Positions 1-64,000 of a stretch of DNA of 64,000 nt are shown in pieces (the stretch's first letter is position 1; each line of letters starts with the position of its first letter). The DNA is from Candidatus Altimarinota bacterium (GTDB taxonomy: Bacteria > Patescibacteriota > Gracilibacteria > BD1-5 > UBA6164). Under the pieces are notes generated by a model. The model made no database searches. It was not told where the DNA came from and worked only from the letters and a program-made list of their open reading frames with translations. Where the stretch lies: contig CALREY010000004.1 of NCBI GenBank assembly GCA_943356435.1, forward strand, positions 1 through 64,000. The letters are read 5' to 3'. The position numbers and the translations under genes are program-made.

Positions 1-462
1 GTAGCTTAATGTTTCTCATTCAAACGCTCATGCTATACTATATTCATTTCTTGTACTTGTTGTACTATACACATACTGTTTATCTGTTAGTGGGTCTGTT
101 GGTATTTTATCTAGTTTATCTACATTTGTTTTCACTGTTTCTCAGAATGTTCATTGTAACCATGCTGTTGCTCAACTATATGTGATTATTATTGTTTCAC
201 TTGGTTGTGGATAGCTTCATGCTTCTAGATTAAATAGTTCTAATCAGCTTTTCATTGTTGATAGGTCACTTGTTCTTACACTATCTCTTGCATTTGCACT
301 ATATCATTGTAGGCTTACAAACGCTATTGTTCACAAAATAGCTAATATTGTTATTACTACTATTAGTTCCACTAATGTGAATCCCTTATTTGTTATTCTT
401 TTGTAGCCTCCTTCCTTTTTAAAAGGAAGAAATTTAGGATGGATTATTTCTTGTTTTTTCAT
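1..462 (-). CDS. type IV prepilin-like protein (C-terminus beyond window)
   Basis: The frame is open with UGA as Gly from the ATG at 462 to the window edge. After a leader of about 27 residues comes the class III-like prepilin signal KGFTLVELIVVITILAILG, the cleavage/methylation site (G|FTLVE) plus the hydrophobic assembly helix. It then matches the first 130 residues of the adhesins at 1835-6145 and 14695-17133 (QGYSANARDS, LDKIPTDPLT, RNEYSIAGAFEGET), so it is a third paralog and may also continue into a large adhesin. The leader is odd: its codons FLPFKKEGG are supplied by a palindromic repeat lying in frame (403-441). Role in pilus or surface attachment is inferred from the family. Confidence 0.8.
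403..441. repeat. palindromic element in the prepilin leader
   Basis: CCTTCCTTTTTAAAAGGAAG palindrome followed by AAATTTAGGATGG, a degenerate copy of the dispersed GC-rich element family. It lies inside the coding sequence between the start codon and the prepilin cleavage site and is translated in frame. Confidence 0.7.
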
Positions 463-505
463 AGTTTTTTATTATATTTTATATCTAATTTATTTTATTA
501 AAAAA

Positions 506-540
506 AAGCAAAATAAAAATATATTTTTTTATTTTGCTTT
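506..540 (-). terminator. bidirectional hairpin
   Basis: AAAGCAAAATAAAAA pairs with TTTTTATTTTGCTTT around a short AT loop. It sits downstream of dapD on the minus strand, behind a first terminator, and upstream of the prepilin. Confidence 0.5.
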
Positions 541-570
541 GACAGATTCTATTATTATTTCTTAATTAAA

Positions 571-602
571 AAAGGAGTCAATTATATGCAATTGACTCCT
601 TT
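571..602 (-). terminator. dapD Rho-independent terminator
   Basis: AAAGGAGTCAATT pairs with AATTGACTCCTTT (13 bp stem). On the minus strand it is followed by a T-rich run and ends the dapD transcript. Confidence 0.8.
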
Positions 603-648
603 TAAACTAATAATTATTCGCCAAACTATATTTCAAGTTAAAGAATTA

Positions 649-1716
649 TTAATTTTTTGAGGTCAAGTCATCATTTCTTTCAAAACGTTTCATATTTTCC
701 TCAGAATTATTAAACAGTAAGTATTCACCTGGAAGTACTTCTACTTCACTGATAATACGTTTAGCACGGTTGATGATAATCATCGTCTCATGTTGACCTT
801 GAATACCATCTGGAGTTCCAGCCTTTACATAGTCACCGTAGTTTGTTGATAAATTGTCTCTAAAGTCTCTGAGTGGTGTACCTTTTGATATATCAACACC
901 AGAGCCCCAGAAATTATTGTTACCAATAATCATACCAGTACCAATACGACAACGAGTTCCAAAAAAATTGTTATCGCCTACTACAACAGGATGTTCATTG
1001 ACAGGAGAAAGTACTCCCTCCATTGAAACAAATGAACCGATTTTGTTTCTATGACCGATTTGAACACAACTTGCAATTGAGCAATGTCCATCGAGTAGAT
1101 TTTCATCCCCGATAGAAGTACCCATATTTACAGTTGCACCGAACATCAAAGTATTTGCTCTACCTAAATGTGCACCAAATCGTACAAAAGATGTAGGGGC
1201 AAAACGATTTTCATTCAAATCATTAAATAATAACCAGGAAGGAAATTTATCATTAGAACCTTCTTCTCCTGGTATTCCAGCTATCGACATTTCAATAGTT
1301 GGCAATGCAGCAAATATTTTTGTTAAAGGATGTCTATGTGCAGGGTCAAGAGAATTCAATGAACCATTTGAAAACAACTGGAGAATCAAATAAGCCTCTT
1401 GTAAATTACTAGGTGGCTCATTTGTTTCCATTACACATATAAATGCATTTTCTTTGCCTTTTTGCTGAATTTTAGCCATAAAATCAGCAGAACCTTTATG
1501 ATTAGTATTTGTAAATACATATTCCAAATTAATCAAATCAGCATTTGCTAGACAAAGAATCTGATTTCCACCGGAATAATTAAGTTCACAATGAACAATC
1601 CGTAAAAAATCCTGAACAGCTTCTTTGTTTTGCTCAGTTTGTATAAAAACTTTTTCATAAAAAATACAGTTTTCAGCAATAATACCCAAGCCAACTGCAA
1701 ATACATTGTATTCCAT
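649..1716 (-). CDS. dapD: tetrahydrodipicolinate N-succinyltransferase-like protein
   Basis: 355 residues with a C-terminal left-handed beta-helix made of hexapeptide repeats (about residues 195-300, for example SIGDENLLDGHCSIASCVQI and VVVGDNNFFGTRCRIGTGMI). It resembles the long DapD type, which succinylates tetrahydrodipicolinate in the lysine/diaminopimelate pathway; another hexapeptide acyltransferase cannot be excluded. The start at 1716 is chosen because GAGG lies 8 bases upstream of that ATG; the frame itself is open for 27 more codons. About 32 glycines use GGN and none uses UGA, whereas neighbours use UGA freely. With the Shine-Dalgarno, its own promoter and its own terminator, it looks like a recently acquired standard-code gene. 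No other lysine-pathway gene is in the window. Confidence 0.75.
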   Translation of the reverse strand: MEYNVFAVGLGIIAENCIFYEKVFIQTEQNKEAVQDFLRIVHCELNYSGGNQILCLANADLINLEYVFTNTNHKGSADFMAKIQQKGKENAFICVMETNEPPSNLQEAYLILQLFSNGSLNSLDPAHRHPLTKIFAALPTIEMSIAGIPGEEGSNDKFPSWLLFNDLNENRFAPTSFVRFGAHLGRANTLMFGATVNMGTSIGDENLLDGHCSIASCVQIGHRNKIGSFVSMEGVLSPVNEHPVVVGDNNFFGTRCRIGTGMIIGNNNFWGSGVDISKGTPLRDFRDNLSTNYGDYVKAGTPDGIQGQHETMIIINRAKRIISEVEVLPGEYLLFNNSEENMKRFERNDDLTSKN

Positions 1717-1760
1717 ACTATACCTCAATTTTGTTTTTGTTTTTGCGAAATTGCAAAAAT

Positions 1761-1788
1761 ATAATAAAACAATAGCTAATTTTGTCAA
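1761..1788 (-). promoter_or_regulatory. dapD promoter
   Basis: On the minus strand, TTGACA (1783-1788), a 16-base spacer and TATTAT (1761-1766) lie about 45 bases before the dapD start. Confidence 0.6.
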
Positions 1789-1801
1789 ATTCATCAAATA
1801 A

Positions 1802-1829
1802 AAAAGAAAGTCTTATAAGACTTTCTTTT
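1802..1829 (-). terminator. terminator of the giant adhesin
   Basis: AAAAGAAAGTCTTATAAGACTTTCTTTT is a perfect hairpin just after the adhesin stop codon, followed on the minus strand by T residues. Confidence 0.75.
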
Positions 1830-1834
1830 AAATA

Positions 1835-4800
1835 TTATCTAACTAATTGATATCAATTTCCTCACCATCATATAGCTGTTCAAGATCTATTATCATAAGC
1901 TGCAGAAGCTGCACTAGTTGTACTTGCAGCATTTTGAGCATCATAACAACCAAAATAAAGTGTTGAACTAGCATGAATTCAAGTAAGAATTCACCATGAA
2001 CCAGAAGTAGTATACAATGCTCATCAACATGCTTGATAAGTAAATCAAGTTAATGCTGTTGCTCAGAATGTTCTTTGCATATTAGTATAAAAATTTGTAT
2101 TATATCAACATGTATCAGTTACTCAGTGATTAGAATACCATGATACTGCTGTGTTTCTATTATATATTGTTTGATAACCATTACATATATTCCATACTTG
2201 AGTAGGATTTAGAGCATTCCAAGTAGTATCAGCTAGATTTGCACTTGCTGTAGTTAAACTAGTAAGTGAAGATGCATTATTTGCAGCGGTATTAGTTCAT
2301 ACTAATACGTTATATTGCATTTTTCTAACTAATGTCCAACCTCCTCAATCAGTTGTCATATCACAATATACTTGAAATGCTGCATTTGCATCTGGTTTTA
2401 TCCAATATACTCAGTTTCAAGTAGAATATCAAGCATCCTTTATAGCTTTACAACTCTTACCTGGAAAACTAGATATGCTTCATAGTGAAGTTTCAGTTTC
2501 TTTTTTTACAAATATAGAATATCATCAACTACTTACACAGGCACTTGTAGTAGTAGAATATCAAACTGCTGACGGACAATTTCAATTCCATTTAAATCAA
2601 TAAGTTGCCCAGTTATTTACTCCATAAGAAGTATTTGCTAACCACATACTATTATTACTTGTATTTGCTCACCAATATATTAATGTATCGGTATATCAAG
2701 CTCTACTAAATAGATTATCTTCATATATATATGCTGCATCTGAAGATCCACCATATACTGTTCATAAAAACATATTTTCAAAATTTCACCCATTTTTTAG
2801 ATTAAATATTACATATTTTCAATTTTGATGTACTATTTTTACTTTTGTATAATCTAATGTACTATTTCATAATTTTGCTAAGTCTCAACCACAATTCGTA
2901 GATGTACTAGTACAAGCTGTTCAAGCATTATAAACATTAGTTCAATCATATGAAACTACATTTGATAACAAAGTCCATCAACCAGAACTATTTGTCATAT
3001 CACAATACACTTTGAATGCTGCACTTGCATTTGGTTTTATCCAATATACTCAACTAGAGAATACAGAACCATTCCATGGACTTCAAGCAAGAGTATTTTT
3101 CCAAGTTGATTTATCTATTAAATCATTACAGTTTAGAGGATATTGTTCTACTCAACTAGTATTTTTAAATAAATATCCTGTAGTAGTATTTCAAGACCAT
3201 TGAGAATCACAACTAGTTCATCCATTATTAAAATATCAACTATCACAAGTATATCTACACTCAGTAGTACTAGCTGAAATATTATAAGAAGTAGTAGAAT
3301 TTGCAGGTAACCAAGCAGATCCATTCCATGTTTGGGTATAACTTCATACTGTATTCCATGAAGAATTTGCTGGTTTTGCAGGACATGTATATGTTTGTGT
3401 ATTTGCTACACAATTTCATGCAATATTTGTAGTATTTGCTACTAGACTTGCTGGTCATTGTGTAGTTGTAGTACATGTATAGTTTGTTTTTGTTGCTGTT
3501 ATTGTATTACATGTACTTCCATAATTTCTTGTAGTAGTGAAATTACCAGCATCATCTGCAAATACATTTGTTCCACATACATTGATTGTTGCACTTGCTC
3601 AAGCTGCTCAAAAACTTCAACTAACTGTATAATTATTTATAGTCCAATGTGCATAATATGTGATATTATCTATTACATTTGTTGCTGTTGTTATTAGTGT
3701 TCAACCACTTATCAATGTAAACCATCCATCAAATGTATATCCTGTTTTAAATACTGTTGATAGTACTCATACTGCTGTATTATAATCTACATTTTTTGTA
3801 GTTGGACTTGGTGTTCATCCTCCATTTTCATCAAATGTTACTATATATTGTCTCGTTGCACTACAATTTGCAGTTGTTGCTCATGTTGATGAACATGTCC
3901 AAGTATATGATCATGCTGCTATTGTTACCGAACTTGATGTTCATACACTACATAAATTTGTAGATGGTACATTTGTTTGTGATGTTCAATCTGTACTTCA
4001 ACATACTCAGTTTTGTAACCATTGTGAGTAGAATGTTGTATCTGTTGTTATTGTTGTTCATGTAGAAATTTGTGTTCATCCACTAGTTTGTGTATACCAT
4101 CCATTGAATGTATATCATGCTCTTGTTGGATTACTTGCTAATGTTCATACTGCTGTATTATATGTCACACTTTTACTTGTTGGTGTATGACCTGTTCCTC
4201 AATTTCCATCAAATGTTACTGTATAATCATTTATACTCCATTGTGCATAGTATGTTGTATCTGTTGTTATAGTTGTTCCTGTTGTGATTTGTGTTCAGCC
4301 ACTTGTTAGTGTATACCATCATGTAAATGTATATCATGCTTTAGTTGGATTACTTGGAAGTGTTCATACTGCTGTATTGTATGTCACACTTTTACTTGTT
4401 GGTGTATGACCTGATCCTCCATTTCCATCAAATGTTACTGTAAGCATATTTGCATCACAGATTGTTCCATTCCATGTATATCATGAATCACAATTATAAT
4501 CACATGTTGCTTGAGTTTCTCACCAGTTTGTACTTGGTGTCCATGCATTTCAATCCCATGTTTGAGTATATGTTGTTGCTGTACTTGCTGTTGCATTATT
4601 TGGGATACTTCATCCACAATTTGCACTTTGTGTATTGGCTACACAGCTACTTCCATTCCATGTATAGTTTAGGTTACATATGAAGTTACATGTACTTGTA
4701 CTACTTGTTACATTAAATTCTCAGATTTCTATTGGTAACCATGTTGTTCCATTCCATGTTTGTGTTATGTTATTTGCTGTATTCCAATGTGCATCTGTTG

Positions 4801-6145
4801 GTAGGCTTGTACAATTTGTTGTTTGTGTATCTGCTGTACAACTTGTTCCATTCCAGCTATAGTTTGTATCACATGTAAATGTACACAATCATGGTGTTGT
4901 ATTATGTAGCCAATTTGTACTTACACTTTGGCTTGTTGCTGTTGAGTGTGCATTACTTGGTACTGTATTTCCACATATATCTTGTACACATGCTCATGCT
5001 TGTTCTACATAGCCATTTGTTGTACAATTTGTATTTATATTTTCATTTGATATTTGGATGTTTCAGTTATTACATACTGCTAGGGCTCCATAACTATTTA
5101 TTCCATTTGAGATATTTACTGTTTTTGTTACACTCTCTCATAGACCATGTGCTATATTTCCATATGTATATCCATTTTCTGTTCATCATTCACAATTTAA
5201 AAATGTTAATGATGATTCACTTAATGTTTGTTTTAAATTATTACTTACTAATGCTCTTGAGATTAATTTACTTGCATTATTTGGTGCGAATAAATTTATA
5301 TCTGTATTTACTAATTCTTTATAGTTTTCATTTGTTTCTAATATTGTTCCGCTATAGTTTTCTTGTAGATTCTTTAGCATTGTTATTCTGTTGTTTTCAC
5401 TTTCTGATAGTGTATTACATCACAGATTATCTGTATAAGCTACTAATTTATTTGGTGTAAATTCAAATCATCAATCATATTTGAATTTACTTGTTTTAAA
5501 TGAGCTTGGTAGATTTTCATATCAATTAAATACTAGGCTTTTGTTATTTATTATTTCTAGTAAATCTGTTCATGTGCTTGTATCATTTGTTACTATCGTT
5601 GGAAGTGATAGTATATCACATATTGTTCATGATAGGGTTTTTATCATTTTTCAGTTATATGATCATAACACCATTGCTTTTGTTGTTGTTTCTCAGGCAT
5701 TGGCTTGAAGCTTCCCCTTCCCTAATTTTAGGGAAGGTTGGGATGGGTTAAGTACTATTTCATCTCATTCTATGATTCATCACAACTCATATTCATTTCT
5801 ATTTCATGATACTGAATATGTATATTCTTTTTCTGTTAATGGGTCTAGAGGTAATCTATCTATTTTTGATATATTTGTTTTCAATGTTTCTCCATATACT
5901 CATTGTGACCATACTATTGATCATGAATATGTGATATTCACTCCATTTGTAGGCTCAGGATATTTACCTGCTTCTAATTCATATAGTTCTAATCATGATT
6001 TAATTGTTGATACATCACTTATTCTCACTGCATCTCTTGATTGTTCACTATATCATTGCAGACTAATAAACGCAATTGTTCATAAAATTGCTAATATTGC
6101 TATTGTTACTATTAGTTCTACTAATGTAAAAGCTTTTTTATTCAT
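1835..6145 (-). CDS. giant prepilin-type surface adhesin with InlB-like and fibrinogen-like domains
   Basis: 1436 residues, one open frame with UGA as Gly. It starts MNKKAFTLVELIVTIAILAI, a prepilin cleavage/methylation signal with only a short leader. Residues 1-270 match the paralog at 14695-17133. A Cys-rich part with repeated YTWNG-x-x-C units follows (about 400-570). Next are several repeats of about 73 residues of the Listeria-Bacteroides (InlB B) type, with VTFDGNGG and GYTFTGWYT motifs (about 565-830). Two fibrinogen-like modules with VYWIKP and YCDMT-GGW (about 1010-1060 and 1235-1270) complete it, and it ends GGNGYQLVR. The architecture implies a surface protein assembled or exported through the type IV pilus machinery that binds a host or neighbour surface; binding is inference. 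Residues around 133-146 are encoded by a palindromic element. Confidence 0.85.
4095..4440 (-). repeat. tandem adhesin repeat, about 219 bp unit
   Basis: Near-identical blocks, such as GTCACACTTTTACTTGTTGG near 4164 and again near 4383, lie 219 bp apart. They encode consecutive InlB-type repeats of 73 residues. Confidence 0.75.
5711..5750. repeat. palindromic element inside the giant adhesin
   Basis: CTTCCCCTTCCCTAATTTTA followed by GGGAAGGTTGGGATGGGTTAA. It is read in frame on the minus strand as LNPSQPSLKLGKGKL, where the paralog at 14695-17133 has the shorter MNNNSFLKV. Confidence 0.85.
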
Positions 6146-6247
6146 ATTTTCACTATTAATAAATATATATATAATTTATTTTAACATATATATTTTATTA
6201 TTTGAAGAATTTCAACTTGACATAATAAAAGTATTATTTTTAATAAA

Positions 6248-6279
6248 AAATCTACAATATAAATTTATATTGTAGATTT
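6248..6279. terminator. bidirectional terminator
   Basis: AAATCTACAATATAAA and its complement TTTATATTGTAGATTT form a long perfect palindrome directly after the channel gene stop codon (minus strand). Confidence 0.7.
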
Positions 6280-6288
6280 AATTAATTA

Positions 6289-7143
6289 TTATTCAATATC
6301 AACTTTCACATAATATCATTCACCACATTTCATACAGAAATTTGCATATCTAGGATTAAATGTTCTACATCTACGACATTCTTTTAATTTCGTATTTTTA
6401 TTTAGCATATTTTCGCTTTCTGAAGATTCCATGAATACCATTATAGTTATAGCTCAAAACAATGCTCAAATCAATGGTCATAAAAATATCAAAATACTTC
6501 AAATAATCTTTCATCAATCAGATATAGGAGACATATCTCAGTATCAAACTGTAGACATAGTAACTAGTCACCACCATAATGAACTTCATATAGATGTAAA
6601 TGGAGTTCAAACTATATTTTTTTCTAGGTAATATACAAAAAATGAACCTAAAAATAATATAACTATGTACAGTACCAAAACTGCTCTGTATTCTTCTGAA
6701 TAATTCTTTAATGATTTAATAAATCAGTCTGTAAGTGGAATAATCTTTATAAGTCTAAGAATTCTAAATACTCTTATTAATCTAAGAATTTTTAAATAGT
6801 CTCAAATAACTATAAGTCATAAGAAGAAAGGTAAAAATGACAATAAATCTATAATCTTTGATGGTGAAAATACAAAAGAAATTTTATTTTTTACACAGAT
6901 GAATCTATATACATATTCCAACAAAAACGCAGCAGATATAAATGCATCTAGATAAAAGATTTCTACGCTATACCTAGTGAAATTGTTTCATATACTTTCA
7001 AAAATAAGAAGTATAGGAAAAAAAATAATCAACATCAAAAGTCCAGTGCTTAAAAATCTTCATAATTCGGATTTAGGATCATCCAAAATATTATCGTACA
7101 CTTCTCTATTATATGACAGATAATTTCTTATTTTTTCTACCAC
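6289..7143 (-). CDS. voltage-gated-type K+ channel with C-terminal zinc ribbon
   Basis: 284 residues. A cytosolic N-terminus, S1-S4-like helices including an Arg-rich S4 (LRLIRVFRILRLIKI), S5, a pore loop with MSTVGYGDMS and S6 (LIFLGPLIGALFGAITI) match the six-transmembrane K+ channel family. Both glycines of the GYG filter are UGA codons, which is strong proof of the recoding. The tail (last 45 residues) carries CRRC-x9-CMKC, a four-Cys zinc ribbon not usual in Kv-type channels. The start is probably the GTG at 7143, since no ATG precedes the conserved N-terminus; this is less certain than the rest. It probably sets membrane potential or K+ flux. Confidence 0.85.
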
Positions 7144-7199
7144 AATAAATAATTTATATATTAATATGATTATATTTTAGCATATTAAAAATAATAAAA

Positions 7200-7241
7200 C
7201 AAAAAAAAGACTATATTTTGTTTTAAATTAGTCTTTTTTTG
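7200..7241 (-). terminator. terminator of the M48 protease gene
   Basis: AAAAAAAGACTA and TAGTCTTTTTTT flank a 16-base loop, just past the stop at 7256 on the minus strand. Confidence 0.7.
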
Positions 7242-7255
7242 TGAACAGTTTATTT

Positions 7256-8494
7256 TTATTTATTAATTTTATCTAGAGCAGATAATCTTTTCAATACTGT
7301 TGGATGAGAATAGTTAAAAAATTCATAAGCAGGATGTGGTCTCAAATTACTCAGATTATTTCTAGATAATTTAATTAATGCATTTTTTAATTCTATTGGA
7401 TTGAAATTTTTACCTGCATATTCATCAGCTTCATACTCATTTTTTCTAGATAAAATATTTCATAATAATCAAAATACTATAGATATAGGAGTATACAATA
7501 TTCAAAAAGCTACCAATCATAATGCAAAACTAGCTTTATTTGATCACATAGCATAAGATATTTCTGGTATTTTTAATGCTAATCAAAATATATAAAACAT
7601 TATTCCAGTTTGAATAACACTAAAAGCAAGCATTTGAATCGTATGTTTTTTCTTGTAATGTCATATTTCATGAGCCAAAACTCATACCAATTCATCTGTT
7701 GTCAAATCCGAAATTAGTGTATCATACAAAACTATTCTCTTTTTTGGTCAAAATCATGAAAAGTATGCATTAGCTTTTGAGCTTCTTTTTGATCAATCTA
7801 TCACATATATATTATCTAGTTTAAATCATACTCAAGTAGCAAATTTTTCTATAGAAGTTCTCAATTCTCAGTCTTGTAATGGTGTTTGCTTATTAAATAA
7901 TGGTACGATTATACTACTATAAAACATCATCATAAAAACAGAAAAAAATGTAATAACAGCCCAAGAATATAGCCAAAAATTATTTCCAGTTTTTAAATAT
8001 ATCCAAGTGATAAGTGATAATATTAATAAACCAAATATCATACTTAATAAAAGTGATTTAATAGTATCTAGAAAAAATAATTTTTTAGTAGATTTATTGA
8101 AACCAAATTTTTCTTCTATTACAAATGTAAAATAATATGAAAATGGTAAACTAAGTAGAGTTTGCATGAATACAATTATTCAGAAAAAATATATAGGTCT
8201 AAGTATTTCACTAGTCGTAAATCATGAAACAAAATCATATAAATATCAAAATCCACCAAATAATAAAACTAAAAGCATAGTAAAAAATGATACAAGTCAT
8301 GAAATAGTTCCAAAAATATGTTTTGCTTTTTCATAATTCATAGATTCACTATATTTTTGTGCATCATATATTCAAGCTAATTCTTGTGGTAATTCATTTG
8401 ACCAATTCATTGTATTTAGGTATGAAAGTGTTTTTGATAATACAAATTCAAAAACATACAATCAAATAATTATATAAAATATTGTAGAATACAT
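7256..8494 (-). CDS. M48 family membrane metalloprotease (Ste24/CAAX-type)
   Basis: 412 residues. Several transmembrane helices precede the zinc motif VLAHEIGHYKKKH (HEXXH), a further helix pair and NEYEADEYAG, which supplies the third zinc ligand (Glu). The N-terminal seven-helix-like arrangement and length fit Ste24/CAAX prenyl protease-type M48 peptidases rather than the shorter HtpX. It probably acts in membrane protein quality control; no prenylation substrate is visible. The start ATG at 8494 has no Shine-Dalgarno, as is common here. It stands alone between the channel gene and a divergent giant gene. Confidence 0.85.
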
Positions 8495-8587
8495 TTCGTA
8501 TATGTTAGTAATTAATTTTAGCTTAGTTTACATATAATTATATTTTTTTCAATACAATTAAAATTTTTGTAATAAATCCTCCATTTT

Positions 8588-8616
8588 TTGATTTTAAAAA
8601 ATATAAATGATATAAT
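8588..8616 (+). promoter_or_regulatory. promoter of the 1371-residue protein gene
   Basis: TTGATT (8588-8593), a 17-base spacer and TATAAT (8611-8616) end 26 bases before the ATG at 8643. Confidence 0.6.
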
Positions 8617-8642
8617 TTATATATTAATTTTTATGTTTCTTA

Positions 8643-11600
8643 ATGAATAAATTAATTAAATGACAATTAAATGATTTTTCTATATGAGAACTCAAAAAAT
8701 TGAAAAATGGAAACTATGATTTAAGAAATACCATAAATCAAGTAATACAGAATTTTGATTGAGTTATAAATAAGGAAAATCTAGAAAAGATGAGTAAACT
8801 GCAAGATATTCTTTGACAGGATTTTTTATTGTATTTCTTTGAATATTGTCTTGATAAAGGATTACAAGATGAAGACTATGCATATATTATTATTCCATCA
8901 ATAATAAAATCATGATTAATTAAACAAGATATATTAAATATTCAATTTACAAAATGTTTAGAAATATGTGAAAACAATCAATCATATAATTCTGTTTATA
9001 TTAGAAAATATGTTTTAGCCGCATTTTTGAAATATTGAAATTTAGATGAAAATATAATAAATGATACATATTTACATATACTAAATCTTTGTAAAACAAG
9101 TAATCATAAATATGAATACGCTAGATTCGTACTGAAACATTGTTATACTACTTGAAAAATAAAAAAAACAATTTTAGATGAAACATTTGATGATATAATG
9201 CAATTATCTCAAAAAGATGATGAAATAGCTGAATACCTATTACCTATATATTTAGAAAATTCTAATCTTGATAATGAAAAAATAGAGAATTATTTTTCTA
9301 CAATTCTAAATAATAATCCTAGCCATTTTGAAGAAAAAATATTTTTGCCATACTTGATAAAAACCTGAAAAATAAATCATATTTTATTAGAAAAAGAATT
9401 AATTAATTTTATTGATTTAGCAATCAATAACAATAACTATTCAGCATATATAATTCCATACATAATAAAATATTGAAATATAGATAAAAAAGTCATTAAT
9501 GATACATTTGATAAAGTATTAGATATAGCAAATTATAATAACAATTTTGAACAATGTATACTAAAAGCATATGTTGAGTCAGGATTATTATCAGATGAAA
9601 AAATAAATAAATTAATAAATATATGTTTTGGTGAGAATCAAATTACTATTAGCTATTTGAAACATATTATTCCATGATTGGTAAAAAGTTGAAAAGTAAA
9701 CTCTGAATTATTAAATTCTACTTTTGATTGCGTTTTTAAAGTTGCTGAAACTGATAAATATTTTTCAAATTATGTAATTTTAGCTTATTTAAATACTTGA
9801 AAAATAGAAAAAAATAAGATAAAAGATGCTTATTTAAAAAGTTTAAAAATAGGTATTGATAACATAAGTTTTTCTAACATAGTTATTCCAGATTTTTTAA
9901 ATAATTGATATATAGATACTGAGACATTAAATGAAACTTATGATGAGGTGTATGAAATATCAAAAAATAATTATTGATTTGCAGAAAAAATATTGACAGT
10001 ATATATAAAAAAATTAAATCTAAATAATGAAAAAATAGATCAGATATTCAATGATTGAAAAATAAAAATAAATATTTTGGATTATGTTATTCCATTTTTA
10101 ATAAGAAATTGAAATTTATCAAAAAATACATTAAATAAATATTTTAAAGAAGCTTTTAATTTGGCTGTTAGTAAAAGAAATTATGCTATAAATGTAATTC
10201 CTGCCTTTATCGAATCTGGAAAAATAGATAATAATATACTAGATACTTACTTTCAAAAATCATTAATAATATCAGAATCTAATAGTTATTTCAGAAAACA
10301 TATATTATCTGCATTTATAAATTGCTCTAAAGTATATTTATTATCAATAAATAAAGAGATAGATTGAAAAAATGAATTATTAGATGAATATAGCGAAAAT
10401 AAAGTCATATATGATAGAATATTACAAAATGAATTAAAAGATTTAAAACTATTTGATTATGTAAAAGCAAATTTTACGGATATAGATAAACTAAAAAATA
10501 TAGATAAATTCTTGAATTATTTAAATATAGATTTTGATTTATTTTTTAATAATTTTGATGAATTAATTGGAGAAACAAAAAATAAATCCCTAGAGTTAGC
10601 TTACTTCAGATTATGATTAAGGTTTTGAGTATTTGATGATAATAGCCAAACAGATTTCCCTATTAATAAGCAAAATATAATTAATTACTTGGACTTAGAT
10701 ACTGCATTATTCAATTTTGATATCGATAAATGATTGGAAATAAGTCCAAAACCATGGACTAAAAAATGGTTTTTGGAAGATTTATCTAGACTTGATTATT
10801 TGAATTCTTACTCATTGAAATCATTTGCTAAATTTGGTGCAATTATTTGAGAATGATTGATAAAATCAAGTCAAGATAGTATAAGTATGAAAAAATACTA
10901 TAATCATTTATTTAAGATAATATCTCAAGAAAAAAACAGAAGCTCAATATTGCAAATATCTGAAATATTTAATCTAATATTAAAAAATGATAATTATCAT
11001 ATATTTGATGAATTAGTAGAACATAAATTTCCCATTTGAACTTGTTTTGAAAATTTTGTAAATAAACATAATATTTCAAATAAATGAAGAACTATATTGA
11101 CACTATTGATAGCTCGTGAAATCAGAAATAGCTTTCAAATATGGAAAAATGATCAAAATAAAGAAGAAGTAGCATATGATAATGTAGAAACTATGTTACA
11201 GTGAGTATATCAAAAACTAATAAAATATTCTCAAATAATAGATAAATACGATAATCTACCTATGAAAACTTCTATATGATTGGAATACGAAGTGACTAAT
11301 AGTATAGCAGAATGATACAAAGATGAAATATGATCAGACTATAAACAAGATATATCTATAATGTCTGAATATGCTTGAATAGCGAGCTGAAATGATGCAG
11401 TTCATGAAATAGCTACAGAGCCAACTGATAATCCATATTTAATGATTTTGGAAACTCAATTATTACAAGACTTGGATTTCCTAGATTTGAATTTCAAAAA
11501 ACAAGACTATGAAAAATGATCTCGTTGACTACATATTACTTGTTGATGAGAGTATTGAGTAGTATTAAATAAAAATGCTTTTTTTATAAATAATCTGTTA

Positions 11601-12758
11601 ATCTGAACAAATTTCTGATGACTAAATACTTGAAAAGAAATAAATGAAATAAATAAATATTGATATATCAGGGAAAAATGATGAGATTGTAATGTAGTAT
11701 TTTGAGAAGATATAACTGAATGTGTTGAATACAGATGATTTAGTATAGATAAATTTGAATCACTTGAAAGATTAATCCTTTCACTATTCAATCTAAATAT
11801 GGCTAAACAAATAGTAGAAAAACATTTTTGAAATAGATTTGATTCATTTTGATTATATAGAAATTATGAAGAATTTGAGAAAAAATTTAGCGAAAAAGTA
11901 GAAAATAAAAAAGATCTAAAAATAGCTTATTTATACTTAAAATTAGATAGTAATATCTATAGTTTGATAGAAAATCATAATAACAATTTCTATACTAATG
12001 AAGCTATAGATTTGGATAATTCAGAAGAGTTAATGGAATTAATCTATTTTTCTAAATCTAATTGAGTAATATTTAACATATTTAAAATAATAGATATAGA
12101 TTTGAATTATTTTAAAAATTTATCAGATATAAATAATGAAAAAGATTTTTTTAATAAACTAGAATCTGATAAAAAAAATATTTCATTATTAACTCCTAGA
12201 CAAAGAGAAATACTCTATCTAAACTATAAATCTAGACTGAAAAATATTTTTGTATGAATAAAAGAAAAAAATCCAGATATATATAATAATCTAGATAAAT
12301 ATCTATGAGAAAATAGTGATGAACTAATAAGAAAGATAACAAATAAAAAAAGATTTGATAGTGTATTTGCTGAAAAACCAGATAAAAATGATGTATGGAG
12401 ATTTATGTGAAAAGAGGATTATATTAGATTTACATGATTTGATGCTTATAAATTTTTGAATTCTGAAATAGACCAGGATTTCGTAAATAAGTTTACCAGA
12501 ATAAATAATCTGTTTATCAAAAAAGATTCAATAAATGCACTAGCTATGTTTGATACTACAAGAGAGCATGATTGAGAATTAATCCAAGATAGTTTATCTG
12601 CTCAAACAAGTATATTTGAAAAAACAGATTTATGATTAGCTCAAAGAAATGGTTATTATGTGATACAATGAGCAAGTGAAAAAATGATAAGTATAGCATT
12701 ACAAAAATATGTACTACAATTCAATATAGATGTATTAGAAATAATTAATGAGAAATAA
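8643..12758 (+). CDS. giant helical-repeat protein with possible amidoligase-like C-terminal region
   Basis: 1371 residues, unrecognised as a whole. No signal peptide or membrane segment is seen, so it is likely cytosolic. Residues about 75-570 hold a dozen degenerate helical repeats of about 40 residues with a pattern like IIPxxIKSGxI-D-NxTFxxxL; the Gly of the turn is usually UGA. Residues about 870-970 contain IGLEYEV, HEIATEPTDNP and SRGLHITCGGEYG. This Glu-rich, HITCGG pattern recalls the glutamine-synthetase-like fold of amidoligases and glutamate-cysteine ligases, but that is a weak resemblance judged by eye. A possible job is scaffolded ligation or modification of a peptide or protein. 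It is a single-gene unit with its own promoter and terminator. Confidence 0.8.
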
Positions 12759-12760
12759 AA

Positions 12761-12798
12761 AATCCAAAAAATATAAATATTTTTTGGATTTTTTTTAA
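12761..12798. terminator. convergent terminator
   Basis: AATCCAAAAAATAT pairs with ATATTTTTTGGATT, followed by T residues, between the convergent giant gene and cysS. Confidence 0.8.
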
Positions 12799-14348
12799 AT
12801 TTTTTCCACATAACTTCCATCTCTAGAATCAACTATCTTGTATCCTGCTTCTAATAATTCATCTCTCAATTTATCTGCTAATGCAAAGTCTTTATTCTTT
12901 TTTGCAGTATTTCTTGCTTCAAATAATTCATTTATTTCACTTGGTATTTCTTCATTTACAACAACATCAAAATCAACAATAGCTAATACTTGATTGAATG
13001 TTCTAAGCATATCTAGTAAACTAGATAATTCTCAGATAGAAAATAATTTTTCTCTAATAGCTGTATTAGCAAATTTCAAAAAATTATGGAATACTACTAA
13101 TGCTTCAGGTATATTGAAATCATCTTCTAAATAATACATATATTCATGAATATAATCTTGCATAGTTTCTCTGAAATCTCTAGAAACCATGGCATTATTA
13201 TCTGATTTTTCTATTTCTCTATTTATGTTTTTTACTAGTTCATCTACTGAATTTATTACACTTATATTTGAGTCTATTTTATCAAATGTAAAATTTACTT
13301 CACTATTATATTTAGCATTCATAAATGATAATCTAATAGCTCTATATAATACACTTGAAGTTACTTGTCCCCCTCCTTTATTTAAGGGAGGGGTTAGGGG
13401 TGGGTTAAGGTATTTTTCTTCTAAGTCTTTGATTCTATAAAAATTATTTGATGATTTTGCCATTTTTTTACCATCTACCATCAAATGCCCACTATGTAAC
13501 CAATATCTAGAGAATTCTTTTCTAGTACATGCTTCTGTTTGTGCTATTTCATTTTGATGATGAGGAAAAATCAAATCAACTCCTCACATATGAATATCTA
13601 TCTGTGCTCAGAAATATTTCATATTACATGCACTACATTCTATATGCCAACCTGGTCTTCATTTCAATACTACTTTTTCTTTTTTTGGGAGACTTTCTAC
13701 TTGTCCCCCCTCCTTAGTAAGGAGGGGGCTAGGGGGTGGTGTTATCGTAAACTCTTCATTCCAAAATACTTCTCCATCAGATTCTTTCCAAGCTTTCCAT
13801 AGTACGAAATCACTCACATTTTCTTTATCATATTCATCACTATCTACTCTAGCTCAATGTTTCAAACAACACATATCTAGATTTGCTAATTTACCATATT
13901 TTTTAAATGATTTAACATCAAAATAAATACTTCAATCATCACCTAAATAAGCATTTTTTCTATTCAACATAGTTTGTATCATTCTAACCATTTCTGGTAT
14001 TAGAGTACTTATTGGTACTACATTATCAGCTGGAATAATATTTAATTTATCCAAATCACTCAAAAAAATATCAGTATATTTTCTAGTAAAAGTCTGCAAA
14101 TCTTCTCCTGCAACTTGTGAATCTCTAATAGTTTTATCATCTATATCTGTGATATTCATTACTGTTTTTACATTGTATCACAAAAATCTAAGTGTTCTCA
14201 CAACTATATCTTCAAATACAAATGTTCTCAAATTACCTATATGAGCATAATTATAAACTGTAGGTCCACAATAATACACTTTTACTTCTCTACTACTTAA
14301 TGGTTTAAAATCTTCTAATTTTCTAGTTTTGGTATTATATAATTGCAT
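12795..14348 (-). CDS. cysS: cysteinyl-tRNA synthetase with two in-frame element insertions
   Basis: 517 residues. It charges tRNA-Cys with cysteine in the cytosol. Visible are [13 protein letters not shown] (zinc Cys and HIGH motif), [20 protein letters not shown] and [10 protein letters not shown] (zinc ligands), KMAKS (the KMSKS loop) and a C-terminal anticodon domain with [18 protein letters not shown]. Two segments are foreign to the family. [15 protein letters not shown] lies just before the [10 protein letters not shown] motif, and [15 protein letters not shown] lies between LEEKYL and [11 protein letters not shown], shortly after KMAKS. Both are translated palindromic elements in frame, with the catalytic motifs intact, so the enzyme is probably active. 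Its start lies after the stop of the upstream ferredoxin-like gene (TAAG-ATG), so the two are co-transcribed. Confidence 0.95.
13366..13409. repeat. palindromic element in cysS (copy 1)
   Basis: CCCCCTCCTTTATTTAAGGG then AGGGGTTAGGGGTGGGTTAA. Read on the minus strand it gives [15 protein letters not shown] inside CysRS without breaking the frame. Confidence 0.95.
13701..13741. repeat. palindromic element in cysS (copy 2)
   Basis: CCCCCCTCCTTAGTAAGGAG then GGGGCTAGGGGGTGGT. On the minus strand it gives [15 protein letters not shown]. It nearly matches the intergenic copy at about 55861-55895. Confidence 0.95.
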
Positions 14349-14349
14349 C

Positions 14350-14589
14350 TTATTTCTTTTTCTTATTATGATTTAAAGCCAATTCTGAAGCCTTAGCAGG
14401 ATTCATATAATTTTTTATATCTTTTTCTATTACTATATTAGGTCCACTTTTACACTGTCACAAACACATACAGTCTTCTATTTCTATATTTTGAAGATTA
14501 AATTTAATTTTATCATTTATTAATCTTGTTGTGATATATTGACTAAATCTATCACTACATGTTTTTCACATACATACTTTTATTTTCAT
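14350..14589 (-). CDS. thioredoxin-like 2Fe-2S ferredoxin domain protein
   Basis: 79 residues. Cys pairs CMGKTC near the N-terminus and CMCLGQC near residue 45 match the C-x4-C / C-x3-C layout of the thioredoxin-fold 2Fe-2S ferredoxins related to NuoE. The Lys-rich tail ends one base before cysS starts. It could pass electrons or act as an Fe-S carrier; no redox partner is in the neighbourhood. Confidence 0.75.
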
Positions 14590-14638
14590 AGTTTTATTTT
14601 ATTTTTGTAATATATTATAAATAATATAATTATAAATG

Positions 14639-14674
14639 TAAAATAAGCAAAATTTAAATTTTGCTTATTTTTAA
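14639..14674. terminator. terminator between adhesin 2 and ferredoxin gene
   Basis: AAAATAAGCAAAATTT and AAATTTTGCTTATTTT form a perfect 16-bp stem, downstream of the adhesin stop codon on the minus strand. Confidence 0.75.
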
Positions 14675-14694
14675 GTTTAAATATATATTTAAAA

Positions 14695-17133
14695 TTATCT
14701 AATAAATAATGAATTGATATTAATAGTTACATTTCATGCTCAACAATGAGTTCAGACTCTAGCTACTGTTTTTGAAATATTAAATGTAGCATTTACTGTA
14801 GAATTAGTACTTAAAGTTCAAGTATTATATACATTATATTTTGCATTTCATATCAGTCAACTAGAGTAATAATTTCAAAATCAATTAGGACTTGATGCAC
14901 AATAACTAGTTAAATTAGTAGTTATTGGATAATAAATATTTCAATCTCATAATGTATTTCACAATGCAGAAAATGGTCAACAATTAGGAAGTGTAGCATT
15001 TGCTTTTAAAAAATAGTTTACATATGATTCAGTAGGATTATATAGATTATACATTGTTTGATTTAAACTCCATAAATTAACTCATCAAGCTGCTCAGCAA
15101 GTACTTGGACTACTATAACTATGTGTAACTAAATTTCAATTTCAATTATATGAATTATTAATTCAACTAGAATCTAATAGATTTCAGCTTGTTATAGAAC
15201 TTGTATCGATTCTCATCCATCAACCTCACTCAGTTTTCATATCACAATAAACTGGATATCAAATATTATTATTTAGAGGATCAATTACATAGTATCAACT
15301 ATTTAAGCATTGATTAGTTCAATTTCAGCAAGTTCATGATCATCTATTACTTCAATCATTATTAGTATTTGCTTGAAGATTGTATTCTTTGCATGATTGT
15401 AATTTGTCTCAATTAGTTTTCTTCCATCAATTAGTTATACTACCAGATCATGAAAAATATCAAGAAGTAATAGTTGTCTCATTTCATGGAAAAATATCAG
15501 ATGGAACTGTGAAATTTCAAGAATATCTTGCCATTCATTTAGTCAACCTAAGTTCATCAATATAATTATTACCATTTAATGTCCATGCTCAAGTATAATG
15601 TCAAATTTTGATAGTATTAGTAGCTCAAAAATTTGAAGTACTAGGTAAATATCCTGAGAATTGTCAATTAGTAGATATACGAATATTTCAATTAACTGCA
15701 TCCCTCTGTACTGCCATATGTAACCACTGCTTAGTTGGTATTACACTTATTGGCGAAGCATCTAATCAAGAATAAGAATTTCTAATTACATGTCTTAAAT
15801 TACTTGTAGAATTCCAGTTAGTAAATCCAACAGCAAATCAACCAGCTCATTCTGTTCCATTTCAATAAGATATTAATCAATTTTGATATCATTGAGTTGG
15901 TATAGCATCATGGTAAACCCAAAATTCTAATGTAAAAGGCTGATTTCACAATACAAAATCATTGCTTGTTAAAGAAATATATCCATTTGTTCAATTAGTT
16001 ATCAAACTAGAACCTCCAAATTTAGATTGTGCATTTGATAGTCTAGATACTCCATTATTAGTAAATTCATGTCATTTTTCATCTATATAACCTGTTGATC
16101 ATGCAGCTCAATCCATATGCATTAATAATACTACATCACTAATATGTTCATCTGCTGGAATTATAATACTAGTTGGAGTATTTGATATATTAGAACTTCA
16201 TGAATTAGTACTTGTAATTATATTTCATCATCATAAAACATTATTAGTAATAATTTTAGAAAAATTAATTACTTCAATACTAGGATTTTGTTCATTAATA
16301 TCTAATGATAATATATTTTTTATATCTCATTCGTTTTGTAATAAACTTCAACTATAAGAATCTTGTAATCATTTTAATAAAGTAATTCTTGAAGAATTAT
16401 TTTCACTATTTATCAATGATGTACAACTTCATGTATCAGAATATGCTATCAATTTATTAGGAGTAAAAGAAAATCATCAATCATATTTGAATTTACTTGT
16501 TTTAAATGAACTTGGCAAATTTTTATATCATTTATAAACAAAAGAGTTATTTGAAACTATTTGAGTTAAATCTGTAATACTTGTATCATTTGTAATTATA
16601 GTAGGAAGTGATAATACATTACATAATGTACCACTGAAACTTTTTGTCATTTTTCAATTATAATTTCAAGTTACATATGCTGTTGCAGATATTTCTCATG
16701 CTTGTACTTTTAAAAATGAATTATTATTCATTGAAATAGTATCTCACTCAATAATTCATCCTAATTGATACTCATATTTATTTGCTGTAACTGAATAAGT
16801 ATATTCTTTATTACTAATTGGATCTAAAGGAATTTTATCCAATTTAGATACATTTTTATAAACAGTTTCACCAAATGTTCACTGATTCCAAACTATAGAA
16901 CCACTATAAGTAATATCTACTCAATTTGTTGGGACTGGATATTTTCAAGCATCTATTTGAAACAATTCTAAACTAGATTTAATACTTGATATATCAGATA
17001 TTCTAGAACTATCTCTTGCATTTTCACTATATCATTGTAATGAAATAAATGCTATAAATGATAGTATTGTAAGTATAGTTATTACAATAATTAATTCTAC
17101 AAGTGTGAAGGCTTTTGTTTTTTGTATCTTCAT
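14695..17133 (-). CDS. prepilin-type surface protein with LamG-like and fibrinogen-like domains
   Basis: 812 residues. It begins MKIQKTKAFTLVELIIVITI, a prepilin signal and N-terminal helix, and shares its first ~270 residues with the 1436-residue adhesin (YSGSIVWNQGTFGETV, LDKIPLDP, GGIIEGD, LPSSFKTSKFKYDGG). After residue ~340 comes a concanavalin/LamG-like module (VVLLMHMDG, FTLEFWVYHDA, KQWLHMAVQRD). A fibrinogen-like YCDMKTEGGGW module follows near residue 620. It probably uses the pilin machinery to reach the surface and binds glycans or proteins there; binding is inferred from domain type. It lacks the InlB repeats and the palindromic insertion of its paralog. Confidence 0.85.
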
Positions 17134-17263
17134 AAATTTAATTTTGAATTAATAAATTTTAAAATTATTATATTTATATATTTTAATATTAAAAATTAAA
17201 ATTTAACTTTATATTTTTTTTATTATGAATAAAATAAGATAAATATTCTTTAATAAAAATAAA

Positions 17264-18361
17264 ATGTTTAAAAAATTACTAATTTTTACATTGTTTTTCT
17301 TTTTGTTTGAGCAAAATACATTTGCAAACAACTTCATAGAAAAAACAATTGATTGATACAAGTTTAGAGTTATTAAATACGATACTCAATCTCTTGATTA
17401 TATATTCAAAATCTGAATAAATCAAGACTATGCTGCTACTGATTTGAGAGAATTAATGGAAGCAAACAACTGAGTATCTGCTGTGAACTGAGTTTTTTTC
17501 TGTCCTGATAGTTATGCTGAATGTGGATGAAAAAATTTCACCAAAAATGAGAGATATGTAGAGTGAACAAAAATCTGACCAGAAGCAAGTACTTGAAATA
17601 GAGTAGTATTTGCAGTAGATAAAGAAGATAAAGCCTTTTTATTCCAAACAGATAAAATAAATAGACTTGATGAAGATAAAATACATTATGGATTTGCTAA
17701 CTTCCCACTTTTATTACAAGACTGAGTAAGTAAGTTTCAAGAATACGTTGATTTGTGACTAGTAGATAATAAAATGAAAGCAAAAATTCAAAGAAATTTC
17801 ATTTGTAGTGATAGATATAGTAGAAATATATTTACCTGATATGTAAGTGCTATAGAACTAGAAAAATTACCTGACTTACTTTTGAAATTTTGATGTGTAA
17901 ATGCATTAAACCTGGATGCAGGATGATCTAGTGCATTAATATATAATGCAAGATATCTAATATGACCAGCAAGAGATATAATGGATTGAGTAATAATAGA
18001 AAGAAAATGACTAGATACAGCAAAAATAAGAGAAAATGCTGTTAAAATAAAAGATTATCTAAATAAAAAAATAATAGATAAAACAATAGAAGAAAAAGTA
18101 TTATATCTAGATAATATGATGAGTTGATTAAGTAAAATCAGAACAAATATATATGAAAAAAATAGTCATGATATATATGAAAACTGAGTAGTAGTAGGTT
18201 ATGAAATAAATGTAAAAGACTTAAAAAAAGTACAAACTACTTATCTAATAAATTATTTAAATAAATTACTAAGTGAATTGAAAACTCAAAGTATAGCTGA
18301 TGATAAAAAAAGAGTAGAAGAAGAAAATAACAGAAAAAATATAGAAGAATTATTATTTTAA
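17264..18361 (+). CDS. secreted phosphodiester glycosidase domain protein
   Basis: 365 residues. A hydrophobic signal peptide (about residues 1-21) is followed by a NAGPA-type phosphodiester glycosidase domain (PF09992 family). VSAVNGVFFCP and the hallmark NLDAGGSSALIYN (about residues 220-235) are visible. In this family the NLDGGGSS-type loop lies at the active site, and members cleave sugar phosphodiester or related bonds outside the cytoplasm. A lysine- and glutamate-rich helical tail of about 90 residues extends past the domain. Substrate is unknown. Glycines in the core are mostly UGA, so it is a native gene. Confidence 0.8.
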
Positions 18362-18367
18362 AATAAC

Positions 18368-18395
18368 TTTACATTTAAAATAATTATCTTATAAT
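18368..18395 (+). promoter_or_regulatory. promoter of the UGA-free gene pair
   Basis: TTTACA (18368-18373), a 16-base spacer and TATAAT (18390-18395) lie about 90 bases before the first start codon. Confidence 0.5.
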
Positions 18396-18486
18396 ATCGA
18401 AACTTAAAATTATCAAACATTTTAAATAAAAATAATAGTGTATGAAATTTTATTAAACCAATTTTGTTAATATTTTGGAGTTCGTT

Positions 18487-18630
18487 ATGTTAAAAATAAT
18501 TAAAAAAAATGAAAATGCTTTTTTTGTTTTAGGTTTTGCATTTCTTATTTTTATAGGTTACCTAGTTTGGGATGCTAGACCAGATGAATTAAAGAACCCT
18601 TCTGAACAAGTTACTAAAAACAGTATTTAA
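18487..18630 (+). CDS. small single-pass membrane protein (47 aa)
   Basis: MLKIIKKNENAFF begins a basic N-terminus. A transmembrane helix (about residues 12-28, FFVLGFAFLIFIGYLVW) and a short polar tail follow. GGAG lies 9 bases before the ATG, a Shine-Dalgarno that native genes here lack, and both glycines are GGT. It is the first gene of a two-gene unit with the following gene. Family unknown. Confidence 0.6.
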   Translation: MLKIIKKNENAFFVLGFAFLIFIGYLVWDARPDELKNPSEQVTKNSI

Positions 18631-18644
18631 AAGGTAAGGTTTAT

Positions 18645-18935
18645 ATGGTAGAATTTAATGTTATTCCAGTAAAAGAATCTGATTTCAAAAAAGGCTCTAT
18701 GGAAATAGATAGCGATTTTGAAATATTGAAATTAAGTAATGATTTCAATGGTTATCCTGAGATTTTGGTGAAAAAAAATGATTTTCCAAGTGGAAAAAAA
18801 ATAATTTATTTTCACCCAATGAACAAAAAAATTGAAAATTTAGTTGGTACATTCATCGGCGACATATTCAAATTTGGTAGCCATGAAAGATTTGTAGTTT
18901 ATATGATTGTTGAATTCTTACAATCTAAAGAATAA
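18645..18935 (+). CDS. uncharacterised 96-aa protein, likely imported
   Basis: A soluble alpha/beta-looking small protein starting MVEFNVIPVKESDFKK, of no family I recognise. AAGGTAAGG precedes the start as a strong Shine-Dalgarno. All its glycines are GGN and none is UGA. It lies 14 bases after the 47-residue gene and ends with a textbook terminator, so the pair forms a compact cassette of non-native style. Confidence 0.7.
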   Translation: MVEFNVIPVKESDFKKGSMEIDSDFEILKLSNDFNGYPEILVKKNDFPSGKKIIYFHPMNKKIENLVGTFIGDIFKFGSHERFVVYMIVEFLQSKE

Positions 18936-18957
18936 TCACTTATTCTACGTAAAAACA

Positions 18958-18990
18958 GCCTCTTATTAATATTAAGAGGCAATTTTTTTT
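18958..18990 (+). terminator. Rho-independent terminator of the UGA-free pair
   Basis: GCCTCTTA and TAAGAGGC form the stem around TTAATAT; eight T residues follow. Confidence 0.9.
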
Positions 18991-19041
18991 GGGGTTAATT
19001 CTTACAGAAAGCTAAAGCATTCTGTTGATAGCTAGAAAATT

Positions 19042-19728
19042 TTATTTTTTCTTTTTTATATTTTTAATAAAAGTATAGAAAAATAGAACATATAAACTAA
19101 AAATTAATAACTGAAGTATTATTCATATTCATATATAAGTTTCTCACTTTCATTGTATAAATTTATCTATCAAGAATGCTCATGATACATAATTCATAAA
19201 TCAAAATCATGTTCATACTGACGACTTTTGTATTTCAATATTTTTACCTATTTTGTCTAATAACTCTCTTTCATCCATTACATTATTTGGTCTATAATTT
19301 CAACATCACCATAGTTTTTTTCACCAATTTTTTATAGTTCATTGATTGTCTCGAATATCAAGTTTTCCATTTACAGATACAATCTTCCCTATCTCATATA
19401 CTGCAAAATAATCTTCATAATCTCAATTATTATAATCAGCAATTGCGATTATATTATCTCATGGAAAATAATTATTCATCATAAATATTGCTTGATTATC
19501 ATCACTATGCAAATAATAGTATTTTCAAATTTTTGTATAATTTCAAGCTAATGGCTTAGTAATATCTTTTAGTTTTATAAACTGTTGAGTGCTTCAATCA
19601 GGATGTTTTTTATATTCTACACCTTCATAAATTCAGGTTACTAGATTTGATGGTGAGTGTGGCATACAAGCAAAACTAGTAGGAATTTGAAATAATAGGA
19701 GCAAAATAATTAGTAGAAGTTTTTTCAT
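19042..19728 (-). CDS. secreted or lipid-anchored protein with C-terminal membrane helix
   Basis: 228 residues, family not recognised. The N-terminus MKKLLLIILLLLFQIPTSFAC is a signal peptide; the Cys after SFA could be a lipid anchor, but the lipobox is imperfect. A globular domain of about 160 residues with KLWGCGNYRP follows. A hydrophobic helix (IGIIL through YVLFFYTFI) and a KNIKKKK tail close the protein, so the domain faces outward and the tail inward. Eight or more UGA glycines mark it as native. It has no operon partner. Confidence 0.7.
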
Positions 19729-19911
19729 GAATAAATGCTGTTAATATAGTAGAAGTTATTTTTTTTAAAATATTATAAATTGTATATCTATAATACTCAT
19801 AGTATAAATCAAAGTATTATTTAATCAAAATTTTTTTGATTTACAAAAGTAGAAAATTTTTGGGGGTTTTAAATAGTACTTGTTCTTTTTACAAAAAAGT
19901 CTAAAAAAAAT

Positions 19912-19938
19912 TTGATTATATTTTTTTTTCTATATAAT
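19912..19938 (+). promoter_or_regulatory. tRNA-Phe promoter
   Basis: TTGATT (19912-19917) and TATAAT (19933-19938) are separated by 15 bases and end 18 bases before the tRNA. Confidence 0.55.
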
Positions 19939-19956
19939 GCATAAGCACTAAGCGAT

Positions 19957-20031
19957 GCCGGGGTAGCTCAGGGGTAGAGCAGGGCCCTGAAAAGGCCTGT
20001 GTCGGTGGTTCAAATCCGCCCTTCGGCACCA
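19957..20031 (+). tRNA. tRNA-Phe (GAA), CCA encoded
   Basis: A full cloverleaf. Acceptor GCCGGGG pairs with CTTCGGC (two G-T pairs). The D stem is GCTC/GAGC. The anticodon stem GGGCC/GGCCT has loop CTGAAAA giving anticodon GAA, and the T arm is GGTGG-TTCAAAT-CCGCC. Discriminator A and CCA are encoded. It is much richer in GC than its surroundings, as expected for a tRNA. Confidence 0.95.
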
Positions 20032-20042
20032 TTTTTGAAAAT

Positions 20043-20075
20043 AAAAAAAGAGTAAACTATGTTTACTCTTTTTTG
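20043..20075. terminator. terminator after tRNA-Phe
   Basis: AAAAGAGTAAAC and GTTTACTCTTTT with loop TAT and a T run. It also serves the convergent toxin gene. Confidence 0.85.
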
Positions 20076-20084
20076 TGTATGAAA

Positions 20085-20342
20085 TTATTTGTAAATATCT
20101 CACCTATATCCAACATCTAATACATGAAATGTAATATCGTCTACTTTCTGTAATATTAACCTAATATTTCAAATCCTTATTCTATGTGTTGCAGGCTTCA
20201 TATCATAAAGTGACTTTATATTATTACTATTATCTAAATTATTTTTTAAATATTTTAATTTATTAACAATCCTTTCTCTATCTAAATTACTAAGTTTTAA
20301 AAACTCTTTTTCTCAAGTTTTTGTAAATATAAAATTGTACAT
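20085..20342 (-). CDS. RelE/ParE-type toxin
   Basis: 85 residues. The pattern EKEFLKLSNLDRERIVNKL, the central TH-RIRIGNIRLIL strand and the terminal VGYRGDIYK match the RelE/ParE superfamily (compare VGHRGDVY in RelE). RelE members cleave mRNA at the ribosome and ParE members poison gyrase; the sequence alone does not decide between them. It lies 5 bases after the antitoxin gene in the usual antitoxin-toxin order. Confidence 0.85.
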
Positions 20343-20347
20343 AAAAT

Positions 20348-20599
20348 TTAAATTACTAAACTAGATAAACCACTATTAGATGATTCGTTATATTTTTCAA
20401 TAAGTTTTTCAGAATTTTGTTTCATTTCTAAATCTTCTATCAAATCATCCAAAATTCACTTTTCCATTATAAGCTTATATAAGTCTTTTCAGATTATCAT
20501 TCATATATCAGTATTATTATTCAATACTGTTGCATAAGTACAATCTTGAAATATTTTACTTCATTTTCTTGCTATTTCTGTAGTTGTAGTAAATTGCAT
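20348..20599 (-). CDS. Phd/RelB-like antitoxin
   Basis: 83 residues, MQFTTTTEIARKGSKIF, then a Phd/YefM-like YATVLNNNTDIGMIIGKDLY segment and a charged tail that would wrap the toxin. It precedes the toxin gene by 5 bases. It likely binds the operon promoter and represses it, as in this family. Confidence 0.75.
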
Positions 20600-20665
20600 A
20601 AATTTAAAATTAAATAATATTTGTATAATTATATAATAATTATTGTATTTTGTCAAAATATTTTT

Positions 20666-22261
20666 TTACTTCACCTTCGATATCATTGCTAGTGCTGTTT
20701 TTTCTGTTTCTACTATTATATTTTCTACATTTAGTTTTTTCAACATTTCCTCTTCATCATAATTATTTACTTTTACAACTATATTTCAATTAATATTTAG
20801 TTTTTTTATTACATCAGTTATCATAAAAAGTCTATCACTCTTACCTACTGATATTAGAACAGTTTTAGCATCTTCTATATTTACATGTTTTAGTGTATTA
20901 GCTTGAAAGGCATTTCAATATATAATTGGTTTACCATCTCTTTTTCATTGTTTATATGCTTTTATATAACTTTCTAGTATTATATATTCTATATGTTTTT
21001 TATCCAATAATGCTGATAATATTTTTCACAATCTACCATATCATATTAGTACTACATGATTTTTATATTTTTCTCATAGCATATGTCCATCTTCTTTTCT
21101 ATATTTGTATCACAATACAAAATCAGTTATTTCCCCTATATGATTTAATATAATTGGTGTAATAATCATAGAAATAATTATAACTAAAACTAGTATCTGA
21201 GAAATTCAAGTGTCTATCAATTTATTAGCGCTAGCAAGCTGAAAAATAACTATACCAAATTCTCAAAACTGGAATAAAGAAAGTGCAGTTTTGAATGATG
21301 TCCTCTTATTGTTAAATTTAATCATAGCTAAATATATAACTATAGTTTTTAAAAACAATAATAACAAAAGTAATCCAAAAATAGCTCACAGATTTTCATA
21401 AATAATATTGATATCTAATTGCATTCAAACAGTTACAAAAAAGAATCACAATAATAAATCTCTAAATGGTATCAAATCAGCTTCTACTTGGTGTTTATAA
21501 TGAGTTTCTGCAATTAATACTCAAGCAATTAAAGCTCAAAGTGAATAAGAAAATCATAAGTAATGAGCAAATATAGCTGCTCAAATAACTATAAATAGTA
21601 TAGATCATATAAATATTTCATTTGATTTTGTTTCAGAAACTTTGTCCAAAAAATAATCAAGTAGATAAAATCCAGTTAACCATAATACAAATATAAGTAA
21701 AAATGCACTTACAAAAGTCTTACTTAACAATAATCATATATTTGCATCTGTGTTTGTAAATATATTTATCAATATCAATATCGGTATTACCATCAAATCT
21801 TGAAATAATAATATTCATAGAGTATTATTTCAATAATTTTTATTTATTGCTCAGTTTTCATTTAATATTTTTAATACTACTGCTGTTGAAGATAAACTAA
21901 GTCATAGTGAAATCAATATTGATTGAACAGTGTTTAGTGAAAAGAAAAATATAGATAATAAATAAAATACTATAAATGTAGCTAAAACTTGCAATCATCA
22001 TAGTAAAAACACACTTTTTCTCATCGCAATAAAATTTTTTATTGAAAATTCTATACCAATAGTAAACATCAAAAACACAATTCAAAATTCTGATATGGTT
22101 TTCAAATAACCATTATCAGTTAATTCATTTAATCAAAATATATAAGCAATAATTGTTCAAGTCATAATATAACCAATTATAGTAGGCATATTAAACTTAT
22201 TCAGTATTATATTTAATACTGTAGCTATAAATAAAGTGGATACTATTATTTCTAGAATCAT
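20666..22261 (-). CDS. Kef-type CPA2 cation:proton antiporter with TrkA-N domain
   Basis: 531 residues. About a dozen transmembrane helices (residues 1-380) make up the Na+/H+ exchanger domain, with GIEFSIKNF and LSLSSTAVVLKIL motifs. A cytosolic Rossmann domain of the TrkA-N type starts near HVVLIGYGRLGKILSALL (GxGxxG; most of its glycines are UGA) and binds NAD(H). This matches KefB/KefC-like K+ efflux systems. Together with the nearby K+ channel it suggests active control of potassium. It stands alone upstream of the toxin-antitoxin pair. Confidence 0.9.
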
Positions 22262-22294
22262 AATTTTTAGTTAGAAAATATAGTAAAGACAATA

Positions 22295-22322
22295 ATAGAA
22301 ACAACAAAAGTTGTTTCTATTT
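22295..22322 (-). terminator. terminator overlapping the PBP stop codon
   Basis: ATAGAAACAAC and GTTGTTTCTAT with loop AAAA. The TAG stop of the PBP gene lies within the stem. Confidence 0.65.
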
Positions 22323-24665
22323 TGGTTTTTTAATCGCAGTTTTTGATTCATCAACAGCTTTTTTTGGTATTCAATAATAATCAAGTAAATATTTAGCTAC
22401 ATCAGCAAATATGTGTCATGAAGTTTCTCAACCAAATGAACTAGTCCTAATTCTTTCCAATTTTACTATTATTACAAATTTTGGATCTTCTGATGGTCAA
22501 AATCATGCAAAAGTTCAGTTTGTTGATCATTGTCATGTTTCATATTTTCATTTATACGCTATTTGAGCAGTACCTGATTTACATGCTAAACTATATCATT
22601 CAACAGCACCATTTTTTGCAACTCAATTCACACATCAATCAGTCAACATTTCAGTAACTGCAATAGAAGTTGTTTCTTTTATTACTCTTCTTTCTTCTTC
22701 AGTCTTGTATTTTATGACTTTTCAATCAGGATATCTTATTTCTTCTATTATTTTTGGTTTTACATATATTCATCCATTTGCAATAACACTGTAAGCATTA
22801 GCTACTTGCAAAGGAGTAACACTTATTCATAATCAATAACTAGAAGTTAATAATTGTGCAGTTGACCATCTCTCCCATGGTCTAATCTTTGAGTTTACTT
22901 CTCATGATAAGTCTATTTTAGTCACATCTCAGAATCAAAAATCAGTAAAATATTGATGCATCAATACTCTTCACACTTTTTGAGCTATTCTTATCATTCA
23001 TACATTACAACTATAGTTCAATGCATTTCAGAAAGTATTATATCATAAACATTGTTTAGCTATATTTTTAATCGTATAGGTATCAATTTTTACTTGTCAT
23101 TCATCTAGATACATAGAATTTCTAGTTATTTCTCATGTATCCAATCAAGCTGCTACTGTAACAGCTTTCATAACTGAACCTGGTTCATAAAGAGAAGAAA
23201 TAGCATCATTTTTATAAACTTGAGCTCAATAATAATTTTTATATCTATATTTTACTAGACTTTTATCTCAAAGTTCAGTTCTTTCTGCTTCTCTTAAATA
23301 AATCTCCTTATTATTATAATAATACAATTTACCATTTGCATTATCCTCTACATATATTGGATATCATAATAAATCTATACTAGGATTTGGAAATTCACTA
23401 TACTTAACTTTTTCTAAATCATATACTTCTCAAAAATTATTCAGATTATAGCTAGGATAATTCGCCATAGATATTATATTTCCAGTTTTAGGATCCATAA
23501 CTATTATTGTTCATTTATTAGCTCTATATTTCTTTACTCAATCTTCTAATACTTGTTCTACTTTCTTTTGCACATTTCTATCTATTGTAGAAATAATATT
23601 TACTCATTCTCATAATAAATCATCTTTTTCTAGAGATATAGGATCTATTATTCTTCACATGATATCCTTTCTACTTACTATTTTTCAGTTATTTCATTTC
23701 AATATATCATCAAATTGTCACTCTATTCAATAATGTCATACTCATTCATTATCTACAAATCATATAACCTGAGCAGCTAATTCATTTTCTGGGTAATATC
23801 TATTTGGATTTGGAGTAAGTATGAAAAATTTATAAATAGATTTATCTATATCTAATATTCATTTAGAAATTGCTTCTTTTTCTTCATCTAAATAATTTTT
23901 CAAATATTCTGATACATAAATAGATACTTTGTTTATTACTGGTATATATCTCAGTTCTCTTTTTCTCATCATGAACTCCAATTCTGATTTGGTAAATCAT
24001 ACTATAGGAGCTAATTTTTCAGCTACTAATGAAATATTTTGTATTTCTAATGGATTAGCATATATATGATTTCCTGATGGATATATTCAGGCGATTCATA
24101 ATTCAACTACTTTTGAAATTTGTTCATTATCAAGTTCTTTATCTATAAATGCACTTGTTACATGTGTTTGATTAACTTTTTCTTTCATTTTATCTAGTAA
24201 AAGTTTTTTTACATAGGTTTCTGAATTTTCGAAATCCTCTATATCTAAAACTTTTAAAAAACTTGATAAGTTATTCTTACATTCTTTTTTTGATTTCAGA
24301 TAACATATTTGTTTATATACTACATCTTGTAGAAAAACTGCTAACTTATCCTTGTCTCATTCCATTTTTGGATCTATAGCTATATCATATAGATTTAATG
24401 ATGTACCTAAAATAGTTTCTCTTTCACCTGAAGAATATATATTTCATCTAGAAACTGGTACTACTACTTCTCAAATTTGTTGTTTATCAGCTAGATTTTT
24501 ATAAAATTCAAAATCAAAAACTGTATAACTAAACATTTTGATTACAATATACAAAAAACATAGTATAAAAAATGCGGCAATTATATGTATCTTGCTACAT
24601 TTATTTATAAAACTTCTGATAGTTCTATTATTTCTCAATTTATCTATAATAGATTGTCTTTTCAT
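22317..24665 (-). CDS. class B penicillin-binding protein (FtsI/PBP2-like transpeptidase)
   Basis: 782 residues. One membrane anchor near residues 26-48 (IHIIAAFFILCFLYIVIKMF) is followed by a long PBP dimerisation part and a transpeptidase domain. Its triad is SVMK (near residue 497, within EPGSVMKAVTVAAG), SCN (near 554) and KSGT (near 696). It cross-links peptidoglycan at the outer face of the membrane. At 782 residues it is longer than typical FtsI (about 580). It overlaps the upstream murL-like gene by one base (TAATG), so the two are translationally coupled. No FtsW/RodA partner is nearby. Confidence 0.92.
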
Positions 24666-26164
24666 TAACTATAATTTTTAAAAATTATGGATTTCAATAA
24701 TGTTGGTATTATATCATCATTGTAAATTGTAACAAGTTTTTTTTCAATATTTTCTATAGATTTCAAATCAAATTTCACTAAAACTTCTTTTTCAAATATT
24801 TGTAGTATAAGTGGTAGATTATTATTTGTATTTATACTTTTTTTTGTCCATCCTCATAGATTTTCTTCTTTTAAAAATGGTATATAATAATTATTTTTTA
24901 TTGTTAAATACATAGAATAAATCACTTCTTCAGCTTCACCTACACATTCAAATGGTTTTATACCAGAGATTCACAATAATTCTCTAAATAATTTTTCTAA
25001 ATCACTTCTTTCATACAAATCTTCACCAAATATATCTAGTACTTCAGATTTAGTTAAATATGGTCTCAAAATAGAAAATACAAAAGCACATTTAGGACAA
25101 GAATTACACCAATAATTTTGACTTCAATATATCAAACTCATTTTTCTTTCTCTGGCTTTTTGGTATGGTGATAATCCAGAGTTTTTATTTATCTTGAAAT
25201 TATTGTTACAGCTAGAAAAATTTCTGAAATATCTTTTTCAATATTTTACAAATAATTCTGCTATTTTTACTTCATAAAGTCATCTAAGCAATGAAAAATA
25301 ACTAGATTTTTTAGAAATATATTTAAATACATATTCTGAAAAGTCTTTTTCGAAATCTAGACTTTTAGAGTATTGATGATTTATATTTACTCATTCCCAA
25401 ATAGTATTTCAAAAACTTGCTGACTTCTCATTTGATAAAATTAAATAATCATAATTATACAAATAAGCTACAACTTGCATAGCAAATGCAATGATTCCAG
25501 TTATTGGAACATGTCAGTTATAATATCCTAATTTATTTAATTCAAATAATGTATCTGATAACTGTCTACTAACTGATAATATTTTATTTCCAGATATATC
25601 ACTGGTAAATTGTTTTAATTGGTCTATTTTTCAAAACACAAACAAATCAAAATTCATTCAAGCATTTTTCATCAACTCTATAGATACAATTGAGTCCTTA
25701 CCTCATCATATAGAAATAAGTGACTTTTTATTCTTTACAGAAACTGAATTAAATACTTCATTGTTTTCTACTATATAATTTTTTTTAGGTTTTTTTATTT
25801 TATTTATGAAATTAAATAATCATTTTGGTGATATTTGATTTGTATACAAAAATTCTCATAATCAGTTGGTATAAAATTTTTGCCAAAATTTGATTTGAAA
25901 TTCATCCAAATAACCTGATTCTATTATTAAATCTGATGTAGGAAATGCTTTGTAATAACTTATTCAAATAGCAATGTGCAAATGAAAAAGTAAATTCTCT
26001 AATATATTTTTATCAATATTATCAACTTGTTTAAACAATTCATTCCTGAAATCCAAAACTTCCTCAAAAAAAACTTCATCATCAAAACTATAATGAAATT
26101 TTGCTTGCAAATTTGAATAATCAAATTCAAATGATTTGAAATAAAACAGTGAAAAATTGTGCAT
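24665..26164 (-). CDS. murL: MurL-like UDP-MurNAc-L-Ala-L-Glu epimerase
   Basis: 499 residues. An N-terminal all-alpha/beta part, the SIGGGKDSIVSIE loop (near residue 150, PP-loop-like), NGHVPITGI, an ILSNEKSASFGNT segment and a CNSCPKC cluster near residue 350 with FECVGEAEE downstream match the MurL family as I recall it. In Xanthomonas, MurL epimerises the terminal L-Glu of UDP-MurNAc-L-Ala-L-Glu to D-Glu after a MurD2 has added L-Glu, replacing glutamate racemase. The one-base overlap with a peptidoglycan transpeptidase supports a cell-wall role. A PP-loop enzyme of another function is the alternative. Confidence 0.65.
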
Positions 26165-26371
26165 ATTCTTTATTTATTTTTTTATATAATTTTTTAATAT
26201 TTTTACTTGTTAGATATTATCTTTTTTATCATTTTTTTCAAATAAAATTTAAATGTTTTTTTATTTTAATATTTACTATACTTTTTTAAAAAAAATATTA
26301 TATTTAATTATGTTTAAAGTTAAGTTTTTTGTAGTTCTTTTATAATATTTTAATTTTGTAATTTAAAAATT

Positions 26372-26956
26372 ATGGAAAATAATAATACTTCATGAGATTT
26401 CTCAGAAAAAGTTGCAGACAAGGCAAATGAGTTTGTTCATAAATATTACAAAGAAACATATGTAGATAAATTTTTATCTTTAGAAATAGTCCAATCTACT
26501 TTTAAAAACGACATATTTATTAGTGTAAATCTATGGTTTGAAAAAAATATAAAAATAATAACTCAAATCATTTGATGGATATCATTAATTTGTTGAATTA
26601 TTTTGATATTATCACCTCTTCAAATGTTACTATTATTTTTAGGATTATTCGCTCCAGGTATGTTTATCTTCACACTATTAAGTGTAGTAATGTGATTTAT
26701 CGTAGCAATAATTACATTTATAAATGGAATATGATTAATTAAAATGAAGAAATGGTTACCTTTTATGACTATTGTTTATTTTTTTGTAGCTAATTGATTA
26801 AACATAATTACAAATTTATTCTTTCCGAATTTATGATATTTTACTAATTATGGATGAGCTATGTTTTCTATGATTATATGATTAGTTATATCTATTTCTA
26901 TATCATTTTTGTGCACTTGTTTGATAGTAAAAAACAAGGATAAATTTAATAATTAA
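26372..26956 (+). CDS. four-helix integral membrane protein
   Basis: 194 residues: a charged cytosolic N-terminus of about 65 residues with amphipathic helices, then four hydrophobic segments (WISLICGIILIL through FLCTCLIV). UGA supplies most glycines within the helices. I do not recognise a family. TATAAT at 26341-26346 gives a likely -10 box. It is divergent from the murL-like gene. Confidence 0.65.
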
Positions 26957-27057
26957 AATAAATTTGATATATTAAAATTATTTTATATAATCACTCTACA
27001 TTTACTGGTGTATTTTTCTGGTTTATGTAAAATATTTTAATTTATAAAAATACTATT

Positions 27058-27327
27058 ATGGCTGTTACTAAAGAACAAAAAGCTAAACTTGTAGAAGATT
27101 TTGGTGGTAAAAAAGGTAATTCTGGATCTACTGAAGTACAAATCGCAATTTTAACTGCAGAAATTGAAAATTTAAAAGACCACTTATTAGAACACAAAAA
27201 TGATAATCATTCTAGAAGATGAATATTAATTATGGTTGCAAAAAGAAGAAAACTACTTACTTACTTAAAAAGTAAAGATGTAGAAAAATATAATGAAATC
27301 TTAGAAAAATTAAGTTTAAGAAAATAA
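27058..27327 (+). CDS. rpsO: 30S ribosomal protein S15
   Basis: 89 residues, the normal length. EFGGKKGNSGSTEVQIAILT-like N-terminus (read here as DFGGKKGNSGSTEVQIAILT), HNDNHSRRGILIMVAKRRKL and the LLTYLKSKDVEKY helix are diagnostic. It binds 16S rRNA near the platform. The universally conserved Gly of SRRG is a UGA codon, direct support for UGA as Gly; the other four glycines are GGN. It is monocistronic with its own terminator. Confidence 0.97.
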
Positions 27328-27330
27328 TTA

Positions 27331-27359
27331 AAAAAGCTCAAATATTTGAGCTTTTTTTT
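27331..27359. terminator. rpsO terminator
   Basis: AAAAAGCTCAAA and TTTGAGCTTTTT with a long T run, between the convergent rpsO and rel genes. Confidence 0.9.
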
Positions 27360-27385
27360 GTTAATAAATTTTATATAAAATAAAA

Positions 27386-29611
27386 TTACTTATATTGATT
27401 AGATTTTTCTATTTTTCATACTAATGATGAGAATAGTAAATCTTTAAATTTCATTTTCAATCTTTCTACAAATCTATCTATCAATAAATAATCATAGTCT
27501 AAAATCTTTAATTTCAATATCACTTTTGTCTTAGTTGCTCATATTTTCGAAGTATTAATAGCATCTACATCTATTCACATAGAAAATATAATATCACTTA
27601 ATTCTTTTAATATTCAAATTTGATTTTTGAAAATCAAATCTACTTCTACTATTATTGATTCTTCCTCTGTTCATTTTATATGTGCAGATAATAATCTCTC
27701 CTTATTTACTTCCTTTAATATTTCACAATTTCTATTATGAATTGTTATTATTCATTTCGAATTAATATGTGCTACAATTTCATTATTCAATCTTTTTTTA
27801 CAACAATTTCATAATTTATAAGGTAAATTTTCTTCTCATCATATTACTAATTGAGTTTTACCTGACTCTATTAGTCATTTTTGTTCTTCTATGAGTACAT
27901 TATTTCCATCTTGTTCCTTTTTTTCTGGTTGTATTTTTTTTGTTTTGAGAATTTTCTTCATTATAGCAGCTGGATTTACACTGAAATTTCAGATTTGTTC
28001 CAATAGACTATATCTATCTTCTTTTGAATAAATTACACCATCTACATTTTTCAAAAACAATAATTCTTTATCCAGTGTTTCTAGTCATGCTTTTTCTAAA
28101 TACTTGTTTAGCATATCTTTTCATCTCTCTCTATGTAATTCCCTATCTTCTTTTTTTAAATAATTCTTTATTCTATTTTTTGCTTTAACTGTTTTTACAA
28201 ATCATATCCAAAAAGGATTTGGTTTTTTGTTCTTATCTACTACTATCTCGACAACATCTCAATTATGTAATTCTTTATCTAGCGGATAAACTCAATTATT
28301 TACTTTTGCTACACTTATATGGTCTCATAAATCACTATGTACATAATATGCAAAATCAATAGGAGTAGATCAAGATGGTAGATTTATGAAATCTCATTTA
28401 GGAGTAAATACAAATATTCTATCTTTGAATACATCTAGTTTCAATGAACCTACAAATTCACTATCTCATATATTATTTACTAATTCCTTTAATTCATTTA
28501 CCCAATCTATCTCTGTAGCTAGAGTACTTCATTTTTCTTTGTACTCGAAATGTGCAGCAATTCAGATATCTGAATATTCCTTCATCTCAAAAGTCTTTAT
28601 TTGTATTTCTGTTGGTTGTTGTCTGTGAGACCTAAACAATCACATTACATTTGTATGTAGGCTTTTATATCAGTTTGGCTTTGGTAATGCTATATAATCT
28701 TTGAATCTCTTTGGTAATGGAGTCAGAGAACTATGTATTATTCATAAAGCTCTATAACAATCTGATTCAGTCTCAACCATCACTCTGATACCAAATAAAT
28801 CATACAATTCATTTGCATGTTCTAGTCATTTTTTTACTAATTTTTTATGAATTGAATATATAGATTTTACCCTGAAATCAATTTCATACTTTTCTATTTT
28901 TCATTCAAATAATTTATCTATTTCTTTTTTAGCATTTTTTGTAAATAGTTTTATTTCAGCTTCTAAATCCTTTAATTCTTTACTAAGTTTTTTATAATTT
29001 TCAGGTTCTAGAATTTTAAAGCACTCTTCATCTAGCTCATTTTTCATATGATACAATCATAATCTATCAGCTATAGGAGCATATATATTAAGTGTTTCTA
29101 ATGCTATTTTTTCTCTTTTTTCTATCTTTGGATGATGTTTCAATGTCTTCATATTATGAAGTCTATCTGAAAGTTTTATAAATATTACTCTCAAATCATC
29201 TGCCATAGCAATAATCATCTTTCTCAGACTTCAAATATCTCTTTGTTCTCATTTATATTTTACTTTTGATAGCTTTTCCATTCAAATACACAATGTAGCT
29301 ACTTGTTGTCAAAACTCTTTTTTTATATCCTCTTCAGTTTTAATAGTATCCTCGATTACATCATGCAAAAAACATGCCTGAATCGTAAATAAATCAGGTT
29401 TCAAGCTCAAAAGAATCTCTGTTGCTTCAACCGGGTGAATTATATAAGGATCTCATGATAATCTATCCTGTCATTCATGAGCATCTCTAGCATATTCATA
29501 AGCTTTAAATATCTCTTTTCTAATATATTCTATATTTAAATTACCCATGTATTTTGCAACATTTGTAACTATTTTTTCTACTTTTCTATCTATGTTTAAA
29601 TATTTGTCCAT
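27386..29611 (-). CDS. rel: bifunctional (p)ppGpp synthetase/hydrolase, RelA/SpoT family
   Basis: 741 residues, full length. The HD hydrolase domain has FLHDVIEDT and [10 protein letters not shown]. The synthetase domain has [25 protein letters not shown] and [15 protein letters not shown] domain (VFTPKGDFINLPSGSTPIDF) and a C-terminal ACT-like regulatory domain follow. The hydrolase HD box appears intact, so it can both make and degrade the alarmone. Many core glycines are UGA. It is monocistronic and convergent with rpsO. Confidence 0.95.
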
Positions 29612-29738
29612 AATTTTTATATTAAAACTTAAACAATTACGAATATTGTATCATATATAAGTTTTTTGTAAATATTTTCTTTACATAAAATTAAAAAAGA
29701 ATAAAATAAAAGTAATTTATATTTAATAAATACAAACT

Positions 29739-30566
29739 ATGCATAAAACAGCAAATAAAAAAACTTTGGTACAAGCGTTTACATTAGTAGAATTATTAGT
29801 TGTTATTACTATTCTTGCTATTATATCAGTTGTAGCATATCAAAATTTTGGTTGAGCAGTAGATAAAGCTGTTTGAGGTAGAAAGATTTCAGATGTTTCT
29901 ACTATAGAAACTTCACTACAACAATACAAAGTAGATAATAATTATTATCCTGCTGTAGATTTAAACTCTACATCTAATATGTGGTGATATAATACCTGAA
30001 CTACTGCTACTCAATCTAATACAGTTGATGTTCAATTAAGTTGAGCTGAAATACAAACTGTTAATACAGCTAATGGAGGATGAAAAGTAATGAATAAAGA
30101 CAATACTCAACAAATATGAGCTAAATGAACTATTTCTCAAACTACTTTAGGTAAAAAATATTTAACAAAAGATTTATATGATCCTGAAATAGGTGATTTA
30201 AAAGAAATATCAACAAGTAACAAACTTATAGATAAATGACTTGGAAGATATGTATATTCTGTTTATAAAAAACCTACATGAGCAAGCTGGTTAGCTGAAA
30301 ATAAAACTGGTACATATTATAACATTGCATATACAGTAAAAAAGGAATGAAGTGATACACTTGTTACAAAAATTGTTTGAGACTTTGATAGTGAATCATG
30401 CTTCGAAAACGCTACTAATTGTCCTAATACTCTAATATGATCAGGTTCTTGAGTTTTAGTTGATTGACAAGAACAATGAAAAGAAGCTAATTGAACTGCA
30501 ATAGCTAATTTTGGTTCAACTCAAGCAAACCAATGAATACCTTATCCTGTTTCTGATTTTGAATAA
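29739..30566 (+). CDS. type IV pilin-like protein
   Basis: 275 residues. MHKTANKKTLVQAFTLVELL contains the prepilin motif, but the residue before F is Ala instead of Gly (QA|FTLVE), still accepted in some pseudopilins. A 20-residue assembly helix is followed by a globular head with VSTIETSLQQYKVDNNYYPA, typical of major pilins and type II pseudopilins. It is not part of the adhesin paralog group. It lies downstream of a divergent rel gene and has its own terminator. Confidence 0.85.
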
Positions 30567-30575
30567 TTTAAATTT

Positions 30576-30602
30576 AAGAGATGTATATTACATCTCTTTT
30601 TG
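30576..30602 (+). terminator. pilin terminator
   Basis: AAGAGATGTA and TACATCTCTT around TAT, then T residues. Confidence 0.85.
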
Positions 30603-30684
30603 TATACATTTTTTAAATTAAAAATTGTATTTTAAAAAAAAATAATAAAATATAGCTAAAATATAAATATTACTAAATTAAAAA

Positions 30685-31467
30685 ATGCAATATATTGAGA
30701 ATATATTAACTATTTTTACTAGCTCCTTATTAGAAACAATTCTGATAAACGGAACTATAGTTTTTTTTGCATATTATATAGTATGGAAGAAATTAAAACC
30801 CAAAATATGAAGTCATCGTATTTCTAAAGTAGATAGAGTAAATGATAAACAAATAAGTAGAGAAATGAAAAGTGCTATAACTACAGTAATAGCATTTACA
30901 GTTTTTAATTGTATTGTTTATTATCTAGCTAGTATGTGATATACTAAGATTTATACAAATATTTGAGATTATAGTGTTTATATGACTATATTTGTATTAG
31001 TATTATTAGTATTTATAGATGATACTTGGTTTTATTGGTATCACAGATTGTTACATACAAAAAAATGATTTCGTTATGTTCACTTTGTACATCATAAGAG
31101 TTTTGATGTAAATCCTCTTACTTCTCTATCTTTTCATATAGTAGAACCATTTTTCTTGTTTTTTTGGATTATTCCAGTTTCTATGATAATACCTATATAT
31201 GCTCCATTATTAATTATTTTTCAGATTATCAGTATTCTAAATAATGTAAAATCTCATTTATGATATGAATTTTATTCAAAATGATTTAATAAAAGTATAT
31301 TTAAATTTGTATCTACAAGTACACATCACAATATGCATCATAGTAAAATAAATTGAAATTATGGATGATATTTCCGTATCTGGGATAAATTATTAAAAAC
31401 AGAATTTCCAGATTATGAACTAGTATATGATAATATTCAGGAAAATATAAATATAATTAAAATATAA
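30685..31467 (+). CDS. sterol desaturase/fatty acid hydroxylase family membrane protein
   Basis: 260 residues with four or so membrane helices. The three His boxes that bind the di-iron centre are visible: HRLLH, HFVHH and HHNMHH. The family hydroxylates or desaturates lipids at the membrane face. The substrate is unknown; Patescibacteria usually take lipids from elsewhere, so it may modify acquired lipids (inference). It is followed 14 bases later by a DUF4395 gene, likely co-transcribed. Confidence 0.85.
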
Positions 31468-31481
31468 TTAAAATACAAAAT

Positions 31482-32102
31482 ATGTACTGATATAAAATAA
31501 ATAATTTATCAAAAGAAAATGATAAATATTGATTTCTAGATGAAAAAGAAATTAGAATTGCTACTTGAATTTCATTAATTTTAGCTATAACTGCATTTTT
31601 TTTAGTAATTCTTAAAGCTGAATTCATAATTGCATTATATTTTATTTCAATTATTTGGCTGGATTTCTTTTTGAAAGTAGTTTTTTCTCCTAAACTATGA
31701 ATATTTACATGAATAGTAAAATTATTTAGGAAAAATGCAAAAGCAAATCGGATTTGAGCGATTCAAAAAAGATTCGCATGGAGTATATGATTATTATTAT
31801 CTACACTAGTAGTATTTTGTTTAATGGTTTTAGGTTGATTATTAGATGTAAATAATGAACAAATTATTCTATTAAAAAATACTATTGCTGACAATTTGAT
31901 AAATGATAGTTTATTTGTTGTACCAATAGTTCCTCCTATTATTGCATGTATTTTATGTATTATATTTATGTGGTTGGAAACTGTTTTATGATATTGTGTG
32001 TGATGTAAAATTTATCAAAAACTAGTAAAAAAATGATTCGTAAAAAAATATGAAAATCAAAATTGTGTAAACTGAGCATGTGAAATTGAAAGTACTAAAT
32101 AA
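31482..32102 (+). CDS. DUF4395-like integral membrane protein
   Basis: 206 residues. Two pairs of membrane helices separated by KANRIGAIQKRFAWSIG and a Cys pair (GYCVGCKIY) after the last helix match the DUF4395 pattern, whose function is not established. The tail ends QNCVNGACEIES, with one further Cys pair that could be redox-active or bind metal. It is coupled to the hydroxylase gene by a 14-base gap. Confidence 0.7.
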
Positions 32103-32115
32103 TTCAATTCTATGC

Positions 32116-32152
32116 AAAAAATAGATATTTTTAAAAATATCTATTTTTTTTT
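32116..32152. terminator. convergent terminator
   Basis: AAAATAGATATTTTT and AAAAATATCTATTTT with T run, between the DUF4395 gene and the convergent methyltransferase gene. Confidence 0.75.
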
Positions 32153-32794
32153 GATTATACTTATGAAATTCTTTTTATTTTCAAATTCCCTATTTTCTAT
32201 TATTTCGAAATCATTTTGTTTGAATAAATATTCTAATTCTGTCAAACTAAAACAGTGATAATATCTATGACTTGTTCATATTTTTATATCATAATCTGTG
32301 CTTCAATATTCATTTTTACTTCAATTTATTATTGAGTTATGATATTTTTCTTCATTTAAATCGCTATTTAGAGACCAATTTGTAAGCAAAACTATTCATC
32401 AATCATCTAATAAATCATAGACTTGTTTCAAAACTTTCAATCTATCATCAATATTATTTAGGTGATGGAAAGAAGCAATAAAAAATATAACATTATACTT
32501 ATTATGTAAAGTATTTAAATCTAGCATATTTAATTCTAGGAAATTATTTTCACTATGCATTTTTTTAGCTTCTTCTAATAATCATATTGATAAATCTACA
32601 CCTAAATAATCAGCTATATCCAATCAATGCTTTTTTAGTTCTCATAATAATCTAGCATTTCCACATCATACATCAAGTATTTTCAAATCTTTTTTTCAAG
32701 ACAAAAAAGAAATAAAGTATTCTATCTCCTCCCAACTCATATTTTTTCTAGAATTAGAAAAAGTTTTTGCAAAATCATTGTAATCTACTGTCAT
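32141..32794 (-). CDS. class I SAM-dependent methyltransferase
   Basis: 217 residues. Motif I ILDVGCGNARLLGEL (SAM binding), LGVDLS (acidic residue for the ribose), IFFIASFHHL (motif IV region) and LLDDGGIVLLTNW show a type 11-like methyltransferase. The GCGNARLL spelling and the N-terminal YNDFAKTFSNSRKNMSW resemble small-molecule or tRNA-wobble (Trm9-like) methyltransferases, but the substrate cannot be read. Its stop codon lies in the terminator stem. Confidence 0.85.
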
Positions 32795-32800
32795 AATCTT

Positions 32801-32828
32801 TTGACAAAAATTTAAATATTAATATATT
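32801..32828 (+). promoter_or_regulatory. promoter of candidate ncRNA
   Basis: Perfect TTGACA (32801-32806), a 16-base spacer and TATATT (32823-32828) on the plus strand, with no reading frame downstream. Confidence 0.55.
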
Positions 32829-32834
32829 AGTGGC

Positions 32835-32971
32835 ACTTTCTAGCTATTACACGCATCTTTACAGACCTCAACATGTAGATAAATCTCCAAAAGAGTAAAA
32901 ATCAGTATTGTTAATTCAATATTTTAGTCTAAAAAGTAAATTACAAAGACAGGTAACCCCTGTCTTTTTTT
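32835..32971 (+). ncRNA. candidate small non-coding RNA
   Basis: About 136 bases lie between a plus-strand promoter and a strong terminator, with no credible ORF. The 5' half (GGCACTTTCTAGC through TAAATCTCC) is clearly richer in GC than surrounding spacers and can fold into a hairpin, both typical of structured RNA. On the opposite strand a short stretch (GAGGTCTGTAAAGATGC) weakly resembles the SRP RNA apical loop, but the promoter and terminator point to the plus strand. Class not identified. Confidence 0.45.
32945..32971 (+). terminator. terminator at the end of the candidate ncRNA
   Basis: AAAGACAGG and CCTGTCTTT with loop TAACC and seven T residues. It also lies just past the argS stop codon on the minus strand. 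Confidence 0.85.
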
Positions 32972-32972
32972 A

Positions 32973-34736
32973 CTACATTTTTTCTGGCATATTTATACCT
33001 AGTAATTTGAAACTATCTTTTAATACTAGTGAAAATAACTCAACTAACTGTAATCTGATTTGTTTTTTACTTTCATCAGCTTCACTCAATATATGTACAG
33101 AATTATAAAAACTATTAAAAGCTTTAGTTAATTCATAAGCAAAACTACACAAATGATGTGGCATATTAGTTTTCGCTGTTTTTTCTAATACTTCATCATA
33201 ACTATTAATTAATTTTATCAATTCTATTTCTTCTGGAAATTCGAATCAAGCATCAGTGTGAACACATAGGTTCACACCTACATTTTTTTCTAATATTCTA
33301 ATTGCTCTAACATATGCGTATTGAATGTATGGTCCTGAATTTCATTCAAAAGTCATGAATTCATCCCAGTCAAATACGACATCTGTATCTCTAGATTTTT
33401 TCAGATAACCGTATTTAATTGCTCCTATTCCTATAATTTTTGATAATTCATCTAGTTCTGATCACTGTATATCATCTCTCTTTTCAAGTATAATATTTTT
33501 AGCTCTTAGTTCAGCTTCATCTAGTAGTGCATCTAGTTTTATAATTCTTCATTCTCTTGTACTCATTGCTCAATCTTTCAAACTGATAAATCAATTATAA
33601 GCATGAAATAATTCTACTTTTTCTCAATTATGTTTTTCTATCCATCAAGCCATATTTGCTATTTCAAATGCTTGTTTTAAATGTAATTGTTGCCTAACAT
33701 CTACAAAATATATTATTTTATCCAAATCCCAATTTATAGTTCTATACTTTATAGCACATAAATCTGAAGTAAAATATAGATTTGTTCAATCTCTCTTCTG
33801 TAAAATACAAGACGGAAGTTTTGTATTATCTGGAAAAATTACTCATACTGATCAATCTTCATTTTTTATTGCTATATTTTTATCAATCAATTCTGCTACT
33901 ATACTATCCATATTATATTTTAAATCAGGATAATTTTGAATTTTTGGAATATTTAATCATTCATAAAAGCTTTCTCATATATCATAATCAGGCTGAATAT
34001 TCAACCTATTTAATTGTTTATTCATAGATTTTATACTTTCTTTTGTGAATTTTTCCCATAGTTCTATTGATTCTATGTTTCATTTAGAAAGCATTTTAAA
34101 TTCTTCCCTAAATTTTTCTTCCAATTCAGGTTCTGTTTCAACATTTTTTGTAATTTTTACATATAAATCAAACAAATGATCAACTGCATTTTCTTTTAAT
34201 TTAGTTTCGTCTCAATACAATTTATATGCTGTAATTAATTTTCAAAATATAATACCCCAATCTCAAATATGACTATCTGAAATCACATCATATCATAATT
34301 TTCTATATATATTTATTATAACTTGTCATTGGTTTGGAGTACACATATGACCAATATGTAATGGTTTTCATACATTAGTTCAAATATAATCTACTACTAT
34401 AGTTTTACTAATTTTATTTCTTACTCAAATCAAATATTGTTTATTTTTATAAAGCCTATTAAATAATTCTGCATAGTTCCCTTTTGATACTTTTATATTT
34501 AAATATGGACCTGCTGAACTAACTGATTCTATTAAATCTATTTCAGAAAATAATCATCCTAATTCTGTTGCTATCATATCTGGACTTTTCTTTAACTCCC
34601 TAGACAAAACAAAACACCCAAATGCAAAATCTCAGAATTCTTTTTTTGGTGGTATTTCTAGTTTGATATCACTTAACTCTATATCATAATTTGTTTTAAT
34701 AATATCTTTTATTATTTGTTTTAATTTATCTTCCAT
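32973..34736 (-). CDS. argS: arginyl-tRNA synthetase
   Basis: 587 residues. An Arg-S N-terminal domain (EFGDFAFGCFVLSRELKKSP), GKPLHIGHMCT (HIGH), SDSHIGDWGIIFGKLI, GAMSTREG (the degenerate KMSKS of ArgRS) and a DALR anticodon-binding domain (MPHHLCSFAYELTKAFNSFY) are in the right order. It charges tRNA-Arg in the cytosol and, as in the family, probably needs the tRNA to activate arginine. It carries no palindromic insertion, unlike cysS. It is monocistronic. Confidence 0.96.
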
Positions 34737-34887
34737 TTGTATTTATATAATTATCAACTATTTTTTTTATTATAACTAAAAAAATACAAAAATAAATATT
34801 TTTTATATAATTGACTTTTTATATATTTTATTAATATATAAGTATACAAAAAATAAATATTTTATATAAGTTAAGTTATACATTTTA

Positions 34888-36093
34888 ATGAGTACAATAA
34901 AAAGAAGGAATTTTTTTGAGTTGGATAGAGAGAGTTTTATCCCTTACAACACAAATAATATAAAGAAAACAATAGAAATACTAAACAAGGATAAATTAAT
35001 CATAATAAAATGATTAAAAAATACTTGAAAATTGAACTTTATAAAGGAATTTATAAACAAAACAAATCTAACAAAATCTTATTTCTATTTCAATAAATCT
35101 GATGATATAGAAAATAGAGTTTCTAGTAATAAAGAGCTTGAATTGTTATTAAATGACTATGTACAGTTATACAAAAACCCAAAAATTATAATATTACAAA
35201 ATATTTCAAATATAGAATGAATAAAAGATTTCATTTCAATGATTTATAAATCAAACTACAAAACTATACTAGTATGAAATACTATAAAAATATGATGAAT
35301 AAAAGAATTAGAGATATTTACTAATATAAATATTACAGAAGATAACTTAGAATCTACTCTGAAATACTGAGCTATAAATGAAGTAAAACATATTCAAGAA
35401 ATTGATCTAAAAGAAAAATATTTAAAATTACTAGTAAATGATATATTTTTAAACGATATATTTAAGAATTATTGAGTAAAAAGTATAGATTTGTATAAAT
35501 TCACTATTACATTTTTAGCTGAAAATAGTTTTTTCTCTTCTCTTAGAGAATTACAAAGTAAACTAGATAATATACAAAAAATATCTCTAAAAACAGCTAT
35601 TGATTACATAGATTATTCTATTCAAGAAAAAATATTAAAAAGAGTTTATAAATATGATATCAAAACAAACAAAGCAAATTCAGCAAAGGCTAAATATTAT
35701 TTTGCAGATAATGGAATCAGAAATGCTCTTGCAAATTTCGAATTGAAAGATGAAATATTAAATGAAAATCTGGTATTTAATTTATTAGAACTGAATAACT
35801 ATAATGTACATTCTGGAGTAAGTGGGAAATTTGATTTTTCGTTTTACTGAGAATTAAAAGAAGAAAATATTACAAATAATCTAATAGAACAAAAAATATA
35901 TATTCAAATGACCGATAATTTTTCTAGAGATGATATAAAAAAAGAAGTAGCTAAGTTCATGAAAATAGAGGATGATTTTAGTAAATATATATTGATAGAG
36001 AGTGTGGAGAAATTGTGACTGAAGAAATTGAGATATGATAGTATAGAGATAATGGAAACTAAAGAGTTTCTAAAAAGATTCGCAAAAAACTAA
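34888..36093 (+). CDS. AAA_14/DUF4143-type ATPase-like protein with degenerate nucleotide motifs
   Basis: 401 residues, the usual length for this two-domain family: an N-terminal AAA part and a C-terminal DUF4143-like part with KYYFADNGIRNALANFELKD and a nuclease-like end. The P-loop reads IIKGLKNTGKLNFI, with Leu where the family has Ser or Thr. The Walker B strand reads KIIILQNI and lacks the acidic residues. It may therefore have lost ATP hydrolysis, or bind without turnover. Function of the family is unclear. It is a single-gene unit with a terminator at 36092-36119. Confidence 0.75.
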
Positions 36094-36119
36094 AAACCTA
36101 AGCATAGCTTAGGTTTTTG
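36092..36119. terminator. convergent terminator
   Basis: AAAAACCTAAGC and GCTTAGGTTTTT with loop ATA, between the AAA-like gene and the VirB6-like gene. Confidence 0.85.
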
Positions 36120-36123
36120 TGTT

Positions 36124-38352
36124 TTAAGGATTAGGAGTAGGATTATTTACTTCCCAAGGAAATTTTCATCAATTTTGATTTCATCATTCAACATATTTTC
36201 ATTGAGCATCATAATATTTTCTTAAATTATTTAACAGACTATCATCAAATTTTTTAATTAATCATTTATTATTAATACTTTCAATATTTTCTGCTACATA
36301 TGCATCATCATCAGTTTTATCATATTTTCAATTACTTCATTTAGTTAATTGTACTTCTACTCATAATCATGATAATACATTGCTTACAGATATATTAACA
36401 TTGTTTGTATTATTACTACTTCAAGTATTATTACTACTTGTAGAAGTATCATTATCTTTATAATCTTTTACAGCTTTTTTTATTGCAGCTTCATTTATTC
36501 ATCATACATTTTCAGGCATTACATCTCTATATGCAGGAGCTTTTTTCTCTATTTCATCATATATTTTAGCTACAATTTCTAAATTTTTTATATCTGATTG
36601 AGATTTAACTCATAAATCACTTAATCATTTTTCAGTTAATATTTTTTTAGCTATTTCATACAAATTGTTTCTGATATTATCATTATTATACAAATTAGTA
36701 GAATCTCAATTTGCTGATGCTAATACATTTTTAGCTGCTACAGATTTTTTATTATCATCATTTGCTCAAGATATTTCTTTTTGATTATTTCTAGCATTTT
36801 CAGTAACCTTATCATTTCATACAAATGGTAATTGGTCACTTAATTTCTTAGCTCTATCACTATTAATAGAAGAAATAGATGATTGTATTGATCCTCATAC
36901 ATTTGATAAACTACTCATACTTTGCATTCATCCTTTACCAGTTGGGAATATAGGTATATTTCATGGTAGAGAAGTCATAATTCCTCATACTTGTGAACCA
37001 AATTTGTATATAGGTTCTACTATTTGTTTTGTAATATCAGAAGTTCTAAGTGCTGCCATGATTGTTCACCATAGTATAACTATACCAAATATCTTTAGTA
37101 TCAGACTTCATACTACTCATAGTGATCAGTTTCATACATTTACTAATAAACCTGTAGCATTATCAGCTTTTGAAACTGCTCAGTTTATGTTTAAATGAAA
37201 TTTTCATACTTTTATTCATTCATTTTCAAGACTTATTTTACCATCACTTGATTGAGTACTTCATCATGCTATTCAAGTACCAACTACATATAGAAACAAT
37301 AATCAAAATGATAATGCTAACATACTATATACTGGAACCATTGCTAGTGCTATAAACTCTTTTAGGTTAAATTTACCAAAAAATCAATCTCATCATTTAC
37401 CTTTTCAAAAGAAATACATCAGTCAAAATACTGGTGACATCATCATATATATCCATATATATATTCATCTAATCATAAGAACCATTCATAATGTTATTAT
37501 CAGAATAGAATAAACTATTACAAATAATAAATCAAATACTATTTTTACAATTAAATCTCACATTGTTTTAACAACGTCTTTATTAATTTTTACTTCATCC
37601 ATTGTATCAAGAGATAATACTCAATATGTATACATAGATATAACTCAAAATATTGATTCTATTGCATCTCAATTTTTTGCTATTTGTGTAAGTGGTACTC
37701 CTGGTTTTTTATCATCACAACTAATAAATCAATCATCTTTTTTTTCTGCTTGTCATCAAGCTTCACCTGCACTAAATGATTGTAAATTAAGAGTACATTC
37801 AACTGGGACAGTTACTCATTCTAAATTAATTGCATATTCATCAAAAGTATCAAATGGAAGTGAAAGTGATGCAACTGTTAATACTGCTGATAGAGAAAGT
37901 ACAAATTGTACTAAAAACCATGAAAATGGAACAATAATAACTCAAACTATGAATTTAGGGAGTGCTTGTTTAAGCTGATACATTTCTCAGGTCTTTCCTA
38001 TGATATTCATAAATGCTATCCATATAAGAATAAATGCAAATATGAAATATACAACATTTGATACTAGTATCCATATTTCATGAAAATATACATTTAATCA
38101 GAATAAGCTACCATTTATCCATTCTGGTGATAAAAACATAGTAGCTAAATATGTAATAAGTGCTAATAATAGACTTATTCATTTTAATAGAAATTCTGTA
38201 AATTCAGCAGTTTTACTTTTAAGTGATTCGAAATCTGTTGATGCTGCAAATGTTACATCTGAAAATAGATAAAATACGACAAAAAACATAAAAAATACTG
38301 TTATGTTTTTCTTGTTGTCTTTTATTATTTGTATTAATTTTGTAAAATTCAT
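36124..38352 (-). CDS. VirB6/TrbL-like polytopic membrane protein
   Basis: 742 residues. A signal-like N-terminal hydrophobic stretch (ITVFFMFFVVFYLFSD) is followed by at least six membrane helices spread over residues 50-440. A glycine-rich patch and a polar C-terminal half with Ser/Asn-rich linkers come next, ending NNPTPNP. This layout recalls the inner-membrane VirB6/TrbL subunits of type IV secretion and conjugation systems; assignment is by topology, not by a catalytic motif. No VirB4 or VirD4 is in the window. The ATG at 38352 is preferred over an in-frame TTG seven codons upstream. Confidence 0.6.
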
Positions 38353-38435
38353 AATCTTTTTGTTTAAATTCAAATTAATTTACTAAAATTATTTTATCAC
38401 ATTTTTTTTATACAAGCAAAATTTTGAGCAAATAA

Positions 38436-38463
38436 AAAACTAGATTCGTTAAAAATCTAGTTA
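38436..38463 (-). terminator. gatB terminator
   Basis: AACTAGATT and AATCTAGTT around CGTTAAA; a T run follows on the minus strand. Confidence 0.75.
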
Positions 38464-38474
38464 TCTATTATAAA

Positions 38475-39911
38475 TTATCACAATTTTTTCTTTAATAATT
38501 CATTAAATATTTTAGGATTTCATTGTCATTTTGATGCTTTCATACATTGACCAACCAAGAATCAAAATATATTTACATTTCCAGCTTTGTATTCTTCTAC
38601 TTGTTTAGAATTAGTAGTTATTACTTCATCTACTATTAGTTCTAAAGCTCAAGTATCATTTTTTTGTCTTAGATTATTCTCATCTACTATAATATCAGCT
38701 TCTCCTCAATTAATAAACAATTCTTCTATTACTTGTTTTGAATTAGTTGATGATAATTCATCTTTGTTAACCAATTCTATTACCCTAGCTAATTCTTTGA
38801 TATCAAATTTCAGTTCTTCTACACTATTTATTTCATCAGATTCATTTATCATCGCTAGTAATATTGTAGTTACATAACTACATGATTTCTTAGCATCTCC
38901 TGTCAATCTAACAAGTTCATCGAAATATTCACTCAATTCTCTAGTAACAGTTAATATTCTAGCGTCATCAGCTGATAATTTGTATTCATTTAAATATCTA
39001 AGTCTTTTTTCAATAGGTAATTCTGGTAGTGTTGCTCTAGCTTCTGCTATAAATGCATCATCAAGTACAAGTGGTAATAAATCTGGTTCTGGGAAATATC
39101 TATAATCCATTGCATCTTCTTTTGATCTTTGTGTTCTAGATGTTCCAGAATCATCATCCCATCATCTAGTTTCTTGATCTACTACTCAACCTGCTTCTAC
39201 TATTTTTATCTGTCTTTTTGATTCGTGGTCTATTACTCTTCATATAGCTGAGAAACTATTTACATTTTTAGTTTCTGTTCTATTTCACCACTCTTTTGCT
39301 CATTCTAGAGCTACTGATATATTTACATCACATCTCATTTGTCATTTTTCCATATCTGCATCTGAAACTCATGCTGCTCTCATCAATTTTTGCAATTCTT
39401 TCAAAAATTCCATTACTTCTTCTTTTTCATGAAATACAGGATCTGTAACTATTTCCATAAGTGGGCTACCTGCTCTATTGAAGTCACATAATGTTTTACC
39501 ACCTGCATGAACTAATTTTCAAGCATCGTTTTCTAAATGCATATGATGAATAGCGAATTCTCTAACTTGGTCTTCTACTATTACTTTTACACTACCTTTT
39601 CATACAATTGGTTCATATAATTGAGTGATTTGGTAAGCTGTTGGATTATCTGGGTAAAAATATGTTTTTCTATCAAATCTAGATAATTTATTTATTTCAC
39701 ATCACATCATCATTCATCCAATCATTCATAGTCTAACAACTTCTTTATTCAATGCTGGTAACATACCAGGAAATCACATACAAACAGGACATACATTCAT
39801 ATTAGGTTCTTCAGCTAAAGCTACTGCATTAGTACAAGAACAAAACATTTTAGTCTTTGATTTAATTCTTACATGTATTTCTAATCATATCGTTTTTATA
39901 TATTTTGTCAT
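38475..39911 (-). CDS. gatB: Asp-tRNA(Asn)/Glu-tRNA(Gln) amidotransferase subunit B
   Basis: 478 residues, the normal length. [92 protein letters not shown] and a C-terminal YqeY-like tail ([19 protein letters not shown]) are diagnostic. With GatA and GatC it converts misacylated Glu-tRNA(Gln) or Asp-tRNA(Asn). Those partners are not in this window. The C-terminal GQGNP has two UGA glycines. A cluster of palindromic elements lies directly upstream. Confidence 0.97.
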
Positions 39912-39934
39912 CTTTCTAAGGTTAATTAATACTA

Positions 39935-40062
39935 ACCCCATTGTCCTAAAGGATACACCTTCGGATAAATTTCCTCCCTAATATTAGGGAGGAAGGCTAC
40001 AAAAAAATACAATATGTAGCCCCTTGCCCTTATTTAAGGGAAAGGATTCAGGATAGGGTTAT
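39935..40062. repeat. cluster of palindromic elements upstream of gatB
   Basis: It holds TTCCTCCCTAATATTAGGGA-GGAA, then GGCTAC paired with GTAGCC across 15 bases, then CCCTTGCCCTTATTTAAGGG. The spacer 39912-40191 between gatB and hpf contains nothing else recognisable besides AT-rich promoter sequence. Confidence 0.85.
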
Positions 40063-40191
40063 GTTAAATATAAAATCATTAATTCTATTTATATCTATTA
40101 ATTCATATTTTTCAACAATTTTTTTTAATTTGTCTTGATTTTAATAAACAAAGTGATATTATAATATTACTTATTTGCTAATATAGAACAT

Positions 40192-40500
40192 ATGGAAATC
40201 CAAATAAAATTACATGTTGGAAATGACTTAACTGAGTCTAAAGAAGTTATTGAAAGATTAGTTTGAGAAAATTTAAGTAAAAAATTGGACCAATACCTAA
40301 ATAAATTTGATAAAGCTGATGCTGAATGAACTATTGATTTAACTATTGAAAAAAATAAAAAAGGTTTATTCGATGCAAAAATTCAAGCTAACCTAGATGG
40401 TGATGCATACAGATTTGAAAGAGAAGATTACAAAAATCTAGATGATTTAATAAATCACTTATTTGACCACTTCAAAGAAGCTTTAAGTAAAGATAAATAA
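40192..40500 (+). CDS. hpf: ribosome hibernation-promoting factor/RaiA family protein
   Basis: 102 residues. MEIQIKLHVGNDL, a central KLDQYLNKFDKADAEGTIDL strand-helix and KIQANLDGDAYRFEREDYKNL fit the short HPF/RaiA fold (beta-alpha-beta-beta-beta-alpha). The protein binds the 30S decoding centre and idles ribosomes in starvation; no long C-terminal dimerisation domain is present. Together with rel it suggests growth-rate control. Downstream its terminator has been split by a repeat element. Confidence 0.8.
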
Positions 40501-40504
40501 TAAA

Positions 40505-40620
40505 ATTAACCTCTCACTTGAATTCTCTCCCCTTATCAGGGGAAAGAGGCTACAAAAGTAATAAATATGTAGCTAATCCATATACAATGGATAATAATTC
40601 AAGTAAGAGTTTTTTTTGTG
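40505..40620 (+). terminator. hpf terminator with element in its loop
   Basis: CTCTCACTTGAATT (from about 40511) pairs with AATTCAAGTAAGAG (about 40597-40610), followed by eight T residues. About 70 bases, including the palindrome CCCCTTATCAGGGG, lie between the two arms. Confidence 0.6.
40517..40546. repeat. palindromic element in the hpf terminator loop
   Basis: CTCTCCCCTTATCAGGGGAA then AGAGGCTAC. It shares the GGCTAC tail with the copy near 39995. Confidence 0.75.
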
Positions 40621-40623
40621 TTT

Positions 40624-40657
40624 TCCCCTCCTTACTAGGGAGGGGTAGGGGTGGGTT
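40624..40657. repeat. palindromic element giving the hemW stop codon
   Basis: CCCCTCCTTACTAGGGAGGG then GTAGGGGTGGGTTAA. The terminal TTA is the TAA stop of hemW on the minus strand. Confidence 0.85.
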
Positions 40658-41828
40658 AAATCAATTCTCTCAATATATAATCCAAAAACATTACTCATCT
40701 ATCAGTGAGTTTCAGTACATCATCTTCTAAATACAATAATCAATCATTTTCAAATTGTAATAATTTATTGTATTCTAATTTTTCATATATTTCTTTATCT
40801 AATCAGCTTGTTCTAAGTCAAAACATTATTTTTTCAATAAATAAATCATCAACACTCAATACTTCTAAATCATTTGTAATTCAAGAATAATAATGTACAA
40901 ATTCTTCACTATTACTAAATCTAATATTATTTACGAAACTATGAGCTCATAATCCAAATCAAATCACATTTGAATGATTCCAATAAGACATATTATGTTT
41001 ACACTCATATCATTCTCTAGCAAAATTAGAAATTTCATAAGAATTAAATCATCTATTTTTTAAGTACTCTTTTATTTCTATATATTCTCATAAATAATCA
41101 TCTTCAGATATTCATATATTTTTCCAATCATTTGGATACACTACATTTTGAAATTTGCTATCTAGATTTCCCTCCTCATTAAAGGCTTCTCACTTATCAT
41201 AGTATTCTTCTAGCATATAAACTGAAATATGGTTTATGAAATCATAATTATCCAAGATATATTCTATATCTTTTTTTATTTCTCATTTTTGTGCATGAGG
41301 TAATCAGATAATAAAATCAACTGAGATATTTATAATCCCTCCCCCTTCGGGTACTCCCTTTGGTAAAGGGAGAAATATATCCTTAATATTTTCCAAAGCC
41401 TGAATAATATCTCATTTTTCTCATCTTCATATTTCTTTTAGAGTATCAGTATTAAGGCTCTGTACTCAGATACTTATCCTATTTACTCATGATTTAATCC
41501 ATCATTCTATATTTTCTTTAGTTACTGTAATAGGTGTTGCTTCTATATTTATTTCTATTTTTTCATCCAATTCATGTTTATTTTTTATCGTATTTATAAT
41601 CTTTTCTAATTGATTAATACTCAAAACACTAGGTGTTCCTCATCAAAAATATATACTATGCAACTTATTATTATCCAAACTATATGATGATTTATTTATT
41701 TCATCTACTAGTTTTTCTACATATAAATTTATTTTTAATAATTCAGAATTTCAAAAAGATGCAAATCTACAATATTTACATTTACTACTACAAAACGGAA
41801 TATGTATATAACAAAAATTGTTTTTCAT
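40656..41828 (-). CDS. hemW: HemW-like radical SAM protein with an in-frame element insertion
   Basis: 390 residues. CYIHIPFCSSKCKYCRF has the CxxxCxxC cluster for the 4Fe-4S radical SAM centre. IYFGGGTPS, NIEATPITVTKENIEGW, GVNRISIGVQSLN and NISVDFIIGLPHAQKG follow, then ISVYMLEEYY and a C-terminal HemW-type domain. Family members were once called coproporphyrinogen III oxidases but HemW acts as a heme chaperone; no heme biosynthesis gene is in the window. About 13 residues (LPLPKGVPEGGGI) before NISVDFIIGLP come from an in-frame palindromic element at 41335-41374. The catalytic motifs are intact. Confidence 0.85.
41335..41374. repeat. palindromic element inside hemW
   Basis: CTCCCCCTTCGGGTACTCCC then TTTGGTAAAGGGAG. 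The CCCGAAGGGGG part also occurs in the intergenic copy at about 55931-55941, which shows it belongs to the same family. Confidence 0.9.
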
Positions 41829-41841
41829 TTAATTATAATTA

Positions 41842-41870
41842 TTCCCCCTCTTTTTGGGAGGGGGATTTTT
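41842..41870. repeat. palindromic element between hemW and solute-binding gene
   Basis: TTCCCCCTCTTTTTGGGAGG then GGGATTTTT, in the 53-base gap upstream of hemW. Confidence 0.8.
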
Positions 41871-41881
41871 GGTAAATAATA

Positions 41882-43228
41882 TTATTTATCACAACTTTCA
41901 GAAAGTCATTCTAAAGTTGATATCTTTTTAGCTTTACATAAAACACTTGTTCTAAATGCATCAAATTGTTTTTCATTTCAATTCACATTATCCAAAATAG
42001 GAATAACTCATTTATCATAAATACTTTTTACTCATTTATCAAAGCTAGATAATTCATTGTCAGATGAATAAAAATTTCATAATATCAAATTGTAATCATC
42101 ACTTATTTTTTCTTCTAATTTATCTGATTCTAGTGATAACAATGCTGGTAAATAGTATTTAAAATAACTTAAAAATTGTTTCGCTCCTGCATCACTAGCC
42201 ATGTATCACAATAAGTTATTAGCTAGAGTTTTATTTTTTGAGTCTTTATTTATAACGAAATAATTATAATTAATCAATGTTTTTCAATCTCCAGTAGAAT
42301 ATTGTGGGAATACTGATGCTAACAAGAAATTTTTACTAAATCATTTCTTTTTTATTTCTTCTATCAATCTAGGATAACCTACAACCATAAATGTATCTCC
42401 TTTAGAAAACATATCTATAGAATTTTTTCATGATTTATCCAATTCTTCCTTTTTTTCGTTATATGCATTATCTCATTCTACATCTCAGTACATCATATAT
42501 GAAGCTAGAGATTGTTTCATCTTGTCTCATGTTACATCTTTTAATTCTGATACTCATGATTCTAACATAAAAAATTGAGTAATTATATCAGCAACTCATT
42601 GTACAGTAGAACCATTTCAAATTCATATAGGTACTACTTCTGGTTTAGTTTTCTTCAATTCTGCTACTAAATTATTTAGCGAAGATATAGATGATAATTC
42701 TGATTCTTTTACATATTTTCTATTATAAAATATTCATAGAGCCTCATATCAGATAGGTATTCATGCTAGAAATTCAGTTTTTTGCTCTCATTCTCAAGAA
42801 GTGATAATCAAATCATCTGCAAATACTCATTTATAATTTTTTCTGAAATCATTTGGATTTACAGCATCTTTACTTACTCATTCTACTTGATTTGCAAATC
42901 CTGACTCTTTTTCATTGTTATTTAGTATAAATAAATCTGGTGCTTTATCTGCAATAATTGCAGAATTCAATGAATAATAATAATCATCATATACTCAAAA
43001 GCTTTCTACTTTTATCTCTTGATTTTCATATTCTGGATATACTTTTTTGAAATCACCTATAAATTTATCAAATGATTCTTTACTATCTCATATAGTCCAT
43101 ATAGTAAATACTCCTGTCGAACTAGTTGTTTTTGGTGTTTTATCTTTTTTTAAGTTTAATACTACAAAAAATATAAAAATAAGTAGTAATACTCATATAA
43201 TTGCAAATATTATTTTATTTTTGTTCAT
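41882..43228 (-). CDS. extracellular solute-binding protein (ABC type 1-like)
   Basis: 448 residues. A single N-terminal membrane anchor (about residues 4-24) leads into a periplasmic-binding-protein fold: VFTIWTIGDSKESFDKFIGD, IADKAPDLFILNNN, a central ALGIFYNRKYVKE segment and KGDTFMVVGYPR. This resembles the sugar- or oligosaccharide-binding family of ABC importers, but the permease and ATPase genes are absent nearby, so the ligand is unknown. It is anchored by a helix, not a lipid. It lies 5 bases after the HIT gene in an operon of small protein, HIT, SBP and perhaps hemW. Confidence 0.75.
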
Positions 43229-43233
43229 GATTT

Positions 43234-43548
43234 TTATATATTAGATAATAGATGTAAATGTATATGCATTACTTCTTGTCCTGCTTTTTCTCACACGTTA
43301 AAATTTAGTTTGTATCACTCATCGATTCATAAATCTTTTGCTACTTTTTTTGCTACAAAAAACATTTCAGCTAATAGCTCTCTATCCTCTTGCTCTAAAT
43401 CATTTATAGTTGGTATTTCCTTTTTTGGAATTATTAATAAATGTGTTTTTGCTTTTGGAAATATATCTTTTATAACTATTATATTATCTTGTTCATATAT
43501 TATCTCAGCTGGTATTTCCCTATTTATTATTTTAGTAAAAATAGACAT
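43234..43548 (-). CDS. HIT family nucleotide-binding protein
   Basis: 104 residues. MSIFTKIINREIPAEIIYEQ, DIFPKAKTHLLIIPKK, and the triad GQEVMHIHLHLL (H-x-H-x-H) are classic for HIT/HINT hydrolases, which act on adenosine phosphoramidates and related nucleotides. The length is typical. Start and spacing (15 bases after the small membrane protein gene, 5 before the next) indicate an operon. Confidence 0.93.
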
Positions 43549-43563
43549 AATGTGATTTGTTAA

Positions 43564-43815
43564 TTAATAATTTACTTCTGATGTGTCTGATGAAGTATAG
43601 TCTTTTACAAATGTAGTTGTATTATTAGTAGAATAAAATATCAAAAAATATCATGTAACAGATAAAATCAGTAAAAATATAAATAATATATTTGTAACTT
43701 TTGTAATATGTAATGAAAAATTTTTAAATTTGTAAGCATGAATTTTTGCTATAATGAAAAATCACCACAACAAGGCTAATATCAAAGTATAAACCCCTAT
43801 ATAAAATGTTATCAT
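43564..43815 (-). CDS. small two-helix membrane protein
   Basis: 83 residues: hydrophobic segment MITFYIGVYTLILALLWGFF, a basic loop (KIHAYKFKNFSLHITK), a second helix (ILFIFLLILSVTGYFLIFY) and a Ser/Thr-rich tail. Family not recognised. It is the first gene of the HIT operon. Confidence 0.6.
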
Positions 43816-43890
43816 AATGATATATTTATAAAAAATAAATTAATAATCGTCCTAATTTTTATATTATTTATTATAACTTATATTTTTTTT

Positions 43891-43919
43891 TTGCAAATTT
43901 TTAAATTGTTTGGTATAAT
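43891..43919 (+). promoter_or_regulatory. promoter of the 125-residue protein gene
   Basis: TTGCAA (43891-43896), 17-base spacer, TATAAT (43914-43919), 42 bases before the ATG. Confidence 0.55.
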
Positions 43920-43961
43920 GAATAAGTATATAAAAAACTTATTTAATATTAATAATTAAAC

Positions 43962-44339
43962 ATGGCTGAATTAAAACAAAATTGAAAAACATTTAATGTT
44001 TCAGATGAAACTCTAGCTCAATACAATGAGTTGGTGGAATTAATATTGTCTACAGAATCAATGGATGACGATGAAAGACAATATTGGTTTGATATATTAC
44101 CATCAATGACAAATGAACAAGTAGATAGATTATTCAATATTCTAGATACTGAAAGAAAAAAATTAGAAAAATTAGAAGAAAAATATCAAAATGAAATCAA
44201 AAACTTAAATGAAAAACATTTAATAGAATGGCAAGAATTCCAATTGAAAGACTCAAAAAGCAAAATCAAAGCACAAGAAGCAAATGATGATGCCGATGAT
44301 GATGCTGACAATGTATTAAATATGTTGAATGATTTATAA
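43962..44339 (+). CDS. small acidic coiled-coil protein
   Basis: 125 residues. A segment with MDDDERQYWFDILPSMTNEQ is followed by a long charged helix (RKKLEKLEEKYQNEIKNLNE) and a Asp-rich tail (DDADDDADN). I believe similar short proteins occur in other Patescibacteria, but I cannot name a function. Only one UGA is present (QNGK). It has its own promoter and terminator. Confidence 0.7.
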
Positions 44340-44378
44340 AAAAAGCAAGAATCCCTTAAGGATTTCTTGCTTTTTTTA
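44339..44378 (+). terminator. terminator of the coiled-coil protein gene
   Basis: AAAAAGCAAGAATCC and GGATTTCTTGCTTTTT around CTTAA, then T residues. Confidence 0.85.
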
Positions 44379-44430
44379 TAATAAAATATATAATTGATAT
44401 ACAAAGTCCTTAAAGATAACATCTTTTGTA

Positions 44431-44460
44431 GGATCCACCCTTTTCTTTAAGAAAAGGGCA
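44431..44460. repeat. short palindromic element
   Basis: GGATCCACCCTTTTCTTTAA then GAAAAGGGCA, a lone degenerate copy between terminators. Confidence 0.6.
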
Positions 44461-44465
44461 ATAAT

Positions 44466-44506
44466 AAAAAATAAGTTAAAACAATATCTGTTTTAACTTA
44501 TTTTTT
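44466..44506. terminator. terminator at the end of the MazF-like gene
   Basis: AAAAATAAGTTAAAACA and TGTTTTAACTTATTTTT with loop ATATC. The toxin stop codon lies in the stem. Confidence 0.75.
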
Positions 44507-44868
44507 ATTTCTATAAACTCAGTTGTATCAATTTTTCATATTTTTTCTATGAATCTTTTCTTATCTAATACCTTTACTTGTGATAAAGTAACAAAAGAAT
44601 CTTTTTCAAAATATTTATTATCTAATTTATGATAAAATTTATTATCAATTTTTCAATTTGTCGTCATACTTACTGTAAATATCATTGTTCATACTATTTT
44701 GATAATAAGTACTGGTCTAGTAAAAAAATCTCATTTTCAATATGACTCATATCATATATTTTTTCAAGTATGAATATTCCATACCTCCCTTGGTTTAATA
44801 TAAAAAGATTTTCTATCTTGATTATCTATAATAATTTTTAACTCATTCCATTTATTATACTCATTCAT
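44476..44868 (-). CDS. PemK/MazF-like mRNA interferase, no antitoxin visible
   Basis: 130 residues. FYIKPREVWNIHTGKNIGYE, SYGKGDFFTRPVLIIKIVG, FTVSMTT and SFVTLSQVKVLDKKRFIEKI match the PemK/MazF fold, whose members cut mRNA at specific sites. An antitoxin gene would normally sit just upstream; the 183 bases before it (44869-45051) hold none. It may be solitary, have an antitoxin elsewhere or have been repurposed. Confidence 0.8.
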
Positions 44869-45006
44869 ATTATTAAATTTACAAAACTTCAAATTAGACA
44901 AAATATTCTATTCAATTATAATATAATAAATTTGATATTATTTGCAAATATTTTTAATAAATTAGTATATAATCTGTGTATATTTTATATACAAAGTTAT
45001 TCTGCA

Positions 45007-45051
45007 CTAATCACAAAAAAAAACGAAACTAAAGTTTCGTTTTTTTTGTGA

Positions 45052-45055
<4 letters not shown>
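45007..45055. terminator. rpoC terminator
   Basis: A 22-bp stem, CTAATCACAAAAAAAA then CGAAAC pairing with GTTTCG then TTTTTTTTGTGATTAG. It includes the rpoC stop codon. Confidence 0.9.
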
Positions 45056-49068
<4,013 letters not shown>

Positions 49069-49097
49069 TATGATTATAATTAGAGATTAAAAAATTT

Positions 49098-49200
49098 TGT
49101 CCCCCTCTCAGTCTCCCCCCAAGGGAGAGAAGAAGCTACATTTTTTCATTATTGTTCTATTCCCTTTCTCCCCAGGGGGGAAAGGGTTAGGGATTGGGGG
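49098..49200. repeat. two palindromic elements in the rpoB-rpoC spacer
   Basis: TCCCCCCAAGGGAGAG followed by AAGAAGCTAC, and CCCTTTCTCCCCAGGGGGGA then AAGGGTTAGGGATTGGGGG. They fill nearly all of the 136-base gap between the two RNA polymerase genes. Confidence 0.85.
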
Positions 49201-49204
49201 ATTT

Positions 49205-52666
<3,462 letters not shown>

Positions 52667-52704
52667 ACAAATATATTAATTAATATAATAATATAATTTA
52701 TTCA

Positions 52705-52740
52705 TTATTTCTAATCCCTAACTCCCTTTAAAAAGGAAGA
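52705..52740. repeat. degenerate palindromic element upstream of rpoB
   Basis: TCTAATCCCTAACTCCCTTT then AAAAAGGAAGAAATTA. The spacer 52667-52935 otherwise holds AT-rich sequence, a terminator at 52901-52930 and no supportable gene. Confidence 0.7.
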
Positions 52741-52900
52741 AATTATGGAATCGATTAATAAAGAAAATGTATGAGGAGGAGTTACACAATCATATTACCT
52801 CATTTTTTAACAACACCAAAATAGCCCTACTTTTTCAGAATTACACAATCGAAAGTAGCGCGATATGGTGACTATATGAATAAATAGAGAAAAAGCAAGA

Positions 52901-52930
52901 AAAAAACTAAGAAAATTTTCTTAGTTTTTT
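52901..52930. terminator. terminator of the first S74 gene
   Basis: AAAAAACTAAGAAAA and TTTTCTTAGTTTTTT, just past the stop codon on the minus strand. Confidence 0.8.
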
Positions 52931-52935
52931 ATTTA

Positions 52936-53703
52936 TTATTTATTTTCGAGTTTTTCTAATCTTTTTAATATTTCTTCATTTTGTTTTGATAATTTTTCTA
53001 TTTGTTTATCTTTTTCATCATTTTGTTTTTTTAATTCTTTTACTGCTTCTATTAATACAGGAGTAAATCATACATAATTCACACTTTTTATTCATTTATC
53101 ATCCTCACTTACCAATTCTGGTATTACTTCTTCCACTTCTTGAGCTATAACTCAATATTGTAATCTTTGGTCTTTATTTTTATCTTTCCAATTATAAGTT
53201 ACTCCATTTATTTTACTTAATAAATCCAATCATTTATTTATATCATCTATATTTGTTTTTAATCTCTTATCTGATGCCTGTGTTAATGTTCATGCAATCC
53301 ACATATTTCATGCAGGTGTAATGGACATTAAAGGAATTCCTAATCAAAATGTTCATTTCCATATTACAAAATCTCAATTAGATTCATGAGTAATAGCATT
53401 GTTATTAGTTCATCAATCATTTCATAAAATCATTGCTCAATAATTTGATCAATTTGTAATATGCAAATGAGCTTTTGGACTACTAGTTCATATACCTACT
53501 TTACCACTCCCATCAGTAAATATACCACTAGCTCTTTGTCATGCGTCATTCAATTTAGTTGCCATATCATTCCAAACAGTTGCTGTTAATGTATCTCATG
53601 TAGTTACTGATGACAGATTGGTCCATGCTGATACTAGTCAGTATGATAGTAACAATGTTAATAATATTGATATGCTTGTTTTTGTGTATTTTTGTATTTT
53701 CAT
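52936..53703 (-). CDS. secreted protein with S74 intramolecular chaperone domain (copy 1)
   Basis: 255 residues. The signal peptide MKIQKYTKTSISILLTLLLS through VSA is followed by a short beta-rich passenger (GKVGIGTSSPKAHLHITNGS). The peptidase S74-type chaperone domain (SDKRLKTNIDDINKGLDLLS, YGVIAQEVEEVIPEL, VNYVGFTPVLIEAVKEL) and a C-terminal coiled coil complete it. In phage tail spikes this domain trimerises the passenger and then cuts itself off; the coiled coil supports a trimer here. A fibre or surface role in a bacterium with a signal peptide is inferred. The first ~70 residues nearly equal the neighbour at 53787-54818. Confidence 0.85.
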
Positions 53704-53743
53704 AAGATTTATTTTATTATATAAAATATGTAATTCATTATAA

Positions 53744-53781
53744 CAAAAACTCCAAAAATCAAAATGTTTTTTGGAGTTTTT
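53744..53781 (-). terminator. terminator of the second S74 gene
   Basis: AAAAACTCCAAAAA and TTTTTTGGAGTTTTT around TCAAAATG. Confidence 0.8.
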
Positions 53782-53786
53782 GGAGT

Positions 53787-54818
53787 TTATTTATTTTCTA
53801 ATTTTTCTACTCTTTTTATCAAATCTTCTATTTGTTTATCTTTTTTTTCATTTTCTTTCTTTAATTCTTTTACAGCTTCTATTAAAGGTGCTGTTAATTT
53901 ACCATAATCTACTGATTTATATCATTCACTATCAGTTGTTACAAATTCTGGAAATATTTTTTCTACATCTTGTGCTATCACTCATGAATCTTGTTTTTTA
54001 GATTCTTTCCATGTAAAATTTACTCATCTAAGATTTGATATTTTTTCTAATGAATTTTTTATTGGATATATATTTTCTTTTTTTCTAATATCAGAAGTTG
54101 TATTCCAAGCAGTAGCTAATGCAGTCCCATTTACATGTAGTTTTTGAGTTGCTGATGCTATTCATACTCATAAATTTCATCATCAAGTAACCATAGAAAC
54201 CATACCTGCTGTAGGTTGTATGTGAAGTGTTGCTGCATTTCAACCATATGATCATATAGCTTGTCAATCCAAACTTGTTTGAATATTTAATTCGTTGTCT
54301 CATTGAGAATACAGATTAATTTGATCATCATTATTAAAACCTAAACTCAATTTTGATCTAGGTGAAGTAGTTCATATTCATACATTTCATCAATTTTCAA
54401 AAAACATACGCGAAGCATATCATGATGAATTTTCTCTAAAATTTAATCAGTATCAATCTAAAAGAGCCAAACTCCATTCTATTGATGGATTTTTCAATGA
54501 GAATGCTGGTACATATGTAGGTCAAGTAACTGATGTTTGTACCCTAACTTCTGAATGTCATGCATTATTATACACATGTAATCTAGTTCAAGGAGTATTT
54601 ATACCTACACCTACATTACTACTCCCATCAGTAAATATACCACTTGCTCTTTGTCATGCATCATTCAATTTAGTAGCCATATCATTCCAAACAGTTGCTG
54701 TTAATGTGTCTCATGTAGTTACTGATGACAAATTGGTCCATGCTGATACTAGTCAGTATGATAGTAGTAAGGTTAATAATATTGATATACTTGTTTTTGT
54801 GTATTTTTGTATTTTCAT
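53787..54818 (-). CDS. secreted protein with S74 intramolecular chaperone domain (copy 2)
   Basis: 343 residues. The same signal peptide and TNLSSVTTGDTLTATVWNDM start is followed by a longer passenger with repeated (N/G)VGIGTTSPRSKL-type beta turns, which are common in tail-fibre-like proteins. The S74 domain (SDIRKKENIYPIKNSLEKIS, SGVIAQDVEKIFPEF, KSVDYGKLTAPLIEAVKEL) and coiled coil end the protein. The DNA of the first ~200 coding bases and the upstream region match copy 1 almost exactly, while the passengers differ, so this looks like cassette exchange after tandem duplication. Confidence 0.85.
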
Positions 54819-54857
54819 AGGATTTATTTGTATAATAAAATATGTAACTCATTATAA

Positions 54858-54896
54858 CAAAAACTCACAAAAACAAAATGTTTTTATGAGTTTTTA
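54858..54896 (-). terminator. znuB terminator
   Basis: AAAAACTCACAAAAAC and TTTTTATGAGTTTTT with loop AAAATG, past the znuB stop codon. Confidence 0.65.
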
Positions 54897-54923
54897 TAAA
54901 TAACATATATTCACTTTTTCTAA

Positions 54924-55736
54924 CTATTTCACTCTTCTAAAAAATATGGAAAACAAGAAAAATACTGCAAAAAATCATAACAAAATAAACGAAATAATTC
55001 AACTAGCTGATATATCAAAATAATAAGATATAGTTATTCATGAAATCACTGACAATATAGAGATAATCTCGGCTATTACTATTGTCGATTTGAAGCTCCG
55101 GCTGATTTGAGTAGAAACTATTACTGGTAAAATAATCAAAACAGATAACAATAATATTCCTGTAATAGGTATAGCTAGAGTAATAAGCATAGATACCAAA
55201 ATAATGAAAATCAAGTTGATTAATTTAGTATTTATCCCAGATGCTTCGGCATTGTCTTCGTCATAAGTGACTTTTATAAGTGCATCTTTTATAAAAAATA
55301 ATACAAGCAATATTATAATAGCTAACACGATTATCAGATTTACATCACTCTTTGAAACCAGTGATATACTCCCAAACAAATACGATGAAATATTTATCAT
55401 AAATTTATTATTTAGACTTACCATAGTAGCAACAATAGCTAGATTGAAAGCCAAAAACAAAGCAAGCACCATATCTCATGCTAGTCTCTTTGATAATCTG
55501 AGTTTTTCTATCACTACTGCTGAAAATACAGAATAAACTAGAGTAGTAATCATAGGAGAATATCCGCTAGACAATCACAAAATAACTCATGTAAGTGATG
55601 AGTGAGAAAGTGTATCAGATATCATTGTATATCTTCTTATAATTAAAAATACTCCTATTATAGGTCAAAGTATTGATAGTATAATTCATACAATAAATGC
55701 ATTTTGCATAAATTCATATTGAAATATCTCTAACAT
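54924..55736 (-). CDS. znuB: zinc ABC transporter permease (ABC-3 family)
   Basis: 270 residues, about eight membrane helices. It has the family pattern LGPIIGVFLIIRRYTMISDTL near the N-terminus, LVYSVFSAVVIEKL, EASGINTKLINLIF and AIPITGILLLSVLIILPVIV. It partners ZnuC and ZnuA to import Zn2+ (or Mn2+) across the inner membrane. A 224-base cluster of palindromic elements separates it from znuC. Confidence 0.88.
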
Positions 55737-55761
55737 TATATTTTATTATTGGTTAATGATA

Positions 55762-55950
55762 ATCCCCCGGCTTTCTGCCACCCCCTTAATAAGGGGGACT
55801 TTTTTGTAGCTATTTCCTCCCTAATTTTAGGGAGGATTAAGGTGGGTTAAGTATCTATTCCCCCCGCCTTACTAAGGAGGGGGTTAGGGGGTGGTCTGTA
55901 GCTATTTCTTCCTTATACTTAAGGGAAGTACCCGAAGGGGGATGGGATAG
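55762..55950. repeat. dense cluster of four palindromic elements between znuC and znuB
   Basis: Copies include CCACCCCCTTAATAAGGGGG, TTCCTCCCTAATTTTAGGGA, CCCGCCTTACTAAGGAGGGG and TTCCTTATACTTAAGGGAAG. The GTTAGGGGGTGGT tails match the cysS copies and CCCGAAGGGGG matches the hemW copy. No gene lies in this stretch. Confidence 0.9.
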
Positions 55951-55960
55951 TATGATTTAT

Positions 55961-56704
55961 CTAAAAAAACTCTATTTCTTGTGACTTAAACATATTTTCT
56001 ATATTTCATAAATGTTTCTTTGTGTCAGCACACTCAGAACAACTATTGTTTCATAAATACCATAATCTCTTTATCTTTTCTTGGATAAATTTAGTATCGT
56101 GAGAGATGAGAATAATCGTGATATTGTGTACTTCATTTAAATGTGAAAGTAGGTCATAGAAATGTTTTTGTGCTATCAGATCTACTCATGCAGTTGGCTC
56201 ATCCATGATAATAATATCTGGATTTGAAATCAATGCTTTGGCTATTAATACCCTCTGTTTTTGTCATCCAGATAGATTTGAAAACGGTGTATTTATGTAT
56301 TCGAACATATTTGTATGTTTGAGTGCTTTTTCAATAGTCTCATATGAACATGTTTCTCTAAAATGATCATATATTCATCATTTTGATTTATTTCACATTT
56401 TTACTATTTCTTTTACTGTTATCGGTACAATATTATCTATCATCTGAGCTTTTTGAGATATATATTCTATATTCAATTTGCTCTTTGAAATAGCTTCTGA
56501 TTTATCATTGTACCAAAATATACTTCAACTACTTGGCTTCAATAATCACAAAATTAGCTTGATTAATGTAGTTTTACCGCTTCCGTTTTCTCAAAAAACA
56601 CCAATAAAATCTCATTTATTTACACTTGTGTTTAAATGAGAAAATATGTTTTTTGAGTCTGTATATGAAAAAGAAATATCTTTTAAATCTATTATTTTAG
56701 TCAT
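55961..56704 (-). CDS. znuC: zinc ABC transporter ATPase
   Basis: 247 residues. Walker A GENGSGKTTLIKLIL, Q-loop near EYISQKAQ, the ABC signature NLSGGQKQRVLIAKAL (second Gly UGA) and Walker B IIIMDEPTAG with the H-loop ISHD are all visible. It powers Zn2+ uptake with ZnuB. Its start overlaps the znuA stop by one base. Confidence 0.93.
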
Positions 56705-57657
56705 TATTTATTGCTACATTCTAATCAAGTTTTTAAAAACCATAGATTTGCATCCATGATAGATAATAAATCTTGTTTTTTATTTGTATCTTCTGAGCTA
56801 AGAGTTTCTAGTGGATGTAAATATAATACTGTTACTCATGCTTCATCTCTGATTGTATCTGCGTATTTAGTAGATACGAATTTTTCAGAAAATATGTATT
56901 TTAATTTTTGATTTTTTACCAATCTTATAAGTGAAGTCATATCTTTTGCACTTGGTTCTTGGTCTGGAGATATTCAATATACTCATTTTTGCCTAAATCA
57001 ATAGTCACGAGCTATATATCAAAATGCTTCATGAAAAGTCACCATTTGAATCATTTTACACTTTGCTAAATCCTTGTTATATTTAGCATCCATATCTGTT
57101 ATTTTTTGCAATATAGATTTATCCAAGTTTGTAAATCAGTTTTTTTCTAGCTCTGCAACCAATATATCTCACATTTCTCTATATTCTTTCGGAGACAGCC
57201 AAGTATGTGGGTCTATATTACCATGTTCGTGTGAGTCTGTTATTTTTTCTTTTTTATTTTTTACTAATTTGATAGGATTTTTCAATTGCTCACTTATCAT
57301 AATTATAGGAACATTTTTTATACTTTCTAATAATTTTTCCTCATAAGCCTCCATTCATAATCAATTCAATATTATCATTTTTGATTTTCACATTTCCCCT
57401 ACTTGTTTCAATGTTGGCTCAAAATCATGTGGTTCTCATCAAGCTGGAACTAGATTGATAACTTCTGCTTTGTCTCAAACCAGTGACTTAGTCAAAAAAT
57501 AAATAGGATAAAAAGAAGTATATATCACTGGTTTTTCTAGTTTTTGAGATTGTTCTAGCTTATCTTCACTTTTTATTATTTCTCATCCATTTCAATCATT
57601 ACAAGATGATAAAAAAATAGATAATAAAAGTGTTAGAATTATAATTGATTTTTTCAT
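56704..57657 (-). CDS. znuA: zinc ABC transporter substrate-binding lipoprotein
   Basis: 317 residues. A signal peptide with lipobox LSSC (Cys near residue 19), the TSFYPIYFLTKSLVGDKAEV start, GEPHDFEPT (first ligand His), SHEHGNIDPHTWLSP (His-rich loop and second ligand), MVTFHEAFGYIARDYG (third) and YGISPDQEPSAKD match ZnuA/TroA cluster A-I binding proteins. It captures Zn2+ outside the membrane. It overlaps znuC and follows fur closely. Confidence 0.92.
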
Positions 57658-57679
57658 TTTATGTAGTTAATAAATAACA

Positions 57680-58075
57680 TTAAGAACATTTTTTACATAT
57701 TCATAATACTCAAATATTATGTGATTTGATTATAAATCACATTTTCTTAGCCTCTTCAAATAATTTTTTACATATATTATCTGAATGAAAACTAATTATA
57801 GTATCACACTTTTCACATTTCATATGTTCATGATGATGTTTTTCATCTATTAACTCATATGTAATTGCTGTTCATCATAATTCTACTTTTCTCAGAATTA
57901 ATAATTCTAAAAACAGATTCAAAGTTCTAAATATACTTGATCTTCATATTTTTTTAAAATTATTTTGTATGTCATTATAAGTAAAAATATGTTTGGTTTT
58001 GATAAATTCAAATATATCTACTCTCTCTTTTGTAACTCTCAGATTAGATTTTTTTAATAATTGTTCTATGTTCAT
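57680..58075 (-). CDS. fur: Fur family metal regulator (Zur-like)
   Basis: 131 residues. A winged-helix N-terminus (KSNLRVTKERVDIFEFIKT), GRSSIFRTLNLFLEL and a metal-binding part with HHHEHMKCEKC and GICKKC. The two CxxC pairs form the structural zinc site typical of Zur/Fur. Its place directly before znuA argues for a zinc-sensing repressor, inferred from context; an operator is not evident by eye. Confidence 0.85.
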
Positions 58076-58108
58076 ATTATTGGGACTTAGTATCAATAAA
58101 GTAAATTC

Positions 58109-58135
58109 ATTATATTTAAAAAAGTTTTTTGTCAA
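58109..58135 (-). promoter_or_regulatory. promoter of the fur-znuA-znuC set
   Basis: On the minus strand, TTGACA (58130-58135), a 15-base spacer and TATAAT (58109-58114), 34 bases before the fur start. Both hexamers are perfect. Confidence 0.65.
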
Positions 58136-58170
58136 AGTTTTTGACTAATGTTAATTTCAAAATAAAATAA

Positions 58171-58254
58171 GGGGGAACATTAACCCATCCTTATAAATTG
58201 ATGGGACAAAATTAACCCATCCTTGAATTCCTTCCCTAATATTAGGGAAGGAGG
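58171..58254. repeat. palindromic elements and direct repeat between fur and mltG
   Basis: TTAACCCATCCTT occurs twice 32 bases apart, followed by CCTTCCCTAATATTAGGGAA-GG. The spacer 58076-58302 contains only this, the fur promoter and AT-rich DNA. Confidence 0.8.
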
Positions 58255-58302
58255 CCCAAACTAATAATTTAAGTGATGGTATTTTAAAATTAACTAATAA
58301 TA

Positions 58303-59337
58303 ATGTTTAGAAATAGAAATATATGATTACAAAAAAAACAAAACCCTATGATAAAACTATTTAAATACTTAATAATAATCTGAATACTGATATGAATTTC
58401 GTTTACATTTATTTATTCGAATTTCAAATCAGCAATACTAGTGGAAGATGAAACAATAATCAAAGTAGAGGATGGAGAAACTCTAGATAGTATACCAGGA
58501 AAATTGGGAATAAATCCTAATTATTTCAAAATCTATACCAAGTTAAACGATGTAAAACTAGAATTAAAAACTGGTAATTATAAAATAGAAAAAAACTCAG
58601 ATATAGCACATGTAATAAAGTGATTGGAAAAACCTGTATTTATGTGAGAAATAAATCTGACTTTATTAGAGTGATGGAATATATATGATATAGATGAATA
58701 TTTGCTAGATAAATGATTGATTAAAAAATGAGAATATATCAAATATGTAACTAGTAGTGACAAAATAGAAAAATTAACAGAATTTTATAAATTTATTAAA
58801 TGACTGGATTCTTTAGAATGATTTTTGTATCCTGATACTTATACAGTTGATTCAGGTAATTTCAAGATAAATAATCTAGTAACAAAGCAATTGGATAGTT
58901 TCGAAAGCAAAGTTTATAATGAATTATTAACAGACTTAAGTAACAAAGATATAGAAGAGCTAGTAAATCTAGCAAGTATAGTAGAAAAAGAAGAAAGAAA
59001 TAGCAAACAAAAGGCTACAGTAGCAGGAATATTGAAAAAAAGACTAAATGATGATTGGTATATATGAGCAGATGCAACAGTGTGTTATCCACATAAATTG
59101 ACATCGCAAGAGTGTAAAAAAGTAGTAAGTAAATACATAAAAGAAGAATCAGACTACAATACTAGAACAATGAAGTGATTGCCAAAAACTCCGATTTGAA
59201 ATCCTAGCTATGACACTATAAATGCAACACTGAATGACAAAGAAACTCCGTATTGGTTCTATTTACATGATAGTGATTGAATAATTCATTATGCAGAGAC
59301 AAATGAGGAGCATAATGCAAATAAAGAAAAGTATTAA
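58303..59337 (+). CDS. mltG: endolytic murein transglycosylase MltG
   Basis: 344 residues. A cytosolic leader, one membrane helix (LFKYLIIIGILIGISFTFIY), a LysM-like subdomain (VEDGETLDSIPGKLGI), EGFLYPDTYTVD and the catalytic LASIVEKEER (Glu within SIVEKE) are followed by GLPKTPIGNPSYDTINATLN. It cleaves nascent glycan strands at the outer membrane face. The ATG at 58303 is in frame with the one at 58348; the upstream one is chosen because it is the first, but either is possible. Confidence 0.9.
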
Positions 59338-59377
59338 AAAAACCCATTTAAATCATATGATTTAAATGGTTTTTTTG
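59337..59377 (+). terminator. mltG terminator
   Basis: AAAACCCATTTAAATCATAT and its complement ATGATTTAAATGGTTTT with a T run. Confidence 0.85.
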
Positions 59378-59399
59378 TGTAGTGGAGTTGTATTTGTGT

Positions 59400-59480
59400 T
59401 TTCTATTCAAGTATAGTGTTGAGTTACCTTTTTCATCTGTTATACTGATGATTTGGTTTAGTTTGTTGTAGGTATATAAA
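59400..59480 (-). pseudogene. RHS/YD-repeat remnant
   Basis: The minus-strand frame reads YNKLNQIISITDEKGNSTLY, a good match to one YD repeat of RHS proteins (YDxLNRLTSITDxxGNxTxY). It is bounded by TAA stops and has no start of its own. It seems a residue of a deleted RHS-type gene. Confidence 0.5.
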
Positions 59481-59481
59481 A

Positions 59482-59519
59482 AAACAAAGTAACTACCTTA
59501 TTGGTAATTACTTTGTTTG
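59482..59519 (-). terminator. terminator of the small membrane protein pair
   Basis: AAACAAAGTAACTACC and GGTAATTACTTTGTTT around TTATT. Confidence 0.85.
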
Positions 59520-59539
59520 ACTTTAAACTATATTATGAA

Positions 59540-60025
59540 TTAATACTCCTCTTTACATGGATGAGTAACTATATACTCAAATAAATCTCTAGAAAAATCA
59601 TAAGGTCATCAACTAAAATTTCAACCTACATTAGCTCACGTATACATCATACGAACAGGTATATCATATTTAGGATATGCATAATAAATACTTCTATATA
59701 AAATTCTATAAATTAATGATTCTATTTTAAATCAAAACATATATGGTTCATTTCAGTTATCATTATTAATAATATAACAATTCGTTATTGGCTTAATATC
59801 AGTATTATATAGTTTATTAAATTCTATTAAAGTATAAAATTTTTCTGCATCATTAGGTATTTCATCTAATATTACTTTTGCTTTATCTAACTGTTCAAAA
59901 TTATATTTATCTGTTTTGATTTTATCATGTTCAAATAAAAAACTATATAATATTATCAGAATACAAATAATACTTATAAATGATACTATGTTAATTCATA
60001 TTTTAATTAGTGTTTTTTTATTCAT
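59540..60025 (-). CDS. small membrane-anchored protein, copy A
   Basis: 161 residues. A single N-terminal membrane helix (about residues 9-30), then an outward domain with YNFEQLDKAK, IKPITNCYIINN and YAYPKYDIPVR. It is a paralog of the adjacent copy B (same length, shared YNFEQL, IKPI-NC, AYPKYD). Family not known. It is the last gene of an operon whose first gene is a giant secreted protein. Confidence 0.7.
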
Positions 60026-60036
60026 AGTTATATTTA

Positions 60037-60522
60037 TTATTTATCACATATATGAGATATTGTAGACTTAAAATGCATTAAATTTCAATCAAAACATCTA
60101 GGTCTTCAATCACAAAAATTCATATATGGTAAATCATATTTAGGATAAGCATAACTTGCTCAAAAATATATAATTTTATACATCAATGATTCTAATTTAA
60201 ATCAAAATATATATCAAATTCATTGTTTTTGATTGTAATTATCAAAATAGTTTGTACTTACTATATAAAAACAATTTTTTATAGGCTTTATCTGTAATCA
60301 GTATTTATTATTAAACTCCTTTAAATCAACAAAATTATATTGTTCTCTTTGTACATCTTTTAAAGTCATTTTTACTTTTTCTAACTGTTCAAAATTATAA
60401 TTATCTATTGCTAATTTGTCTTGCTCAAATATCAGACTATATATAATCACTGATACATATATGATTAGTATAAACATTATTAATTTTAAAATATTTATTA
60501 TGTATTTACTATTTATTTTCAT
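60037..60522 (-). CDS. small membrane-anchored protein, copy B
   Basis: 161 residues, N-terminal helix (about residues 12-32), NYNFEQLEKVKMTLKD, QIKPIKNCFYIV, a YIFGFKLESLMYKIIYFG segment and YAYPKYDLPY. It starts 21 bases after the giant gene stop and ends 11 bases before copy A starts. Function unknown; position suggests an accessory or immunity-like partner of the giant protein, which is inference. Confidence 0.7.
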
Positions 60523-60543
60523 ATTTTTATTGTTTAATTTAAT

Positions 60544-63500
60544 CTATTTATTATTTATTGCATGATATGTTTTAAATATATCTGATTTTCAATTATATTT
60601 TCAATCTTTGTCTTTATCTATTTCGTGAACAATAGATTTATCAGTATTATTTAAAACCTCTTTCCAATTAATATCAAAATTTTGTGGCTCATTCACTGTA
60701 TCAATATTATCAATATAAATAGTTGAATTTTTCTTTGTTTTTTCATTATTAAAGTTATCAATTAACAATTTATATTTTCATTTTTTTCTATCACCAAAAT
60801 CAATATTTAAATTATTATTTGAAGATTTGTATAAATCTATTTTTCAAGTACTTGTTTCTACATTTTCTATTTTTGTATAATAATCTCCTCATGCTATCAT
60901 TAAATCATATTTTTCTTGTCATTTTCAAATAATTTTTATGGTTATATCTTGTTTTTTTGGCAAATATATTTGTTTCCATGTATTTAGTGTTGTTCAACTT
61001 AATGTATCACTTAATGGAACTATTACATTAACTCATGGGATTTCGTCAAAAATACTTCAGCTTAAAAATCAAGATATTCTTCAAGAAGTATCAACTACAT
61101 ATAAATCATTACTTCAAGATAGTGTAATAAGTTCATCTTTTTTATCAAATCATAATGGACGAGATTTATTATTTCAGTTATATATATCATTTAAATCTAC
61201 TAGTGACATATCTGTATATGAAATCCAATCTTTATAATGCGGAGCTACCCAACTTCATGTTGAATTTATTTCAATATATTGATTATATGCTATATAATCT
61301 GCATTTTTTGGATATTGTATATTATTATCCCGAAAATAAATTCTTTTTGTTCAATCTAATTCTTCTTCAACTTTATAAGGAACTACAGCATGTCATACAT
61401 TAGTTTCTCAAAAATAGTTATTCGCTACCTTTCAATAAAAATTTAATACATATGTTTTATCTTGGTTATATTTTAATGTATTAAATATATTTAGTGCTCA
61501 TGTATAATTTGAATTATTTTTATTCTGAACTACATTATATTGCATAAGTTGAAATGCAAGAATTGTTTTTAAATTATCTTCATATTCATTCCATTGACCA
61601 TATCAATTTGTACTTAATTTATCTATATTATTCCATATTGTTCAATTTCATATTCTTGATGAAAATGTTGGAAAATATGTTTGTAAAAAGTTAGGGTGTG
61701 TATATTGCATTGCTGATGAAACAGCCATACCATAACAATTTCATCACTGTAATGCATCATCTCTATTTAATCATACAACCTCAAAAGAATCAAACAATTG
61801 ATTATCTGATAGTCAAGATAAATCAAAAGCTAAATCAAATAATTCCCATTTATTTCAATCTATTTTAGAACGTACGATAGGTTGAGTTGATGTTACTCAA
61901 TAAAATCATCATGTAAGTAGTTTTCATGGATATATACAACTTAATGGATCCGTTATACAATTAAAGTAAGCTGGACTACTATTTGCAAATTTATACCCAT
62001 AAGGATATGGTTCAAATCATTCAAATAATGCATAATCATATTCCCATTGACTACTATTATTTCCATACTCTCTTGTTTCACTAGCATTTCAATCACTTGT
62101 TTCTTTTGTTACATTCCATGAATAATTTCATGCTCATGGATATGATACTATTACTTGCTCACTAAACTGACTTGCTCACGTAAATGCTCAGTATATAGTA
62201 TCAATTGGAATAATTTCTCATTGTTTATATATTTCAAATTTCAACCTCATTAATTTATTTACTTCATTTATTCACTCTGCACTCAATATTATTCAAGTAC
62301 CTGATTGAAATTTACCTATTTTTTCTCATAGATCTATAGGTTGCTTAGCTAATCATGGACTTTGTACATATTGCTGTAAATTCGTTGGAGCTTCAAGTTT
62401 TCATTCAGTTAATTCTACACTGTTTATAACGGGTGTTTTTGTAGTATCACTTGTATCTCAAAGAAGCTCTATTTTATAATATAATTTATCTGTAGTTAGT
62501 CAAAATAAATTATTTAAATTTATATTTGTTGTTCAATTTAAATCTGATTCATTTATTTCATAAAATGAACTATTATTATTACTTACTGTAAACTTAAAAT
62601 TTGTTCATATTGGTATTGTTCTATCTATATTTATTCTAATATAATTCATTCATGTCGGTATTGTTATTTCTGAACTATTATAAATTAAATTATTTTCTAT
62701 ATATAAATTTGTATCAGTTCAGTCTTTTTTTACTTTGTAGTATGAAAATTTATTAGTTGTATAATAATCACCCTCAAACCAATATATATATATTGAATCA
62801 TTATTAACATATGAGTAATATTTATCAGCTATTTTTGTTTCTCATGTTCAATCTTTTTTAACTTTATATACAGATAAATTTGACCATTCCCCAGAAGTAA
62901 AAAATAAATAATCTCACTCTATAAGCATTACGTAGGCAACAATTTTATTACTAAGTTTCATTCATAAAGTATCAACTTCTGATCAATCTTTTTTTACTCT
63001 ATATAATAAATAATTATCAATAGGATTGTTATAATAAATATAAAGGTCATCACTAATCAATAATTGTGCTAATTCAGCATTTATAATTTTTATTCATCAT
63101 GTACTTATTTCACTTCAATCTTTTTTTATTCTATATGGTTTATTATTATCATTTTGATTATTATAATATATATAATCTAAATCAATAAAAGTTCACCAAG
63201 AATAAGGTATGTCAATTACTTTTGTTCATCATGTATATGACTCAGTTCAATCTTTTTTTATTCTATATAATTTATATTCATCAGTTGGATTATTATAATA
63301 AATATATTCTCAATCTGACATACTTGCAGATGAATTTGGCATATCAATTACTTTTGTTCATCATGTATTTGCTTCAGTTCAATCTTTTTTTATTCTATAT
63401 AATTTATATTCATCAGTTGGATCAATATAGTAAATATAATATGAATCAATAAAAATTCACCAAGAATAAGGTATATCAATTACTTTTGTTCATCATGTAT

Positions 63501-64000
63501 TATAATCACTTCAATCCTTTTTAATTCTATATAATTTATATTCATCAGTTGGATTATTATAATAAATATAATCTTGTTCTATCCGATTAAACCAAATATA
63601 AGATAAATTCATAAATAAGGTTCACTCAGGATTTGCATCAGTTCAATCAGATTTTATTCTATATAATTTGTATTGATCGTTTGAATTATTGTAATATAGA
63701 TATGTATTATCAGAATAAATTATCCATCAATTCAAATCCATAATTTTCTTTCCTGATATCTTATCAAATTTCAAATTAATGTCATATTTTCATAAAGAAC
63801 TTGCTGTAAATTGATTTGCAACAAATCAATTATTTAAAGCTCATGATAGACTTTTTAATAATTCAGGATTTGGATATTCTGATAATTTTATATAAACTCA
63901 TGAATTAAAATAAAATGGATAAATAGAATCTTTATTTCAAAAAACAATTTTTGGATTTTTTGTATAATACTCTTTTGGGTATCTTATCCATTTATCATTC
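60544..64000 (-). CDS. giant secreted protein with propeller-type repeats and cysteine-protease-like region (N-terminus beyond window)
   Basis: At least 1152 residues are in the window. About residues 60-430 (counted from the window edge) contain seven or more repeats of about 43 residues with YIYYNNPTDEYKLYRIKKDG, resembling DUF5050-type beta-propeller blades. A linker follows. Near residue 750 is GGNCYGMAVSSAMQY and near 870 FGETNVGHAVVPYKV with a following RDNN. This Cys-His-(Asn/Asp) order suggests a papain-like peptidase or transglutaminase fold, by eye only. The C-terminal 250 residues are beta-rich. The protein is heavily UGA-coded (native). It heads an operon with two paralogous small membrane proteins. 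Confidence 0.75.
63250..63560 (-). repeat. tandem repeats, about 130 bp, in the giant secreted protein gene
   Basis: TATATTCATCAGTTGGAT recurs about every 130 bases (near 63280, 63410 and 63540), with conserved CAATCTTTTTTTATTCTATA blocks before each copy. Each unit encodes one propeller-type blade of about 43 residues. Confidence 0.8.

Follow-up and report, generated by a model that had tools for sequence, protein, structure and literature searches.

A palindromic element in frame in the hemW gene of a Gracilibacteria genome and its probable mover, a DUF559 nuclease

The hemW gene of this genome contains a short segment which is, with near certainty, an in-frame mobile palindrome. In the best overall explanation, which we consider probable, the segment is a solo copy of a mobile family, termed family B, and its mover is a nuclease of the DUF559 type. 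The HemW element belongs to large palindrome families for which no mover had been known. What is new is a candidate for this mover, i.e., the link between the palindromes and the DUF559 nuclease. The distribution of the elements argues for their mobility, and from association and co-variation, which support this well, we infer that DUF559 moves them.

The window, i.e., the whole stretch of 64,000 nucleotides that was analysed, comes from a 1.55-Mb genome (G000) with 25% GC, assembled in 30 contigs at a completeness of about 90%. TGA encodes glycine in this genome (NCBI table 25), and long open reading frames (ORFs) are found everywhere under code 25. This Gracilibacteria-type code holds throughout positions 1-64000, where most genes are missed by standard-code ORF calling. 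Read with table 11, the hemW region yields no HemW ORF; code 25 is needed. The features at hemW are the following:

40656..41828, minus strand: hemW-like radical SAM gene, 390 aa under code 25, host of the insertion
41333..41372, minus strand: family-B palindromic element in hemW, in frame, encoding LPLPKGVPEGGGI (HMM 46.9 bits)
41354..41372, minus strand: first hairpin of the HemW element, CTCCCTTTACCAAAGGGAG, 8-bp stem (DNA fold -9.1 kcal/mol, z -2.2)
41342..41351, minus strand: second small hairpin, CCC-GAAG-GGG, inside the recurrent CCCGAAGGGGG core (core search and fold)
40622..40658, plus strand: family-A-like element immediately downstream of hemW

The protein is identified as HemW by TIGR00539 (220 bits, above the curated NCBIfam cut-off of 205.4). 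The element is a 40-bp double hairpin, and its Pro/Gly-rich peptide of 13 residues is encoded at 41334-41372 on the minus strand. The first-pass annotation had placed an in-frame element at 41335-41374, which is right to within 2 bases, and had it interrupt a normally short link before the NISVDFIIGLP motif. Alignment of HemW homologs across the insertion point bears this out. The segment is exactly absent, with the flanks aligned, from HemW of G004, G007 and G041, which are genomes without B elements, and likewise from HemW of other genera of the family, e.g., G035 (locus L048). In G004, G041 and G035, the flanks are in register and the loop from the helix to the ISVDFIIGL strand lacks 14 codons; in the codon alignment, the element gives HemW a net gain of 14 codons over empty homologs. 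At the same site, G002 has a short unrelated loop and G001 an unrelated loop of similar length. Among the relatives aligned, the sole homolog sharing the element, in a slightly diverged form (LPFTKGVPEVGGGG), belongs to the congener G003; the insertion is thus older than the split of G000 and G003. Conservation of the segment where such elements are absent was not found, the sole sharer being itself a genome with 52 B-core matches. Judging from the known radical-SAM barrel fold, the insertion site is probably a loop between helix and strand, remote from the active-site face.

The core had also been said to recur near 55931, in an intergenic copy of the same family and of a different variant. 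Indeed, the window has exactly two occurrences of CCCGAAGGGGG (41341-41351, minus strand, and 55931-55941, plus strand; expected 0.00 from 100 shuffles), and the second copy, which is intergenic, has an ABC permease ORF on one side and an ABC ATPase ORF on the other. The wording is fair, as the first stem at 55.9 kb reads TTCCTT...AAGGGAAG versus CTCCCTTT...AAAGGGAG in HemW. Across the whole of G000, GTACCCGAAGGGGGA is found at 17 sites with at most 2 mismatches, and at none in the reversed control. Intergenic elements of the window include:

55908..55949, plus strand: intergenic family-B variant CTTCCTTATACTTAAGGGAAGTACCCGAAGGGGGATGGGATA (core searches)
55857..55895, plus strand: family-A element, intergenic, beside the B copy
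55758..55800, minus strand: family-C-like element, intergenic
49156..49201, plus strand: family-D-like element between the rpoB and rpoC ORFs
49095..49139, minus strand: further GC-rich palindromic element between the rpoB and rpoC ORFs

Four elements of different families (C-like, a small one, A and B) are gathered within 200 bp (55758-55954) between two ABC transporter genes, and the space separating the rpoB-like ORF from the rpoC-like ORF is filled by two palindromic elements (49095-49201).

Seed-built profiles, applied with E up to 0.01 to 1.49 Mb of G000 joined from stretches, yielded about 125 elements, each about 37-46 bp long, in four families (A 60, B 31, C 19, D 15). Most copies are intergenic. 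ORFs wholly contain 31 of the 125 (in 25 genes), a strong depletion in view of 89% coding sequence (P 5e-63). Two in-frame elements each are found in CysS, Mfd, UvrB, PBP1C and an N-glycosylase; MiaB, CiaB and an ABC ATPase are further hosts. The earlier remark that a second housekeeping enzyme is hit in frame therefore holds, with two elements in CysS and 31 inside ORFs genome-wide. Solo family-D elements lie in frame in both orientations and give the same two peptide forms as the ends of full units, described below. The in-ORF family-A elements of G000 are antisense in 15 of 16 cases though sense frames are also open, which suggests selection on the encoded peptide.

The insertion sites in cysS are particularly informative:

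12795..14348, minus strand: cysS (cysteine--tRNA ligase), host of two elements
13704..13740, plus strand: family-A element in cysS, in frame, the gene running antisense to the element
13368..13403, plus strand: family-A element in cysS, in frame, the gene running antisense to the element

The site at 13704..13740 holds A in G000 and G003, B in G002 and a decayed C-like element in G001, and is empty in G004. At 13368..13403, G000 and G003 carry A, G002 carries a different family, and G001 and G004 have no element. Occupancy differs by congener, so the sites have been re-used by different families, always in frame.

With at most 2 mismatches, the B core is found 56 times in G002, 52 times in G003 and 13 times in G000, with zero matches in reversed controls. 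Fewer are found in other genera of the family, and none, at the same tolerance, in the sampled genomes from other families of the order. Exact B cores also occur in Bacteroidales, Parcubacteria, Phycisphaerae, Elusimicrobiota and others. DUF559 is present in 13 of the 14 other-group genomes holding an exact B core and in 2 of 14 control genomes; the former count is not independent, as seven of the 14 were chosen for a DUF559 already seen near an element.

The link to DUF559 (PF04480) is seen directly in G002 and G003, where B elements form inverted pairs about 450 bp apart which enclose a DUF559 gene for a protein of about 125 aa, the family-B protein measuring 123-125 aa. The pairs of G002 are exact over 42-45 bp, 45 bp being identical in several copies, and the pair of G003 is imperfect (score 39). 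Of the 15 DUF559 matches of G002, twelve have an A or B element no more than 120 bp away (P 2e-22). Each of the three DUF559 genes of G000 is bracketed by inverted elements, which belong to family A or to another family. No B-flanked DUF559 is found in G000 as assembled (about 90% complete), and its B copies may be orphans. At four loci of G002 (L305, L306, L184 and L279), the B-DUF559-B unit is embedded in a larger repeat whose outer inverted repeats measure 23 bp (GGCATAATCTAAATTTTGGTGGA). Given this larger repeat, the copy number of the unit may be owed to something else.

Flanks were tested around the DUF559 domain, because the domain sits inside larger ORFs and stop-to-stop ORF ends missed many pairs. 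An inverted-flank score of 18 proved too strict for diverse families, being reached at 5 of 29 phylum-wide loci. A hairpin test with matched controls was designed after the alignments from the score-18 test had been viewed. It found a GC-rich hairpin in both flanks at 21 of the 29 phylum-wide DUF559 loci, which were not selected for elements (control windows 0/1022), at 9 of 28 loci of order relatives (0/1005) and at 10 of 24 loci in other phyla (0/859). Several DUF559 loci had no flanking palindromes by the tests used. In G000, 21 of 1285 genes reached the score of 18, including all three DUF559 genes; among the translations inspected, the others were diverse, with no second enzyme family prominent. 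Moreover, the nuclease tree follows the flanking palindrome and not the host gene, with support of 0.989 for A, 0.99 for a B-containing clade and 0.956 for D. Nuclease and flank similarity are correlated (0/2000 permutations), also among different host genes (r=0.54, 1/2000 permutations).

The DUF559 profile matches PDB 3hrl (1e-30) and 3r3p, the homing endonuclease I-Bth0305I (5e-6). With an AlphaFold model (pLDDT 86), Foldseek retrieves 3hrl, 3r3p and, weakly, Vsr (1vsr). Nine aligned DUF559 proteins from several phyla share invariant Arg, Glu, Asp and Asp-Gly positions. A Caulobacter DUF559 protein has been described as Vsr-like, with a proposed role in mismatch repair (PMC12907096). In the open literature naming DUF559 or PF04480, seen mostly as titles and abstracts, no description of palindrome-flanked copies was found.

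The whole element-DUF559-element unit, with its inverted ends, is also found in frame inside RecG, RecQ, MnmA, TsaD, MiaB and RsmF of relatives. Host domain and DUF559 are recognised in one ORF by Pfam and NCBIfam, and no intein domain was matched in the six host proteins scanned with these libraries. The RecG unit occupies the same place in eleven aligned loci with at least three palindrome families. RecG and RecQ of G000 have no insert, and those of the congeners G001 (RecG) and G003 (RecQ) are filled, which gives empty/filled pairs within one genus. No clear target-site duplication is found at the RecG, RecQ, CysS and HemW sites, whose exact boundaries cannot be fixed.

The full form of the element would thus be a DUF559 nuclease gene between one element and its inverted copy, nuclease lineage and palindrome family going together. 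The DUF559 protein, as a relative of I-Bth0305I and Vsr, may recognise the palindrome and/or the target and cut DNA, and repair after the cut would copy the element in. Solo copies could be spread in trans or be ends that persisted when the nuclease gene was lost. Gene-breaking insertions would be purged, leaving survivors in intergenic regions or in frame in loops. The HemW segment would be such a solo, non-autonomous family-B copy which landed in frame before the NISVDFIIGLP strand, its Pro/Gly-rich 13-residue peptide being tolerated in the loop. A point against copying by DUF559 is that a solo single end is no obvious substrate for a nuclease-driven mechanism. On a wider scale, the balance tips slightly towards a widespread class of bacterial mobile elements, consisting of a minimal DUF559 nuclease of the Vsr/homing type and cognate palindromic ends, which crosses phyla, can place the complete unit, without splicing, in frame within essential proteins and seeds hundreds of solo palindromes, including that of the HemW loop.

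The unit resembles the layout of RAYT genes between inverted REPs (PMC2817692). The palindromes could hence be ordinary REP or MITE sequences moved by a Y1 (RAYT) or DDE transposase, with DUF559 as a frequent passenger. The presence of Y1_Tnp in some related genomes and the outer 23-bp inverted repeat around the G002 units would fit such an origin, which is nonetheless rather unlikely. Y1_Tnp (PF01797) has no match over the cut-off in the B-bearing G000, G001, G002 and G003, in a search for this transposase type; the nuclease lineage follows the palindrome family; and the in-frame units in RecG and other hosts contain only DUF559. A RAYT as mover was rejected, Y1_Tnp being absent above the cut-off from the element-rich congeners.

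We also consider it unlikely that the solo copies are in general scars of full units which inserted in frame and later lost the nuclease gene, one palindrome being left. The two peptide forms of solo family D, equal to the two ends of full units, agree with such a history, as does MiaB, where one relative has a full unit at roughly the position that a solo element takes in G000. The numbers argue against it, since solo copies far outnumber full units in G000 (about 125 to 3), and no intermediate between full unit and solo element is seen in the hemW relatives examined. It is very improbable that the hairpins act as terminators of transcription or as mRNA structures and adjoin small genes such as DUF559 by chance, with a coincidental resemblance in HemW. 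The intergenic position of most copies would suit terminators. In contrast, the pairs are inverted copies of one family, exact over up to 45 bp, the palindromes match the nuclease clade, copies lie in frame within ORFs, and the core arises in zero shuffles.

The DUF559-linked palindrome works like a cross between REP/RAYT systems (in layout) and the Rickettsia palindromic elements, RPE (in its coding insertions), and belongs to neither; a defining feature of each is missing (enzyme type; size and tag). With REP/RAYT (REPtrons; PMC2817692), it shares solo scattered palindromes, an enzyme gene enclosed by an inverted pair of its cognate palindrome and the joint descent of enzyme and palindrome lineages. 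The enzyme here is a PD-(D/E)XK-type DUF559 nuclease and not a Y1 HUH (IS200/IS605-like) transposase, the GTAG end tag is missing from the family A-D consensus, and other proteins can carry the full unit in frame. RPE are protein-coding palindromes (Ogata et al. 2000, reviewed in PMC2229807) and, in Rickettsia and Wolbachia, likewise short, intergenic or in frame in conserved housekeeping genes. However, they measure 105-146 bp versus about 40 bp for the several families of the code-25 genome G000, and are reported without a linked mobility gene, whereas the elements of the G000 type are linked to DUF559. The CGTC repeats show no association with transposase genes (PMC3733652), and the CGTC which marks one end of RPE is missing from the family A-D consensus. 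I-Bth0305I (PDB 3r3p; Vsr-like/EDxHD) is similar in nuclease fold, sequence and the re-use of sites in conserved genes. I-Bth0305I is an intron protein, while DUF559, judged from sequence, stays as an extra domain. GC clusters, or double-hairpin elements, of fungal mitochondria are also GC-rich double hairpins in AT-rich DNA, some of them in coding sequence; they differ in being organellar.

If DUF559 moves the palindromes, a common nuclease family of 'unknown function' would gain a function, and the GC-rich palindromes of many bacterial genomes a mover. A selfish nuclease would persist, unspliced, as an additional domain of essential enzymes. Furthermore, the spread of protein-coding palindromes such as RPE, a long-standing question, would become directly testable.

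Other observations were made in passing. In G000, a strong inverted repeat (score 26) surrounds a small gene resembling four-helix/S23-type proteins (L021, G000:C1:69062-69427). In the window, very large pilin-like proteins with long and repetitive C-terminal parts are encoded at 1835-6145 and 14695-17133, and a palindromic element at 398-435 overlaps a pilin-like ORF (FLPFKKEGGYK) at its N-terminal start and may be read in frame.
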